From an uncultured Planctomycetota bacterium (GTDB lineage: Bacteria > Planctomycetota > Brocadiia > CAIUPP01), in contig CAIUPP010000109.1 in the NCBI GenBank assembly GCA_903901045.1, forward strand, positions 25,936 through 89,935: a DNA stretch of 64,000 nucleotides. Reading direction: 5' to 3'. This document shows positions 1 to 64,000 of the stretch, one piece after another. A program made the position numbers and the translations under genes. The notes beneath the pieces were generated by a model. It saw nothing but the letters and a program-made list of their open reading frames with translations. It was not told where the DNA came from and did not search any database. Positions within the stretch are counted from its first letter, which is position 1. Each line of letters starts with the position of its first letter.

Positions 1-300
1 CCCGATGGGGATGGTGGACTGGATGACCAGCCGCACCCCCTGCGACCCCTCGCCGAAAAGCTCGAGGACGGAGTTCGCGAGGCGCAGGAGCGGGGCGATT
101 GCGTCGGCGTGGTCTCCTTTCGCCTCCGGTCCCTGAAGGTCGGGGGCGAGCAGTTCCATTCCGCCGTGGCGCGTGAGTTCCACTTCCACTCGCGCCTGCA
201 CTCCGCGCACGGGGATGGCGATGGCGGGATGGCCGTAAACGACGGCGTGTTCGCCGATGAGCAGTACTTTCCCCGGCGCTTCGCCGATGGCGTGCGTCAT
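1..300 (-). CDS. mvk: Mevalonate kinase (GHMP kinase), N-terminal part, truncated by window edge
   Basis: Reverse strand from ATG at 300 reads MTHAIGEAPGKVLLIGEHAVVYGHPAIAIPVRG...VIQSTIPIG, open to the edge; GHMP motifs APGKVLLIGEHAVVYG and STIPIG; AGGAG RBS. Not in the ORF track because it runs off the window. Confidence 0.88.
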   Translation of the reverse strand, partial: MTHAIGEAPGKVLLIGEHAVVYGHPAIAIPVRGVQARVEVELTRHGGMELLAPDLQGPEAKGDHADAIAPLLRLANSVLELFGEGSQGVRLVIQSTIPIG

Positions 301-399
301 GAGCGCTCCTGTGAAAATGGGACGGGCCGACAAGGCGATTCTATAAATGAGGCGGGACAAAAGCAACGCGGGTGACGGCGACGGGGGCGCGGTGCGCAC

Positions 400-820
400 G
401 GCGCAGCTGGGATTTCACCGCAGAGACGCGGAGTGCGCGGAGGACGACGGAAAAGGGTAACGAACAACGGCGGGGATCACGCAAAGACGCAAAGGCGCAA
501 AGAACGGCGCAGGAGGGGGACGACGGCAACGACGGAAACGGCGGCGGGGGGGGTACGACGGCGACGGCTTTCACCACGGAGGGCCACGGAGAACGGTGGA
601 GGAGGGTGACGAACAGCGACGGGGATCACGCAAAGACGCAAAGGCGCAAAGAACGGCAAGCCGGGGCTAACAACGGGAAGGATGTCGTCGTTTCCGTTGC
701 TATGAATGGCCGTCCTCTGTGCCCTTCGTGCCCTCTGTGGTGAAATCCGTCGTTGCCGTTACCCTCCGCCGCCGTTCTTTGCGCCTTTGCGTCTTTGCGT
801 GAGCCCCGTTGTCGTCCGCC
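400..820. repeat. Intergenic dispersed repeats (ACGCAAAGACGCAAAGGCGCAAAGAACGG and CACGGAGGGCCACGGAG types), both orientations
   Basis: 'atcacgcaaagacgcaaaggcgcaaagaacgg' near 477 and 626, reverse complement near 773-805; related 'ttcaccgcagagacgcggag' motifs near 415, 565, 705 (rev), 4440 (rev), 6960. Confidence 0.8.
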
Positions 821-884
821 GAGGCTAGACAAGCCCGCTCTCTTTCCTTATGATATGGCCACTTGTTCAACGGAGGTATATCCC

Positions 885-2459
885 ATGGCGAAAGTGCTTG
901 TGGCGGATGCGTTGTCCGACGTGGGCGTGGCGCTGCTGAAGGGCGCGGGGCTGGAGGTCGATGTCAATACCGGTCGCACCGAGGATGAGCTGGTGAAGCT
1001 CATCGGATCGTACGATGCGCTGGTGGTGCGCAGTGCGCCGAAGGTGACGGCGCGCATTATCGAGGCGGGGACACAACTCAAGGTGATCGGCCGCGCCGGC
1101 GTCGGCGTGGATAATGTGGATGTGGCGGCCGCGTCGCGTCGCGGGGTGATCGTGATGAACACGCCGCTGGGGAATGTGACCAGCGCGGCGGAACACGCCG
1201 TGGCGATGCTGATGGCCCTGGCGCGCAATATCCCCGGGGCGGACGCTTCCATGAAGGCGGGGAAGTGGGATAAGAAGAGCTTCACCGGCGTCGAGGTGAG
1301 CGAGAAGACGCTGGGGATCGTCGGTATGGGCAAGGTGGGGCAGATCGTCGCCAAGGCGGGGATCGGCCTGAATATGAAGGTGCTGGCGTACGACCCGTTC
1401 CTGCCGGAGCGGCGCGCGCGCGAGCTGGGCGTGGAGCCGGCCACGCTGGATGACGTGCTGGCCAAGAGCGATTTCATCACGATCCACACTCCGCTGACCG
1501 ACCAGACGCGCGGCCTCTTGAACGAGGCGGCGCTGGCGAAGATCAAGAAGGGGGCGCGGCTGGTGAATTGCGCGCGCGGCGGCATTGTGGACGAGGTGGC
1601 GCTGGTGAAGGCGCTGGAGGAAGGGCGTCTGGCCGGCGCGGCGGTGGACGTGTTCGGCACGGAGCCTCTCCCGGCGGACAGCCCGCTGCGTAAGGCGCCG
1701 CATCTGATCCTGACTCCGCACCTGGGCGCCAGCACCGAGGAGGCGCAGACCAAGGTGGCCGAGGCGATCGCGCAGCAGATCGTGGCGTACTTCAAGGAGG
1801 GGAAGATCCAGTACGCGGTGAACCTGAGCGTGACGCTGACGCGCGAGATGGAGCCGTTCGCCGAACTGGCGCGCGCGCTGGGCAAGCTGCTCTCGCAGAT
1901 GCTGCCGAATCCGCCGCAGAAGCTGGTCACCGCCGCCGAGGGGCGCATCGCCACGGAGGATACGCACGCCCTCTCCGTCTTCGCGCTCCAGGGGCTGCTG
2001 GCCAGCTGGCATGACCGGCTCAACGTGGTCAACGCGCCGCTGGTGGCGGAGGAGCGCGGCATTGCGATCGTCGAGCAGAAGGCCTTCGAGTCGCGCGATT
2101 ACGCGAACCTCGTGCGCCTGACCGTCGAGACCGCCAAGACCACGCACACGGTGGCCGGCACGGTCTTCGAGGGGCGCGAGGTGCGCATTACGGAGATCGA
2201 CGGTTTCAGCGTGGACCTGAAGCCGGAAGGGACGATGCTGGTGTTGTTCTACGCCGACCGCCCGGGCATGGTGGGCAAGTTCGGGACGATCCTGGGGGAT
2301 GCTAAGATCAACATCGCCGGGATGGATGTCGGGCGCAAGGAGAAGCGCGGCCGCGCTTGCATCGCGCTGTCGGTGGATGATCCGGTTCCGGCCGACGTGG
2401 TTGAAAAGATGCGGGCCTGCACGGGCACCGGCGAGACGTATCTTGTAAGCTTTGCGTGA
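885..2459 (+). CDS. serA: D-3-phosphoglycerate dehydrogenase with C-terminal ACT domain
   Basis: MAKVLVADALSDVGVALLKGAGLEVDV...IGRAGVGVDNVDVAAASRRGVIVMNTP...; ATG at 885 preceded by GGAGGT; ORF track extends upstream into repeats. Confidence 0.95.
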   Translation: MAKVLVADALSDVGVALLKGAGLEVDVNTGRTEDELVKLIGSYDALVVRSAPKVTARIIEAGTQLKVIGRAGVGVDNVDVAAASRRGVIVMNTPLGNVTSAAEHAVAMLMALARNIPGADASMKAGKWDKKSFTGVEVSEKTLGIVGMGKVGQIVAKAGIGLNMKVLAYDPFLPERRARELGVEPATLDDVLAKSDFITIHTPLTDQTRGLLNEAALAKIKKGARLVNCARGGIVDEVALVKALEEGRLAGAAVDVFGTEPLPADSPLRKAPHLILTPHLGASTEEAQTKVAEAIAQQIVAYFKEGKIQYAVNLSVTLTREMEPFAELARALGKLLSQMLPNPPQKLVTAAEGRIATEDTHALSVFALQGLLASWHDRLNVVNAPLVAEERGIAIVEQKAFESRDYANLVRLTVETAKTTHTVAGTVFEGREVRITEIDGFSVDLKPEGTMLVLFYADRPGMVGKFGTILGDAKINIAGMDVGRKEKRGRACIALSVDDPVPADVVEKMRACTGTGETYLVSFA

Positions 2460-2483
2460 CGGCGGGTGCGTGACAGGAAAGCT

Positions 2484-2564
2484 GCGAAAGTCGGGACACA
2501 ATACTTTCCAAAGGAAAGTTTTGTGTCCCGATTTTCGCAAGAAAGTATTGTGTCCCCACTTTCG
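2484..2564. repeat. Three copies of a 26-bp REP-like unit (GCGAAARTCGGGACACAAWACTTTCC); the first two form a hairpin
   Basis: U1 2484-2509 (+), U2 2513-2538 (-), U3 2539-2564 (-); U1/U2 are near-perfect inverted arms with a 3-nt loop just after serA. Confidence 0.75.
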
Positions 2565-2808
2565 TTCGACGCATCTATCGGCGGCTATTCGGGTTATCGA
2601 GAGCGCGCAGACTCGCTGAATTTTGGCAGTTGAAAATCGGCCCGAAAAAGATTTAGTATGAGGAAGTGAGATTTCGGCTCGCCGCCAGAACCAGCGGCGG
2701 GCAGGGGTCGCGCAGTCGTGCGCGACTGGCAAAAGGTCCGACCCCGCCGGGGGTGGTTCGCCGGCGGAACAGGTCGGGAGCCTTTTGAGAAAGGAGGTGG
2801 TCCAGCAG

Positions 2809-2841
2809 ATGTGCCATAGACCTAGGAGGCCGCTGACGTAA
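2809..2841 (+). CDS. Putative 10-aa leader/mini-ORF (MCHRPRRPLT)
   Basis: ATG TGC CAT AGA CCT AGG AGG CCG CTG ACG TAA, 9 nt after AGAAAGGAGGTG, an SD with extended 16S 3'-end complementarity. Confidence 0.45.
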   Translation: MCHRPRRPLT

Positions 2842-2881
2842 GCCGGCCGACGGGCCCGCGATGTCAGCGGCCCTCAAACTG

Positions 2882-2920
2882 ACGGCCCGCTCCTCGTGAT
2901 GAGGAGCGGGCCGTTTTGTT
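2882..2920 (+). terminator. Rho-independent terminator
   Basis: ACGGCCCGCTCCTC-gtgat-GAGGAGCGGGCCGT followed by TTTGTTT; perfect 14-bp stem. Confidence 0.9.
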
Positions 2921-2943
2921 TAGTGATCAACGGAAACGGCCTT

Positions 2944-3028
2944 CCACAGATTACACAGATGAACACCGATTACAGAGACATGGCACAGCGCCGTCAACCT
3001 AATCGGTGTTCATCTGTGCAATCTGTGG
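2944..3028. repeat. 29-bp inverted repeat (CCACAGATTACACAGATGAACACCGATTA), one mismatch
   Basis: Arms 2944-2972 and 3000-3028, downstream of the isocitrate dehydrogenase stop codon. Confidence 0.85.
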
Positions 3029-3042
3029 ACCGTCCGTTCGTT

Positions 3043-4245
3043 CTATGTTAACCGCTTTGCCACGGCCTCGATGAACCCCTCCGTCGTCACCCAGCTCTCG
3101 CGCGGCGGGTCGGCGGTTTCATGCGTCAGCCGCGCCAGGTCGCGCGTCATCGTCCCCTCGGTGATGGCGTCCAGCACCGCTTTCTCCAGCCGGTCGGCGA
3201 ACGCGCACAACTCCGGCGTGGCGTCCAGTTGCCCGCGTTTGCGCAGCGCGCCGCTCCAGGCGAAGATCGTCGCCACCGAATTCGTGCTCGTGGGCTTGCC
3301 GGCCACGTGATCCTTGTAATGGCGCGCCACGGTTCCGTGCGCCGCTTCGAACTCGTAGCAGCCGTCCGGGCTCACCAGTTCGCTGGTCATCATCCCCAGC
3401 GACCCGAACCCCGCCGCCACCATGTCGCTCTGGACGTCGCCATCGTAGTTCATCAGCGCCCAGATGATCCCTCCCTCGTGCTTCATCATCTGCGCCACGG
3501 CGTCGTCGATGAGCAGGTAGCGGTAGTGGATTCCCGCCTGCGCCATCTCGGCGGCGTGCGCGGCGGTTTCCTCCGCGAAGATGTTCTTGAAGAAAGTATG
3601 GTAGGTCTTGCTGATCGTGTCCTTGGAGGAGAACCACAGATCGATCTTCTGGTCCAGCGCGTAGCGGATGCAGGCGCGGGCGAAGGAGCGGACGGACTTC
3701 TCCGTGTTGTGAATTCCCATCACCACGCCGGGCCCCTTGAACTCGTGGATCGTCCGGCGTTCCGGCGCGCCGGAGGCGGGGGTGTACACCAGCTCCACCT
3801 TGCCGGGCCCGGGGACGGCCAACTCCGTGGCTTTGTAGATATCGCCGTAGGCGTGGCGGCCGATCACGATGGGCTTCTTCCAACTGCGCACCGCCACGGG
3901 GATCCCCTTCGCCAGGATCGGCTTGCGGAAGACGGTGCCATCCAGTTCGCTGCGGATCGTGCCGTTCGGGCTGACCCAGGCTTTCTTGAGGTGGTATTCC
4001 TGCACCTGCGCGATGCTGGGGGTGATGGTGGCGCACTTCACGCCCACCTTGTGGCGCTTGATCGCCAGCGCGGCGTCGTGCGTGACCTTGTCCTCGGTCT
4101 GGTCGCGGTGTCCCAGCCCCAGGTCGTAGTATTCCAGGGGGATATCCACGAAGGGGGCGATCAACTTTTCCTTCACCAGCTTCCAGATGACGCGCGTCAT
4201 CTGGTCGCCATCCATCTCGACCAGCGGGTTCTTTGCCTTGATCAT
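3043..4245 (-). CDS. icd: NADP-dependent isocitrate dehydrogenase, eukaryote-type
   Basis: [50 protein letters not shown]...; ATG at 4245 (track start 4314 is upstream). Confidence 0.93.
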
Positions 4246-4587
4246 CAGAGTCTCTCCAGAGCAGTAAGGAAGGCCCAACGCTCCAAATATAAGGGAAATG
4301 GGCGGGAAGGGCAAGGAGAGTGCAGAATGCAGAGTGCAGAGTGCAGAACAACGGCAACCCCTGCGTGCGCAGCGACCAACGTGTTTGCCGTTTCCGTGAG
4401 CCTGTAACTTCGTCCCTCGTGCCCTTTGGGGCCTTTGTGGTGAAAGCCGTTCTCGTTTCGTTGCTCTTTATCGTCGTTCTCCGCGTTCTCTGCGTCTCCG
4501 CGGTGAGCCTCGCCGTCACGTTCTCGCCCTCCGCGTTTGATTTCATTGGCGCGCGCCGAATATAATCCCTCATTGCGCGTGCGATGG

Positions 4588-4673
4588 GCCGGAGTGGCGG
4601 AATGGCAGACGCACGGGTTTCAAAAACCCGCGGGCTTACGCCCATGGGGGTTCGACTCCCCCCTCCGGCACCA
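4588..4673 (+). tRNA. tRNA-Leu (anticodon CAA), CCA encoded
   Basis: Acceptor GCCGGAG/CTCCGGC, anticodon stem-loop CGGGT-TTCAAAA-ACCCG, long variable arm, T-loop GGGGGTTCGACTCCCCC, ACCA end. Confidence 0.95.
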
Positions 4674-4728
4674 TGATGGCGCGCGTGGAGATGTTTCCCT
4701 CCGGACAGTTCTTATGGGAGAAGGCGCC

Positions 4729-5022
4729 ATGTGGAACTTCCTGACGTTCCGTAAGCTGATCACGCCGATATTCCTCCAGATCATCATGTGGATCGGCGTG
4801 GTGACCACCCTCACCATCGGCATCGTCTGGTTCGTTCAGGGCATCTGCAACGATTACGCCGGCGGCCTGCAGGTGCTCGAGGGGCTCTTCATGATCATCA
4901 TGGGGCCGCTGCTCTGCCGCGTCTGGGCGGAGAAGACCACCATCCTGTTCCGCATGTATGACAAAACCTGCGGCGAGACCTCGTGCGGGAAGCCCCCCGC
5001 CGAGAAGCCGCCGAGCGCGTAG
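4729..5022 (+). CDS. DUF4282 membrane protein
   Basis: MWNFLTFRKLITPIFLQIIMWIGVVTTLTIGIVWFVQGI...GGLQVLEGLFMIIMGPLLCRVWAE; two TM segments, DUF4282-like. Confidence 0.75.
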   Translation: MWNFLTFRKLITPIFLQIIMWIGVVTTLTIGIVWFVQGICNDYAGGLQVLEGLFMIIMGPLLCRVWAEKTTILFRMYDKTCGETSCGKPPAEKPPSA

Positions 5023-5030
5023 GCGTATAT

Positions 5031-5150
5031 GGAGTGCGGCGGCGATGACGCCGCTTTGGCTTGTGACGCGGCTTGATTGCGCCCGGGAAGTGATGAGCCG
5101 GGAGTGGTGCGCCTTCCGCAGCCAAAGCGCCGCCGTTGGCGGCGCACTCC
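5031..5150. repeat. MITE-like intergenic inverted repeat
   Basis: Left GGAGTGCGGCGGCGATGACGCCGCTTTGGCT vs right AGCCAAAGCGCCGCCGTTGGCGGCGCACTCC; termini complementary, nested palindromes in each arm. Confidence 0.65.
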
Positions 5151-5233
5151 AAGACCCGCGGGACGGCGCAATCTGACAGGCCGTTATGCCCAGAACCGGT
5201 TTCGCAGCTCAGGTTGAGATAGAGGAGACCCCC

Positions 5234-6949
5234 ATGCCCAGGAGCATTCGCCTTTCCCAGTCCGACGCGCTGCCCCGCTCGACGATGACCTTCGGCGTTT
5301 TCGCCACCTGCGACCCGCGCGTGGACAAGGCCTCGCGCGATCGCGCGCGGAACATTGTGGAGCTCGTGGCCGACGTGGTCGCGCGCGACGTCAAGCTCCC
5401 GGATGGCCGCCCTGCGCGGGTCGTCTGGAGCCCGGTCCTCGTGGATGGCGAGCGCCAGGCCGACATCGTCGCCGGGCAATTCCGCGCCGCCGGGGTGGAC
5501 GCGCTCATCTGCGCGCCGGACACCTGGGCCTTTCCGCAACTCGGACTGATCTCCCTGCTCCAGCAATTCCCGAAGGACACGCCGCTCAACCTCACTTGCG
5601 GCAACAGCGGCCCGAAGCCCGGCGTCGTCTTCACGCACGCCGCCGGCGGCGCGATCAGCCAGTACGGGCGGCTGGTGCACATCAACGTCGGCAACTGGCC
5701 CGACGTCGGCCCGAAGCCGAAGATGTCCAAGACCACCGCCACCGCGCTGGTGGACTGGTGCTACGCGGCGCTCACCGCGCAGTCGCTCAAGGGGCGGCGC
5801 GTGGTCGTCTGGGGGCACGACTCCATGGGCATGGAAACCGCCCTTGCGCATGTCATCCCCACCCGCAACAGCTTCGGCATCGAGATCACCCGGCTGGACA
5901 TGAAGCTGCTCTCCGACATGCTCGCCAAGAAGTCGTACAAGGCCTCCGAGCTTCGCGCCCTGCGCGGCTGGATCGACCGCAAGTTCGGCAAGCGGCTCAT
6001 CCTGCGCGGCAAGGCCGATAGCGAGCGCTTCAACCAGAGTCTGGCGATGTACCTCATCACGCGCGACCTTATGGCGGAGCTCAACGCCGTCGGCGGCGGG
6101 TTCATGAGCCAGCTCGAATGGGGCTCCGACCGGCGCGGCCTGCCGCTGCCGGTGGCGGACGTGATGGAGTCGCTCTTCAACTCCACCTTCGACCACAACG
6201 GCCGCAAGCCCCCCACGCCGTACGCCACCGAGGCGGACTTGCAGGGGCTGCTCACCATGCTCCCCTTCACCTGGCTGACGGGGGGCAACCCGCCGCTGTT
6301 CATGGATTTCCGCAAGGTCTGGGAAGCGTGGGAGATCAAGGAGCTCGCCGCGCGCCTGAAGCTCTCCGGCCTCGACGGCAGCGCGCTCTGGGAGCGCAAA
6401 GGCTTCGTGGATGGCGATAACTCCGGCAGCGCGGCCTTCGACTGGGCGGCGAAACCGGGCGCGGCCGTGGATGAAATTCTCTCCAACATCGCGCTTCCCC
6501 CGGCGGACGCGGGCTACTTCCCCGGCCTGGGGAACTCCGTCACCTTCGTTTCCCCCGGCGGCATCGAAGGGATCGCCGCGCGTCTGGCCTACTCCGCGGC
6601 GAACGGCATGTTCTCGATGATCTGGGACGAAGCGGTGACCGTGGACCTGCCCGCGAAGCTCGCCGCCGCGGTGTGCAACACCTCCAACGTCACCTGGCCG
6701 CACACCTTCGTCGTGCCGAAGTATGCTACGATGACGGAGTACAAGCAGTACGCCCCGGCCAACCATTTCCACATGACGTGGGGCCTTCCCCCCGCGCGCC
6801 TGCAATATTGGATGGACTTGGCCAATGTCCTCTCCGCCACCCCCTGGGCCGCGCGCCCGAGTTTCATCGAAGGGGTGGACCGCCCGACGCCGCTGCTGCA
6901 CATCCTCAACGGCGGCGAGGCGGCGGCGAAGATGGGACGGCGGTCGTAG
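5234..6949 (+). CDS. L-fucose/L-arabinose isomerase-like protein
   Basis: MPRSIRLSQSDALPRSTMTFGVFATCDPRVD...VVVWGHDSMGMETALAHVIPTRNSFGIEI...HFHMTWGLPPARLQYWMDLANV; sugar-isomerase-like fold by motif only. Confidence 0.65.
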   Translation: MPRSIRLSQSDALPRSTMTFGVFATCDPRVDKASRDRARNIVELVADVVARDVKLPDGRPARVVWSPVLVDGERQADIVAGQFRAAGVDALICAPDTWAFPQLGLISLLQQFPKDTPLNLTCGNSGPKPGVVFTHAAGGAISQYGRLVHINVGNWPDVGPKPKMSKTTATALVDWCYAALTAQSLKGRRVVVWGHDSMGMETALAHVIPTRNSFGIEITRLDMKLLSDMLAKKSYKASELRALRGWIDRKFGKRLILRGKADSERFNQSLAMYLITRDLMAELNAVGGGFMSQLEWGSDRRGLPLPVADVMESLFNSTFDHNGRKPPTPYATEADLQGLLTMLPFTWLTGGNPPLFMDFRKVWEAWEIKELAARLKLSGLDGSALWERKGFVDGDNSGSAAFDWAAKPGAAVDEILSNIALPPADAGYFPGLGNSVTFVSPGGIEGIAARLAYSAANGMFSMIWDEAVTVDLPAKLAAAVCNTSNVTWPHTFVVPKYATMTEYKQYAPANHFHMTWGLPPARLQYWMDLANVLSATPWAARPSFIEGVDRPTPLLHILNGGEAAAKMGRRS

Positions 6950-7065
6950 GCGGGACTATTCACCGCAGAGGCGCAGAGGGCGCAGAGAACGGCGGAAGAG
7001 GAAACCGTGTGGCGCGGGTTATAAAACCCGCGGACATAGTTCGTTCTTTCCGCTTCTCGGCGTGA

Positions 7066-7146
7066 GGGCGCAGCATGCTGCGCCCCTACAATGCTCCAAA
7101 TGGTCAGCGCGCGACGGGACCGCGGGGGCAAGGCATGCCTTGCCCC
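7066..7146. repeat. Two perfect palindromes (GGGCGCAGCATGCTGCGCCC; GGGGCAAGGCATGCCTTGCCCC)
   Basis: 7066-7085 and 7125-7146, both followed by 'TAC'; first also at 22280-22299 and imperfectly at 22463-22482. Confidence 0.8.
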
Positions 7147-8414
7147 TACAACGTCTCGCGCGTGCGTTCCGCACGCGATGCGCCGTCGCCAGAGGCCGTG
7201 ACCGGCAACGCGCAACTGGCGCTGATGGAGGGGACTTTCCACGCCACCAGCAGCCCGGTCAGCAGCAGCACCACGGAGCAGAACGCGAAGGGGGGCCAGA
7301 AGGCGTTCGCGCCCGCGGCCAGGTGGCCGCCGATGAGCGGCCCGAGGAAGAAGGCCATCCCCGCCATGCAGGAGGTGGTGCCGAACGCCCGCCCGATGTG
7401 CCGTTCCGGCGTAATCTCGCGGATGATCGCGTTCGCGCTCGGCAGCATGCCCGCCATCGCCAGGCCGAACATGATCCGCAGGATATAAAGCTGAGTGATG
7501 TTCTGCGCCAGCGGCTGCGGGAACGCCAGCACGGAGGCGCACAACGCGCTGGTCACGAGCATCCGCTTGTGCCCCCACCGGTCCGACAGCCGCCCGAAGA
7601 ACCACGTCCCGAGGCAGGCGACCATTCCGGTGATCGACTCTATTTTTCCGGTGATCGGCGTGGCCTCCCGGATGGTCGTCTGGGTCAGGTGGCGCACGAA
7701 CTGCGGGAAGATCGGGTTCGGCGTGTTGTTCGCGAAATGGATCTGAAAGATCGCCAGGACCGCCACCGCGAAACCGGCCACGCCGAAAAGCTCCACATAA
7801 CCGCCCGCCTTCTTCGCGGGGTCGTGCGCGATGGGGAGGAACTCCTCCTCGGCGTAAACCTTCACCAGCATGCCGCTGATGAGCAAGAGGGTGGCCGCCA
7901 CAAAGAAGGTGACGCGGAACCCCAGGTGCGCCGCGGTGTATCCTCCGGCGAACGGTCCGACGGAAATGCCCCCGAACACGGCGGCCTGCATCAGCCCGAT
8001 CACCCGCCCCGTGCGCTCGCGCGGCGTTACGCTGGCCACCAGCGCCAGGCTGGCGGCGACCGTCCCGGTCAGCGCCCCCTGCAGCAGCCGCAGCACCAGC
8101 AATTGCCAGACGTTGTGCGCGCACCCCATCAGCGCGACGACCAGGGCCCCGCCGAACAGCGAGCGCATCAGCATCGGCTTGCGCCCGTACCGGTCCGACA
8201 GGATGCCCCACACCGGCGCGCAAATCGCCATGGAGAAGCCGACGGCGGACATCAAAATGCCCGACCAGCGCGCCGTGACGGCGAACTCATCCGGCAGCCC
8301 CAGGTCGGTGGTGAGGTAGTAGGGGAGGAACGGCAGGACGAACGAGAATCCCATCATCGCCAGGAACTGCGCGGCGAAGCAGGCGTGGAATGTCTTTTCC
8401 CAGGAGGGACGCAT
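7146..8414 (-). CDS. MFS transporter (multidrug/TetA-like exporter)
   Basis: MRPSWEKTFHACFAAQFLAMMGFSFVLPFLPYYL...PVWGILSDRYGRKPMLMRSLFGGALV; 12-TM MFS with D-x-x-G-R-K/R motif. Confidence 0.85.
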   Translation of the reverse strand: MRPSWEKTFHACFAAQFLAMMGFSFVLPFLPYYLTTDLGLPDEFAVTARWSGILMSAVGFSMAICAPVWGILSDRYGRKPMLMRSLFGGALVVALMGCAHNVWQLLVLRLLQGALTGTVAASLALVASVTPRERTGRVIGLMQAAVFGGISVGPFAGGYTAAHLGFRVTFFVAATLLLISGMLVKVYAEEEFLPIAHDPAKKAGGYVELFGVAGFAVAVLAIFQIHFANNTPNPIFPQFVRHLTQTTIREATPITGKIESITGMVACLGTWFFGRLSDRWGHKRMLVTSALCASVLAFPQPLAQNITQLYILRIMFGLAMAGMLPSANAIIREITPERHIGRAFGTTSCMAGMAFFLGPLIGGHLAAGANAFWPPFAFCSVVLLLTGLLVAWKVPSISASCALPVTASGDGASRAERTRETL

Positions 8415-8517
8415 GGAGCCTTCAATTCCAACAGGTCACCGGCGCGGCGGCACACCGCGCCTGAAACAACCAATTATAGGCGTAGAGCGGGAGCGCGGCA
8501 AATGCAGTTGACGGACT

Positions 8518-8682
8518 CAACGTTCAACGTTCGACGTCCAACGTCCAACGTTCGACGTCCAACGTCCAACGTCCAACGTCCAACGTCCAACGTCCAATGA
8601 ACGACCGACAACGGAACGGCACTGCACGCGGGACGCCGTAGCCGTTAGTTGGACGTTGGACGTCGAATGTTGAACGTTGAAT
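8518..8682. repeat. Heptamer tandem array (CCAACGT)n and inverted counterpart
   Basis: 'cgtccaacgtccaacgtccaacgtccaatga' near 8520-8597; reverse-complement style 'gttggacgttggacgtcgaatgttgaacgttg' near 8645-8680. Confidence 0.8.
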
Positions 8683-8774
8683 CCGGTTCGTTTCCTCTGA
8701 TTTGACCCGCCGCCCGCACATTCCTACAATGCCGTAGGATTTCCGAAACCACCCTACAGAACGGAAGATGCCCC

Positions 8775-10334
8775 ATGGCCGACAGCCGCACCGCCCCGAT
8801 CAAGCGGGAAGTGAAAGAGCTGACGCTCCTGTTCGAGATCAGCCAGACGCTGGACCGCAGCCTGGACCTGCGCAGCGTTCTCCAGCCGGTGCTGGAGGCG
8901 ATGGCGCGCCACATGGGGATGATGCGCGGCACTCTCACGCTGCTGAACCGCGATACGGGGGAGATTTTCATCGAGGCCGCGCACGGGCTCTCCGAGCATG
9001 AGCGCCGGCGCGGCATTTACCGCCCCGGCGAAGGGGTCACCGGCATGGTCATCAAAAGCGGCAAGCCGGTGGTCGTGCCGCGCATCTCGAAGGAGCCGAT
9101 GTTCCTCAACCGCACCGGCGCGCGCAAGGAGCTCTCCAAGGAGGAGATTTCCTTCATCTGCGTCCCGATCAAGCTGGGCAACGAGGTGTTCGGCGCGCTC
9201 AGCGCCGACCGCCTGTTTCGCGACGAGGTCTCCTGCCACGAGGATGTGCGGCTGCTCTCCATCATCGCCTCCATGATTGCGCAGGCTGTGCGGCTGCGCC
9301 AGTCGGCGATGGAGGAGCGTCAACGGTTGATGGAGGAGAATACGCGGCTCCAGGAGGAGTTGCAGAACCGTTTCCGCCCCTCCAACATCATCGGCAATTC
9401 GCGGGCGATGCAGGCGGTCTACGACCTGATCGCCAACGTCTGCCGCAGCGACACCACGGCGCTGGTCACGGGGGAGAGCGGCGTCGGCAAGGAACTGGTC
9501 GCGCACGCCATCCACTACAACAGCCACCGCGCCAGCAAGCCCTTCGTCAAAGTGAACTGCGCGGCGCTGCCGGAAACGCTCATCGAAAGCGAGCTCTTCG
9601 GCCACGAGATGGGGGCCTTCACTGGCGCGGTGCGCGAGCGCAAGGGGCGCTTCGAACTGGCCTCCGGCGGCACGATCTTCCTCGATGAGATCGGCGATTT
9701 CTCCCCCTCCACGCAGATCAAGTTGCTGCGCGTCCTCCAGGAGCGCGAGTTCGAGCGCGTGGGAGGCTCTCGCACCATCAAGACCGATGTGCGCATCATC
9801 GCCGCCACCAACCGCGATCTGAACGCGCTCATCCAGGAGTCCAAGTTCCGCCAGGACCTGTACTACCGGCTGAACGTCTTCTCCATCCACGTCCCGCCGC
9901 TGCGCGAGCGCAAGACGGACATTCCCCTGCTGGCGGACTACTTCGTCGAGCGCTACAGCAAGCTCAACCATAAGAAGATTCAGCGCATCAGCACTCCGGC
10001 CATCGACATGCTGATGAGCTACCACTGGCCCGGCAACGTGCGCGAACTGGAGAACTGCATGGAGCGCGCCGTGCTGCTCAGCGAGGACGAGGTGATCCAC
10101 GGCCACCACCTCCCCCCGACGCTCCAGACCGCCGAGGCGACCGGCACCACCCACAACGGCACGCTGCAGGAGGAGCTGGACAAGGTGGAGCGCGAGCTGA
10201 TTCTGGACGCGCTGAAGTCCTCGCGCGGCAACATGGCCAAAGCGGCGCGGCAGTTGGGCCTCACCGAGCGCGTCATGGGGCTGCGCGTCGCGCGGCATCA
10301 GGTGGATTATCGCCGTTTCCGCGCCGCGCGATAG
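8775..10334 (+). CDS. NifA-like sigma54-dependent transcriptional activator (GAF-AAA+-HTH)
   Basis: GAF domain; AAA+ motifs [15 protein letters not shown]-terminal [26 protein letters not shown] typical of NifA. Confidence 0.85.
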
Positions 10335-10452
10335 CGCCGACGTGTGTGACGGCGGGCCGATCCGTACCCCGGCGTGGGTTTTCAATATAAACCATACCAC
10401 CGCGTAGGAAAGCCTCAGCCTCGTTTCGTCCCTTCCTCTTCCTCCCATGCGC

Positions 10453-10477
10453 ATTGTCGCCGCGCTGCTGCGGCAAT
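10453..10477. promoter_or_regulatory. Candidate enhancer-binding-protein site (ATTGNCGC-N9-GCGNCAAT)
   Basis: ATTGTCGC cgcgctgct GCGGCAAT, about 30 nt upstream of the sigma54 promoter. Confidence 0.35.
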
Positions 10478-10508
10478 TGAGGCAGTGCGCCGCCGCCTTC
10501 TCGTCCTT

Positions 10509-10524
10509 TGGCACGACGCTTGCT
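10509..10524 (+). promoter_or_regulatory. Sigma54 (-24/-12) promoter upstream of amtB
   Basis: TGGCAC-gacgc-TTGCT, consensus match with canonical spacing. Confidence 0.85.
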
Positions 10525-10654
10525 TACCTGCGGGGCGTGTTCAGCTATCGCCGAACGCGCTTGATTGGGATACACCCCGACTTCACAATGGACCGAGTGG
10601 GCTCCCGGGGTGCGGGTTCGCGCGGCTGACGTGCCCGGAAGGACAGGCGAATTC

Positions 10655-11989
<1,335 letters not shown>

Positions 11990-11994
11990 GAAAC

Positions 11995-12336
11995 ATGAAA
12001 CTCATCGTCGCCATCATTCAGCCGCACCGCCTCGACGCGGTCAAAGAGGCGCTCTATGCCGCTGAGGTGAACCTCATCACCGTATCGGAGGTGCTGGGCC
12101 ACGGGCGTCAGAAGGGGGTCACGCAGATCTACCGCGGCGCCAGGGAATCCGGCAACCTCCTGCGCAAGATCCGGCTGGAGATCGCCGTCAACGAGGACTT
12201 CGTTCAGCCGACGATCGATGCGATTGTCACAGGCGCGCGCACGGGTGAAACCGGGGACGGGAAGATATTCGTTATGGACCTTGTCAACTGCGTGCGCATC
12301 CGAACTGGCGAAAGCGGCGGGGTGGCCATAGGCTGA
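11995..12336 (+). CDS. glnK: PII signal-transduction protein with atypical T-loop
   Basis: MKLIVAIIQPHRLDAVKEALYAAEVNLITVSEVLGHGRQKGVTQIYRGARESGNLLRKIRLEIAV...GRTGETGDGKIFV-like C-terminus; immediately after amtB. Confidence 0.9.
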   Translation: MKLIVAIIQPHRLDAVKEALYAAEVNLITVSEVLGHGRQKGVTQIYRGARESGNLLRKIRLEIAVNEDFVQPTIDAIVTGARTGETGDGKIFVMDLVNCVRIRTGESGGVAIG

Positions 12337-12461
12337 AACTACCTCCGCGTGGGAAAGATGGGGAAAAACCTACGCGTGGGTAGGAAATGCGGCTTGCGAG
12401 ACAACACCCCGTACGAGCGTAACCATAGTTGCAATATGATGTTACGCGTTTCCGATGGTTT

Positions 12462-12477
12462 CGGCACGCCGTTTGTT
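12462..12477 (+). promoter_or_regulatory. Sigma54-like promoter upstream of glnA (non-consensus)
   Basis: CGGCAC-gccgt-TTGTT with correct -24/-12 spacing; two deviations from TGGCAC/TTGCW. Confidence 0.5.
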
Positions 12478-12556
12478 ATAGAAATCCAGACGGTCCAGGC
12501 GCGTAGCTTGGGCCTGCCGCGGGCGGCTGGGCCGCCGCGGCGCTTTATTTGGGAGA

Positions 12557-13975
12557 ATGGTGATGAACGCCAAAGAGTTTCTGGCCTACTTCAAGAAGAG
12601 CAAGGCGGAGATGCTGGACCTCAAGTTTGTCGACCTGCTCGGCACCTGGCAGCACTGCTCCTATCCGATCGACGTGGTGGATGAGAAGATGTTCACCGAA
12701 GGGGTCGGCTTCGACGGCTCCTCGATTCGCGGCTGGCAGGGGATTCATATCTCCGACATGCTTGCCATCCCCGACCCCTCCACCGGCTGCATGGACCCCT
12801 TCTTCGCGCAGCCGACGGTCAGCATCATCGCCGACATCTACGATCCGGTGACGCACAAGAAGTACTCGCGCGACCCGCGCCACGTCGCCATGAAGGCGGA
12901 GGCGCACCTGAAGAAGACCGGTCTGGCGGACACCTGCTTCATCGGGCCGGAGCTGGAGTTCTTCATCTTCGACGAAGTCCGCTTCGAGCAGAACCAGCAT
13001 ACCGGGATGTACCAGATCGACTCCGTCGAGGGGGCCTGGAACAGCGGACGCTTCGAGGAGCCGAACCTGGGATACAAACCGAGCTTCAAGGGAGGCTACT
13101 TCCCCGTCAGCCCCACCGACACCTACCACGACCTGCGCGGCGAGATGGTCGCCGAGATGCGCAAGGTGGGCATCATCGTCGAAGCGCACCACCATGAAGT
13201 GGCGACCGCGGGGCAGAGCGAAATCGACATGAAGTACCGCAACCTCCTGCGCATGGGGGACCAGGTGATGTGGTTCAAGTACATTTGCAAGAACGTCGCC
13301 AAGCGCCACGGTAAGACGGTGACCTTCATGCCCAAGCCGATTTTCGAGGACAACGGCAGCGGCATGCACACGCACCTGTCGCTCTGGAAGGACGGCAAGC
13401 CGCTCTTCGCCGGAAAGAAGTACGCCGGGCTGAGCGACATGGCGTTGCACGCCATCGCCGGCATCCTGAAGCACGCGCCGGCCATCCTGGCGCTGGCCGC
13501 GCCGACCACCAACTCGTACCGCCGCCTCGTGCCCGGCTTCGAGGCGCCCGTCAACCTCTGCATGTCCGCGCGCAACCGCTCGGCCTCCGTGCGCATCCCC
13601 ATGTACAGCGCCAATCCGAAGGCCAAGCGCCTGGAATTCCGCTGCCCCGACCCGAGCTGCAATCCATACCTCACCTTCCCGGCGATCCTCATGGCCGCCC
13701 TGGACGGCATCGAAAAGAAGATGGACCCGGGCAAGCCGCTGGACCGCGATATCTACGAGATGACCGTCGCGGAACTGACCGGCACGCCCAAGACCCCCGG
13801 CTCGCTCGAAGAGGCCATCGGGGCGCTCGAAAAGGATCACGACTTCCTGCTCAAGGGGGGCGTTTTCACCCCGGACGTGATCGAGGCCTGGGGCAGTTGG
13901 AAGAAGAGCCGGGAACTCGATCCGATGCACATGCGTCCGCACCCGTACGAGTTCCACCTGTACTACGACAGCTAA
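12557..13975 (+). CDS. glnA: Glutamine synthetase type I
   Basis: [38 protein letters not shown]...; start could be 12563. Confidence 0.95.
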
Positions 13976-14109
13976 GAAGCATAGAATCAGCGAACTGATG
14001 GACGCAAGCGCGCTCCGTCGCAGTGGACAAGGCAGTCTTCTCCTCTGCGGCGGGGCTTGCGTGAGCGTCCTCCTTGTCAGCACATCCTGGAGTTTCGATA
14101 GGACAGGCC

Positions 14110-17100
14110 ATGCCAGAGGAACCTGACCAGCGGCGATGCGATCGGTCCGGCCGGCCGTTGCCGACGGGGCTGTATCATCCCGCTCAGGATCACGACAGTT
14201 GCGGCGTCGGCTTCGTCGCCTATCTGGAGGGGAAGCCGCGCCACAGCATCGTCGAGCAGGGGGTGCGCGTCCTCATGAACCTGGAGCACCGCGGCGCGCT
14301 CGGGGGCGACAAGTCCACCGGCGACGGCGCGGGTCTGCTCATCCAGATTCCCGACGACTTCCTCCGCCGCGAGTGCAAAGGGGCGCGCATCCAGCTTCCG
14401 GCCATGGGGGAATACGCCGTCGGCATGGTCTTTCTGCCCACCGACGCCGCGCTGGCGTCGGCGTGCGTCGAGGCGGTCGAGCGCGCGGCGCGTGCGGAAG
14501 GGGTGGAACTGCTGGGCTGGCGCAAAGTGCCGGTGGACGCGCGCACGCTCGGGGAGCTCGCCCGCTCCACTCAGCCGGAGATCAGGCAGTTGTTCCTCGG
14601 TCGCGGGAGCATTCCCGCCGAGGCGTTCGAGCGCAAACTTTACCTCCTCCGCCGCGCGGCCGAGAAGACGGTTGGCGCGCTGCATGCGGACGCCAGCCAG
14701 TTCCACATCCCCAGCCTTTCCAGCCGCACCCTCGCGTACAAGGGGATGCTCACCGCCACCCAGCTTCCGGAGTTCTATCCGGACCTGCGCGACCCGGCGC
14801 TGGCCAGCGCTTTCGCCATCGTGCATCAGCGATACAGCACCAACACGTTTCCGATGTGGCGGCTGGCGCAGCCCTTCCGCATGCTTGCGCACAACGGCGA
14901 GATCAACACCCTGCGCGGCAACATCAACCGCATGCGCGCGCGCGAGCCGCTGCTGGCCTCTCCGCTCTTCGGCCCGGACCTTGAGAAGCTCAAGCCGATC
15001 CTCCAGGAGGAGGGAAGCGACTCCGCCATTCTGGACAACCTGCTGGAACTGCTTGTCGCGGGGGGGCGCAGCCTGCCGCACGCCATGATGATGCTCGTCC
15101 CCGAGGCGTGGGGGGGGAAGTACATGATGGCCGAGGACAAGCGCGCCTTTTACGAGTACCATGCCGCCATCATGGAGCCGTGGGACGGCCCGGCGGCCCT
15201 CGTGTTCACCGACGGCCGCTACATCGGCGCGACGCTCGACCGCAACGGCCTGCGCCCCGCGCGCTACACCGTCACCCGCGACGGCCTGGTGGTCATGGCC
15301 AGCGAGACCGGGGTGCTGGACATTCCCGGCGACAAGATCCTCAGCCGGGGACGCCTTCAGCCCGGGCGCATGTTCCTGGTGGACCTGGAGCAGCACCGCA
15401 TCATCCCCGACAGCGAAATCAAGGCCAAAGTCTCGCGCCAGCGCCCGTACCGTCACTGGGTCAAGGACAACCGGATCGAACTGCGCGGCCTGCTGGCCCC
15501 CAGCCACATCCCCTCCGAGGACCCGGAGGTGCTGCTGCGCAAGCAGCACGCCTTCGGCTATACGGAAGAGGAACTGAAGATGGTCATCGCCCCCATGGCC
15601 ATCCGCGGCCAGGAGGCCATCGGCTCCATGGGGAACGATGCGGCGCTGGCGGTCCTCTCCGAGCGCCCTCAGATCCTCTTCAATTACTTCAAGCAACTTT
15701 TCGCGCAGGTGACCAATCCGCCCATCGACCCGCTGCGCGAGGAGCTGGTGATGTCCCTCATGAGCTTCGTCGGCCGCGAGCGCAACCTGCTGGTCGAGAC
15801 CCCCGAGCATTGCCGGCAGCTCAAGCTGCACCATCCCATCCTCACCCCGGAGGACATGCTGCGGCTGCGCAGCACCCGCCGGCCCGAGGTGGTCGCGCGC
15901 GACCTGGATATGCTCTTCCCTGCGAACGGCGGGGGCAAGGAGTTGGGCGAGGCGCTCGAGGAAATGTTCGAGCGCGCCGAGAAGCAGATCGCCGAAGGCG
16001 CCACGCTCCTGGTGCTGACCGACCACCACATGGATGAGCGGCACGCGGCGATCCCCGCGCTGCTGGCGGTCTCCGGCCTGCACCACCACCTCATCCGCAA
16101 AGGGCTGCGCACCTCCGCGGGCATCATCGTCGAGACCGGCGAAGCGCGCGAGGTCATCCACTTCGCCATGCTCCTGGCCTTCGGCGCCAACGCCATCTGC
16201 CCGCACGTCGCCTTCTCCACCGTCCGCGAGCTGACGGAGATGGGGATGATCGAGACGGCCGCCACGCACGACGACGCGATGGACGCCTACATCACCGCCG
16301 TCAAGAAGGGGCTGCTCAAGACCTTCAGCCGCATGGGCATCTCCACCATCCGCAGCTTCGTCGGCTCGCAGATTTTCGAGGCGGTCGGCCTCGGGCCGGA
16401 ACTGATCGAGAAGTACTTCAGCACCACCGTGAGCCGCATCGGCGGCATCGGGCTGGAGGAGATCGCCGGCGAAGTGCGCGCCCGCCACGCCAGGGGCTTC
16501 CCCCCCTCGGGCCGGCCCGCGCGCCTGCTCGACGTGGGCGGAACCTATCACGCGCGCCAGGGCGGAGAGAAGCACCTCTGGTCCCCCGACGCCATCGGCA
16601 TGCTGCAGCAATCCGTGCGCATGAACGACGAGCGCCTCTTCAAGGACTACGTGCGGCTGATGAACGACCAGTCGCGCGCGCACGTCACGCTGCGCAGCCT
16701 TTTCCAGTTCAGGGCGCGCAGCCCCGTGCCGCTCGACCAGGTCGAGTCCGTGGAGAAGATTCTCCCGCGATTCGCCTCCGCCGCCATGTCCTTCGGCTCG
16801 ATCAGCAAGGAGGCGCACGAGGCCATTGCGATCGCCATGAACCGCTGCGGCGCGCGAAGCAACAGCGGGGAAGGCGGGGAGGACCCCGCGCGGTACGTTC
16901 GCCTGCCCAACGGCGACAACCTCTGCTCGCGCGTCAAGCAGGTGGCCTCGGGGCGTTTCGGCGTCACCACCGACTACCTCATCCACGCCGACGAATTGCA
17001 GATCAAAATCTCGCAGGGGGCGAAGCCCGGCGAGGGAGGGCAGCTCCCCGGCGACAAGGTCAGCGCGGAAATCGCCCGCGTCCGCCACACGACCCCCGGC

Positions 17101-18690
17101 GTCACCCTCATCAGCCCGCCGCCGCATCACGATATTTACTCCATCGAGGACATCGCCCAACTCATTTACGACCTGAAGTCCGCCAACCCGAAGGCCCGCA
17201 TCAGCGTCAAGCTCGTCAGCGAGGTGGGGGTGGGGACGGTCGCCGCGGGGGTCGCCAAGGCCAAGGCGGACATGGTGCTTATCGCCGGGCACGACGGCGG
17301 CACGGGGGCCTCGCCGCTGACGGCGATCAAGCACACCGGTCTTCCCTGGGAGCTCGGGGTGGCCGAGGCGCAGCAGACGCTCATCGCCAACCGCCTGCGC
17401 GAGCGCATCCGCCTTCAGACCGACGGCCAGCTTCGCACCGGGCGCGACCTGGCCATCGCCGCGCTCATGGGGGCCGAGGAGTTCGGCTTCGGCACTCCGC
17501 TGCTGGTCACGCTGGGCTGCGTCATGCTGCGCAAGTGCCACATGAACAGCTGCTCGGTGGGGGTCGGCACTCAGGACCCGGCGTTGCGCGCGCGCTTCGC
17601 CGGCAAGCCGGAATACGTCGAGCGCTTCCTGCGATTCGTGGCGCAGGACTTCCGCGAGCAGATGGCCGCGCTGGGCTTCCGCAGCGTGGATGAGATGGTC
17701 GGCCACGTCGAGGTGATCGATCCCACCCCGGCGCAGGCGCATGCCAAGACGCGCCACCTGGACTTCACCGCGCTGCTGAAACCGGCCGAGCCGCTGAACG
17801 GCGGCGCGCGCCGCTGCGTCCGTGCGCAGGAGCATGAAGTGGGGCGCTCGATGAACGCCGAACTGCTCCGCCTGGCCGAGCCCGCCCTGGAACGGCGCGA
17901 GCCGGTGGAAGTGAACCTGCCGATCCACAACGTGGACCGCACCGTCGGGGCGACCCTCAGCGGCGAAATCATCCGGCGCTTCGGCAGCCGCGGGCTGCCG
18001 GTCGATACGGTGAAACTGAACTTCAAGGGCTCCGCCGGCCAGAGCCTTGGCGCTTTCCTCGCGCCGGGGATCACGATCCGCGTCGAAGGGGACGCGAACG
18101 ACTACCTGGCCAAAGGGCTCTCGGGCGGGCGCATCATCCTGGTCCCGCCGGCCGAGGCCGCCTTCGTCGCGCATGAGAACGTCATCGTCGGCAACGTCGT
18201 CCTGTACGGCGCGACCGGCGGCGAAGTGTTCATCGCGGGGGTGGCGGGGGAGCGCTTCGCCATCCGCAACAGCGGCGCATCGGCCGTCGTCGAGGGCGTC
18301 GGCGATCACGGTTGCGAGTATATGACCGGCGGCGTGGTGGTCGTGCTCGGCCCGACCGGTTACAACTTCGCCGCGGGGATGAGCGGGGGCATCGCGTACG
18401 TCTACAACGAGGCCGGTTTCTTCGACACCCGCGCCAACCTGGACATGGTGGACCTGGAGAGCGTCTGGTCCGAGCAGGACCGCGCGCGTCTGCGCGGACT
18501 CATCGAGGAGCACCAGCGCGCCACCGGCAGCCTGCGCGCGCGCAACATTCTGGAGAACTGGGACGCCAGCCTCCCGCTCTTCGTGAAGGTGATGCCCATC
18601 GACTACCGCAAGTCGCTCGAACGCATGAAGATGGGGGAGGACCGCGACAAGGAAACCGTCTCGGCCACCGAGGAGGTGTATCATGGGTAG
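14110..18690 (+). CDS. gltB: Glutamate synthase large subunit
   Basis: DHDSCGVGFVAYLEGKPRHSIVEQGVRVLMNLEHRGA..., GTGASPLTAIKHTGLPWELG, C-terminal GXGXG repeats. Confidence 0.96.
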   Translation: MPEEPDQRRCDRSGRPLPTGLYHPAQDHDSCGVGFVAYLEGKPRHSIVEQGVRVLMNLEHRGALGGDKSTGDGAGLLIQIPDDFLRRECKGARIQLPAMGEYAVGMVFLPTDAALASACVEAVERAARAEGVELLGWRKVPVDARTLGELARSTQPEIRQLFLGRGSIPAEAFERKLYLLRRAAEKTVGALHADASQFHIPSLSSRTLAYKGMLTATQLPEFYPDLRDPALASAFAIVHQRYSTNTFPMWRLAQPFRMLAHNGEINTLRGNINRMRAREPLLASPLFGPDLEKLKPILQEEGSDSAILDNLLELLVAGGRSLPHAMMMLVPEAWGGKYMMAEDKRAFYEYHAAIMEPWDGPAALVFTDGRYIGATLDRNGLRPARYTVTRDGLVVMASETGVLDIPGDKILSRGRLQPGRMFLVDLEQHRIIPDSEIKAKVSRQRPYRHWVKDNRIELRGLLAPSHIPSEDPEVLLRKQHAFGYTEEELKMVIAPMAIRGQEAIGSMGNDAALAVLSERPQILFNYFKQLFAQVTNPPIDPLREELVMSLMSFVGRERNLLVETPEHCRQLKLHHPILTPEDMLRLRSTRRPEVVARDLDMLFPANGGGKELGEALEEMFERAEKQIAEGATLLVLTDHHMDERHAAIPALLAVSGLHHHLIRKGLRTSAGIIVETGEAREVIHFAMLLAFGANAICPHVAFSTVRELTEMGMIETAATHDDAMDAYITAVKKGLLKTFSRMGISTIRSFVGSQIFEAVGLGPELIEKYFSTTVSRIGGIGLEEIAGEVRARHARGFPPSGRPARLLDVGGTYHARQGGEKHLWSPDAIGMLQQSVRMNDERLFKDYVRLMNDQSRAHVTLRSLFQFRARSPVPLDQVESVEKILPRFASAAMSFGSISKEAHEAIAIAMNRCGARSNSGEGGEDPARYVRLPNGDNLCSRVKQVASGRFGVTTDYLIHADELQIKISQGAKPGEGGQLPGDKVSAEIARVRHTTPGVTLISPPPHHDIYSIEDIAQLIYDLKSANPKARISVKLVSEVGVGTVAAGVAKAKADMVLIAGHDGGTGASPLTAIKHTGLPWELGVAEAQQTLIANRLRERIRLQTDGQLRTGRDLAIAALMGAEEFGFGTPLLVTLGCVMLRKCHMNSCSVGVGTQDPALRARFAGKPEYVERFLRFVAQDFREQMAALGFRSVDEMVGHVEVIDPTPAQAHAKTRHLDFTALLKPAEPLNGGARRCVRAQEHEVGRSMNAELLRLAEPALERREPVEVNLPIHNVDRTVGATLSGEIIRRFGSRGLPVDTVKLNFKGSAGQSLGAFLAPGITIRVEGDANDYLAKGLSGGRIILVPPAEAAFVAHENVIVGNVVLYGATGGEVFIAGVAGERFAIRNSGASAVVEGVGDHGCEYMTGGVVVVLGPTGYNFAAGMSGGIAYVYNEAGFFDTRANLDMVDLESVWSEQDRARLRGLIEEHQRATGSLRARNILENWDASLPLFVKVMPIDYRKSLERMKMGEDRDKETVSATEEVYHG

Positions 18691-20113
18691 CCCCACCGGC
18701 TTCATCAAGCACGCGCGCGAAGAGGCGCCCAAGCGCCCGGTTTCCGAGCGCGTCAAGGACTTCGCCGAGGTCGAGCAGCCGCTCTCCGAGGAGCGCCTGG
18801 AGACCCAGGCGGCGCGCTGCATGGACTGCGGCATTCCGTATTGCCACATGGTCGGCTGCCCCGTGCGCAACCTCGTCCCGGATTTCAACGACATGATCTA
18901 CCGCCACCAATGGCGGCGCGCGCTGGAACTGCTGCACTCGCGGAACAACCTGCCGGAGATCACCGGCCGCATCTGCCCCGCGCTCTGCGAGGCCTCCTGC
19001 ACCCTCTCCATCAACCAGAAAGCAGTCACCATCCGCCAGATCGAACTTCAGATCGTCGAACGCGGCTGGAAGGAAGGCTGGATTCAGCCGGAGCCGGCCG
19101 CCGTCAAGAGCGGCAAACGCGTGGCCGTCATCGGCTCCGGCCCCGCGGGGCTCGTGGCCGCGCAGCAGATCGCGCGCGCCGGGCACGACGTCGTCGTCTT
19201 CGAGCGCGACGAACATCCCGGCGGCATCCTGCGTTACGGCATCCCGGACTTCAAGCTGGAAAAGCGGTTCATCGACCGTCGGCTCGACCAGATGCGGGGC
19301 GAGGGCGTCGTGTTCGAGACGGGGGTCGAGGCGGGGGTGGACATCAGCGCGCGCTACCTGTTGCGCAGCTTCGACGCCGTCCTGATCGCCATCGGCGCGC
19401 GCGCGCCGCGCGACCTGAAGATTCCCGGCCGCGATCTCAAGGGAGTCCACCAGGCGATGGAGTTCCTCACCCAGCAGAACCGCATCAACGAAGGGGTGGC
19501 CGTCCCCGAGGATCGGCGCATCAGCGCTGCCGGAAAGAACATCGTGGTCGTCGGCGGCGGGGACACCGGCGCGGATTGCATCGGCGTCTGCCGACGGCAG
19601 GGTGCGGCGGAGATTCAGCAGATCGAACTGCTCCCGCAGCCTCCCGCCGGGCGCGAGGCGGACAACCCCTGGCCCACCTGGCCGCGCATTCTGCGCACCT
19701 CCTCCTCGCACGAGGAAGGCTGCGCGCGGCTCTGGAGCATCGGCGCGAAGGAGTTCGTGGGCGACGCGCAGGGGCGGCTCAAGAAACTGCGCTGCGTGCG
19801 GCTCGACTGGAGCGCGCCCGACGCCTCGGGTCGCGCCACGTTCAAGGAAATCCCCGGCTCCGAATTCGAGATCAAGGCCGAACTGGCGCTCCTGGCGATG
19901 GGGTTCGTTCACCCCGAGCATGGCCCGCTGGTGCAGGACCTGGCCCTCGCCCTGGACGAGCGCGGCAACATCAAAGTCACCCCGCGCCTCGCCACCTCCA
20001 CCGAAGGCGTCTTCGCCTGCGGCGACGCCGTCATGGGCGCCTCCCTCGTCGTGCGCGCCATCGACATGGGGCGCACCGCGGCGGAAGCGGTCAACGCCCA
20101 CCTGGCGCGATAA
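18683..20113 (+). CDS. gltD: Glutamate synthase small subunit
   Basis: ETQAARCMDCGIPYCHMVGCPVRNLVPDFND..., KRVAVIGSGPAGLVAAQQIARAGHDVVVFERDEHPGGILRYGIPDFKLEK; overlaps gltB by 8 nt. Confidence 0.96.
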   Translation: MGSPTGFIKHAREEAPKRPVSERVKDFAEVEQPLSEERLETQAARCMDCGIPYCHMVGCPVRNLVPDFNDMIYRHQWRRALELLHSRNNLPEITGRICPALCEASCTLSINQKAVTIRQIELQIVERGWKEGWIQPEPAAVKSGKRVAVIGSGPAGLVAAQQIARAGHDVVVFERDEHPGGILRYGIPDFKLEKRFIDRRLDQMRGEGVVFETGVEAGVDISARYLLRSFDAVLIAIGARAPRDLKIPGRDLKGVHQAMEFLTQQNRINEGVAVPEDRRISAAGKNIVVVGGGDTGADCIGVCRRQGAAEIQQIELLPQPPAGREADNPWPTWPRILRTSSSHEEGCARLWSIGAKEFVGDAQGRLKKLRCVRLDWSAPDASGRATFKEIPGSEFEIKAELALLAMGFVHPEHGPLVQDLALALDERGNIKVTPRLATSTEGVFACGDAVMGASLVVRAIDMGRTAAEAVNAHLAR

Positions 20114-20157
20114 CCTTTCCCCTCCCCTCCGACCACCGGCATGGATATCCGACTGTG

Positions 20158-20291
20158 CCCGGGATATCCCGGGCCAAACCACCTTCGGATATTGACAGAG
20201 CAATGGGGGGATGGTAGAAGACGCGCATAGTAAAGATGGCGCGAGGGGAGCTTTCGGAATTAGATCGTGTTCCCAGGTATCCCTAGATACC
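20158..20291. promoter_or_regulatory. Palindromes in DUF262 gene upstream region
   Basis: CCCGGGATATCCCGGG (20158-20173), TTGACA at 20192, and GGTATC-ccta-GATACC (20276-20291) just before the RBS. Confidence 0.4.
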
Positions 20292-20318
20292 AGATATCTA
20301 TTCCCATTGGAGGCCCAG

Positions 20319-22028
20319 ATGAGTAAGCTCCGGCACAAACCGCAGATTACGGCAAACCAGATTGGCATCGGCTCCATATTGAAAAACTTCTGGTTGAAAG
20401 TACCACCGCACCAGCGAGAGTATAGATGGACTGACTCGCACGTGCTGACATTGTTCGAGGACTTGCATCACGCCTTAACCTCCGACGACCAAGAGTATTT
20501 TCTTGGAACAATCGTTACGATCCCGGACGCAGACGGCGCGCTTGAAGTTATAGACGGACAACAGCGCCTCGCGACTGTCGCAATTCTGCTGTCTCGAATT
20601 CGCTGGTATTTTCAACAGACAGATGCGAAGCTTGCGCCTACGGTAATCCCCTTCTTGTATGAGTATAATCGCCAACAGAAGGAGGACGTTGTTAAGCTAA
20701 GACTAAACCTCATAGACAATCACTTTTTTGCAAGTATGTTGATCGCCAATTCGCTGCCGACCGCCCTTCCTAGAACTGCGCCGGTTTCCAATAAACGCCT
20801 GCAAAGCGCTTTCGTCGCCGCCGAAGACTATGTCAATAAGATCGTAGCTCCATGCCCCGTGAACGCTCGCAGCGATGCCCTCGACAAGTGGATAGACTTC
20901 ATCGAAAATGGTGCGGAAGTAATTCTTCTTCGCGCCCCGACCGAGGCGAACGCTTACAAGATGTTCGAGACTCTCAATGCTAGAGGACTGGGAACTACAC
21001 AGGCAGACCTTGTTAAGAACTACCTTTTCGGCCAAGCCGGGAACCGTTGCCCTGAAGCACAAGCGGCATGGAGCTCCATGACGGGCGGACTAGCCTTGCT
21101 TCAAGGCGACGATGACGAGAAAGATGACGTTACTGTGGTCTTTCTGCGATGCGCATTAATGGCAATCCACGGTTTAGTGCGCAAAGACGAAGTCTACAAA
21201 GTGGTTCAGTCAATTGCCAAAGGCCCCCAGAGCGTTATTACACTCTCAAAGAATCTGGAAGAACTGGCGGCCATATATGTGGCTACGTTTTACCAAGATC
21301 ACGAGAAGTGGGCCAAGTCCCCCGACGTTACACGGCACGCAATACAGACAATAAACGATTTTGATATCAAGCCATTCCGTCCGGTCTTGTTGTCTGTGGC
21401 TGGGAAATTTGCTCCTGCCGAATCCACAAAAGCATTTCAAATGTTCGTTGCGCTTGGCGTTCGTTTACTGATCGCAGCGAGCACCCGTACCGGGATGATC
21501 GAAGAAACACTTGGGAAGGCTGCCAATAAGATATTCAAAGGTGAGATTACGACGGCAAGAGGGCTTGCAGGAGAAATTGCCAGTATTATCCCCTCTGATA
21601 CGCAATTCAGGCAAGCGTTTGAGCGGTATACGGCATCAAAGGCGCAATTCGCAAGATATTACCTTCGGGCAATGGAATTTGCTGCACAACCACGTGCGAA
21701 TCCGTGGTACGTTGAAAATGCAGACAAAGAGAAAATGACCCTTGAACATGTGCTGCCCAAAGAACCCGGCAACAACTGGCCCAAGTTCACGCCCCAAGAA
21801 GCCGATCTCTACTGTAATTGGCTTGGCAACATGTGTCTATTGCCCAAGGAGGCAAATAACGACCTCAGGAGCGCAGACCAAAAGAAGAAATGGGCGGTCT
21901 ACAAGGAAGCTCCTTACGCTTTAACCCGAGAGATCGCATCCGTTTCCGATTGGACGCCCCAGACGCTTGAGGAACGACAAAAGGCGCTGGCAAAATTGGC
22001 GGTGAAGACGTGGCCTTCACGACCGTAA
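20319..22028 (+). CDS. DUF262 + DUF1524 (GmrSD-like) protein, putative anti-phage nuclease
   Basis: VPPHQREYRW, VIDGQQRLATVAILL, FETLNARGLGTTQADLVKNYLF, LEHVLPKEPGNNWP, WLGNMCLLPKEANN; ATG at 20319 after GGAGG. Confidence 0.85.
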   Translation: MSKLRHKPQITANQIGIGSILKNFWLKVPPHQREYRWTDSHVLTLFEDLHHALTSDDQEYFLGTIVTIPDADGALEVIDGQQRLATVAILLSRIRWYFQQTDAKLAPTVIPFLYEYNRQQKEDVVKLRLNLIDNHFFASMLIANSLPTALPRTAPVSNKRLQSAFVAAEDYVNKIVAPCPVNARSDALDKWIDFIENGAEVILLRAPTEANAYKMFETLNARGLGTTQADLVKNYLFGQAGNRCPEAQAAWSSMTGGLALLQGDDDEKDDVTVVFLRCALMAIHGLVRKDEVYKVVQSIAKGPQSVITLSKNLEELAAIYVATFYQDHEKWAKSPDVTRHAIQTINDFDIKPFRPVLLSVAGKFAPAESTKAFQMFVALGVRLLIAASTRTGMIEETLGKAANKIFKGEITTARGLAGEIASIIPSDTQFRQAFERYTASKAQFARYYLRAMEFAAQPRANPWYVENADKEKMTLEHVLPKEPGNNWPKFTPQEADLYCNWLGNMCLLPKEANNDLRSADQKKKWAVYKEAPYALTREIASVSDWTPQTLEERQKALAKLAVKTWPSRP

Positions 22029-22050
22029 CCGTGAAAATAATAGGGACAGC

Positions 22051-22204
22051 GGGGCTGTTGAAAAAGTCATGATCGGCTATCCCTCATTGCGGTGCGCAGT
22101 CGGAAGTCTATGTGGCACGAGCACCCTCGCCTGTGTCCTCCCAGCCGAGGGCTCAGGTGGCAGAGTACTGCCACCGCGCGGGGTCACACTTTTTCAACAG
22201 CCCC
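22051..22204. mobile_element. MITE-like element with 17-bp perfect TIRs
   Basis: GGGGCTGTTGAAAAAGT (22051-22067) and ACTTTTTCAACAGCCCC (22188-22204); no coding capacity; no clear target duplication. Confidence 0.65.
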
Positions 22205-22279
22205 ACAGTCATCTATTTCCCATTTCCGCAGAGTGCAGGAGTGGCGCGCAAGCGCGGCCGGGAGTTCAGAATGAAACGA

Positions 22280-22641
22280 GGGCGCAGCATGCTGCGCCCC
22301 TACAAGGCAAGCGGCTGAGGGGCAGAATAAAATACTGAGGGTTTGGGGCAGGAGTGACGAGGGGAATCAGGAATTCATGTCGCACGAATCGTGATATAGG
22401 TGGAGGGACGGTTTTTCGAGTGCAGAATGTAGAGTGCAGAGTACTGAGTGTAGAGTGACGTAGGGCGCAGCGTGCTGCGCCCCTACAAGGCAAACGGCTG
22501 AGGGGCAGAATAAAATATTGAGGGTTCGAGGCAGGAGTGACAAGGGGTTTCGCGATTTCATGGTATACGAACCCTGATATAGGTGGAGGGACAGTTTTTC
22601 GAGTGTAGAGTGTAGAGTGCAGAGTACTGAGTGTAGAGTGA
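22280..22641. repeat. About 183-bp direct tandem duplication (2 copies)
   Basis: Copy 1 begins 22280 (gggcgcagcatgctgcgcccctacaaggcaagcggctgaggggcagaataaaatactgagggtt...), copy 2 begins 22463 with the same order of motifs. Confidence 0.85.
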
Positions 22642-23441
22642 ACGGCGAACAACGAGGAGACGCGGAGTGCACAAATGGGGAAGAATGCGGACGGCGAGAA
22701 CTGAGACGAAGGAGCGGGCCGGTTTGTCGCCCATTTCCTGACATAGGTGAGGGAGCATGTGAGTGCGGAGTGAACGGCGAGAACTGAGAACTGAAGACTG
22801 AAAACTGAGAGATAGGGTGCATCGCACCGGAGATAACGCTCCCAGGCCGCTGCAGCGGCTGGGGGGGCGATTACATATGACGCAAGCGCGCCGGGCGGTG
22901 CGCACTGCGTACCTGGGATGGCGCGATATGAAGAGCGTGCTGAGGACAGCCCGCTCCACCAAGGTTTATTGGAGGGGATGGCGAACGGCAGTTGCCTGTT
23001 TCTTGTCGTGCCCGGCGTACCGTCGCACTGGCGCACCCGTCTCACCCGCGCACCCGTCGCACCCCCGCCACAGGATCGGCGGGCAAGTGTCGCACCCGAA
23101 TGTCGTGTCCCACGGGACACGGAACAGGCAATTGCCGGCGTATGTGCCGGAAGCGCAGGGGGACAGTCCGTCCGTCATGCACGGGGGAGGCTGGCCCCGT
23201 TGTCCTGCGCGCGGCGTGGGGCGTTGCAGGTGAAGTTGACTTTCCTCCACCGGCAGGGCACAGTATAACTCTTGGAGTGAGCAGGGGGTTTGGCTGCTTT
23301 TCGGACGCTGGAAAAGTCGCCCGACCCCTTTCCCTTGAACGACGCAACTTCTACCGGCGCCCCGGCAGGACCGCAGACAGTGAACAGTGACGACGCAAGC
23401 CTGAGAGCACTCCCCCGCGCTAGCCGAAAGGGGGGCTGCGC

Positions 23442-24293
23442 ATGATCTGGGTGCTCCTGTGCGTCCTGGCGGGCACGGCGTTCGGTCACATCATGCGCAG
23501 CGCGCAACTGCGGCAGTGCGCCATGTCGTGGGTGGGCGCGTGGAACTACCTGGTCGCCGCCGGATCGTGCTGGCTCTGGTGGGCGCTGCAAAGCGGCCGC
23601 CACCTGGGTTGGGAGGCCGCGATCCTGGGCAGCCTCTCGGGCTTCGCGCTGGTCACCGCGTACTTCCTTATGAACCCCGCCATCCGCGCGGCGGGCGTGG
23701 GCGTCACGCAATCCATTCAGTGGTTAGGGATCAGTCTTCCGATAGCCGCCTCCATTCTCATCTGGCGGGAAATACCCACGGCGGTGCAGGCGCTGGGCTT
23801 GCTGCTTGCGCTGATCGCCCTCCCGCTGCTCGCTTGCGGCCACGGCGCGCCGGGCGCATCTAAGCACCGCTGGAAGCTGCTCATTCTGGCGGGGCTGTTC
23901 CTGCTGGAAGGACTGGTCAGTCTGGCCATGAAGTTCTACAGCCGGCAAGCCGCGCCCGGCTCCGAATCCACGCTGGCCTTCCTCTGTTTTCTCTTCAGCG
24001 GCGCGGCCGCGGGAAACGTTCTCATAGCGGCGCGTCAGGCGCGGGCGGGTCTTCGCGATATCACGCATGGTGTGAGCATGGGCATCTCGAACGTCCTATG
24101 CAATTTTGCGTTTCTGCAGGCATTGGCTTTGCTCCCCGGCACCATCGTCTTTCCCACCATCTCCGCCGGAAGCATCGTCATGACAGCCACCGTCGGCGCG
24201 CTCTTGTGGCGGGAGCGGTACTACGGGCGCTCGCTCGCGGGCCTCATCCTGGCCGCCATAGCGCTGATCCTCATCAACCTGCCGCCGCTGTGA
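23442..24293 (+). CDS. DMT/EamA-like permease
   Basis: MIWVLLCVLAGTAFGHIMRSAQLRQCAMSW...; about 10 hydrophobic segments, ending WRERYYGRSLAGLILAAIALILINLPPL. Confidence 0.7.
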   Translation: MIWVLLCVLAGTAFGHIMRSAQLRQCAMSWVGAWNYLVAAGSCWLWWALQSGRHLGWEAAILGSLSGFALVTAYFLMNPAIRAAGVGVTQSIQWLGISLPIAASILIWREIPTAVQALGLLLALIALPLLACGHGAPGASKHRWKLLILAGLFLLEGLVSLAMKFYSRQAAPGSESTLAFLCFLFSGAAAGNVLIAARQARAGLRDITHGVSMGISNVLCNFAFLQALALLPGTIVFPTISAGSIVMTATVGALLWRERYYGRSLAGLILAAIALILINLPPL

Positions 24294-24401
24294 CGTTGAA
24301 GGGGCGCGCTCCGGGAGAGGCAGAGGCTCCCTGGCGCCATGCCCTGTAATGCTCTGGCCGCGCCTGCGCTTGAGCGCGATCCGAGACGATCTGCGGGCGG
24401 T

Positions 24402-24430
24402 TTGGCGTTGGGGCCGATGTAGGGTATAAT
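24402..24430 (+). promoter_or_regulatory. Sigma70 promoter of tmRNA
   Basis: TTGGCG-N17-TATAAT, 25 nt upstream of the mature 5' end. Confidence 0.75.
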
Positions 24431-24455
24431 GAATGCAGTCACCACTCGAAATGCC

Positions 24456-24820
24456 GGGGGCGATAGGATTCGACCGGGCAGATTGAGGTGGAAGTGGCGT
24501 GCCGAGGTTGTCAGGCGGCCTCGTTAAACACCTGGCAAAAACAACATAAGTGCCGACACACACTACTCTCTCGCAGCTTAATTGACTGCGACGCTCGTCT
24601 GGTTCAGCCTGCGGGACCGGAACGGGCGACCACAGCAGGCTGGTCTCGACCCTCGTTGCCTGGCGGGGAAGAGGCGAGAGTGTCAGTTGGGCTCGGGTCC
24701 AAAAGGAGTCCTGTCCACCGGAAGCCTGAGGATCTAGAAAAAATAAAAGATGGACTATGCACGTAGAGGCTTCCACTGAAATGCTTCGGGACGGGGGTTC
24801 GATTCCCCCCGCCTCCACCA
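24456..24820 (+). ncRNA. ssrA: Transfer-messenger RNA; predicted encoded tag ADTHYSLAA
   Basis: Acceptor GGGGGCG/CGCCTCC+ACCA, GATAGGATTCGAC, GTGCCGAGG...CCTCGTTAAA, ORF GCC GAC ACA CAC TAC TCT CTC GCA GCT TAA, T-arm GGGGGTTCGATTCCCCC. Confidence 0.96.
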
Positions 24821-24828
24821 AACGCATG

Positions 24829-24871
24829 AAGACCGGTACGGGACTGAGAGAGTCCTATGCCGGTCTTTTTG
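24829..24871 (+). terminator. tmRNA terminator
   Basis: AAGACCGG-...-CCGGTCTT then TTT, with inner GGACT/AGTCC stem. Confidence 0.85.
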
Positions 24872-25255
24872 TGCCATAAGTGGCCACGCTTCAGTGACTT
24901 TGTACGGATTAGAATTGTGAAAAGGCAAGTATGGGACGGGGGCTCTAGGGATGGTCGGACAGCGGAAGTAGGGGCCCGGAACATTACAGGAGCATTAAAA
25001 GTCAGGCAGCCGAGCGGCGTGTCTAGTAGCATTTCCGGTGACTGAGCGCCCACTTGAGCCCTTCTAGTGATTCATGTCGGGTAGGAAGCACAGAGCTGCC
25101 GCCACTCTGGCGGCGGTACCTCTTTACTTCGCTCCTGCCTGGACTCCTCTGATCCAGCTATCCTCCCCAGTCTCCACCTCCCAATAGCCACCTCTTCATG
25201 CGCCTGTCCGCGCCAGGCGGCTCCTGCGCCGCATGGCGCGGACAACGGACGCCTT

Positions 25256-27172
25256 CTACTTGTCCGATTCTGTCAGCGCGATATCGTCCACGAGCAGGTC
25301 CGCCGTGTCCTTTTGTGCGTAGTTGGCCAAGATCAAAATTTGGACGTACTTGGTCCCGGGCCAAAAGTGGTCCATCGGGATGCCGCTCTTGACGACGCCC
25401 TTGATCGTGGCGCTGGCGCTGGCCCAATTTGTGTTGACGCCGTTTCCGGAGAGCACGTTATAGATGTGGACAGCCCCGGCCATGTGCAGGCGGATTTTGG
25501 TCCCGGCAGCGTACTCCTGGCCGCACGCCTCCTTGAGTTGCACCTCCCAGTACTGGCCCTTGTTCTCCACCTTGAGAACGCCCATGTTGCTGAGGCGGCG
25601 ATTGGGCAGGTCGACGTAGTTGCCCGAAGCATCCACGTCAAAGGCGATGTAAGCCCAAGGCGTCACCTGCCATTTCCCGCCGTCGGCGATCTTCACAGTC
25701 GTGTCGCTGCGCTTCGTGTCCGCGAAGAGGGTCGTTTCCGTTCCGGCGATGGGATTAACGAACTGCGGCTCAATCCATTGCTTCTGGGCGTCAAACGGCG
25801 TATAGCCGAAGTAGACGGTGCTCGGTTCTTTGCCGGCGGACCGGAACCATCCCGTGAGCGTGTAGATCTTGTCCGGATTTATCGGGACCATTTCCACGCT
25901 CTGGACAATCGCATCGCCCTTGCGCTCGAAACAGAACTTTCCCGCGTGAACGCCTTCGGCGACTGCCTTGTCGAAACCTTTCCAGTTCTCCAGCGTGCCG
26001 TTTTCGGCGTCTCCGTTCTTGACCAGTCCCGCCGGCTTCTGATCGTCCGCCGGAACGCTCGTCGCATTTTTCTCTACGAGTTCCCCCAGACTGATCGGGC
26101 TGGTCGCATCCAGGTAGCTCCCCACGCCATAAACTGAGGCTACGCCGGAGGGGCGCTTCTTCTCAAACAGGACATGATCCACGGTGCACTTATCCGTCGT
26201 CATCTTGATGACGCCTCTCGTGTAACCATAGCCCTCAAAACCGGTCAAGATTTCCCAAGTCAAGCGTTTGCCCACCGCGGTAGCGGGGACCTGGAAGGTC
26301 TGCACCAGCGTCAGATTGGGGTCCTTCCCCTCGCCGGTCAGCTTGATCGTTGCGCCCGCCTCGGCAGCCTTCACGTCGAAGGACACGGTGTACCATCCGG
26401 CGATGATGGGGCGGACGGTCTGGTCGCCCTGCCACAGGTTCTCGACGCGCACGCCGGCCCCTGCAACGGGTTGGGGCGCGGAGATGTTGTCGCCCAGCTT
26501 GAGTTCGTCGCGGATCGTCTGAGCGAGGATGGTCGCAATCAAGCGGTAACCGCTCTTTGTCGGGTGCAGCAGGATGAGGGGCTCCCAGTTGCGGATGGAC
26601 CGGATGGGCTTTTCATACTCCACCCAAACGACTTTGCCGTCGGGAAAGAGAGGGCTGATCTGCGGGCGCAGGAGGGTGTTCACCACGCTGTTCGTCTGGT
26701 CGCGGAAAGGGTTGTCGGTCTGGCAGGGCAGAATGCTGCCGAGAAAGACCTTCTTCACGCTGGGCTTTGTCAGCAGCCCCCGCACGATCTGGATAATCCG
26801 GTCGGCGCGGGCCTGGGCCACCACCTGCTGCTCGGCGGGGGTCTTGCCGTCAGGGTCGTTGGTGCCGATCAGCAGGCTGTAGTACGGGCAGTCGGGAATC
26901 TCCGGCAAACGCTGGAGCACGGCCAAAGTGCCATTGCCCCCCTCGCCGGCGTGGCTGTAGCCCAGCAGGGCAGAATGGGTGCCGACGAAGGCCAGGGGTG
27001 GAATCTCCTCCAGAAGATAGGCCCGCCAGAAGTCGCCCGCGGGGGGAGCCCAGGTGATGCTGTCGCCGATCATGCACAAGGGCACCTGCGGGGGGAACGT
27101 TGCGGTCTGAGCCTGAACCGGCGCGGCGGCGACGATAAGTGCAAGGAGCGACATGACGGCGAGCTTAAGCAT
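25256..27172 (-). CDS. Secreted SGNH/GDSL hydrolase with C-terminal carbohydrate-binding-like regions
   Basis: Signal peptide; LCMIGDSITWAPPAGDFWRAYL (block I GDS), IGTNDPDGK (block III GxND), LHPTKSGYRLIA (H). Confidence 0.75.
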   Translation of the reverse strand: MLKLAVMSLLALIVAAAPVQAQTATFPPQVPLCMIGDSITWAPPAGDFWRAYLLEEIPPLAFVGTHSALLGYSHAGEGGNGTLAVLQRLPEIPDCPYYSLLIGTNDPDGKTPAEQQVVAQARADRIIQIVRGLLTKPSVKKVFLGSILPCQTDNPFRDQTNSVVNTLLRPQISPLFPDGKVVWVEYEKPIRSIRNWEPLILLHPTKSGYRLIATILAQTIRDELKLGDNISAPQPVAGAGVRVENLWQGDQTVRPIIAGWYTVSFDVKAAEAGATIKLTGEGKDPNLTLVQTFQVPATAVGKRLTWEILTGFEGYGYTRGVIKMTTDKCTVDHVLFEKKRPSGVASVYGVGSYLDATSPISLGELVEKNATSVPADDQKPAGLVKNGDAENGTLENWKGFDKAVAEGVHAGKFCFERKGDAIVQSVEMVPINPDKIYTLTGWFRSAGKEPSTVYFGYTPFDAQKQWIEPQFVNPIAGTETTLFADTKRSDTTVKIADGGKWQVTPWAYIAFDVDASGNYVDLPNRRLSNMGVLKVENKGQYWEVQLKEACGQEYAAGTKIRLHMAGAVHIYNVLSGNGVNTNWASASATIKGVVKSGIPMDHFWPGTKYVQILILANYAQKDTADLLVDDIALTESDK

Positions 27173-27175
27173 GGA

Positions 27176-27322
27176 TTACCTCCTGTATTCGTTGATCACT
27201 CCCGAGGTCGCGAGCAGGTTCTGCTGCCATCGCTCCTTGGGAGTGTTCTCGGTGATTCCCACGATGCGCCGGTTGGCGCCGGCGGCGGCTTCGATCAACT
27301 CGCGCGCGGTCCGCTGCTCCTC
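27176..27322 (-). pseudogene. 3'-terminal fossil of a URO-D-family gene
   Basis: Minus strand reads EEQRTARELIEAAAGANRRIVGITENTPKERWQQNLLATSGVINEYRR*, aligning with the C-terminus of the 41338 protein KRTTRELIEAAAGTHRLILGITEDIPADRWQGNLLAISEVINEMAR*. Confidence 0.8.
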
Positions 27323-30248
27323 AATCAAGGAGGACCATCCGATAGGTTCTGGCTGGAACCGCCAACTTAACGCCTTGATCGGAAATCGGCAATAATGATT
27401 CGTCCATGGGATTCCGGGCCTTCAGCGGTGCGCCCAGCCCCAGACGTTTTGCGTCCGCCTTGAGGCTCAATTGCGCGTCCACCGTGCCGGTATTGTAAAC
27501 CACCAGCAATGCGGCGCCGGACCTCTGATACACGCTCACGATGACGTCCTTGTTGTCCGTCGTGACGCCGTTGGGCTCCCAGTAGGGCAGGAACTTGGCC
27601 TCGGCGGCGCCGAACTTGTCCATCGCTTTCCACGCGGCGAAAACGGCGTCGGAATTGCACCAGGTGGGCCACGGCGCGATGTCGTGAGTGAGCATCAGCC
27701 CCATCAGGCGCTCCGCCGGAAGCGCTTGGAGCCGTTCCGGACCAGTGAACTCCGTCAGGAAGAAGGGCACCACACCCCATTGGCGGCCCGTGTGCTCCGC
27801 GCGCCATTTGTCGAGCGGAATCACGTTGAGATAGTCCTCCTTCGGGTTTCGCGCGCCCTGGTATTGCTCGCCGTCGAGCATGCTGTCGGCGAAAGCATCT
27901 ATCGGGATGATGACGCCGGCCGACATGTGGACGATGATGTGCGGGTCCGGCCGGCGGTCCTGCAAAAGCTCGCGCACCCGCCGCAGAATTTCCCGGTAGT
28001 CCCGGATCAGGTACGTCCCGTGCAGGTCTCCGTTCTCGTCCCGCCAAGCGCAGCCATGGTTTTCCTTGCACTCATAGCACAGCCAGCAGTCCACGTAAAT
28101 GCCATCCACCTGGAATTCATCCACGAACTTTGCGATCTTCCACGCGATGAAGTCACGCCATGCCGCGCTGTGCGGGCACGCTCCATAGGTGGCGCCGCCC
28201 ATCGCCATGACGTCGCCGGCGGTGCAGCACCGGCCATGATCGATCCAGTCCCCGCTGTAATAGGGCCACTCCGGCGCGCCGGCGGAAAAGAAGTTCAAGT
28301 TCACATAAGGCACCACGCGGACATTCTTCGCATGGAGGTCCTTCACCAGGGCGCGGAACTTCTCCGGGTCCGACGGCCACGGATAGCCGTAGTAGCTGAG
28401 ATGGTCGTTGGACCAGACGAGGCGGATATTGCCCATGCCCAGCGTTTCCATGTCATTGAGCGCGCCGTTTGGCCGCCACTTGCGCGCCTCCGCCGGACGC
28501 GGCTTGACGGGCGTCGCCTGCAGGCCGAAGCTGAACTTGAGCGGCGTCTTGATCAACGTGGACTGATTCACGATGGAGATGCGCATGTCCGCAATCTCGC
28601 CGTCGCGCACGATAAACTGCCGCGGCTTGGCGGGCGCGCTCGACCATCCCTGCATGGATTCAGCGAACCACCCCAGCCCGCGGTCGTTGTCGCCCACCCA
28701 CAGGAAGGGCTGGAAAGCCACCGACTCATATCCCTTCGCCGGCAGGGTGCCGGCGTTGTCGTCGTCCCAGTCGCCATTCGTGTGATGGAGATACATGGCC
28801 ACGGCGGCGCGCACGGGGATGTGGATTGTGACTTCGGTCAGCGACACGGGCGCTTTGGGGGTCAGGGTCACTTCCGTCCAGAGCATCCCGTCATATTCGA
28901 TCGTGGTCTCGGTCGTCAGCCCGATCTCCGGCGCGTCGGCCGAGCCGGCGATCTGCGACCGGGTGGCGGTGCAACCCAGGACCTTTCCCGCGAGCTTCTG
29001 GAAGGCGACTTCCCCCTTGCCCGTTGAAACGCTCACGCGGATGGGTGCGGCCAGAATCGGCTGGCCCGCGCTCTCAATCTGGGCCGGAAAGGGGCCCGCC
29101 CCCATGACGTACTTCCTCCCCCAGCATTCGACGTCGTTGCCGTTCGCGTGCATGGCCGTGAACGGCGCCAGCACGCGGTCTTCCATGCCGATCCTGTTTC
29201 CGATCCACGGCGCATCGGCCGGCTTCGCGAAGGGCAGTTCGACGCTCGCCCTTTCCTTCCCCGCGGCGTCCAGAACCCTCGCCTTGATTACGACAGCGCC
29301 GACCGGCACTTTGCTGATGTTCACGTTGACGCTGCAAACGCCTTCTTTAAAGCTCTCCACCTTGGCGCCGGCCACCGAGTTGGCGCCGCTGAGCACGTCC
29401 ACGACCGCCACGACGCCCGGTTCGTTCTCGCCGACGAAGCCCGTGGCATCCACGATCACCGTCCACTCCCCTTTGGCTGGATGGGGCTGAATCTCCATGC
29501 GCGCCTTAGGCTGGAACGTCAGCGGCTTGTCCTGGGCCGCCAGCGCGACCTGATCGTCCGGCAGCGCAAAGCGGTAGATCTTCACGCCCTGGAGGAGCGT
29601 GTGGCTCGTGTGCGGCTTGCTCCACGGCGCGTCGCCGATGGCAAAGTAGCCGGTCAGAGCCTGCGGCAGCGGCGGCGCCTCGATCTGTTTCTTCAAGACG
29701 CCATCGACGTAGAACGCCAGCCGAGTGCGCTCCCACACTCCGGCGAGGTGGTGCCACTGCCCGTCGGTCAACGGCGTGCAGTCCGGCCATTGGGCGAAGG
29801 CATAAGTGTGCGTGTGGTCCACGCCCGAAAGAAAGCTCGCACCGCCGGTCCAGAACTTGTAGAGCAACAGCCAGCCGGGGCCTTCTGTCTCGAAGAAAAC
29901 GTGGTAGGCCTGCTCGTCCTTGGGCCAGTCCACCGCCTTCATCCACATCTCGATCGTGCCCTGACTCATGGCCATGTGGCCGTTCACGGCGTACTTCACG
30001 AGTGCGCCGTCACCGCCGCAGATGAGCGCCTGCCCGGTCCGTCCCGGAGCGTAGGCCACTTTGCCCTCCACGGACAGCGGTTTCACCGCTCCGTGCGCGT
30101 CGGTCGCATCAAGGGACCCGTTGAAACTCGCCTCGAACAAGGTGGATAGCGGTGCGCTGAGAGCGTTGGTCGAAGCCAGCCCCAAGAGCATGCTGGCCAC
30201 TGCCAGGAAGAACGGCCACCGGGACGGGTAAACGAGAGGACGGGACAT
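27321..30248 (-). CDS. Secreted LamG-domain glycoside hydrolase-like protein (paralog of 35240-38158)
   Basis: Signal peptide; SQGTIEMWMKAVDWPKDEQAYHVFFETEG...DGQWHHLAGVWERTRLAFYVDG; catalytic-like DGIYVDCW and SMLDGEQYQ. Confidence 0.75.
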   Translation of the reverse strand: MSRPLVYPSRWPFFLAVASMLLGLASTNALSAPLSTLFEASFNGSLDATDAHGAVKPLSVEGKVAYAPGRTGQALICGGDGALVKYAVNGHMAMSQGTIEMWMKAVDWPKDEQAYHVFFETEGPGWLLLYKFWTGGASFLSGVDHTHTYAFAQWPDCTPLTDGQWHHLAGVWERTRLAFYVDGVLKKQIEAPPLPQALTGYFAIGDAPWSKPHTSHTLLQGVKIYRFALPDDQVALAAQDKPLTFQPKARMEIQPHPAKGEWTVIVDATGFVGENEPGVVAVVDVLSGANSVAGAKVESFKEGVCSVNVNISKVPVGAVVIKARVLDAAGKERASVELPFAKPADAPWIGNRIGMEDRVLAPFTAMHANGNDVECWGRKYVMGAGPFPAQIESAGQPILAAPIRVSVSTGKGEVAFQKLAGKVLGCTATRSQIAGSADAPEIGLTTETTIEYDGMLWTEVTLTPKAPVSLTEVTIHIPVRAAVAMYLHHTNGDWDDDNAGTLPAKGYESVAFQPFLWVGDNDRGLGWFAESMQGWSSAPAKPRQFIVRDGEIADMRISIVNQSTLIKTPLKFSFGLQATPVKPRPAEARKWRPNGALNDMETLGMGNIRLVWSNDHLSYYGYPWPSDPEKFRALVKDLHAKNVRVVPYVNLNFFSAGAPEWPYYSGDWIDHGRCCTAGDVMAMGGATYGACPHSAAWRDFIAWKIAKFVDEFQVDGIYVDCWLCYECKENHGCAWRDENGDLHGTYLIRDYREILRRVRELLQDRRPDPHIIVHMSAGVIIPIDAFADSMLDGEQYQGARNPKEDYLNVIPLDKWRAEHTGRQWGVVPFFLTEFTGPERLQALPAERLMGLMLTHDIAPWPTWCNSDAVFAAWKAMDKFGAAEAKFLPYWEPNGVTTDNKDVIVSVYQRSGAALLVVYNTGTVDAQLSLKADAKRLGLGAPLKARNPMDESLLPISDQGVKLAVPARTYRMVLLD

Positions 30249-30278
30249 GACGGTTCGCTCCTCCTGAAGATTACAGCA

Positions 30279-30378
30279 TGTTTCATAACTGCCACAATGG
30301 CAGGGCGCGCAATTGTTAACCTATTGCATCTAAGCAAGCTACAGCATACGCATTTCGACCAAAATCAGTTATGAAACA
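30279..30378. promoter_or_regulatory. 13-bp inverted repeat pair flanking the GH upstream region
   Basis: TGTTTCATAACTG (30279-30291) and CAGTTATGAAACA (30366-30378), exact reverse complements, 74 bp apart. Confidence 0.6.
30309..30320 (-). promoter_or_regulatory. LacI-type operator-like site (GTTAACAATTGC on minus strand)
   Basis: Resembles GTAAACGATTGC sites at 32392 and 33742. Confidence 0.4.
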
Positions 30379-30583
30379 GCTTCTTGTTGCTCTCACGCGA
30401 TCTCTCCGCCTCCATCGAGGCGGAACGTACACCGATCTCCAGCCGAGTCGGATTATCCAGAACGTCGTCGTCCGGTTGAAGGGCATTTCGACGCCTGCCC
30501 CGGCGCTTTGCAGAACGGAAGAATATTCGGGCGGCACGGGATGCCCCACCGGATCTTGCGCCCAGGCGCCTGACAAAACGCAG

Positions 30584-30613
30584 TCGGCGCTGGAGTTCTT
30601 CCCCCAGCGCCGA
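30584..30613 (-). terminator. Hairpin terminator after pseudopilin gene
   Basis: TCGGCGCTGG-N10-CCAGCGCCGA; minus-strand 3' side carries GTTTTGTC. Confidence 0.6.
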
Positions 30614-30635
30614 TAGCGTGTGTAAAAATGAGGGT

Positions 30636-32012
30636 TCAATACGTCAGCTTGTTCTCCGCTCCGACGTCAATTCCAGCAGTCGTGTCGAACGAATGCCAGA
30701 CCCAGATCGGGCCGCGGAACGAAAAGGCTGACTCATCATTGTATACCGTCACACCGTTTATCGTCGTAGATGCCGTCAGACTGTCCAGATAGGGATTGAA
30801 GGTACCCCACGTCGGGACCTGGAGGAAGAACGCAGTGATATTATTATTGTCCAGATTGTAGTAAGTGGAATTGTCATTCGCGTTGCTGACGCGCGGCGCC
30901 CACATGACCTGCTGCTGGGGATCGCCGTACCACTTGGCGCTCCAGTCACCATAGAGCACGTTGTAGCCGTCACGGTGAGCATAGAAGCCGTAGCCGGGGG
31001 AGTTGCTGCTGGGGAGGACGGAGGAGCCCGAGCCGGGGTTCAGCGACGCGTCATAGACTCCGGTCAGGGCGCGGCTGAAGGTGTCCGACACAATCGCGTG
31101 GCCCCCCAACTGCTTGGACGTCTTGAACTGCGGTTCGCCCACGTTCTGCGGCACGTGCGGTATGGAAGTCAACAGGGCATAGCGCGTACGCGCCGGAGTC
31201 ACACCGCTGTAAGGAGTCGGATTATTGTAGGCGTAGCCACCCGTAGAAAAGTTTCCTAATGACCCGATGCAGCTCGCCTGCAGGCGGTAGCTATAGGAAG
31301 ACTGCATGACTTTTGCGAGGCTGTAGTAGGAGGAGGCGTTGGCTTCCCAGTTGGGCAGCCAGCCGTAGTTGCCGTGGACAACGGCGTCCGGCGACGTTCC
31401 GCCGACCGTCCGAAGATCCGTGACGCTGATGGCGGCGCCATTGGTCTTCGAGAGGTTGAACTCCTGGTCCGCCGGCATGTTGTTGGCGCTGGGGCAGAAG
31501 AACGCGCGGCAGTCCGACACATAGTTGGAAGAGGCCAGGTAGCCCATGCCGACCGGGTTCATCACGGTCTTGCCCGCCGCATTGGCGCCGGCCCCTACGG
31601 CCGCATTCCATCCGCTGAAGATGGTGCGGTAACAGGTCACCGGGCTCAGCCAGGTGCCGTAGAAGGTAAAGGTGGGATTCGCGGTGTCCGAGATGGTTTG
31701 CACGACCGAGTTGGTTCTCGCGTCTGAGGACACGCCATGGTCCACGAAAGCGCCGCCGCTGCTCCCGTTGATCGCATACGGCGATTGGCCCCAGGCGTTC
31801 CAGTTGGGGAAATATCCGGCGTAGTCGGAAGTGTAGGACTCGAACCCTTTGCTGAACTGGTTGAGATTGTTCATGCAATTCGTACGGCGCGCCTTTTCCC
31901 TCGCCGCGGCCAGCGCTGGCAGGAGCATCCCGGCTAGAATGGCGATGATCGCGATCACGACTAGCAGCTCAATCAGCGTAAACGCCTGCCGCCATATTAG
32001 GTTCGTTTTCAC
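30636..32012 (-). CDS. Prepilin-type N-terminal cleavage/methylation protein (pseudopilin family)
   Basis: [62 protein letters not shown] near C-terminus. Confidence 0.93.
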
Positions 32013-32179
32013 ATCCAGACCCTTTCCTGATTGCAGACAAAACTCACCAAGAACCCTGCCGCTTCAGCGCTTGCGTCCCTTTCCTGCCGAACCCAGGATC
32101 ACGCTGACGGCGCGAAATCATCTTCGGCCGTCGGTGACAAGTCTCCGTCGCTAACGGAGCGCGGCCCATTCTCTCTGCA

Positions 32180-32208
32180 ATACTACACAACGGAATTCGG
32201 GTTGTCAA
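32180..32208 (-). promoter_or_regulatory. Promoter of pseudopilin gene
   Basis: Minus strand TTGACA (32203-32208) -N17- TAGTAT (32180-32185). Confidence 0.6.
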
Positions 32209-32220
32209 GGAAATTTACGC

Positions 32221-32231
32221 GCAAGCGTTAG
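32221..32231 (-). promoter_or_regulatory. LacI-type operator-like site (CTAACGCTTGC)
   Basis: Similar to TAAACGATTGC; just upstream of the pseudopilin -35. Confidence 0.4.
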
Positions 32232-32353
32232 CGTGTTCTTTTGGCTCCGCGGTCCCCGAACGGCGCCGCGGGATTCCCGGCCTGGCGCGTCAATGTAAGC
32301 CGGCCAAGTGAAGCGGGCATGCCCCTCCCCGCGTGTTTCGTGCGACGTTTTTC

Positions 32354-32404
32354 TTGACAAATGCACTCCCACAGAGTTAGGTTATGTTGAGAAAACGATT
32401 GCTC
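32354..32404 (+). promoter_or_regulatory. lacI-type gene promoter and operator
   Basis: TTGACA at 32354, GAGAAAACGATTGCTC (32389-32404), imperfect CG-centred palindrome. Confidence 0.6.
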
Positions 32405-32468
32405 TGTTCTTATATTGTCACGGTGGAAGTTGGCGCACGGCCTTTGGTAAGACGAGGTAACAGAACTC

Positions 32469-33524
32469 ATGCGCGAGTGCCGAGCTAATCTGAAAGACCT
32501 CGCCAGCGAGGCCAACGTGACGGTGGGGACGGTCTCCAAAGCCCTGCGGAATCTTCCCGGGGTTGGCCCCGGCATGCGCAAGAAAATTCTGGCGCTTGCG
32601 AGGAAACACCGGTATGTGCCCAACGCGATGGCCCGGGCGTTGAACTCCGGAAAGACGGGGTTGATCGGACTCGTGACCCCTTCGGAGATGCATGGGACCG
32701 TTCCGTTTGAGTCGTTCCCCCTCATGCAAGCCCTCGCTGAACAGCATGGCAAGCGGATCATCCACCTCCCGTTCGAGAGCGGCGACTTCATGGCCCTCGC
32801 CAAGATCGGCTATGAACAGCAGTGGGAGGGAATGCTTCTGTCCATCAACCAGAATATGATTCCCTTCAACCCCCGGAAGTTCCACAAGGCCATCCGAATT
32901 CCGGTGGTCGGGGTGGACCTCTTGCCGGACTGGGATAAGGACATGGATACGGTATCGTATGACCGGGGGCACGGAGTGCGGCTGATTCTGGACCATGCGG
33001 CTCAGCGCGGCGCGCGCACCGTGGGGCTGATTGCGCCGAACGACGCCGGCCATCCCCACCCGCCCAAGTTCGCCAATCTCAGGAATGAGCTGCATGCGCG
33101 AGGGATGGAATTGGTCTTCAGCGAGCAGATCGACATCGACGTTGCCCCGGTGCTCTTCAGGTCAGCCTATCAGACGATGGAACGGGTGCTGGCCAGCGGG
33201 CGCCGCGCGGACCTTGTGATGGGCGGCACCGACCCCGTGGCGCTGGGCGTTCTGAACTGCCTCAAGGACCACGGCTGCCGGGTCCCGCACGATGTCTCGG
33301 TGACCGGTTACGACAACACGAATGAATCTCAGTACGCAGTCCCCACGATGACGACCGTTCAGCGCCCGATCAACGAGATGATTCATCTGGCCTGGAGCAT
33401 CCTGCGCCAGCGTCTCTCCGGCACAGCCGGAAACGCGCAGCACGCGATCCTGCAGCCGGCGCTGGTGATTCGAGGATCCACCGATCGGCCGGCCGATTCA
33501 CAGAGCGCGAGCGAAGGGGCGTAA
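32469..33524 (+). CDS. LacI family transcriptional regulator
   Basis: NLKDLASEANVTVGTVSKALRNLPGVGPGMRKKILALARKHRYVPNAMARAL; periplasmic-binding-like sensor domain. Confidence 0.93.
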   Translation: MRECRANLKDLASEANVTVGTVSKALRNLPGVGPGMRKKILALARKHRYVPNAMARALNSGKTGLIGLVTPSEMHGTVPFESFPLMQALAEQHGKRIIHLPFESGDFMALAKIGYEQQWEGMLLSINQNMIPFNPRKFHKAIRIPVVGVDLLPDWDKDMDTVSYDRGHGVRLILDHAAQRGARTVGLIAPNDAGHPHPPKFANLRNELHARGMELVFSEQIDIDVAPVLFRSAYQTMERVLASGRRADLVMGGTDPVALGVLNCLKDHGCRVPHDVSVTGYDNTNESQYAVPTMTTVQRPINEMIHLAWSILRQRLSGTAGNAQHAILQPALVIRGSTDRPADSQSASEGA

Positions 33525-33701
33525 AGTCCTGAACGAATGTCGCGCGGCGTGGAAGGCCATTTAGCCGGGTGACGCCGGTCGCACTGGGTTTCACCCACCT
33601 TGCGCGGCGCAAAATGATGCCCCGGCGGGCCGCGCCATGGGGCCATCCTGCCCAGCTTCTGCTCCATCAGCCGCAGTAGGGCGCGCGCAACAGCCTTTTT
33701 C

Positions 33702-33752
33702 TTGACAAGCCTACTTTCGGAGAGTATGATTCGTTGGAGAGTAAACGATTGC
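33702..33752 (+). promoter_or_regulatory. Promoter plus LacI-type operator upstream of Gfo/Idh-GH operon
   Basis: TTGACA-N17-TATGAT (33702-33730) and TAAACGATTGC (33742-33752). Confidence 0.65.
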
Positions 33753-33967
33753 GTGATTCTTTCGTTTGCCGTGGTGTTGATGGAGACAAAACGCCCCCGA
33801 AGCAGCCCCGGCGTTTGATCCGAAAACCGGACTGCCTCGTTCCCGACTCAACCCGCCGGCTTCCTGTGTCGGCTTGTTCCATTCGTGGAAGGATGTTCTG
33901 AAAAAATGGCCCACGATGGTCGTGGACCGCGGACGCACCAGGAATTTCCGATCTGGGAGCCACACGC

Positions 33968-35131
33968 ATGAGGAAACATCGCGTCGCCGTTGTGGGATGT
34001 GGGTCATTGGCGCAAGGGGTCCATCTGCCGAACGCGCAGCGGAATCCTCGCATAGAGCTCGTCGCGACCTGCGATATCAACGCCCAGGCAGCCGAGAACT
34101 GTCGCGTCCGATTCGGTGCGCAGCGGGCCGAGACGGATTGGCGCAAGTTGGTCGTCGCCCCGGACATCGATCTCTTCATCCTGGCCACTCGCCAGACCCT
34201 TCGCGGCGAGTTCATCGCCCCCGCGCTCGAAAACGGCAAGCCCGTCTACACGGAGAAGCCGCTGTCGCCGGATTTGGACGACATGCTCCGCATCCTGCGC
34301 GCCGTGCGCAAGAGCGGCCTGCCGGTGTGCGTCGGCCACAATCGCCGGTCGAGCCCCGCCATGATCGAATTCAAACGGCTTCTGGACAAAGCCGTCTCCG
34401 GCGTTCCCTCCATTCCCCCCACCGTGAACCGCATGGGGGATCGGCAGCGCCTCCCCGAGGAGAAGCAGATGCAGCTCCTGATGCGCATCAACGACGACGC
34501 CCGCAGTTGGAAATCCTGGGCTTTCTGCGAGAAGGAAAGCATCCTCTTCGCGGAGATAGTGCATTTCATCGACCTGGCGCTGTGGATGAACAGGAGCCAC
34601 CCGGTCCGCGCGTTCGTGGAAGGATCGAACCGCGGCAACTTCACGATCATCCTGCGTTTCGCGGACGGCTCCATGACCACGCTGCAGCACAGCCTGGTCG
34701 GACACTTCGATTATCCCAAGGAGCTGTTCGAGGCCACCGTCAACAACATCACCGTGGCGATGGACCAGTACTTCGAGATTCGTCAGTGCGGCATGGCCGA
34801 CGAAGCGGCCGTGAAGCAGATGCCCTACGCCGCCGGATGCGAGTGGGCCACGAAGACGGGGATGACCGGTTACATGCAGTGCGTCGCCGAGGAACGGCAG
34901 CGCGCCAAGGCCAAAGGGGACGCGCCGCGCTGGCTCAACGTGAACAAAGGGCATTACGATCATCTGGACCGATTCCTGGATCATATTGAGGGTCGCGGTC
35001 CCAATCCGTGCGATGTGGAGAGCGCCGTACCGGTCAATCGCCTGGCGCTGAAGCTGCTCGATTCGGCGCGCCTCGGACTGCCCGTCGCCGTTCAGCCCGA
35101 AGACTGGCATCTCCCTCAGCTTGAGGCGTAA
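33968..35131 (+). CDS. Gfo/Idh/MocA family oxidoreductase
   Basis: MRKHRVAVVGCGSLAQGVHLPNAQRNPRIELVATCDIN...ENGKPVYTEKPLS. Confidence 0.9.
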   Translation: MRKHRVAVVGCGSLAQGVHLPNAQRNPRIELVATCDINAQAAENCRVRFGAQRAETDWRKLVVAPDIDLFILATRQTLRGEFIAPALENGKPVYTEKPLSPDLDDMLRILRAVRKSGLPVCVGHNRRSSPAMIEFKRLLDKAVSGVPSIPPTVNRMGDRQRLPEEKQMQLLMRINDDARSWKSWAFCEKESILFAEIVHFIDLALWMNRSHPVRAFVEGSNRGNFTIILRFADGSMTTLQHSLVGHFDYPKELFEATVNNITVAMDQYFEIRQCGMADEAAVKQMPYAAGCEWATKTGMTGYMQCVAEERQRAKAKGDAPRWLNVNKGHYDHLDRFLDHIEGRGPNPCDVESAVPVNRLALKLLDSARLGLPVAVQPEDWHLPQLEA

Positions 35132-35239
35132 TCTCGTGATTCGCGGACTCAATTCAGTGGAACGCCGGGCAGGTGCGGCATGTCGCCTATCCGTGGCCTT
35201 GTTCTCATGGGAGCCCCTTCCGGGAGAGGAGTAGATTTG

Positions 35240-38158
35240 ATGCGAATCTTGCATGACGCTTTCCGCTCGTCGACCTTCGTCCTGTCGCTCGCGCTGTTCT
35301 TCGGACTCGTCTCGGTCGCATCGGCCGATGAGCCGTTGGTCCTGTTCGAAGCGAGCTTCGATTGCAGTATGGACGGCACGGACGCCCACGGCGTGGTCAA
35401 GCCGCTGTCGGTGGAAGGAAAAGCGGCCTATGACCAGGGGCGAACCGCCCAGGCGCTTGTCTGCGGCGGTGATGGTGCGCTCGTCAAGTTCCCTGTAGCG
35501 GGCCACATCCTCGCCAGCCAGGGCACGATCGAGATGTGGATGAGAGCCCCGGACTGGCCGAAGGAGGAGCAGGCCTATCACATCTTCTTCGAGACGGAAG
35601 GCCCCGGCCGCATCACGCTCTACAAGTTTTGGACGGGCGGCGCGCTCATTCTCTCCGGCAAGAACTATGGCGATTTCAGTTGCGCGAAATGGGAGGACTG
35701 TACCCCGATCGCCGACGGGAAATGGCATCACCTTGCCGGAACGTGGGACCACAGCCGGCTGGCGTTCTACGTGGACGGGCAGTTGAAGATGAGCGTGGAC
35801 AAGCCGATTCTGCCCGATGCGCTCGGCGAATCATTCACCGTCGGCGACGCCCCGTGGACCAAGCCGCACACCAGCCACACACTGATCCAGAACGTTAAGG
35901 TGTATCGCGTCGCGCTGCCGGCCGACCAGGTCGCCCGGCTGGCGCAAGGCAGGCCGGTGACCTTCTCCAACGAGGCTCGCCTGGACATTGAGCCCCGTCC
36001 GGCCAAAGGGGAGTGGAGGGTCAGCCTGGATGCCAGCGGTCCGCTCGGCCAGAGCGCGACCGGCAGCACGGCGGTCGTGGAAGTTATCAGCGGCGGCAAG
36101 GCCGTTGTCAGCCAGAAAATCGAGAGCTTCAAGGAAGGCATTGGCGTCGCCGTACTGCCGATTGCGAAGATTCCCGTCGGCGACGTCCTGGTCAAAGCCC
36201 GGGTTCTCGACGCCGCGGGCAAGGAGTTGGCGAGTCCGCAACTCCCGTTCAAGCGGCCTGAGGATGCGCCGTGGGCCGGCAACAAGATCGGGATGGATGA
36301 TCGGGTGCTGGCGCCGTACACACCCATGCACGTGGCCGACGGCAATGCGGTCGAGTGCTGGGGACGGAAGTACGTCCTGGGCGGCACGGGACTTCCAACT
36401 CAAATTGAGACCGCGGGGCAACCGGTGCTTGCCGCGCCGGTCAACATCAGCGTAACCACGGCCCAGGGGGATGTCGCATTCCAGAAGGTCTCGGAGAAGA
36501 TCGTCAGTTCTTCGGCCACCCGGGTGAAGGCCGTGGGATCGGCGGAATCCGCCGCGGTCACCCTGTCCATGGAAACCACCATCGAGTATGACGGCATGCT
36601 CTGGACGGATGTAACACTCACCCCGACCGCTCCGACGACGCTGACGGGTGTGACCATCCGCGTGCCTGTCCGGTCCGCGAACGCCCTGTACGTGCATCAT
36701 GCCAACGGCCACTGGCAGGATGACGGCGCGGGCAACCTGCCGGCCGATGGATATCAGTCGCTGGTGTTCCAGCCGCTCATGTGGCTCGGCGATAATGAGC
36801 GCGGACTGGCCTGGTTCACCGAATCCAACCAGACTTGGTCGAACGCCCCCGGCCAGCCGATGTATCGCATTGTGAGGACCGGCGACGCGGCGGAAATGCA
36901 GATTTACATCGTCAACCGTTCCACGCTGATCAAGACTCCTTTGAAGTTCTCGTTCGGCCTGCAAGCCACGCCCGTCCAACCCCGCCCGGCCAACGCCCGA
37001 AGCTGGCGGATGGGGGGGGCCTATGACAATATGGACGACCTGGGCATGGGCAACATTCAGATTGTGTGGGCCTATCACATGATCGCCTATGGCTATCCGC
37101 AGCCGAAAGACCCGGCGAAATTCCGCGCGATGGTGGCGGATCTCCATGCGAAAAACATCCGGGTGGTGCCCTACGTGAACCTGAACTACTTCTCCGAGGG
37201 GGCACCGGAGTTTGCGTACTACAGCCCGGACTGGATTGACCGCAGCCGGAACGTAAGCGGCGGAGACGTTGGGGAAATGGGCCACACCACGTATGGGGCT
37301 TGCCCGGGCAGCGCCGCGTGGCGCGATTTCGTTTCCTGGAAGATCGCCAAGTTTGTGGAAGAGTACCAGGTGGACGGTCTCTACGTGGACTGCTGGATGC
37401 CCTTCCAGACCTGCGACGAAGATTACGGCGGCTCCTGGCGCGATGAATTTGGCGGCCTGCACACCGTGTACCAGGTCCGGGCCTACCGCGAAATCCTCCG
37501 GCGCGTGCGCGAACTCCTCCAGGACCGCCGGCCCAACGTGCACATCATGGCCCACATGTCGCAATGCATCGTCATCCCCACGCTTTCCTTCGCCGACAGC
37601 ATGCTCGATGGCGAGCAATACCAAGGGCCCCTCTGCCCGAAGGACGATTACCTGAACGTGATCCCGTTGGACAAATGGCGGGCCGAGCATATGGGCCGCC
37701 AGTGGGGCCTCGTTCCCTTCTTCCTGTGTGAGTTCCTGCCCGCGGATCGCACCGATCTGGCGGTTGGTCGGCTAATGGGACTTCTGCTCGCGCACGATAT
37801 CACCCCCAGTCCCTTGTGGTGCAAGTCCAGCGTCGTCTTCAACGCCTGGAAAACGCTCGACAAGTTCGGCGCCGTCGACGCCGACTTCCTTCCGTACTGG
37901 ACGCCGAACGGCGTGACGACGGACAACAAAGACTTCATTGCGAGCGTCTACAAGAAGCCCGGCAAGGCGCTGCTGGTGGTTGTGAACAGCGGGAATGCCG
38001 ATGGGCAGGTGAGCATCAAAGTGGACGCGAAGCAGTTGGGCCTCGCCGCCAACGCCTCCGCCAAAGACGCGTATGATGATTCGCCGGTTCCCGTGGCGGA
38101 GCAGAGCTTCAAGCTGAGCATCCCGCGTCACGGCCACAAGCTGTTGGTGCTGCAATAA
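35240..38158 (+). CDS. Secreted LamG-domain glycoside hydrolase-like protein
   Basis: Signal peptide ending SVASA/DEP; LamG GTIEMWMRAPDWPKEEQAYHIFFETEG; DGLYVDCW, SMLDGEQYQ; close paralog of 27321-30248. Confidence 0.75.
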   Translation: MRILHDAFRSSTFVLSLALFFGLVSVASADEPLVLFEASFDCSMDGTDAHGVVKPLSVEGKAAYDQGRTAQALVCGGDGALVKFPVAGHILASQGTIEMWMRAPDWPKEEQAYHIFFETEGPGRITLYKFWTGGALILSGKNYGDFSCAKWEDCTPIADGKWHHLAGTWDHSRLAFYVDGQLKMSVDKPILPDALGESFTVGDAPWTKPHTSHTLIQNVKVYRVALPADQVARLAQGRPVTFSNEARLDIEPRPAKGEWRVSLDASGPLGQSATGSTAVVEVISGGKAVVSQKIESFKEGIGVAVLPIAKIPVGDVLVKARVLDAAGKELASPQLPFKRPEDAPWAGNKIGMDDRVLAPYTPMHVADGNAVECWGRKYVLGGTGLPTQIETAGQPVLAAPVNISVTTAQGDVAFQKVSEKIVSSSATRVKAVGSAESAAVTLSMETTIEYDGMLWTDVTLTPTAPTTLTGVTIRVPVRSANALYVHHANGHWQDDGAGNLPADGYQSLVFQPLMWLGDNERGLAWFTESNQTWSNAPGQPMYRIVRTGDAAEMQIYIVNRSTLIKTPLKFSFGLQATPVQPRPANARSWRMGGAYDNMDDLGMGNIQIVWAYHMIAYGYPQPKDPAKFRAMVADLHAKNIRVVPYVNLNYFSEGAPEFAYYSPDWIDRSRNVSGGDVGEMGHTTYGACPGSAAWRDFVSWKIAKFVEEYQVDGLYVDCWMPFQTCDEDYGGSWRDEFGGLHTVYQVRAYREILRRVRELLQDRRPNVHIMAHMSQCIVIPTLSFADSMLDGEQYQGPLCPKDDYLNVIPLDKWRAEHMGRQWGLVPFFLCEFLPADRTDLAVGRLMGLLLAHDITPSPLWCKSSVVFNAWKTLDKFGAVDADFLPYWTPNGVTTDNKDFIASVYKKPGKALLVVVNSGNADGQVSIKVDAKQLGLAANASAKDAYDDSPVPVAEQSFKLSIPRHGHKLLVLQ

Positions 38159-38187
38159 CAGAAGGGCGCGGCGCGATTGGCGGGCGC

Positions 38188-38958
38188 ATGGCTCCGACAG
38201 GGGGCCATGCGCTCCGTGCGCTGACGGAGAAGCACCCTGAAAGGATGAGGCGTCGGATGCTGAAGTGCGTCGAAAAGCTCAAAGCCGGCCAGCACATCAC
38301 GATCGTGGCCCTGGGGGACTCGGTTACGGAAATCACTTTCCATACCCGGGGGCATATGAATTGGGTGGGCTTGCTGTCCGAGGCGATCTTTGAGGCCTAT
38401 GGCGCCGGCGTCTGCACCATGATCAACTCCGGCAAGTGCGGCACGACGGCCTGCGACGCGCTGAAACGGCTCGACCGCGACGTGCTGCGCTTCCAGCCCG
38501 ATCTCGTGATCATCTCCTTCGGCCTGAACGACGCATACGGCGGGTTGGAAGCCCTGCCTGTCTTTCGTCAAGGAATCAGCGAACTCGTCCGGAGAATCCG
38601 GGAGCACAACGGCGCCGAAATCCTGATCCGAACGCCCAACCCGATCGTCACGGCGCACGGCCTTCCACTTCCGCCGGAGCAGCCGCAGGTGGGGAGGCCG
38701 TGGAATTCCTCCAAGCACCCGGTCAAGGAGTACGCGGCGGCTTTGCGTGAACTGGCCGGAGAACTCGCGTGTTCGGTGGTGGATCACTACTCCCTGTGGG
38801 AGAATTCGGAGCAGCCGTTCAAGCAATCGGTGGCGAACCCGCAGGGATTGTGGCCGCGAATGTCGGATGCCCTCCATCCGGGTCCGCTGGGACACCGGAT
38901 GTTCTTCCGTGAGCTCGCGCCGCTCTTCCAGGTCGCGCCTCGTTTTCCCTGGGAATAG
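38188..38958 (+). CDS. SGNH/GDSL hydrolase
   Basis: ITIVALGDSVTEITFHTRG, IISFGLNDAYGG, DALHPGPLGHRMF. Confidence 0.85.
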   Translation: MAPTGGHALRALTEKHPERMRRRMLKCVEKLKAGQHITIVALGDSVTEITFHTRGHMNWVGLLSEAIFEAYGAGVCTMINSGKCGTTACDALKRLDRDVLRFQPDLVIISFGLNDAYGGLEALPVFRQGISELVRRIREHNGAEILIRTPNPIVTAHGLPLPPEQPQVGRPWNSSKHPVKEYAAALRELAGELACSVVDHYSLWENSEQPFKQSVANPQGLWPRMSDALHPGPLGHRMFFRELAPLFQVAPRFPWE

Positions 38959-39059
38959 AAAGGCCGTGGGCTGCCGCTCAACGCACTTCGTCGAGCCGCG
39001 TCGACGGCTCTTTCGGCCGTGACCTCTGCGCCTCGCGGCGCTGGAATGTTGGAGCACCC

Positions 39060-40295
39060 ATGAAGAAGAAACGCTTTGCCATCGTCGGCACGTCGAACCG
39101 CGCCCTGCACATGTTCGCCCTTCCGATCTCCGGCAGCTTCAGCGTCGGCAGCGAGCTCGCCGCCCTCTGCGACCCTTCGCAGGTCCACATGGACCTGTTC
39201 AACAAGGCGCTGCCGCGGCCCGTGGCCACCTTCCGCGATTTCGATCAGATGGTTCGCGAGGTCGCGTTCGACACGCTCATCGTCGTCACGCAGGACTGTT
39301 TCCACCACGAGTACATCATCCGGGGCCTCAAGGCCGGCAAGGACGTGATCACCGAGAAGCCGATGACCATCGACGACGCCAAGGTCCGCGCCATCCTTCG
39401 CGCCGAGAAACAGACCGGGCGCAAGGTCACCGTCACGTTCAATTACCGCTTCACGCCCGCGGCGACCCTCATCCGGCAACTCCTCGCGGACGGCGCCATC
39501 GGCGAGGTGGTCACGGTGGACATGCACTGGCCTCTGGATTACCGGCACGGCGCGGACTATTTCCGCCGGTGGCACGCCCGGCGCGCCAACTCCGGCGGAC
39601 TGCAGGTCCACAAGTCCACGCACCACTTCGACGCCATCAACTGGTGGCTCCAGGATGAGCCGGTCGCCGTCACCGCGCAGGGCAGCCTGGCGTTTTACGG
39701 CAAGAACGGTCCGTTCCGCCATAAGCGCTGCCGCGGCTGCCCGCATCGCGGCAAGTGCCAGTTCTATTGGGACATCACCGCCGATAAGTACATGGCGGAC
39801 TTCTACGTCAATGCCGAGCAGGAAACCGGCTACATCCGCGATGGCTGCGTCTTCGATAACGAGATCGACATCGAAGACAACTACTCGCTCATGGTGAGCT
39901 ACAAGCGCGGCGCGCGGCTGTCGTATTCGCTTCAGGCGTGGTCGCAGTGGGAAGGGTACCGGGTGGAGTTCCAGGGCAAGAAAGGCCGGCTGGAGTACCT
40001 CGAAGTCCATGGCCCATCGGAAAAATGGGTCGAGCCGCGCCAGCGGACGATCAACCTCATGCTCAACGACGGCTCGCGCGCGTCGTTTGTCCCGCCCGAA
40101 GCGCAGGGCGGGCACAACGGCGGCGACGACCGGCTTCTCAAAATGGTCCTCGAACCGGGCCAGCCCGATCCGCTCGGACATCAGGCCGGAACGCTCGCCG
40201 CGGCGCACAGCGTCCTCATGGGCGTCGCCGCAACCCGCTCCATGCAGAATCACAACGCATGGGTGAAGATTGCCGATCTGCTGAAAGGCGCGTAA
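39060..40295 (+). CDS. Gfo/Idh/MocA family oxidoreductase with Cys-rich insertion
   Basis: MKKKRFAIVGTSNRALHMFALPIS...GKDVITEKPMTIDDAKVRAIL...KRCRGCPHRGKCQFYWD. Confidence 0.9.
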   Translation: MKKKRFAIVGTSNRALHMFALPISGSFSVGSELAALCDPSQVHMDLFNKALPRPVATFRDFDQMVREVAFDTLIVVTQDCFHHEYIIRGLKAGKDVITEKPMTIDDAKVRAILRAEKQTGRKVTVTFNYRFTPAATLIRQLLADGAIGEVVTVDMHWPLDYRHGADYFRRWHARRANSGGLQVHKSTHHFDAINWWLQDEPVAVTAQGSLAFYGKNGPFRHKRCRGCPHRGKCQFYWDITADKYMADFYVNAEQETGYIRDGCVFDNEIDIEDNYSLMVSYKRGARLSYSLQAWSQWEGYRVEFQGKKGRLEYLEVHGPSEKWVEPRQRTINLMLNDGSRASFVPPEAQGGHNGGDDRLLKMVLEPGQPDPLGHQAGTLAAAHSVLMGVAATRSMQNHNAWVKIADLLKGA

Positions 40296-40310
40296 CGTCG
40301 TCCGCTTCCT

Positions 40311-40430
40311 ATCGGCGTGTTGCAGGAGGCTCAGGCGCGCATCGGGGAGTTCGTCGCCGCTGAACTGACGGCGTACGTGCAGAGCCCGCCGCTGAAAGGC
40401 GAAGTCACCCGCGAGCGGCTTGCGATCATG
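40311..40430 (+). pseudogene. 3'-terminal fossil of a D-2-hydroxyacid dehydrogenase-like gene
   Basis: Frame reads IGVLQEAQARIGEFVAAELTAYVQSPPLKGEVTRERLAIM, like the usual C-terminus (..EAQxRIGEFVxxEL..G.PL..EVTREML). Confidence 0.55.
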
Positions 40431-40470
40431 AAGGGAGCGTCCAGGTTTTTGACCAGGAAAGGCACTTGCC

Positions 40471-41277
40471 ATGGCGGCACCGACCATTCAAGACATTCTG
40501 AATTGGCTTTCGTCGCTCGCCAGAGGACATTATCCGGAAGACTGCCTCTATGAGGGCAAGCCGGAGAATGCGGCGACCGGCGTGCTCTTCTGCTGGATGG
40601 CCAACGCCGGCGCGCGCCAGGCGGCCCTGGACAGCGGCGTCAATGTGCTGGTGTCCCACGAGGCGCCGTACTACGTAACCCGGAACGTTGATCCGGGCTG
40701 TCCTCCGCCGGAGGAATGGCAGGTCAATCAGAACATCAAGCAGTACTATGCCTCCCATGGAGTGGCCATCATCCGGTCCCATCGCACGCTTGATGCCTAC
40801 TGCATCCCGCGCCTCTTTGCCGAGCATCTCGGCTTTCCGGCCCCGGCGGTGCGGGAAGGCTACGAGGGCTACGATTTCACGCTCGTGTACGATCTCCCGC
40901 GCCAGTCCTTCAGCGCCCTGACCGCGCAGCTTGGGAAAAAGATGCAGCTGGCGACGGTCCGCGCCAGCGCGTGCGATCCGGCCAAGCCCGTGAGCCGCGT
41001 CGGCATCGGCTGGGGCGGCGTGAGCCTCTCCACCAATCTGCAATACATGGAAAAGCTCAGGCGTCACGGGGTGGAGGTGGTCCTCGGCGGCGAGGTGGAT
41101 GAGTACGCGCTGGAATATTATCGCGAATCGGGAATGGAATGGATTGAACTGGGGCATTATGCCAGTGAAATCATCGGTCTGGCGGCGACCGCGACCGACC
41201 TGGCGCGGCGCTTCCCGCAATTGAAGGTGGAATGCTATCGAGACGCGGCTCGTCGCATGGCGCATTACGCGCTCTGA
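40471..41277 (+). CDS. NIF3-like dinuclear metal-centre protein
   Basis: MAAPTIQDILNWLSSL...VLFCWMANAGARQAALDSGVNVLVSHEAPYY...GGEVDEYALEYYRESGMEWIELGHYASE. Confidence 0.75.
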   Translation: MAAPTIQDILNWLSSLARGHYPEDCLYEGKPENAATGVLFCWMANAGARQAALDSGVNVLVSHEAPYYVTRNVDPGCPPPEEWQVNQNIKQYYASHGVAIIRSHRTLDAYCIPRLFAEHLGFPAPAVREGYEGYDFTLVYDLPRQSFSALTAQLGKKMQLATVRASACDPAKPVSRVGIGWGGVSLSTNLQYMEKLRRHGVEVVLGGEVDEYALEYYRESGMEWIELGHYASEIIGLAATATDLARRFPQLKVECYRDAARRMAHYAL

Positions 41278-41337
41278 TCCGTCGCCCGCAGCGTGGCGCG
41301 GATCAAGAACTTCGTGCTTACACAGGAGTGATGTTTC

Positions 41338-42393
41338 ATGAAGACGATGACGCCCCGGCAACGCGTGCTGGCCGCCCTTCGGCACGAGCCGACCGATCAG
41401 GTCCCCTTCACCATCTACGAGTGCAAAATCCCGCAGTGTGCCGTCGAGCGGCAATTGCGCAACGAGGGGCTCTGCATTGTCAACCGCCGCATCCCGGTCA
41501 CTCAGGTGGTCCTGCCTCACTGCGTCACCGAGTCGCTCACGTATGACGAGAGCGGCCACACCCGCACGCGCACCGTCATTCGCACCCCCTGCGGGGAATT
41601 GTCCTTCGTCACCCAGGCGGCCGGCTTCACGAGCTGGCTCATCGAACGGCTCTTCAAAGGGCCGGAGGACTACCGGCGCATCCGGTGCATGATCCGGGAT
41701 GAAGTGGTCACAGCCGCGTACGAAGGGTTTGCGGAGGCGGAGAAGTGGATGGGCCAGGACATCATCCTGCGCGCGGGCGTCGGCGGAAGCCCCCTGCATC
41801 AGATCATGATCCACTGGATGGGCGTCGAGGTCTTCTCTGAAGAGTGGATCGAGCGCCGCGACGAAATCCTCGCGCTTGAGAAGGCCCTGCGCGACAACTT
41901 GCGGAAGGTCTACCCCATCCTCGCCGCCGCGCCGATCACCCACGCCAACTTCGGCGGCAACGAAGTGCCCGAGGTCATGGGCCCGCCGCGATACCGTGAG
42001 TTCTGCCTCCCCCTTTTCGACGAGTGCGCGCAGGAGTTCCACAGGAAGGGCAAACTGCTCGGTTCGCACATGGATGGCAACAACAAAGCCTGGGCGGCGG
42101 ACGTGGCGAAATCGGGGCTGGACTACGTCGAGGCGTTCACCCCCTGGCCGGACACGGACATGACCCTGGAAGAGGCCCTCAAGGCGTGGCCGGACAAGGT
42201 GCTCTGGATCAACTTCCCCTCCTCCGTGCATCTGTCCAGCATCGACGTGATCAAGCGGACCACGCGCGAGCTGATCGAGGCGGCCGCAGGCACCCATCGC
42301 CTGATTCTCGGCATCACCGAAGACATCCCCGCCGACCGCTGGCAGGGGAACCTCCTGGCGATCTCTGAGGTGATCAACGAAATGGCCCGATGA
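41338..42393 (+). CDS. Uroporphyrinogen decarboxylase (URO-D)-family protein
   Basis: MTPRQRVLAALRHEPTDQVPF...; LGSHMDGNNKAWAADVAKSGLDYVEAFTPWPDTDMTLEEALKAW. Confidence 0.85.
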   Translation: MKTMTPRQRVLAALRHEPTDQVPFTIYECKIPQCAVERQLRNEGLCIVNRRIPVTQVVLPHCVTESLTYDESGHTRTRTVIRTPCGELSFVTQAAGFTSWLIERLFKGPEDYRRIRCMIRDEVVTAAYEGFAEAEKWMGQDIILRAGVGGSPLHQIMIHWMGVEVFSEEWIERRDEILALEKALRDNLRKVYPILAAAPITHANFGGNEVPEVMGPPRYREFCLPLFDECAQEFHRKGKLLGSHMDGNNKAWAADVAKSGLDYVEAFTPWPDTDMTLEEALKAWPDKVLWINFPSSVHLSSIDVIKRTTRELIEAAAGTHRLILGITEDIPADRWQGNLLAISEVINEMAR

Positions 42394-42406
42394 GAAGACG
42401 TCGCTC

Positions 42407-42844
42407 TCATGGAGACGGCTCGATCAGTTCTCCCAGGTGTTGACGATAGCGGACGGTTCCTGCGGTTTGCGGCATGAAGTTCGGATCGAGAACCCGGTTC
42501 CTAATTCCGACTCCGCGATGCGGGCGTTGCATGTGATAATGGCGCAGCCAGACGACCACAATGTGGTCCAGTTGCCGCAGCGAAAAGATCATGAAGTGGT
42601 TCAGGCGCTCATGTCCGAACTTCCCGATGAACGTCTCCACGAAGGCGTTGGCCTGGGGCGCGCCAATTGGAATCTGGTTGGGTCGCACCCCCAGGTCCTT
42701 CCAGAATTGCCTGAAGTGCAGGCTGAACTTCGTGTCATGGTCGATGATCGGCATAGCGGGCTTGACGCGGATCTCCTCCATCCACATCGACGCACAGCGT
42801 CCCTTGGCGGTCAGTCGTGCGATTAGCCGGCATCGGGCTTTCAA
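42407..42844 (-). pseudogene. Truncated transposase (integrase core, DDE, C-terminal part)
   Basis: MPIIDHDTKFSLHFRQFWKDLGVRPNQIPIGAPQANAFVETFIGKFGHERLNHFMIF...WLRHYHMQRPHRGVG; N-terminal half and HTH absent. Confidence 0.8.
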
Positions 42845-42926
42845 ATAGCAAGCGGCGACAACCCAAAAGTTGCCCGTAACGTTAAGAATTTCCGATTACA
42901 CGTGCGTTCCCTCCACCAGTGAAGAG

Positions 42927-42970
42927 AAGGCCGGGATCGGTAAGAAACCCACCGATTCCGGCCTTTTCGC
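42927..42970. terminator. Bidirectional terminator hairpin between convergent operons
   Basis: AAGGCCGGGATCGGT-N9-ACCGATTCCGGCCTT then TTCGCTTTG. Confidence 0.8.
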
Positions 42971-43153
42971 TTTGTCCCTCAGCCTCTTTCGCGTTCCGCT
43001 CTTCCGTCAGATGTCCAGCACCGGACGCTGCCCGGACAACTGGCGTTTGTGGCGGAAACCCGTCCGGCAATCAACACCCCCACCCTCTATGCCAGTCGCC
43101 TTGTCTGGTCGTCACGCGTCCCCACGTATGCATTCATGGTGAGATTAGATAGT

Positions 43154-44437
43154 TCAGGACAGCAGGGCCGTTACCTCCTCCTTGAATCGCCGTTCAAATT
43201 CATCTGTACACCAGCAGAACGACGTGGGCTCATATCCGCCTTCCTCGAAGTGCCGCGCAAGAGGAAGATAAAGGAAACTGTCGCCGCAGTTGCCGGCGAC
43301 GGCAAGGAACTGATCAGGGATTGCGCTCTGAGCGAAGAGCTGGTACTCAACGAAGGGCTCCCCAGGCAGGAACAGAACCCGTGAGTTCCCCAACGTCAGA
43401 AGCGTGAGGGTATAGTTGAGATTCCCCGGGTACTCGATGCACGTCAAGAGCGCAGCGGCAGTGAGCTTGTCGACGCTCGTGAAGCGTTCGCCGGCACATG
43501 CGGCGCGCAACGCATCCTTGTTCAGGGGCTTGGCAGGGAACGGAAAGGAAGAGACGCGCCAATTCACGGGATCCACAGGCTCCCAGATCATGGAGTCGAG
43601 GTTGCGTCCGATGCCATCGGCCAGTCGTTTGCCGAACGTGAGCAGATTGCTCTCCAAGTCGTGGACCGATGAGTACTTTCCTGCAGTGACGTTGCCGCCT
43701 GCGCCGGTGAAGAAGGCATGGAGGCCCGCGGGGTGTTCGGCAAGCAAGCGCATAGCCTCACCGGGGGCGTCGCCGCTATACAAACGACGCCCACTGGCCA
43801 CCTGGGGATGCGTGGCATAAAAAGTCATGGACCCGAGAAGATTGGCCGCGGAGTCCCGAAACGCCACGCTCCGCAGCATCGGGTCAATGGTTCCGACCGG
43901 CGCGCGGCGAAGCTCCTCCTCTTCACACCGGCTCCACCGCATGCCCTTGACCTTGCCGTCCGGTCCAAGAATACGGCGGTTCGAGGCATAACCATTCAAG
44001 CGAGTCTCACTGTGCCCGACAGCCGCCACACTGTGCATGTTGGCCAGGCAGGTGCGCGCGGCTTCGGCGCAGCGGCCGGTTACGCTTCTCCACCACGCCC
44101 TTGGATGTGTCTCCACATGGAGAATGGCATCGAGTTCAAAATCGATAAGCGGCGCATCGTGCTGATGGACGCAGTGGAGGACCACTTGATGGGGGGCAAT
44201 CTCCACGGCCCTGGCCAGTGCGCCGACCAGCAGATCGTGCGCGCTGTTCATGAGGCCGGTGTAATCCAAACTTGCGACGACGTACCGCGTATCGTTGGCC
44301 GCCAGGACGAACCCTCGAAGCCACAGGGGGTCTCTCACGCCGGTGGCCGTCGTGTTATCGATCCCGAAGCCGATCTTCCCCCCGGCCGGAGGGGTGCAGT
44401 CCACCTTGAACGTTCCCAGTTGCAGCATGTGCATCAT
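43154..44437 (-). CDS. Neutral/alkaline ceramidase-like protein (N-terminal domain family)
   Basis: LQLGTFKVDCTPPAGGKIGFG...DPLWLRGFVLAANDTRYVVASLDYTGL...HCVHQHDAPLIDFE...FYATHPQ. Confidence 0.75.
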   Translation of the reverse strand: MMHMLQLGTFKVDCTPPAGGKIGFGIDNTTATGVRDPLWLRGFVLAANDTRYVVASLDYTGLMNSAHDLLVGALARAVEIAPHQVVLHCVHQHDAPLIDFELDAILHVETHPRAWWRSVTGRCAEAARTCLANMHSVAAVGHSETRLNGYASNRRILGPDGKVKGMRWSRCEEEELRRAPVGTIDPMLRSVAFRDSAANLLGSMTFYATHPQVASGRRLYSGDAPGEAMRLLAEHPAGLHAFFTGAGGNVTAGKYSSVHDLESNLLTFGKRLADGIGRNLDSMIWEPVDPVNWRVSSFPFPAKPLNKDALRAACAGERFTSVDKLTAAALLTCIEYPGNLNYTLTLLTLGNSRVLFLPGEPFVEYQLFAQSAIPDQFLAVAGNCGDSFLYLPLARHFEEGGYEPTSFCWCTDEFERRFKEEVTALLS

Positions 44438-44502
44438 CTTTCGTTCGCAGTAACGGCTTATTCAGTTGCGGGGCCGGCTGAAAGACCAACCGAAATGTCG
44501 GA

Positions 44503-45702
44503 CTAATGCGCGCCGCTACGGCCGTGGTCGCGATAGTACCTCAGCCCCTCCAGCAGCGCCGTCATGTTCTCCCAAGGCACCCCGGGAGTGATGGAACTGC
44601 TGCCGGCGAGAAAGAGGCCTGTTTTCGGGCCGTTGTCGACGAGCCACTTCAATTGCTTCTTCACGTCCGCCGGTTTGCCGTGAGGCAGCGTGTCCGTGAC
44701 TGAGACGCCGGCGACGATGATGGGGGCCTGCCCCTCCCTCGTCTTCATACGGCAGATCTTCTCGTAATCCATGCCGGCTTCGTACTGGAAGCCCTGGAAG
44801 CCGCGGATGCCGACATCGAGGAGTCGCGGCACCATCTGCATCAGGTTCCCATCGCAGTGCCAGATCATGCGGACGTCCGTCTTGATCATCGGCTCCAGAC
44901 AGCGGACGAAGTGAGGGAACCATATCCTGTCCAGTGACTGGATATCCACCAGCGTGCCGCGCGAGTCGGCCATATCGTGGTCGAGGCGGTACAGCGGCGG
45001 CAGGTTGCCTTCGCGGCATGCGCGGGCCGCTGCGCGATTGCCCAACAGAGCCAGGTCCGCCTGCAGAGAGAAATGTTTTTCAATCACGTCGGGGTAGAGC
45101 GCATAGGCCATGAAGTAGTTGGCGTATCCATACGCGCCATAGTGGAATACCGGGAAGCCGACAAACCCATAGCCGGTCTTGAGGATGTGTGGGCGCAGAA
45201 CGGCCTGAACCGCCCGTTCGTTCTCCAGGATATTCTGGACGCGTTCCTCCTCGTTGAACTCAATCAGGGCCCTTCGAAGGCCGGGGAAGACGAACCGTTC
45301 CATATGCTCAATCACGTCCTCGGGCGAAACGATGGCCATGCCGTCCAGGACGATCTCGTCCGCGCCGGTCGTGGCCACGCGCCGCGCGCCCTCAAAGCCC
45401 TTGTTCCCCATTGAGAGCGGATTGTCGGGAATCCACTGGTCAAGGAAGCAAGTGCCTGCGGCGTTCTGCATCGCGAGGTAGACGACGGCAGGCGCCGCCT
45501 GATACGCGCCCGGCGGATAACCCGCCAGCCGCTCAATGACGGCATGCTCCATAGGGTGGATCAGCCACGAAGGAATGCCCTTTGTGCGCTTTCCGAGGAG
45601 GGTGTCCAGGGCAAGGCCGGCCGCCGCGGCATCAAGATTGAACGTTTGCTGCCACTGCGCCTTCACGAGCGCTGGCGAACGGGATGACCTTCCTTGCGCC
45701 AC
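44503..45702 (-). CDS. URO-D-family protein
   Basis: MIWHCDGNLMQMVPRLLDVGIRGFQGFQYEAGMDYEKIC...SSSITPGVPWENMTALLEGLRYYRDHGR. Confidence 0.8.
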   Translation of the reverse strand: MAQGRSSRSPALVKAQWQQTFNLDAAAAGLALDTLLGKRTKGIPSWLIHPMEHAVIERLAGYPPGAYQAAPAVVYLAMQNAAGTCFLDQWIPDNPLSMGNKGFEGARRVATTGADEIVLDGMAIVSPEDVIEHMERFVFPGLRRALIEFNEEERVQNILENERAVQAVLRPHILKTGYGFVGFPVFHYGAYGYANYFMAYALYPDVIEKHFSLQADLALLGNRAAARACREGNLPPLYRLDHDMADSRGTLVDIQSLDRIWFPHFVRCLEPMIKTDVRMIWHCDGNLMQMVPRLLDVGIRGFQGFQYEAGMDYEKICRMKTREGQAPIIVAGVSVTDTLPHGKPADVKKQLKWLVDNGPKTGLFLAGSSSITPGVPWENMTALLEGLRYYRDHGRSGAH

Positions 45703-45737
45703 GACATTGCCTCCTGACCTGGACAGTGGGGCAGCCC

Positions 45738-46517
45738 CTACGCATTCAGCAGATACTTCTTGAAGAACCCCTCAAACGCATTGGCCCCGCCGAGCGGCTC
45801 GCGAGGCTTCGTTCCCGGCATGAATGCGGTATGGTCCGCGCCGGGGACAATAATCGCCTCTGCGGCGACGCCTGCTTTGCAGAGCGCCTCGGTGAACAGG
45901 GTGGACTGGCTTAACGGTACGACGTCGTCGGCGTCGCCGTGGACGGCCAGACAAGGTGGCGCGCCGGCATGGACGTTGAAGAGTGGGGAGCAGTCCCGCG
46001 CGACCGCTCCGCGCTCTTCTGCCGGCCCGCCGAGAAGAGCTTCCACATCTTGGCGATATTGAGGCTTTTGCTTCAACCAGAGGGACACATCGCTAATCCC
46101 GCAGACCGGCAGAATGCAGCGCACGGCGTATCTGGCCCCAGCCCGGCGCGCCGCCTTGAGCCCGACCAGTGCGGCAAGATGCGCGCCCGCCGAGGCGCCT
46201 GTCAGCCCGATGCGCTGAGCATCCAGCCGATGGGCGCGCGCGTTGTCGGCAATCCAGTCAAGCACGGCAAACAGGTCCTCTTCCTGCGCAGGATGGGGAT
46301 GGGTCACGGTCAGACGGTAGTTGGGAAGGAGTGCTGCGATACTTGCGTTAACGAGGAAAGGGGCGTAATCGCGGATGATCTCTTTGGTCCCATCCTGCCA
46401 TCCGCCGCCATGAATGCAGACGACCACGGGGAAGGGGCCGGGCCCGGCAGGCGTTATCAGATCGAGCAGTCCTCGGTCGCTGCCAGGACGGTAGACGATA
46501 TTCTTGTTCTCAGTCAT
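45738..46517 (-). CDS. Alpha/beta hydrolase (esterase/lipase family)
   Basis: FPVVVCIHGGGWQDGTKEIIRDYA, IGLTGASAGAHLAALVGLKA, HGDADDVVPLSQS; internal ATG at 46517. Confidence 0.88.
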   Translation of the reverse strand: MTENKNIVYRPGSDRGLLDLITPAGPGPFPVVVCIHGGGWQDGTKEIIRDYAPFLVNASIAALLPNYRLTVTHPHPAQEEDLFAVLDWIADNARAHRLDAQRIGLTGASAGAHLAALVGLKAARRAGARYAVRCILPVCGISDVSLWLKQKPQYRQDVEALLGGPAEERGAVARDCSPLFNVHAGAPPCLAVHGDADDVVPLSQSTLFTEALCKAGVAAEAIIVPGADHTAFMPGTKPREPLGGANAFEGFFKKYLLNA

Positions 46518-47632
46518 ACCCTGTCCAACTCCGGAATGGAAATCGGCAGGGGAAGCAGCGCAGAAAGCCCCCCGAGGCATCCGGCGCCGGAAGGCGGTCC
46601 ACCCAATAGCAGGCGTATCGCCGCGTGGCATTCAATTTCCATGTGCTGAGCGACCTTGTCGCGGGTTACGTCGAGGAGGCCCGACTGCCAGTGGATTCCC
46701 GCTACGTCCACTTCGTTGCCGTAACGCACGCCGATTGAGAATGCAAAGTCGCGGAGTTCGAGGGCGCCGGCCTTCCTCTGGAGCATGGGCTGAAACGCCT
46801 TGAGCAGCGCGTAGCAGTTATTGATGCGGAACATCCCTTCCGGGCTGATGGTCCAGGACTCCGCCGGAACAAGAAGCCGTGCGACGCGTTCTTCGTCGTG
46901 CACGGTTGCCGCCGCCTGCGCCTTCTGGAGGGAATTCCGCCGCATAGCCGCCATGATGAGGGAGGGCTCTCGTCCGGAAGCGGACACCACTTCGCGGACG
47001 ACGAGCCGGTCTTCCCGGGTCCAGCCGCACAGGTAGCCATGAGCGCCGATCCACAACCGGACTTCCGGACGGCGCACGCCGATGGGATGCCAATCGCTGC
47101 GGAGCACCCGGAACAACTGGCCGGCGTGCAACGGCTTGATCTCCGACTTTGCTTCCTCGGCCGTGACTTCGCGAATGGCCGGGTCGGGGGCGACGCCAGC
47201 CTTCGTGAAGGAGTGTTCCGTGAATTCCATCGAGACGCGCTCTCCGGCAGACTCATAGCCAAAAGGGGCATATCGTTGACGGAACCCCCATAGCGCAGAA
47301 AGAGGCATGCCCAGTTCCTGCATTCGGACGATCAAGTGCCGGAGCAACTCCTGCATATGTCCCTGGCCGCGCTCCTCAGGCAACGTTCCGATGCCGCCGA
47401 TCCCGCCCACAACCAGTTCGACCCCCTCCGCCATCACCCGAAGTGGGAACAGACCGGCGTGAGCGACGATCCGGCCGTTCTTCTCAATGACATGGAAGCA
47501 GTCCAGGGGAGTCCGGTCGGGATCGTATATGGTGGGATAGTGCAGGGTGAACCAGCCGGGCTGAAAACCATAGCACCTCTCCAGGAACCGCATGAAGTCG
47601 TCCCATTCCTGGCGTTTCACATTCCGGATCAC
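46514..47632 (-). CDS. GNAT family N-acetyltransferase
   Basis: MIRNVKRQEWDDFMRFLERCYGF...GGIGTLPEERGQGHMQELLRHLIVRMQELGMPLSALWGFRQRYAPFGYE; 4-nt overlap with the next gene. Confidence 0.85.
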   Translation of the reverse strand: MIRNVKRQEWDDFMRFLERCYGFQPGWFTLHYPTIYDPDRTPLDCFHVIEKNGRIVAHAGLFPLRVMAEGVELVVGGIGGIGTLPEERGQGHMQELLRHLIVRMQELGMPLSALWGFRQRYAPFGYESAGERVSMEFTEHSFTKAGVAPDPAIREVTAEEAKSEIKPLHAGQLFRVLRSDWHPIGVRRPEVRLWIGAHGYLCGWTREDRLVVREVVSASGREPSLIMAAMRRNSLQKAQAAATVHDEERVARLLVPAESWTISPEGMFRINNCYALLKAFQPMLQRKAGALELRDFAFSIGVRYGNEVDVAGIHWQSGLLDVTRDKVAQHMEIECHAAIRLLLGGPPSGAGCLGGLSALLPLPISIPELDRV

Positions 47633-47668
47633 GTGCGTGTCGTCCCTTCCATCCCTGCGGTTACCGAA

Positions 47669-49651
47669 TTAATCCTCGAACACAATCATGGCATATCCCG
47701 GAACAACCGGGACCTTCACTTGGACGTAATTCTCGACCATCGCGAATTCGAGCTTCTGGCGCGTCGGGGCAAGGTAGACTTGCTTGGGCGGACGGCCGTC
47801 CACCCGCAGGCTCAGGCGGACGTTGGAAAGCACAATGGGTTCTTCGATCATGTCCGTCCGCTCGCCGCGGCGCTCCGGCACGTACGAGAGCAAATGCACC
47901 ATTCGGCGACCGGGCTGTCCGGTGACCGTCGCGCGAGCGAAGGAGGGCAGGTCCGGCGCTTTCACCAGCGGATCCGACAGGAGCATTGCCAACAGGTTTG
48001 CCACCAGTTGCCGCATGGGGATCGGCGCGTGCCGGTAGTACGCGGTGAACACCGGATGACTCACGTGCGCGACCGCTCCGCGGCGCGTGACGGCCGCCCG
48101 GTCGGTGGCCTTGTCCGGCGGAAGGTAGACAAAGCCGTGCTCGCCATCCCAATGCCGGCTATAGTAAGGCGCCATGATATGAGCGAGGACGTCCGTCTTG
48201 TCCAGCGGCCGGATCGCCGTCCCGCGCTCGTAGAGAGTGATGGGCATATCGGGCATGTTCCGGGAAATCTCCGGTCCCATCAAAATGTACGCGGGGTCAA
48301 ACGGGTCTTCCCCCTCGAACTCCAGCCCCCATTCCTTGAGCGCGAACCCCTTCTTCTGCGGATCGAGGCCGGACCATCCGGTCGAAAGCACAGCTCCTCC
48401 CCTGCGCAAGTGCTCGCGGACCTTACCGGCAGAGGCTTCATCAAGGAGGACTTCGTCGGCCAATACGAGCAGTCGATAGCCTTCCCACGGGGAGCGTTCG
48501 GTGAGGATGTCGAACTGCGCCTTGGTCTCTGCAAGCAGGCGCGCCGCACCTTGACAGGGCAGCCATGCGCGCTCGTGCGCGTCCGCATGCGTGTGGTTGA
48601 AAGCCCCTTTCGGGGGGATGACGGCCATGTCCACCAGCGACTGGGCCTGGTTCAGCCACGGCTCCAACGCCTGCAGACGCGTATACACGCGCTTGACCAG
48701 GTCAGAGACGGCGCGGTTGATGTCGCCCCGCGGGTGAACGTGATCGCCGACGCAGACGCGCATGCCATGCGAGAGGCCGTCGAGACAGTCGTACTCCAGG
48801 CTGGACTCCGTGCGGATGCCCCCGAAATCCCCCCAGGACTTGTGGAAGCGGCCGGTCATGTTGAACACCGGCTTGCCCAGTGTCCGCATGTAACGCGCAT
48901 AGGCCGGACGCGCATCGTACCCCCAGCCGCCGGTCGGCAGGCATTCGTACTCCAGGTGACTGCACCACTCCAACTGGTCCTCGTAGTTGATCCCGTTGAA
49001 GTGGAGGAGCAACTCGGGCCGGATCGTCCGCGCCGCCTCGGCGATCCGCCGGGTCATGCGCACGCGCGAGACATTGGCGAATTCATCGAGCGCGTATTTG
49101 TCCTTCCAGTCCATCCCCAGCTGTTTCATCTCGCGTACGCATTCCTCTCCCACGCAGGGGGGCTGGCGCATGCAATCGAGAAACAGCCCGGCTACGGGAT
49201 AGCCCTGGACAATCTCGCGGACCATCTCCAATACGTGGTCGCCATACCCGCTGTTGTAGCACATCATGCGGAAGAAGGAGTTCAAGCGATCAGGGCCGTA
49301 CGTGTATCCCTGCTGCGTCAGGATCAGCCATTCCCGGTGGCGCAGCCCCTCTTCATGGCTGAGACCGACGTTGACGTAGGCCGTCAGGGCAATCTCTTTC
49401 GACCGGCATGCCTCCGCCAGCTTTCCGAAGAGATCATACTGGAGGGAAGGATGCCGAATGCCCACCTTCGTGTCATAGTAGGCCATCCCCTGATTGCAGC
49501 GCGCAGGAAACACGATGTAATCCGCCCCGCACGCCTTGACTCGGTCGGTGAATGCATCGACGTCGAAGTTCGCCCCCACGTCGGGGCAGGCCGGCATCGT
49601 GTGAAAATCGAAGAAAAGGTACCATTTCGGTTCGCGCGCGGGACGCATCAT
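47669..49651 (-). CDS. Glycoside hydrolase-like (alpha-L-fucosidase-like) cytoplasmic protein
   Basis: MMRPAREPKWYLFFDFHTMPACPDVGANFDVDAFTDRVKACGADYIVFPARCNQGMAYYDTK...VAGLFLDCM; no signal peptide. Confidence 0.6.
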   Translation of the reverse strand: MMRPAREPKWYLFFDFHTMPACPDVGANFDVDAFTDRVKACGADYIVFPARCNQGMAYYDTKVGIRHPSLQYDLFGKLAEACRSKEIALTAYVNVGLSHEEGLRHREWLILTQQGYTYGPDRLNSFFRMMCYNSGYGDHVLEMVREIVQGYPVAGLFLDCMRQPPCVGEECVREMKQLGMDWKDKYALDEFANVSRVRMTRRIAEAARTIRPELLLHFNGINYEDQLEWCSHLEYECLPTGGWGYDARPAYARYMRTLGKPVFNMTGRFHKSWGDFGGIRTESSLEYDCLDGLSHGMRVCVGDHVHPRGDINRAVSDLVKRVYTRLQALEPWLNQAQSLVDMAVIPPKGAFNHTHADAHERAWLPCQGAARLLAETKAQFDILTERSPWEGYRLLVLADEVLLDEASAGKVREHLRRGGAVLSTGWSGLDPQKKGFALKEWGLEFEGEDPFDPAYILMGPEISRNMPDMPITLYERGTAIRPLDKTDVLAHIMAPYYSRHWDGEHGFVYLPPDKATDRAAVTRRGAVAHVSHPVFTAYYRHAPIPMRQLVANLLAMLLSDPLVKAPDLPSFARATVTGQPGRRMVHLLSYVPERRGERTDMIEEPIVLSNVRLSLRVDGRPPKQVYLAPTRQKLEFAMVENYVQVKVPVVPGYAMIVFED

Positions 49652-49688
49652 GCCGTCGTCTCCACAGGGGAAAGTCTGTTGCGTGGCC

Positions 49689-50840
49689 TCAGACGCCGAC
49701 GTTCAATGCCAGTCGTTGAGTCGTTTGCCCTTCGACCAAATGCGCGGGCAACAGCCGTTTCATCACCACGTGTGTCTTGCGCTCCACGCGGGATTGAATG
49801 CACTCCCACGCCACCCTCCCCATCATTTCGCGATCCACCAGGCATGTCGTGAACTTCACATTCTGGGAGGACGCGGCGGGAACATGGTCGAAGACCACCA
49901 GGCTGATATCCTGAGGCACTCGCAAGCCAGCCTCCAAGCAGGCCTGATACAGGTTTATCGCGGGGATGTGCGCCGGCACGAAGATCGCTGTCGGACGCGA
50001 GGGCTCGCGAAGGAAATCATGCAGGTCACGCGCGCCCTTGTTGGAGATACGGTCGTCCTCCCCGACGTCAACCACCAACTGGCAGGACGGATCAACGGGA
50101 AGGCCTCGGTTTGTCAGCGCATCGGACCAGCCGAGCAACCGCTCCCTGATGCCTACGGGGGGTGTCGGCTTCCCCTCGAAGCGCGGCGCCACGGTGCCAA
50201 GACGGGTGTGCCCGAGTCGCAGCAGATGATCCGCCGCCAACTGTCCGCTCCCGTAGTTGTCCGGCACCACGGAATCGAACAGGTTGCTCATTGCGGGGTA
50301 GTCCATCAGCACGCTGGGAACGCCGAGCAGCTCACACTCCTCGGCCAGCGCTTCCCCCTCATGTCCCGAGAGGATGATGCCGGCGGGCCGCGCCGTGCCG
50401 CTTTCCCGCAGGTGCGCAAGGTGCCGCCGCAGCGAGTCCCCCAACTGTATGACAATGTTCCACCCGGCGGCCAGCGCGGCGTCCTCGGCCCCTTTGTACA
50501 TCTCGTAGAACCACGGATGCTGAACCAGCATGTCGGGCAGCGCCCACTCGAATACGCCACCGAAGATGACGGTGTTCGTCACCACTCTTCCGGCTGTGAC
50601 CCGCTCGGACGACTTGACCACGAGAGTCCCGCCGCGGCCCTTTCGCCGCAGGATGCCCTCGGCGGCGATGCGCGCCAGAGCTTTGCGCAGCGTGCCCCTG
50701 CTCACGAGGTACTTCCGGGATAGCTCGCGCTCCGGCAACAGACGGTCGCCGGGCATCAGGTTTCCGCGCTCGATTTGTAGCCGGATGGCGCGTTCCACCG
50801 TTTCCACGGGGCCGAATGAATTCTTTATCTCCTGCGGCAT
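49689..50840 (-). CDS. GntR-type HTH regulator with LacI-like sugar-sensor domain
   Basis: AIRLQIERGNLMPGDRLLPERELSRKYLVSRGTLRKALARIAAEGILRRKGRGGTLV plus periplasmic-binding-like C-terminal domain. Confidence 0.9.
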   Translation of the reverse strand: MPQEIKNSFGPVETVERAIRLQIERGNLMPGDRLLPERELSRKYLVSRGTLRKALARIAAEGILRRKGRGGTLVVKSSERVTAGRVVTNTVIFGGVFEWALPDMLVQHPWFYEMYKGAEDAALAAGWNIVIQLGDSLRRHLAHLRESGTARPAGIILSGHEGEALAEECELLGVPSVLMDYPAMSNLFDSVVPDNYGSGQLAADHLLRLGHTRLGTVAPRFEGKPTPPVGIRERLLGWSDALTNRGLPVDPSCQLVVDVGEDDRISNKGARDLHDFLREPSRPTAIFVPAHIPAINLYQACLEAGLRVPQDISLVVFDHVPAASSQNVKFTTCLVDREMMGRVAWECIQSRVERKTHVVMKRLLPAHLVEGQTTQRLALNVGV

Positions 50841-50868
50841 CGATGGTCTCCTATTGGTCTACGGATGC

Positions 50869-50897
50869 AATATATCACGTTGCGGCCTATATGTCAA
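50869..50897 (-). promoter_or_regulatory. Promoter of GntR-type regulator
   Basis: Minus strand TTGACA-N17-TATATT. Confidence 0.7.
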
Positions 50898-50937
50898 GAC
50901 ACTTCAAGCGAAATAGGGCTATAGTGCGAAAATACTC

Positions 50938-50996
50938 TTGACATTCCGCAAATGCAGTGCTATAGTTGTACCGTGATGATGTACCGTAGGGGTACC
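50938..50996 (+). promoter_or_regulatory. Pseudopilin promoter with overlapping GTACC-N5-GGTAC operator
   Basis: TTGACA-N17-TATAGT, then GTACC (50968) and GTACCgtaggGGTAC (50981-50995) at the expected start region. Confidence 0.65.
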
Positions 50997-51041
50997 AGTG
51001 CGGCTCCGGTCTTTGGTTTGTGATAGAGGGAGGGTGGGAAG

Positions 51042-52427
51042 ATGAACACGCGTATGAAGTGGCTGTCGGCATTTACGTTGATCGAATTGTTAGTAGTGAT
51101 CGCGATAATCGCTATCTTGGCCGGGATGCTTTTGCCGGCTCTGGCGGCGGCAAGGGAGAAGGCGCGCCGCACCTCCTGCCTCAACAACCTTAACCAGATA
51201 AGCAAGGCGCTGGTCTCGTACACCGGGGACTACAGCGACTATCTGCCGTGCTGGCCGAACTACGGCGCTCCGGGGGGAGTTGCAACCTACACCGCCGGAC
51301 TTAAGGGGGGCGCCTCGCAGTCGGTGACGCTCGTGACCTATGCGCCGGACATCACGTATCTCGGGAAGGCCACGCTGCCCTATTCGGCGTACGGCACGAT
51401 TGCCGCTTGCCACAAGCCGACCACTTTGAATAGCTACACCTTTGTAGACGCCACCCTTAACCCCGATACTTCGTTCAAATACTTGAAGACGGCTCCGGTC
51501 GGACTGGGTATGCTGGCCACAGGAGGATACGTCGGGGATATTGGCCTGTTCTTCTGCCCCTCCGTTCAGGACTTGGACGTCAACTTGTTGAGCGTGGGCA
51601 ACAGTTACTTCTCCGGGATCATGGGCCGGCCCTGCCAGAACGCCTATGGCGGATGGTTGAGCACCAGTTCCACGATGCTCAAATCGTTGGGCGGTCGCGA
51701 CGGCCTCGCCCTCATCGCCGGGAACTACGGTGTGCTGACCAATTACAGCCAGGGCGCCTTGAACATGACCCCCTTCTTCCGCGGCAACTGGGCAAACAGG
51801 TACGGTCCCTACTGGACCAATCTGGCCGATTGCGGGCAGGGGATTGGGGTGGGCTGCATGTACGCCTACCGAAACCAGCCGATCTCAGAGATAGAGTACG
51901 CCGCCGGCGAAGTCGCCACCGACAATTACTCGTTCGGATTGCCCTTTACGAAACCGTTCATCACCTGCAACCGGAACTGCCCGCCATTCAAGACCGTCAA
52001 GATGCTGGGTGGCCGGATGATCGTGTCGGACCGGTTCAGCGCCTCCGACTGGAGCCAGGGTGAAACCGTCGCCTCGCGCGCGATGATTCCTGGCGATGGA
52101 TTCTACGTCCACAAGGACGGTTACAACGTCCTCTATGGCGACGGGAGCGCTCGGTGGTACGGCGATGCCACGCAGCAGATTATCTGGACGCGTAAGGCGG
52201 CGGACACGTCGGCCGGGCCCTATCTGGCATACTGCGGCGGCCTCTCGATGGTCGCGTTCGAGTCGGATATCAATACGTGGTCGCAGGGCGCGCTCCTGCC
52301 GCACCGGTTTGACGTGGCGGCAGGGATCGACATCATGGGCGCAACCTATGACAACGACTGGGATGATACCGGCCTTGTGACGCCCGCCTACCCCAGTCGC
52401 TACAACTCGATGCCGGGCCGGTGGTAG
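51042..52427 (+). CDS. Prepilin-type N-terminal cleavage/methylation protein (pseudopilin family)
   Basis: [62 protein letters not shown] near C-terminus. Confidence 0.93.
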
Positions 52428-52482
52428 AAAGCGGCGCGCACGAGGAGCGGTTGTTGATGGACTTGTGCTGTTGAATGAACGA

Positions 52483-52522
52483 AGCTGGCCCCGTCTTCCG
52501 AGGGCGGGGCCAGCTCTCTTCT
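52483..52522 (+). terminator. Terminator/attenuator hairpin after pseudopilin gene
   Basis: AGCTGGCCCCG-N11-CGGGGCCAGCT then CTCTTCTGTT. Confidence 0.8.
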
Positions 52523-52619
52523 GTTCTTGGAAGGCACAATGCCGGCAGGAAGGTTCACGCCGGTCGTGAACCGCCGGTCATCTGGTAAACCCCGGATCAG
52601 ACCGTTGAAGGAGGCCTTG

Positions 52620-53438
52620 ATGAGACACATCGTCTGGTGCTGTGCTCTGTTTGCCCTGTCTATCTTTGCCGTGGAATCCCGCGCCGGAGCGGCTGACCTG
52701 CGGCAACTCGATCCGGCGAACCCCGAAATCTGGGGTACGGATGATTTCCAACTCGCCATTTCCAACCAGGGAACCATCCGCGCCGTCCAAGTGAAGGGCA
52801 AAGAAGTTATCGCGCAAGCCCTGGCGCTGTACACCTTCCCCGTGCCGCCCGGCACGGAAAAGAGCGTTCGCTGTGTTCAGGGGGAAGGTTTCGGTGCGGG
52901 ACCTGGCGGCGAACAGCCCAAGCCGCAAGTGCGCGAGGAGGACGGCAAGCGCATCTTTGAATATGACCGCGTCATCGGCACCAGCCAGATACTTGAAGGC
53001 CACCCGCTCTGCAAGGTGCACGAACAACTCATCGTCACCCCCAAAGGCGAGATTCACGTCCTTTACGAATTTGAGTGGATGGAAACGGTTCGCTGGGATT
53101 CTTTCGGCCAGTTCATCATGTTCAACGAGGAGAACTGCAGGGATCGTGAATACCAGATCAAGGTCAAAGAGCAGTTCTTCACCGGCAAGCTCGACAATGG
53201 GCCGATCACAGAGCGCCAGATTCGCTTCATGCCGTTCGATCAATTGACCATCCGGACCGATCTCGGTCCGGTTCAGTATGTGTGGGAAGCGCCATCCCAG
53301 GCCAGTTTCTACTGGGCCACCGGGTTGATTCAACTGCACATTGCCCCGCCCATTGTCCCGACGACCCCCGGGTCCATCTTCAAGGGGCAGAAGGACCGAA
53401 TGGCATTCCGCATTCTGCTCCCTGTTCCCCAGCAATAG
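52620..53438 (+). CDS. Secreted hypothetical protein
   Basis: MRHIVWCCALFALSIFAVESRAGAADLRQLDP signal peptide; RBS GAAGGAGG. Confidence 0.6.
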   Translation: MRHIVWCCALFALSIFAVESRAGAADLRQLDPANPEIWGTDDFQLAISNQGTIRAVQVKGKEVIAQALALYTFPVPPGTEKSVRCVQGEGFGAGPGGEQPKPQVREEDGKRIFEYDRVIGTSQILEGHPLCKVHEQLIVTPKGEIHVLYEFEWMETVRWDSFGQFIMFNEENCRDREYQIKVKEQFFTGKLDNGPITERQIRFMPFDQLTIRTDLGPVQYVWEAPSQASFYWATGLIQLHIAPPIVPTTPGSIFKGQKDRMAFRILLPVPQQ

Positions 53439-53475
53439 GTTCGTGGCGCACGTTCCATCTGCCAGGAGATAAGCT

Positions 53476-56400
53476 ATGAGTCGTTCAGGCCTAGGGGCCG
53501 TGTTGGTTTCGCTCGCGCTTGCCGGACTTGCCGCCACGGCGTCGGCGAAAGCGACCATCGCCGAAAAGACCGTCGAAGGGCAGACGCAGGTCGTTCTGGA
53601 GAATGAATTCATCCGGATCGCCTTCACGCCCACCCTGGGCGGAGAGTGCACGGAGTGCGTCTACAAACCCGCCGACAAGTCCTTCGTCGAGCCGCGCGCC
53701 GGCGCCCTCATCGGCAACCGCGTGTGGAACTACGCCAACGACGCCCTCTATAGCCAATGGCGGAAACTTCCCTGGAGCTATGAAATTCAGCCGCGCAAGG
53801 GGGAGGTGGCCCTCCTGCTGCGCGCAGCGGGCAAGGAAAACTTCACCCACGCCACCACATTCGAGCGGCTCATTGTCCTGCGCGACGACGAAGCGATGGT
53901 CCGCATCACGTACACCTTCTCTGTCGGCCAGGAACTGATGGTGCCGGAGAAGATCGGCCTATGGTTCTTTAACATGCCGCGCGTCAGCGGCGAGCAGTCC
54001 TGCTTCACTCTCCCGCTCGATACCGGGGTACGCACGGTCGATCCCACCACCGGGGCGCGCGAAGGCTGGTTCTACAATCCGGCCCGCGGCTGGGGTGCGA
54101 TCTCCGGTCCGAGCGGCGCCGGCCTCTGCTTCAATATGGAATACCGCCGCCTCATGTGCTTCTACAGTCAGTTCGGTGGCGACGCAAGCTTGGAGTGGGC
54201 CTTCCGCACTCTGGATATCAAGAACGGCGAAAGCTTCTCCACCCAGGCGCTCCTGATTCCTTTCGCCGGCATCAAGTCGGTCTGTGGCAGCGGCAACGGC
54301 GTGGTCGCCGGCTTTGAAGCGCCCGACCGGCCCACGGCCGCCGAGGCTCAGGCCGGCCTTCAAGTCCGCGCGCTGCTCACCTCCGGCTCGGCCCAGTCCG
54401 GCGAGTTGGTCGTCTCCCTTAGGCGGTTGCCGTCAGGCGAGCTTCTACCCGTCCATCGCACAAAGCTCGCTCTCAAACCCGGCGAAGTCGCCGCCGTGAA
54501 CATGACTGCTACGCCGCCTGCGGAAGGAACATGGCTTCTCGTCGGCCAGTTCCTTCGCGATGGCCAGGAGGTCATGGACTTCATCCGGCCTGTCATTGTC
54601 GGCAAAGAGAGCGGGCCGGTCCGCATCGAGGCAAAGGAGGCGCGCCTCGGCGTCGTCACGGAGCGTTTCGAAGATCGCGCGCCTCTGACCGGAAGCGCCG
54701 CGCCGAAGGACATGGAACTCTCGATGGCCGTCGAGACGCCCCATGTCAAGTGGGCCAAGCCGTACCGGGGGGGCAAGTTGAAGGTCCTCGTTCTCACCGA
54801 CTACCTCACCGGCCGTGAGGCGGTGGAACTGGCCCAGCGGCTGGACATGGAGCTCCTCTGGGTGACCGCCGGCTCCCAGTACGAGTTGGACGATGCGGCC
54901 TGGCTCTTCGGCAAGGCGGAAGGAAGCTACCGCGTCGAACACATGAACGAGTACATCAAGCAGTGCCTCACCCGCCCCTGCGACGCCGTCATTATCGGCG
55001 GCATCTCCGCCGGCGCTTTCACCGACGAAGTGATCGAGCTCCTTCGGAAGAAGGTCAACGAAGGCATGGGCCTTGTGTACGTGACGCCTGTGAACGGGAG
55101 CGACAAGCTGTACTCTTTCCTCCCGGTGGAGAAGGAGTCCGTCCACCTGGTAGCCAACGCAACCTGGTCCGCAGCCCAGCAGCACTACATCACCAACGGC
55201 GTTCCGCTGGCCGCGCTGCCCGACACGGGTTATGCCTTGTACAAGGCCACGGGGCAGGTGCTCGCCACGGTCGGCGCCGCCCCTCTCATCGTCACGCAGG
55301 AAGGGCCCGGCAAGGGACGCGTCGCCGTCTTCACCTATAACACCAGTTGGGCGGGCCCCGGGAGCTACTCGACCGGCATCACGCCGTGGATCGAAGGGGA
55401 TACCTGCACGTTCAAGTATTGGGAATACTACTTCTCCATGTTGTCCAAAGCGCTCATCTGGGTTTCGCGCAAGGAACAGCCAGCCATGCTGAAGAGCGTG
55501 ACGGCGGACTTTACCGGCGACCCTCAGCTTGTGATAAGCCTGGACAATGCGGGTGACGCCATTCCGGCGAAGGCCTCTCTGTCCATCTCCGATGCGTACG
55601 GCGTGGCGGAGGCTTCTGCGCAGGGTCTGGACGCCCCTCTTCCCAAAGGCGATGCTACCATCCGGCTCAAACTGCCGGAGACGCTTGCGGGCGGCCGGCA
55701 TTTTGCCGACGTCATCCTCAAGGACCCAGAGGGCAGGGTGATCACTTGGGGATCGGCCATGTTCCGCACCCCCGAACCGGTCAAGATTGCGAAGATCAGC
55801 TTTGACAACCGCGCGTACTATCCCGGCGACACCGCCAGGGCGACGGTCACGCTGACGGCGGGCGACCCGGCGCACCCGGTGCTTCTCTCGGGTCAGTTCG
55901 TGGACGCCCTGGACCGCGTCCTGTTCCGCATCGACGGCAGGAAATTGGAGGACGTGAAGCAGACGACGGTTACCTTCGATCTGCCGATCGGCAGACCGCT
56001 GGCCACCACGGCCACATTCCGGGTCACGGCGTATGTGGACGAGCGTCCCGCCTCGGTGGCGCAGGCCACCGTCATCACCTTCCCGGAACGTTTCGCGCAG
56101 CGAGGCTGGGACGACTGGCACGGCGCGGTCTGGGGCAACCCGACCGGCTCCTACGTGCGGGAATATCTGGTCCCCGGCTACGCGAAAGCGTACCATGACT
56201 ACGGGATATCCTCCGTCTTCAGCACCGCCAACTGGCGCAATGCGCGGGAGTATGAATGGCCAATCCGCGCGGGATTCCAGATCATGCCGATGAGCGTCTC
56301 CCAGGGCTACATTAACGTCGGCCATGTGGCCCCCGAGGGCAAGCTTACCTTTGTGCAGCAGCAACAGAAATACCAGGAGACCCACGACAAGAAATATCTT

Positions 56401-58389
56401 GTCCGTCCGGTCTGCCTCAACAGCGAGGCCGACCTCGAACCACTCGCCAAGCAACTCCGCGAGTTGGCGGACTACTGCGGCTGGCTTGAGCCGATCGGCT
56501 ACAACCTCGGCGACGAGATGAGCACCACCTACTACCTCACCCCCTTCGACTACGACTTCCACCCCGACGCCCTTGCCGCATTTCGTATCTGGCTGAAGGA
56601 GCGCTACACTACTCTGGACGCCCTGAATAAGGAGTGGGACGCCCACTTCGCCACATGGGACGCCGTCATGCCTATGACCGCCCTGGAGGTGAAAGCGCGC
56701 GCCAACTACGCTCCCTGGGCGGACCACCGGCAGTTCATGGAAGTCTCTTTCGCCCGCTTCTTCGACTGGACGCGCGACCGGCTCCGCGAGCGCGACCCGC
56801 GCGCGCGCATCGGCCTGTCCGGCAGCCAGGCGGCGGAGGCCTATGGCGGCTACGATTGGTCGCTGGTCATCAAGTCCTTTGACTTCATCCAGAACTACAC
56901 GCATTGCAACACCTCGATTATGCAGCGCTCCTTCGGCCCCAATGTTCCTCGTGCTCCCTGGTACGGTTACGGCTGGCGCAATCCGGAGTTGCGCGGATTT
57001 CTCTGGAGATGCCTCCTCGATGGGAACATGGGCGGTTCCTATTTCAACGCCCCCTCCATGCTGCGCCCGGACCTCCTACCGAGCGAGTGCGCCGCCGACG
57101 CTCGCGGCGTTTCGGAGGAGTTCCAGCGCGGACTGGCTAAACTCCTCGGCAACTGTCCCCGCATCTCCGATATTGGCATCCACTATTCCCAACCGAGCAT
57201 CCGCGGCGCCTACATTACCGGCTCCGAAGCCATCTTCCGCGATGACCGCGCCGGCTGGATCAGCGCCGTCGAAGACCTCGGCTTCCAGTGCGAGTTGCTC
57301 TCCTCTTCTCAACTGGAGGCCGGCGAACTGGCGAAGCGCAACTATCGCGCCTTCATTCTTCCCTGTTCCGTCGCGCTCTCGGACAAAGAAGCCGCCGCTC
57401 TGCGTCAGTACGTGGAGGCGGGCGGCCTGCTCATCGCCGACGCCAAACTCGGCCTCATGGACGAGCACTGCAAGACCCGCTCCAAGTCCCTGCTCGAAGA
57501 ACTCTTCGGCATCAGCCGGGACAAGGTGGACCCCTCGGTTTCCGCTCGTGAGGGGGAGGCTCGTTTCACGCGCGACAGCGGACAATGCAAATTGAGCGAC
57601 CTGAGGGTGGATGTCAGCGTGGCGGAGCCGGAGCTGAGAACCGGGGATGGCGAGGCGTTCGGCATCCACGGAAGAGCGCCCGTCGCCGTCGTTCGGAAGG
57701 CAGGCAAGGGCGTCACCGTGTTCCTCAACTTCTTCATGGACTCCTATCCGCAACGACGCGGCCTGAACATCGAAACGCCGTTGCGAAACGTCCTCGCAAA
57801 CCTGCTTCGGTTGAACGGCGTAGAACCCTCAGCCAAGGTGGAAATCGCGGGCGATCCCAAGGCGCATCTGCTCACTGTGCGGTACAGGAACGGCAACGCA
57901 CTTTGCATTGCCGCGATGCGGGAATACGACGGCAAGCAGGCCGATACGCAAGCGACCTTGAACCTCGCATTCCCGACGCCCGGGTTTGTTTATGACCTTC
58001 GCCAGGGCAAAGCGCTCGGCCGCTCCGGCTCCGCCGCCTCCTCCGTCCTGCCCGGCGAGGCCGCCGTCTTTGCCGTCATGCCGTACGAGGTGAAATCCGT
58101 CGCGGTCGCTCCCAAGGCTGCGAGCGCAGCCGCCGGCGCCCCGGTGCAGTACGAAGTGTCCATCCCGGAGGCGCGGGGGCAGTCCCCGCTGCACATCCTT
58201 CTCGTGGAGGTGCTCGGCCCCGACGGCAATGCGCGTCCTCATTACGGCGCCAAGCTTGTCGCGAGCGACGGAAAAGCCGCCGGCGAATTCGTTCCGGCCT
58301 TCAACGATCCGCCCGGCCGATGGACCATCCGCGCCACGGACTTCATCAGCCGCGTCTCCGGCGTGGCAACCGTCGAATTGCGACCGTAG
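53476..58389 (+). CDS. Large secreted GH42-like (beta-galactosidase-type) protein, 1637 aa
   Basis: Signal peptide; central FHPDALAAFRIWLKERYTTLDALNKEWDAHFATWD (GH42-like) and YNLGDEMS; glutaminase-like trimerisation-type region RAFILPCSVALSDKEAAALRQYVEAGGLLIAD. Confidence 0.7.
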   Translation: MSRSGLGAVLVSLALAGLAATASAKATIAEKTVEGQTQVVLENEFIRIAFTPTLGGECTECVYKPADKSFVEPRAGALIGNRVWNYANDALYSQWRKLPWSYEIQPRKGEVALLLRAAGKENFTHATTFERLIVLRDDEAMVRITYTFSVGQELMVPEKIGLWFFNMPRVSGEQSCFTLPLDTGVRTVDPTTGAREGWFYNPARGWGAISGPSGAGLCFNMEYRRLMCFYSQFGGDASLEWAFRTLDIKNGESFSTQALLIPFAGIKSVCGSGNGVVAGFEAPDRPTAAEAQAGLQVRALLTSGSAQSGELVVSLRRLPSGELLPVHRTKLALKPGEVAAVNMTATPPAEGTWLLVGQFLRDGQEVMDFIRPVIVGKESGPVRIEAKEARLGVVTERFEDRAPLTGSAAPKDMELSMAVETPHVKWAKPYRGGKLKVLVLTDYLTGREAVELAQRLDMELLWVTAGSQYELDDAAWLFGKAEGSYRVEHMNEYIKQCLTRPCDAVIIGGISAGAFTDEVIELLRKKVNEGMGLVYVTPVNGSDKLYSFLPVEKESVHLVANATWSAAQQHYITNGVPLAALPDTGYALYKATGQVLATVGAAPLIVTQEGPGKGRVAVFTYNTSWAGPGSYSTGITPWIEGDTCTFKYWEYYFSMLSKALIWVSRKEQPAMLKSVTADFTGDPQLVISLDNAGDAIPAKASLSISDAYGVAEASAQGLDAPLPKGDATIRLKLPETLAGGRHFADVILKDPEGRVITWGSAMFRTPEPVKIAKISFDNRAYYPGDTARATVTLTAGDPAHPVLLSGQFVDALDRVLFRIDGRKLEDVKQTTVTFDLPIGRPLATTATFRVTAYVDERPASVAQATVITFPERFAQRGWDDWHGAVWGNPTGSYVREYLVPGYAKAYHDYGISSVFSTANWRNAREYEWPIRAGFQIMPMSVSQGYINVGHVAPEGKLTFVQQQQKYQETHDKKYLVRPVCLNSEADLEPLAKQLRELADYCGWLEPIGYNLGDEMSTTYYLTPFDYDFHPDALAAFRIWLKERYTTLDALNKEWDAHFATWDAVMPMTALEVKARANYAPWADHRQFMEVSFARFFDWTRDRLRERDPRARIGLSGSQAAEAYGGYDWSLVIKSFDFIQNYTHCNTSIMQRSFGPNVPRAPWYGYGWRNPELRGFLWRCLLDGNMGGSYFNAPSMLRPDLLPSECAADARGVSEEFQRGLAKLLGNCPRISDIGIHYSQPSIRGAYITGSEAIFRDDRAGWISAVEDLGFQCELLSSSQLEAGELAKRNYRAFILPCSVALSDKEAAALRQYVEAGGLLIADAKLGLMDEHCKTRSKSLLEELFGISRDKVDPSVSAREGEARFTRDSGQCKLSDLRVDVSVAEPELRTGDGEAFGIHGRAPVAVVRKAGKGVTVFLNFFMDSYPQRRGLNIETPLRNVLANLLRLNGVEPSAKVEIAGDPKAHLLTVRYRNGNALCIAAMREYDGKQADTQATLNLAFPTPGFVYDLRQGKALGRSGSAASSVLPGEAAVFAVMPYEVKSVAVAPKAASAAAGAPVQYEVSIPEARGQSPLHILLVEVLGPDGNARPHYGAKLVASDGKAAGEFVPAFNDPPGRWTIRATDFISRVSGVATVELRP

Positions 58390-58455
58390 ACTGGTGAAGG
58401 CCCTCTTGATAACTTGTTTCAGCCGTCTTGGCAGGAACCTATAGTGGAGAACGTC

Positions 58456-59211
58456 ATGCTTCATAGCCACAAGTGGGAAGAGCTTCTTCCCGAGGAGTTC
58501 AATGAGGAACTCCAACGGGCGCCGATTGCGTATTGGGCGTGCGGAGGAATGGAGGAACACGGCCTTCATAATGCGCTGGGGGTGGACCTTTACCTCGCTT
58601 ACGATATTTGCCTCCGCGCCGTAGGCATCTCAGGCGGGATCGTGTTTCCGCCGGTTCCGTGCGCGCCCGCCGGCTGGCCGTCCTATTCGCGCGAAGCGCT
58701 CCGAAGCGGCAAACACCAGCTCTATCCGCCCAGCCTTTGGGTCAGCCGCGAGCTCTGCGAGTCCCTTTACACCGAAATTCTTGAATCCATCGCTGACCTC
58801 GGCTTCAAGTCCTGTATTGCGCTTGGCCTCCACGAGCCGGCCCTTCTCCTCCTGCGCCAAATTGAAGAGAAGCAGGGCGCGCGAATCAAGAACATGAAGT
58901 TCTGGGGCGGGTCGGACCGCGTCAACCTGGACCTGATAGGGCTCGGAAAGATCCGGCCCGAAGACCGTGATCTGGCGGTCCATGCGGGCATGCTGGAGAC
59001 CTCGCTCGTCGCTGCATGCCGGCCCGATTGGGTGGATCTTCGCCGTGTGGACCGGACGTCAAGCAGCCCGCTGCCGCTGCAATTGAAAGCGTCCACTCCG
59101 GGACAGATTGCGCTCGTCGCGCAGGCAACAGCCGAGTTCGGAGAGGCGCGGCTGAGCGTTGTCAGCGAACGTGTCGCCCGATGCGCGCTCGACATGGCAG
59201 CCTCAAAATAA
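58456..59211 (+). CDS. Creatininase-family protein
   Basis: RAPIAYWACGGMEEHGLHNALGVDLYLAYDICLRA...; ATG at 58456. Confidence 0.75.
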   Translation: MLHSHKWEELLPEEFNEELQRAPIAYWACGGMEEHGLHNALGVDLYLAYDICLRAVGISGGIVFPPVPCAPAGWPSYSREALRSGKHQLYPPSLWVSRELCESLYTEILESIADLGFKSCIALGLHEPALLLLRQIEEKQGARIKNMKFWGGSDRVNLDLIGLGKIRPEDRDLAVHAGMLETSLVAACRPDWVDLRRVDRTSSSPLPLQLKASTPGQIALVAQATAEFGEARLSVVSERVARCALDMAASK

Positions 59212-59229
59212 GAGGAAGGAAAGAACAGC

Positions 59230-60285
59230 ATGATTCGCATGGGAATGATCGGCTGCGGCTCAATGGCCGACCGGCACATCAGCGCGCTGGCCCCGCTGCA
59301 GGGCCGGATGCGCTTCACCGCGTTTGCGGATATTGAACTGCCGCGGGCGCAAAGGCTTGCCTCCTCTGTGGCAGGGGCCGTCGCCGCCGAGAACTACAGG
59401 GACATCTTCGACCACGTCGATGCCATCATCATCGCCCTGCCGCATGATCTCCACCACCAGGTCGGCATGGACTGCCTGAGGGCCGGAAAGCATGTTCTGA
59501 TGGAGAAGCCGCTGGCGCTAACCGAAGCGCAGTGTCTGGAGTTGATCGCGGCGGATCGGTCGCCGGAGCCGGTCCTGATGTTGGGCTATGTGATGCGCCA
59601 CCATCCGCTGTGGAAGCAGATGGGCGAGTACATCCGCCAGCGGACCTATGGAGAGGCGTTTCACGTCTCGATATGGACTGAGCAGTACACCGACGCCTCA
59701 CAGGGCGCTTGGATCGGTCAGGCGAAGCGGCTCGGAGGCGGCCAGCTTTTCAGCCATGGCTGCCACTACATTGATCTGCTCCTGGACTGGCTTGGCGATC
59801 CTGTTTGCGGCACGCACATAGGCACCCGCCTAGGCACCCCCTGGATGGAACGGGAAGGCACCAGCAATGTCAGCCTGAAATTCAAGAGCGGGGCCACGGC
59901 GTACCACTTCGGCACCTGGGGGGCGCGCGGGTCGCGGCTGGGCTATGCCGCGCATGCACATTGCACTGAAGGCATGCTCGAACTTGACCATGCCGAAGGG
60001 ACGATCACGCTGCACCGCGATAAGTCCGGCGGCGACCTGCCCGCGCTGGAGGCGTTGGCGTTCAAGGGAGAAGCGCCGAAGGACATCAATAAGGTCGTCG
60101 TCTACCGATGCTCGGGGGCGGACAAGCGCCGGAAGGCCGTGGTTCAGCAAATCGAGGCGTTCCTCGATTGCATCGAGAAGAAGATGAAACCGGATATCAG
60201 CGCACAAGCTTCTCTGCGCAGCCTTCAGGTCATATGGAAGCTGTATGAAGCGGAGGAGGGCATGGTGGTGGCTGACCTGCGATAG
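59230..60285 (+). CDS. Gfo/Idh/MocA family oxidoreductase
   Basis: MIRMGMIGCGSMADRHISALAPLQGRMRFTAFADIE...GKHVLMEKPLALTEAQCLELI. Confidence 0.92.
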   Translation: MIRMGMIGCGSMADRHISALAPLQGRMRFTAFADIELPRAQRLASSVAGAVAAENYRDIFDHVDAIIIALPHDLHHQVGMDCLRAGKHVLMEKPLALTEAQCLELIAADRSPEPVLMLGYVMRHHPLWKQMGEYIRQRTYGEAFHVSIWTEQYTDASQGAWIGQAKRLGGGQLFSHGCHYIDLLLDWLGDPVCGTHIGTRLGTPWMEREGTSNVSLKFKSGATAYHFGTWGARGSRLGYAAHAHCTEGMLELDHAEGTITLHRDKSGGDLPALEALAFKGEAPKDINKVVVYRCSGADKRRKAVVQQIEAFLDCIEKKMKPDISAQASLRSLQVIWKLYEAEEGMVVADLR

Positions 60286-60293
60286 TGCCCGCT

Positions 60294-60393
60294 GCGAGCG
60301 GCGGAAGGCCGCCGGGGAATGCGCCCGGTCTTCGACAATCCGCCCAGCCGATGGACCGTCCGCGCCATCGGCTTCATCAGCCGCGTCTGCTGG
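60294..60393 (+). pseudogene. 3'-terminal fossil of a GH gene related to 53476-58389
   Basis: Nucleotide alignment with 58261-58361; reads VFDNPPSRWTVRAIGFISRVCWF vs AFNDPPGRWTIRATDFISRVSGV. Confidence 0.75.
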
Positions 60394-60417
60394 TTTCGCC
60401 ATAAAGAGAGAGTTCGC

Positions 60418-62397
60418 ATGGATTGGCACCGTCCCGAGAAAGCGCGTCTTGCCGTGTGCGAAAGTGGAAAGGACCTCGTCGTCGGTTGCCAATATTGGGA
60501 GGTCCGCCACAGTTCCGAAGCGGGCGGCAACCTTTCCAGCATCCTCTTTCCGCACGGCTCAGGCAAGAACGTCCTCGCCGCCCCATGCCTCACCGAGGTC
60601 CGCACGTTCCACCGTGGGGCATTGAAGTCCTATCAAACCCGCACGCTCGCCGGGGCGAGATCATCTCTTTCCTACTCCTTGACCGGTGACGCCGCGTGCA
60701 TCGAGAGCGAAAGCCCGCTGATGACAGCGGAAGGGGAAGTCCTCCCGGCAACCTGCCGGCATCGGTTTGAGTATCACCCCTGGGGCTATATACGCCAGCG
60801 CGTGGTGCTGACCTTCACGAAACCACTCCCGGACGCTCACGGAGTCATGATTGCGCGTCCCATCGTCTCGCCGCACTTGAACGAGTTCGGGCTGCGGCCG
60901 GCGCACACGGAGCCGAACGACTGGCGCAGGCATTGCTGGCTGCGGCAATGGCACAAGTTCTCCGCCGGCGCGAGCATCCATGACTACGGCGCCATCGCGA
61001 GATCGAACATGCCGCTCTACTTCACTTTCCTCCAGCGCGGAGTCGAGGGGTTCGACTGGTTCCTCGGCAACAACATCGACCAGTGGCACCGCCAGATTGC
61101 CGGCGTCGAGCACTCCAATGAGTTCATGGTTAACTATCGGACACAACCCGAGGGTTACGAGGTGCGGATCTGCCCCTTGAGTTACTTCCCGCCGCGCGTG
61201 ACGCTGAAGGGAACCTACACGTTCGACTTTTTCATGGGCCTCCCGTTCGTCCAGGAACGCGTCCGGCCGCTTGTCAGGGCCATCGGCAGCCTGCTTGTGG
61301 CAAGACAAGACCGCCGCGGCACGCGTTTCCCGGGCATTGAGACGGTTCGCAATGAAGGGAAACAGGGCGTTCAACTGGCGCGGCTCCATGACGACGGCCC
61401 AGGCCCGGACGGGCTCTTCTGGCGCGACGGCGCCTATCCGCCGTATCCGCCGCAGCGGATGAGAGAGATGGACCGTTGCCTCCGCCGTTGCCATCAAAGC
61501 GGAATCCGGGTCGTGCCCTATTTCTCCTTGCACGAGTTCCATCCCGACGTGCCGCCTTTCGGGCGGAAAGCGAAGGAATGGCAGCGAGTCACCGACGCCG
61601 CCGGCCGGATGATTCACAATCCCACCGACCAAGGGGAGTTCGGCGCGCAGATGTGCCTCGCTTCCGGCTGGCTGGACTTTCGCAAGAAGACGATTGACGT
61701 GGCGCTCCGCCATCATGCCTTCGACGGCATCTACTATGACTGGACTATGGCGATGCCCTGTCTTCACAAGGGCCATCGCCCCTACGCGCACTGGGATGTG
61801 GAGGAGTTCATTGACCTGCTGGAATGGACGCGGGGGCGCGTCGGCCCTGACGGCACAATTTACCTGCACATGTCCGCCGTACCGTTCGCCATCGCGCAGA
61901 ACCTCGCCAACAGCATTCTAACCTTTGAGGAGTATTCGCCTGCCAGGGTCCACCCGGACATGTTCCCGCCTTCCTCGCAGTACATGAAGAGCTGCATGCA
62001 AGGGGTGCTTCCGATGGAGGAGGGGGGGAAGCGGCCGAGGCTCTTCGCGTTATGCGCCCTGCTGAACCATCTCGCGCCGGATTCCAGGCATCCAGAATTT
62101 CTGAAGGTCTTCAAGGCCATTTCCAGAATCGATTTCACCAGGTACACGAACTTCGAAAATCACCGCACACGGGCCGTGCGGACGACGCACACCGATGTCC
62201 GCGCTGCCGTGTATTGGAACAGGGAGGAGGCCATGATTCTGCTGGCCAACCTCTCGACGAAACGTTGCCGGTTCACATGGAAGGCGCTCCCCCGATATCT
62301 GGGTTGGGGACGCGACGGCTATCATGTGAAGGGAAAGGGCTGCGGCGAATTGCCGGGGCTCGGCTTTAAGTATATCGTGTTGAAACGGACAAGCTGA
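60418..62397 (+). CDS. Cytoplasmic glycoside hydrolase-like protein
   Basis: No signal peptide; DGIYYDWTMAMPC, IYLHMSAVPFAIAQNLANSILTFEEYSPARVHPDMFP resemble the LamG-GH catalytic domain. Confidence 0.6.
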   Translation: MDWHRPEKARLAVCESGKDLVVGCQYWEVRHSSEAGGNLSSILFPHGSGKNVLAAPCLTEVRTFHRGALKSYQTRTLAGARSSLSYSLTGDAACIESESPLMTAEGEVLPATCRHRFEYHPWGYIRQRVVLTFTKPLPDAHGVMIARPIVSPHLNEFGLRPAHTEPNDWRRHCWLRQWHKFSAGASIHDYGAIARSNMPLYFTFLQRGVEGFDWFLGNNIDQWHRQIAGVEHSNEFMVNYRTQPEGYEVRICPLSYFPPRVTLKGTYTFDFFMGLPFVQERVRPLVRAIGSLLVARQDRRGTRFPGIETVRNEGKQGVQLARLHDDGPGPDGLFWRDGAYPPYPPQRMREMDRCLRRCHQSGIRVVPYFSLHEFHPDVPPFGRKAKEWQRVTDAAGRMIHNPTDQGEFGAQMCLASGWLDFRKKTIDVALRHHAFDGIYYDWTMAMPCLHKGHRPYAHWDVEEFIDLLEWTRGRVGPDGTIYLHMSAVPFAIAQNLANSILTFEEYSPARVHPDMFPPSSQYMKSCMQGVLPMEEGGKRPRLFALCALLNHLAPDSRHPEFLKVFKAISRIDFTRYTNFENHRTRAVRTTHTDVRAAVYWNREEAMILLANLSTKRCRFTWKALPRYLGWGRDGYHVKGKGCGELPGLGFKYIVLKRTS

Positions 62398-62490
62398 GTG
62401 GATGAACGTGGGCAGGACGGGTGGCTGTTTCAAGAACCAATGGGCGATGCGTAACTATATTGCCCCTACAGCTTCTGGCAGGAGAAGGAA

Positions 62491-63747
62491 GTGGCTCGAT
62501 CATTGAGGAAGATTCGAGTAGGCGTAGTCGGCGTCGGACGCGGCCAGGCCTTCGCCAAGGGCGCCGGGCCGAATCTGGGCATGGAGTTGGTGGCTTTGTG
62601 CGACTCATGGGAAGAGCGACTCAACGTGCTCGGCAAGCAACTCAAAGTGGCTGCTTACACGGACTATGACAAGTTCCTCGCCCACGACATGGACGCCGTC
62701 ATTCTGGCGAACTATTTTCATGAGCACGCGCCGTTTGCCATCAAGGCGCTGTGCGCAGGCAAGCACGTCATGAGCGAGACCGCCGCATGTTTCACCCTCG
62801 CGGAAGGCGTCGCGCTCGTCGAAGCCGTCGAGAAGAGCGGAAAGGTGTACATGTTCGCCGAGAACTACCCCTACTCCGCCTGCAACCAGGAGATGCGCCG
62901 GCTCTACCGGGAGGGACTGGTTGGCGATTTCCAGTATGGCGAGGGAGAATACGTCCATCCGATGGACTCCCATTACTACGACAGCATTTCCATCGGCTTG
63001 AACCACTGGCGCAACTGGTTCCCCGCGACATACTACTGCACACATGCGCTTGCACCCCTGATGTTCATCGCGGATGCGATGCCGGCCAAGGTGAACGGGT
63101 TCGTCATTGCGTATGACCCGGAGGACGAAGTGAGTTTTGGCCGGACGGCGCGCCGCAACGACGCCGCATCGGCGATTCTTGTGCGCATGAACACGGGGGC
63201 GGTGGCGAAGCTGCTGCAGGGATCCCTGCGCGGGCATGGCGTTTGGACCAGCATCCACGGCAACAAGGGGCTGATGGAAAACCTGCGATGGGGTTCAACG
63301 GAGATGTTGCGAATCCGGCGCGAGCCGTTCGATAAAGGCATGGGCGAACCCGTGGAAAGGATTTACGCGCCCGAATTCCCTGAACAGGGCGAACTCGCCG
63401 CGAGGAGCGGGCATGGCGGCGGCGATTTCTTCATGAACTATCACTTTGCGAATGCCATCCGTAGCGGGAAACCGCCGTACCTGGACGTTTACCGTGGAGT
63501 GGCGATGTCTATTGTGGGTATTCAGGCCTATCGCTCGGCGCTGAAGGACTCGAACACCTTCGAAGTACCGGATTTCCGCCGGAAAGCAGTACGCGATAAG
63601 TTTCGACGCGACGACTGGAATCCCGATCCAACGCGCCGGAAGAAGGGCTGTCCCTGGCCAAGCGTCCTCGGCAAGATCACGCCCAGCCGAAAAGCTGTGG
63701 CATTCGCAAAGAAGGTCTGGAAAGAGGCCGGCTATCAGAGCGAGTAA
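62491..63747 (+). CDS. Gfo/Idh/MocA family oxidoreductase
   Basis: KIRVGVVGVGRGQAFAKGAGPNLGMELVALCDSWEERL...GKHVMSETAACFTLAEGVALVEAVEKSGKVYMFAENYPY; GTG start. Confidence 0.9.
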   Translation: MARSLRKIRVGVVGVGRGQAFAKGAGPNLGMELVALCDSWEERLNVLGKQLKVAAYTDYDKFLAHDMDAVILANYFHEHAPFAIKALCAGKHVMSETAACFTLAEGVALVEAVEKSGKVYMFAENYPYSACNQEMRRLYREGLVGDFQYGEGEYVHPMDSHYYDSISIGLNHWRNWFPATYYCTHALAPLMFIADAMPAKVNGFVIAYDPEDEVSFGRTARRNDAASAILVRMNTGAVAKLLQGSLRGHGVWTSIHGNKGLMENLRWGSTEMLRIRREPFDKGMGEPVERIYAPEFPEQGELAARSGHGGGDFFMNYHFANAIRSGKPPYLDVYRGVAMSIVGIQAYRSALKDSNTFEVPDFRRKAVRDKFRRDDWNPDPTRRKKGCPWPSVLGKITPSRKAVAFAKKVWKEAGYQSE

Positions 63748-63794
63748 AACCGGCATATTCACTGAAGCTTGATAGATCATGGGAGGGTGAGAGC

Positions 63795-64000
63795 GTGCAT
63801 TGTATTTTCGAGAGTGAGTATCGGACAAGGATACGGAAGTTTCAGGCTAATATTCGCGCGGCCGGCTTGGACGCCGCGCTGGTGCATGGGAACGAAGCGG
63901 ACTTTGCGAACGTCCGCTACCTTTCGGAGTACTGGCCGACGTTCGAGGCGGGCGGGGTGTTCGTCCCGGCGCAGGGCAGTCCGGTCCTCATCATCGGTCC
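63795..64000 (+). CDS. Xaa-Pro aminopeptidase/creatinase-type (M24B) N-terminus, truncated by window edge
   Basis: GTG start: VHCIFESEYRTRIRKFQANIRAAGLDAALVHGNEADFANVRYLSEYWPTFEAGGVFVPAQGSPVLIIG, open to the edge; absent from the ORF track. Confidence 0.75.
   Translation, partial: MHCIFESEYRTRIRKFQANIRAAGLDAALVHGNEADFANVRYLSEYWPTFEAGGVFVPAQGSPVLIIG

Follow-up and report, generated by a model that had tools for sequence, protein, structure and literature searches.

A free-standing, single-copy RNA gene that runs from promoter to terminator and belongs to no recognised family is, judging by its sequence, almost certainly present at about positions 2666-2920 of the window, by which the whole analysed stretch of 64,000 nucleotides of an uncultured Planctomycetota bacterium is meant. 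By pattern and model searches the gene is found in about a third of the sampled Planctomycetota, and look-alikes occur in other phyla. The RNA combines an extended Shine-Dalgarno sequence (SD1) against the 3' tail of 16S rRNA, a mini-ORF, a second Shine-Dalgarno-like motif (SD2) ahead of the stop codon and a hairpin (P3) around that stop, and its job probably concerns the sensing or the parking of ribosomes. Its features are given below; G001 is a Planctomycetota MAG (contig JAKJEM010000001.1), the nearest relative with the unit.

2630-2659, + strand: predicted sigma-70-like promoter TTGAAA-N18-TAGTAT, 9 of 12 consensus matches
2677-2702, + strand: hairpin A of the 5' domain, stem 2677-2685/2694-2702 (MFE fold), counterpart CCGCC..GGCGG in G001
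2706-2727, + strand: hairpin B of the 5' domain, stem 2706-2714/2719-2727 (MFE fold), compensatory G-C/A-U change relative to G001
2730-2786, + strand: long hairpin C of the 5' domain, AAAAGG..CCTTTT (MFE fold, comparison with G001)
2788-2806, + strand: SD1, extended Shine-Dalgarno against the whole 16S 3' tail
2809-2841, + strand: mini-ORF, ATG to TAA, MCHRPRRPLT
2824-2829, + strand: SD2, Shine-Dalgarno-like AGGAGG within the ORF, 9 nt ahead of the stop, recognised by the GAGG-stop distance in the family
2828-2872, + strand: P3 hairpin enclosing the stop codon, arms 2828-2837/2863-2872 (fold, covariation)
2845-2856, + strand: inner hairpin GGCC-GACG-GGCC with GRCG tetraloop (fold, member counts, covariation)
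2791-2876, + strand: match to the family covariance model R1, 57.9 bits, E=3.7e-12 genome-wide, the window being absent from the training set
2882-2922, + strand: intrinsic terminator, 14-bp stem 2882-2895/2901-2914 followed by a T-rich tail

All the elements named in a preliminary description of this DNA were located, the promoter-like sequence slightly ahead of the start at 2640 given there; it is the sole site of this kind between 2560 and 2960, where 0.1 would be expected from shuffled sequences. The 10-bp stem of P3 and the 14-bp terminator stem are both present as described, and the folding energy of the unit has a z of -8.45, with none of 200 shuffles equally low. SD1, the short ORF, SD2, the stop-enclosing hairpin, the terminator and the free-standing state, which together make up the anatomy of the family, were all found in the window. 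At gathering score no Rfam family was found for the window element or in the 14 planctomycete loci scanned whole, so that the earlier impression of an element outside the known families is borne out.

SD1 has the sequence AGAAAGGAGGTGGTCCAGC. Since the genome of the window has no assembled 16S, the tail of G001, the nearest relative with a 16S, was used instead; it reads GCGGCTGGATCACCTCCTTTCT, which is identical in four more members of the class, and because of this reading SD1 pairs with it over 19 nt with one G.U, exactly as had been claimed. The duplex (-37.5 kcal/mol) is the strongest with the tail in the 64-kb window, the next best on both strands reaching -26.3. The core AAGGAGGTGRTCC is common to the family members, and the base opposite the U of the 16S tail is A in 34, G in 36 and T in 2 of the 72 members, a purine count that was partly selected by the search pattern. 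The conservation of SD1 is indeed partly built in, because the members were first gathered through it, and the members added afterwards by model search (L160-L179) lessen this bias but do not abolish it. The spacing to the ATG, formerly called ideal, is better described as permissive, with 11 nt from GGAGG to ATG against a family mode of 7 nt from SD1 to the start. As for the earlier suggestion that CCTTT could sequester SD1, an alternative pairing of the 3' arm CCTTTT of hairpin C with AAAGG of SD1 is possible and the complementary bases are kept in G001, but in the MFE fold CCTTTT is paired with the upstream AAAAGG.

The unit of G001 is 79% identical over 250 aligned bases, with SD1, stop hairpin and terminator present. 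The mini-ORF had been read correctly, and its peptide is identical in the two genera despite synonymous changes (CCT/CCC, ACG/ACT) and a different stop codon (TAA/TAG). G001 is the sole other genome of the window's family among 77 genomes of the class, and within the class the element is confined to that family. With stems and mini-ORF kept in G001, no Rfam match at gathering score and an rRNA fragment excluded, the reverse was found of the circumstances that the preliminary description had named as counting against it. An rRNA fragment or misassembly was rejected on two grounds, namely that the antisense 16S end of G001 reaches 21.4 bits against 62.8 for the element, and that the window contains no Rfam rRNA. 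A mobile or phage origin was also rejected: SD1 with ATGTG as in the window has no exact match in viral contigs, and the window element, used as a query against plasmids and phages, yielded no meaningful match.

In the 399 Planctomycetota genomes an earlier pattern with ATGTG returned nothing beyond the window and two sites due to chance, and it was the loosening of the start codon that exposed the family. The pattern of AAGGAGGTGRTCC plus a start codon has matches in 96 of the 399 genomes; a reversed control gave about 49 genomes (counted by hand), therefore about half of the 96 are signal. Ninety pattern sites, some of them taken by choice, were sorted by a fixed rule. A terminator-like hairpin at most 260 nt past the stop accompanies 51 of the 63 sites at the head of an ORF of 8-34 codons, and 3 of the 27 remaining sites, which are mostly long coding frames. 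The anatomy that emerges is SD1, RTG, an ORF of about 12 codons, a stop codon enclosed by a hairpin, and a terminator, often with the GRCG-loop inner hairpin.

Ten members, neither the window nor G001 among them, served to build the model R1. After the window element the next match in its genome has E=0.34, and no chance SD site in coding DNA exceeds 25.9 bits. The refined model R2 finds, at E<=0.01, exactly one copy and never two in 130 of the 399 Planctomycetota genomes, some of the weak matches (e.g. G020, G166, G256) being chance. At E<=1e-3 we count at least 28 families. Twenty further loci picked from the R2 matches all have the anatomy, several of them without the exact SD1 pattern.

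Across the 72 members the mini-ORF measures 9-19 codons (mode 12) and ends in any of the three stop codons. In 50 members SD2, which had been overlooked earlier, appears as a GAGG among the final 27 nt of the ORF, and in 49 of these it ends 9-13 nt ahead of the stop; with one member per cluster the figure is 47 of 48 (P=4e-31 under a uniform null, an optimistic value owing to shared ancestry). The remaining members mostly have AAGGGG or AGGTGG, that is GGGG or AGGT variants, at a similar position, and two cluster representatives have neither GAGG nor one of these variants. The distance from SD2 to the last sense codon, 6-10 nt, is the range in which Shine-Dalgarno sequences act on start codons. 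GAGG stands in all three codon phases (31/13/6 of the 50 members), the core GAGGTGG being read as RRW, RGG or EVV; therefore no single inherited codon pattern accounts for it, and SD2 is conserved as RNA and not as peptide. As far as sequences can tell, the distance between an anti-16S motif and the stop codon is kept by selection, which is sensible only if a ribosome arrives there. As a separate observation, many members (e.g. L037, L077, L164) have TGTAG or GTAGT close to the ORF start, seemingly in variable phase, which is a candidate for a further RNA-level motif.

These data bear on two other readings. A functional micropeptide produced at a very high level would be in keeping with the identity of MCHRPRRPLT in two genera and with the similarity of peptides inside families, e.g. 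MIVRGSIRRWVR, much of which exists because of the SD2/P3 pairing. We regard it as improbable, since the peptides are unrelated between families and GAGGTGG is read in three frames. Alternatively, the RNA could act on the ribosome tail with no need for translation, as a 30S sponge, a hibernation factor or an RNA that guides or protects the maturation of the 16S 3' end, the ORF just helping its loading or release. SD1 spans the entire single-stranded 16S tail as a near-exact antisense and the gene is single copy and free-standing, all of which suit such an RNA; nevertheless, the in-frame stop 9-13 nt after GAGG, kept in any phase, together with short ORFs that have a start at Shine-Dalgarno distance and use all three stops, indicates that translation and termination were selected, and this reading is rather unlikely, although it deserves to be kept in mind.

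The stop hairpin was supported by covariation, for which the preliminary description had also called. In a plain MAFFT alignment 7 of the 11 pairs of P3 and the inner hairpin are doubly changed (3.6 in shuffles), and the covariation is 0.398 compared with 0.218+-0.038 when shuffled and at most 0.117 when slid. With 41 members all 11 pairs are doubly changed and the covariation is 0.505 versus 0.171+-0.017, in an alignment which was made to the model and hence leans towards structure. P3 was missed by MAFFT and RNAalifold on 14 members because of register shifts, and was recovered with structure-guided alignment. A GRCG hairpin of at least 4 bp occurs in 18 of 48 members, where 1.7 would be expected, and within family f24 the 5' domain has double changes in 11 of 24 predicted pairs. 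The 5' arm of P3 overlaps SD2 and the final codons of the mini-ORF. The GACGGG of the inner hairpin was considered as a complement of the 16S 1400 region, and this was dropped because the GACGGA members would not pair there.

Upstream of the unit stands a serA-like gene, and downstream an isocitrate-dehydrogenase-like gene in convergent orientation; in G001 the neighbours are amidohydrolase-like and proB-like genes (all named from translations). These different neighbours make the unit a free-standing one. Among the flanking ORFs of 26 members, neighbours are shared inside f24 only, besides one weak, partial upstream-ORF match, and no conserved co-directional downstream gene was found in these flanks. 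A cis leader or attenuator, in which translation of the mini-ORF governs P3 and the terminator and hence downstream read-through, would resemble the unit in its leader-peptide-like layout with a stop within a hairpin and a terminator, and in f24 a prfB-like gene does follow in the same direction; but the next gene in the window is convergent, the terminator closes the unit and the neighbours are not conserved, and we give this reading little credence. The preliminary description had offered a translation-sensing leader, a ribosome-binding small RNA or a highly translated micropeptide. Of these, an RNA that binds ribosomes or senses translation is the best fit; the translation-sensing part of the leader option may hold, while its cis-acting version is disfavoured together with the micropeptide.

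Some observations on neighbouring DNA may be added. In f24 (L061, L063) the RNA adjoins the prfB-like (release factor 2) gene and a glutamyl-Q tRNA synthetase-like gene, both named by eye; a function tied to prfB was rejected, this neighbour being limited to f24. In the window, GGGACACAATACTTTC motif repeats, direct and inverted, occupy 2496-2560, in the stretch that separates the unit from the serA-like gene, and may be left over from a mobile element; an imperfect palindrome around CACAGATTACACAGATGAACACCGATTA at 2940-3030, directly past the terminator, resembles a dispersed intergenic repeat; and in the intergenic region 410-830 CGCAAAGACGCAAAGGCGCAAAG stretches are repeated in both orientations.

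Outside the phylum, the pattern AAGGAGGTGNTCCAGCN{1,5}ATGTG was found, in 85,488 species genomes, in G001, one Rokubacteria contig and one Hydrogenedentota contig, where about two chance matches would be expected at uniform composition by our own estimate. Both contigs carry it inside terminator-closed units; in the one from Rokubacteria, GAGGTGG stands 11 nt ahead of the stop, and in the one from Hydrogenedentota the ORF is longer, at 33 codons. Two Rfam families resemble the element. The window scores 18.4 bits (E=0.026) with Ms_IGR-5 (RF02471), below its gathering score of 45, and 27.8 bits (E=2.8e-4) with CC2171 (RF01867), below its gathering score of 75; genome-wide, the window element is the only match of the CC2171 model at E<=1. 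Ms_IGR-5, an actinobacterial sRNA, has an SD1 of the GGAAGGAGGTGGTCC type, a 12-codon ORF, a stop hairpin and a terminator, and its GAGGTGGC ends 11 nt ahead of the stop like SD2, in a frame different from that of the window (EVA versus RRP); this is resemblance and not membership. The anatomy of the family recurs in a Nocardia locus that the Ms_IGR-5 model identifies with 142.7 bits. CC2171, a Caulobacter sRNA, shares GAAAGGAGGTGATCCAGTG as SD1, a start codon directly 3' of it, a hairpin with its 5' arm inside the ORF and a terminator, but in Methylobacterium the ORF has about 24 codons, and SD2 at the stop is not obvious in the two members inspected there (L056, L059). The loci of both Rfam families above gathering score were drawn from plasmid and phage collections. 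R1 scores of the actinobacterial and alphaproteobacterial loci (18-27 bits) are inseparable from chance SD sites, consequently the case for descent across phyla rests on anatomy and not on the model. This anatomy suggests common descent of the planctomycete, actinobacterial and alphaproteobacterial forms, and Ms_IGR-5 and CC2171 are probably parts of the same family.

Four further loci were recorded from these collections. L123 (MT835602.1, 'Bacteriophage sp.', human faeces, an unverified record) has a full Ms_IGR-5 at 1495-1670 (76.9 bits), which is either carried by a phage or comes from actinobacterial DNA that was mis-binned. L122 (Tsukamurella plasmid NZ_LR134464.1) has at 1501-1640 an actinobacterial member whose stop hairpin is simple and which stays below the Ms_IGR-5 gathering score. 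In the Azospirillum plasmids L058 and L060 an SD1 AAGGAGGTGATCCAATGTCTCATGG at about 1503 precedes an ORF of 57-59 aa with a signal-peptide-like start, which differs from the other members.

The two Rfam entries bring in another explanation, namely an ordinary sRNA that uses its G-rich stretches to base-pair with C-rich sites on mRNAs, its ORF and its match to 16S being incidental. Both are catalogued as sRNAs, and IGR-5 was reportedly found in an Hfq-based screen, to judge from the title of the paper in question. Such an RNA would leave the purines opposite the U of the 16S tail, the start codon at SD distance and the SD2-to-stop rule unexplained, and we hold it to be a poor candidate. In favour of the reading that we prefer below, the IGR-5 transcript has been detected in M. 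smegmatis (PMC10454040); against it, ribosome profiling in Caulobacter found most intergenic ncRNAs untranslated, a general statement in which CC2171 is unnamed (PMC4117421).

Taken together, the micropeptide, the leader and the simple antisense sRNA each leave at least one conserved feature unexplained. Among known systems, lambda-type minigenes have a very short ORF with a strong SD and can tie up the translation machinery; to our knowledge they have neither an SD2 at the stop nor a conserved stop-enclosing hairpin. The tmRNA (RF00023) is likewise a structured RNA with a frame of about 10 codons, and the stop codon of its tag sits in a helix, but it has tRNA-like ends and a resume function and is without an SD or start codon; RF00023 and ARAGORN match the window only at 24456-24820, a separate, complete one-piece tmRNA with the tag ADTHYSLAA. 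Leader-peptide attenuators (trp, erm and the S. aureus rbf uORF, which has an extended SD; PMC13009471) also have a short ORF, a strong SD and hairpins, but they precede a regulated gene, whereas the window unit is closed by a terminator and has unrelated neighbours.

The reading we prefer, to which we give slightly less than an even chance, is a free-standing minigene RNA in which SD1 would capture a ribosome, SD2 would re-anchor it at the stop, and ribosome occupancy would toggle the hairpin. In the corresponding working mode, deduced from the arrangement of parts and held with somewhat more reserve, SD1 would capture 30S subunits very efficiently and the ribosome would translate the short frame; once at the stop, SD2 would lie 6-10 nt from the P-site codon, as a normal SD does from a start codon, and could pair once more with that ribosome's anti-SD, slowing termination or recycling. 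A ribosome at the stop would block P3, and P3 would close over SD2 when the ribosome is absent or gone; by this switch between an occupied and a closed state the RNA could report or buffer ribosome availability. An action in trans might go through the 5' domain, the GRCG hairpin, the stability of the RNA itself or the plain holding of ribosomes. The ORF length of 27-57 nt roughly accommodates two ribosomes, one of them initiating and the other bound at the stop. More speculatively, the product of the RNA may be ribosome occupancy as such: space might exist for an initiating ribosome behind the stop-anchored one, the hairpin being switched accordingly, and the two-SD minigene might sense ribosome supply, termination or recycling, or collisions, with Ms_IGR-5 and perhaps CC2171 as clade-specific forms of the same ancient gene.

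A description of such an RNA was not found in the open-licence literature, and an earlier account in a closed journal is possible. The kind is rated new because we know of no system that combines, in a free-standing RNA, a full-tail SD with a stop-anchoring SD. The hypothesis could be quickly tested, since the hosts of Ms_IGR-5 (Mycobacterium smegmatis) and CC2171 (Caulobacter) are genetically tractable. If it is true, an RNA gene that is single-copy and complementary to the full 16S tail has escaped notice throughout a phylum, and two Rfam sRNAs that lack an assigned function would receive a shared anatomy and a testable hypothesis. Furthermore, a frame-independent SD at a fixed distance from the stop would represent a new use of SD:anti-SD pairing, by which a terminating ribosome, and not a starting one, is held.
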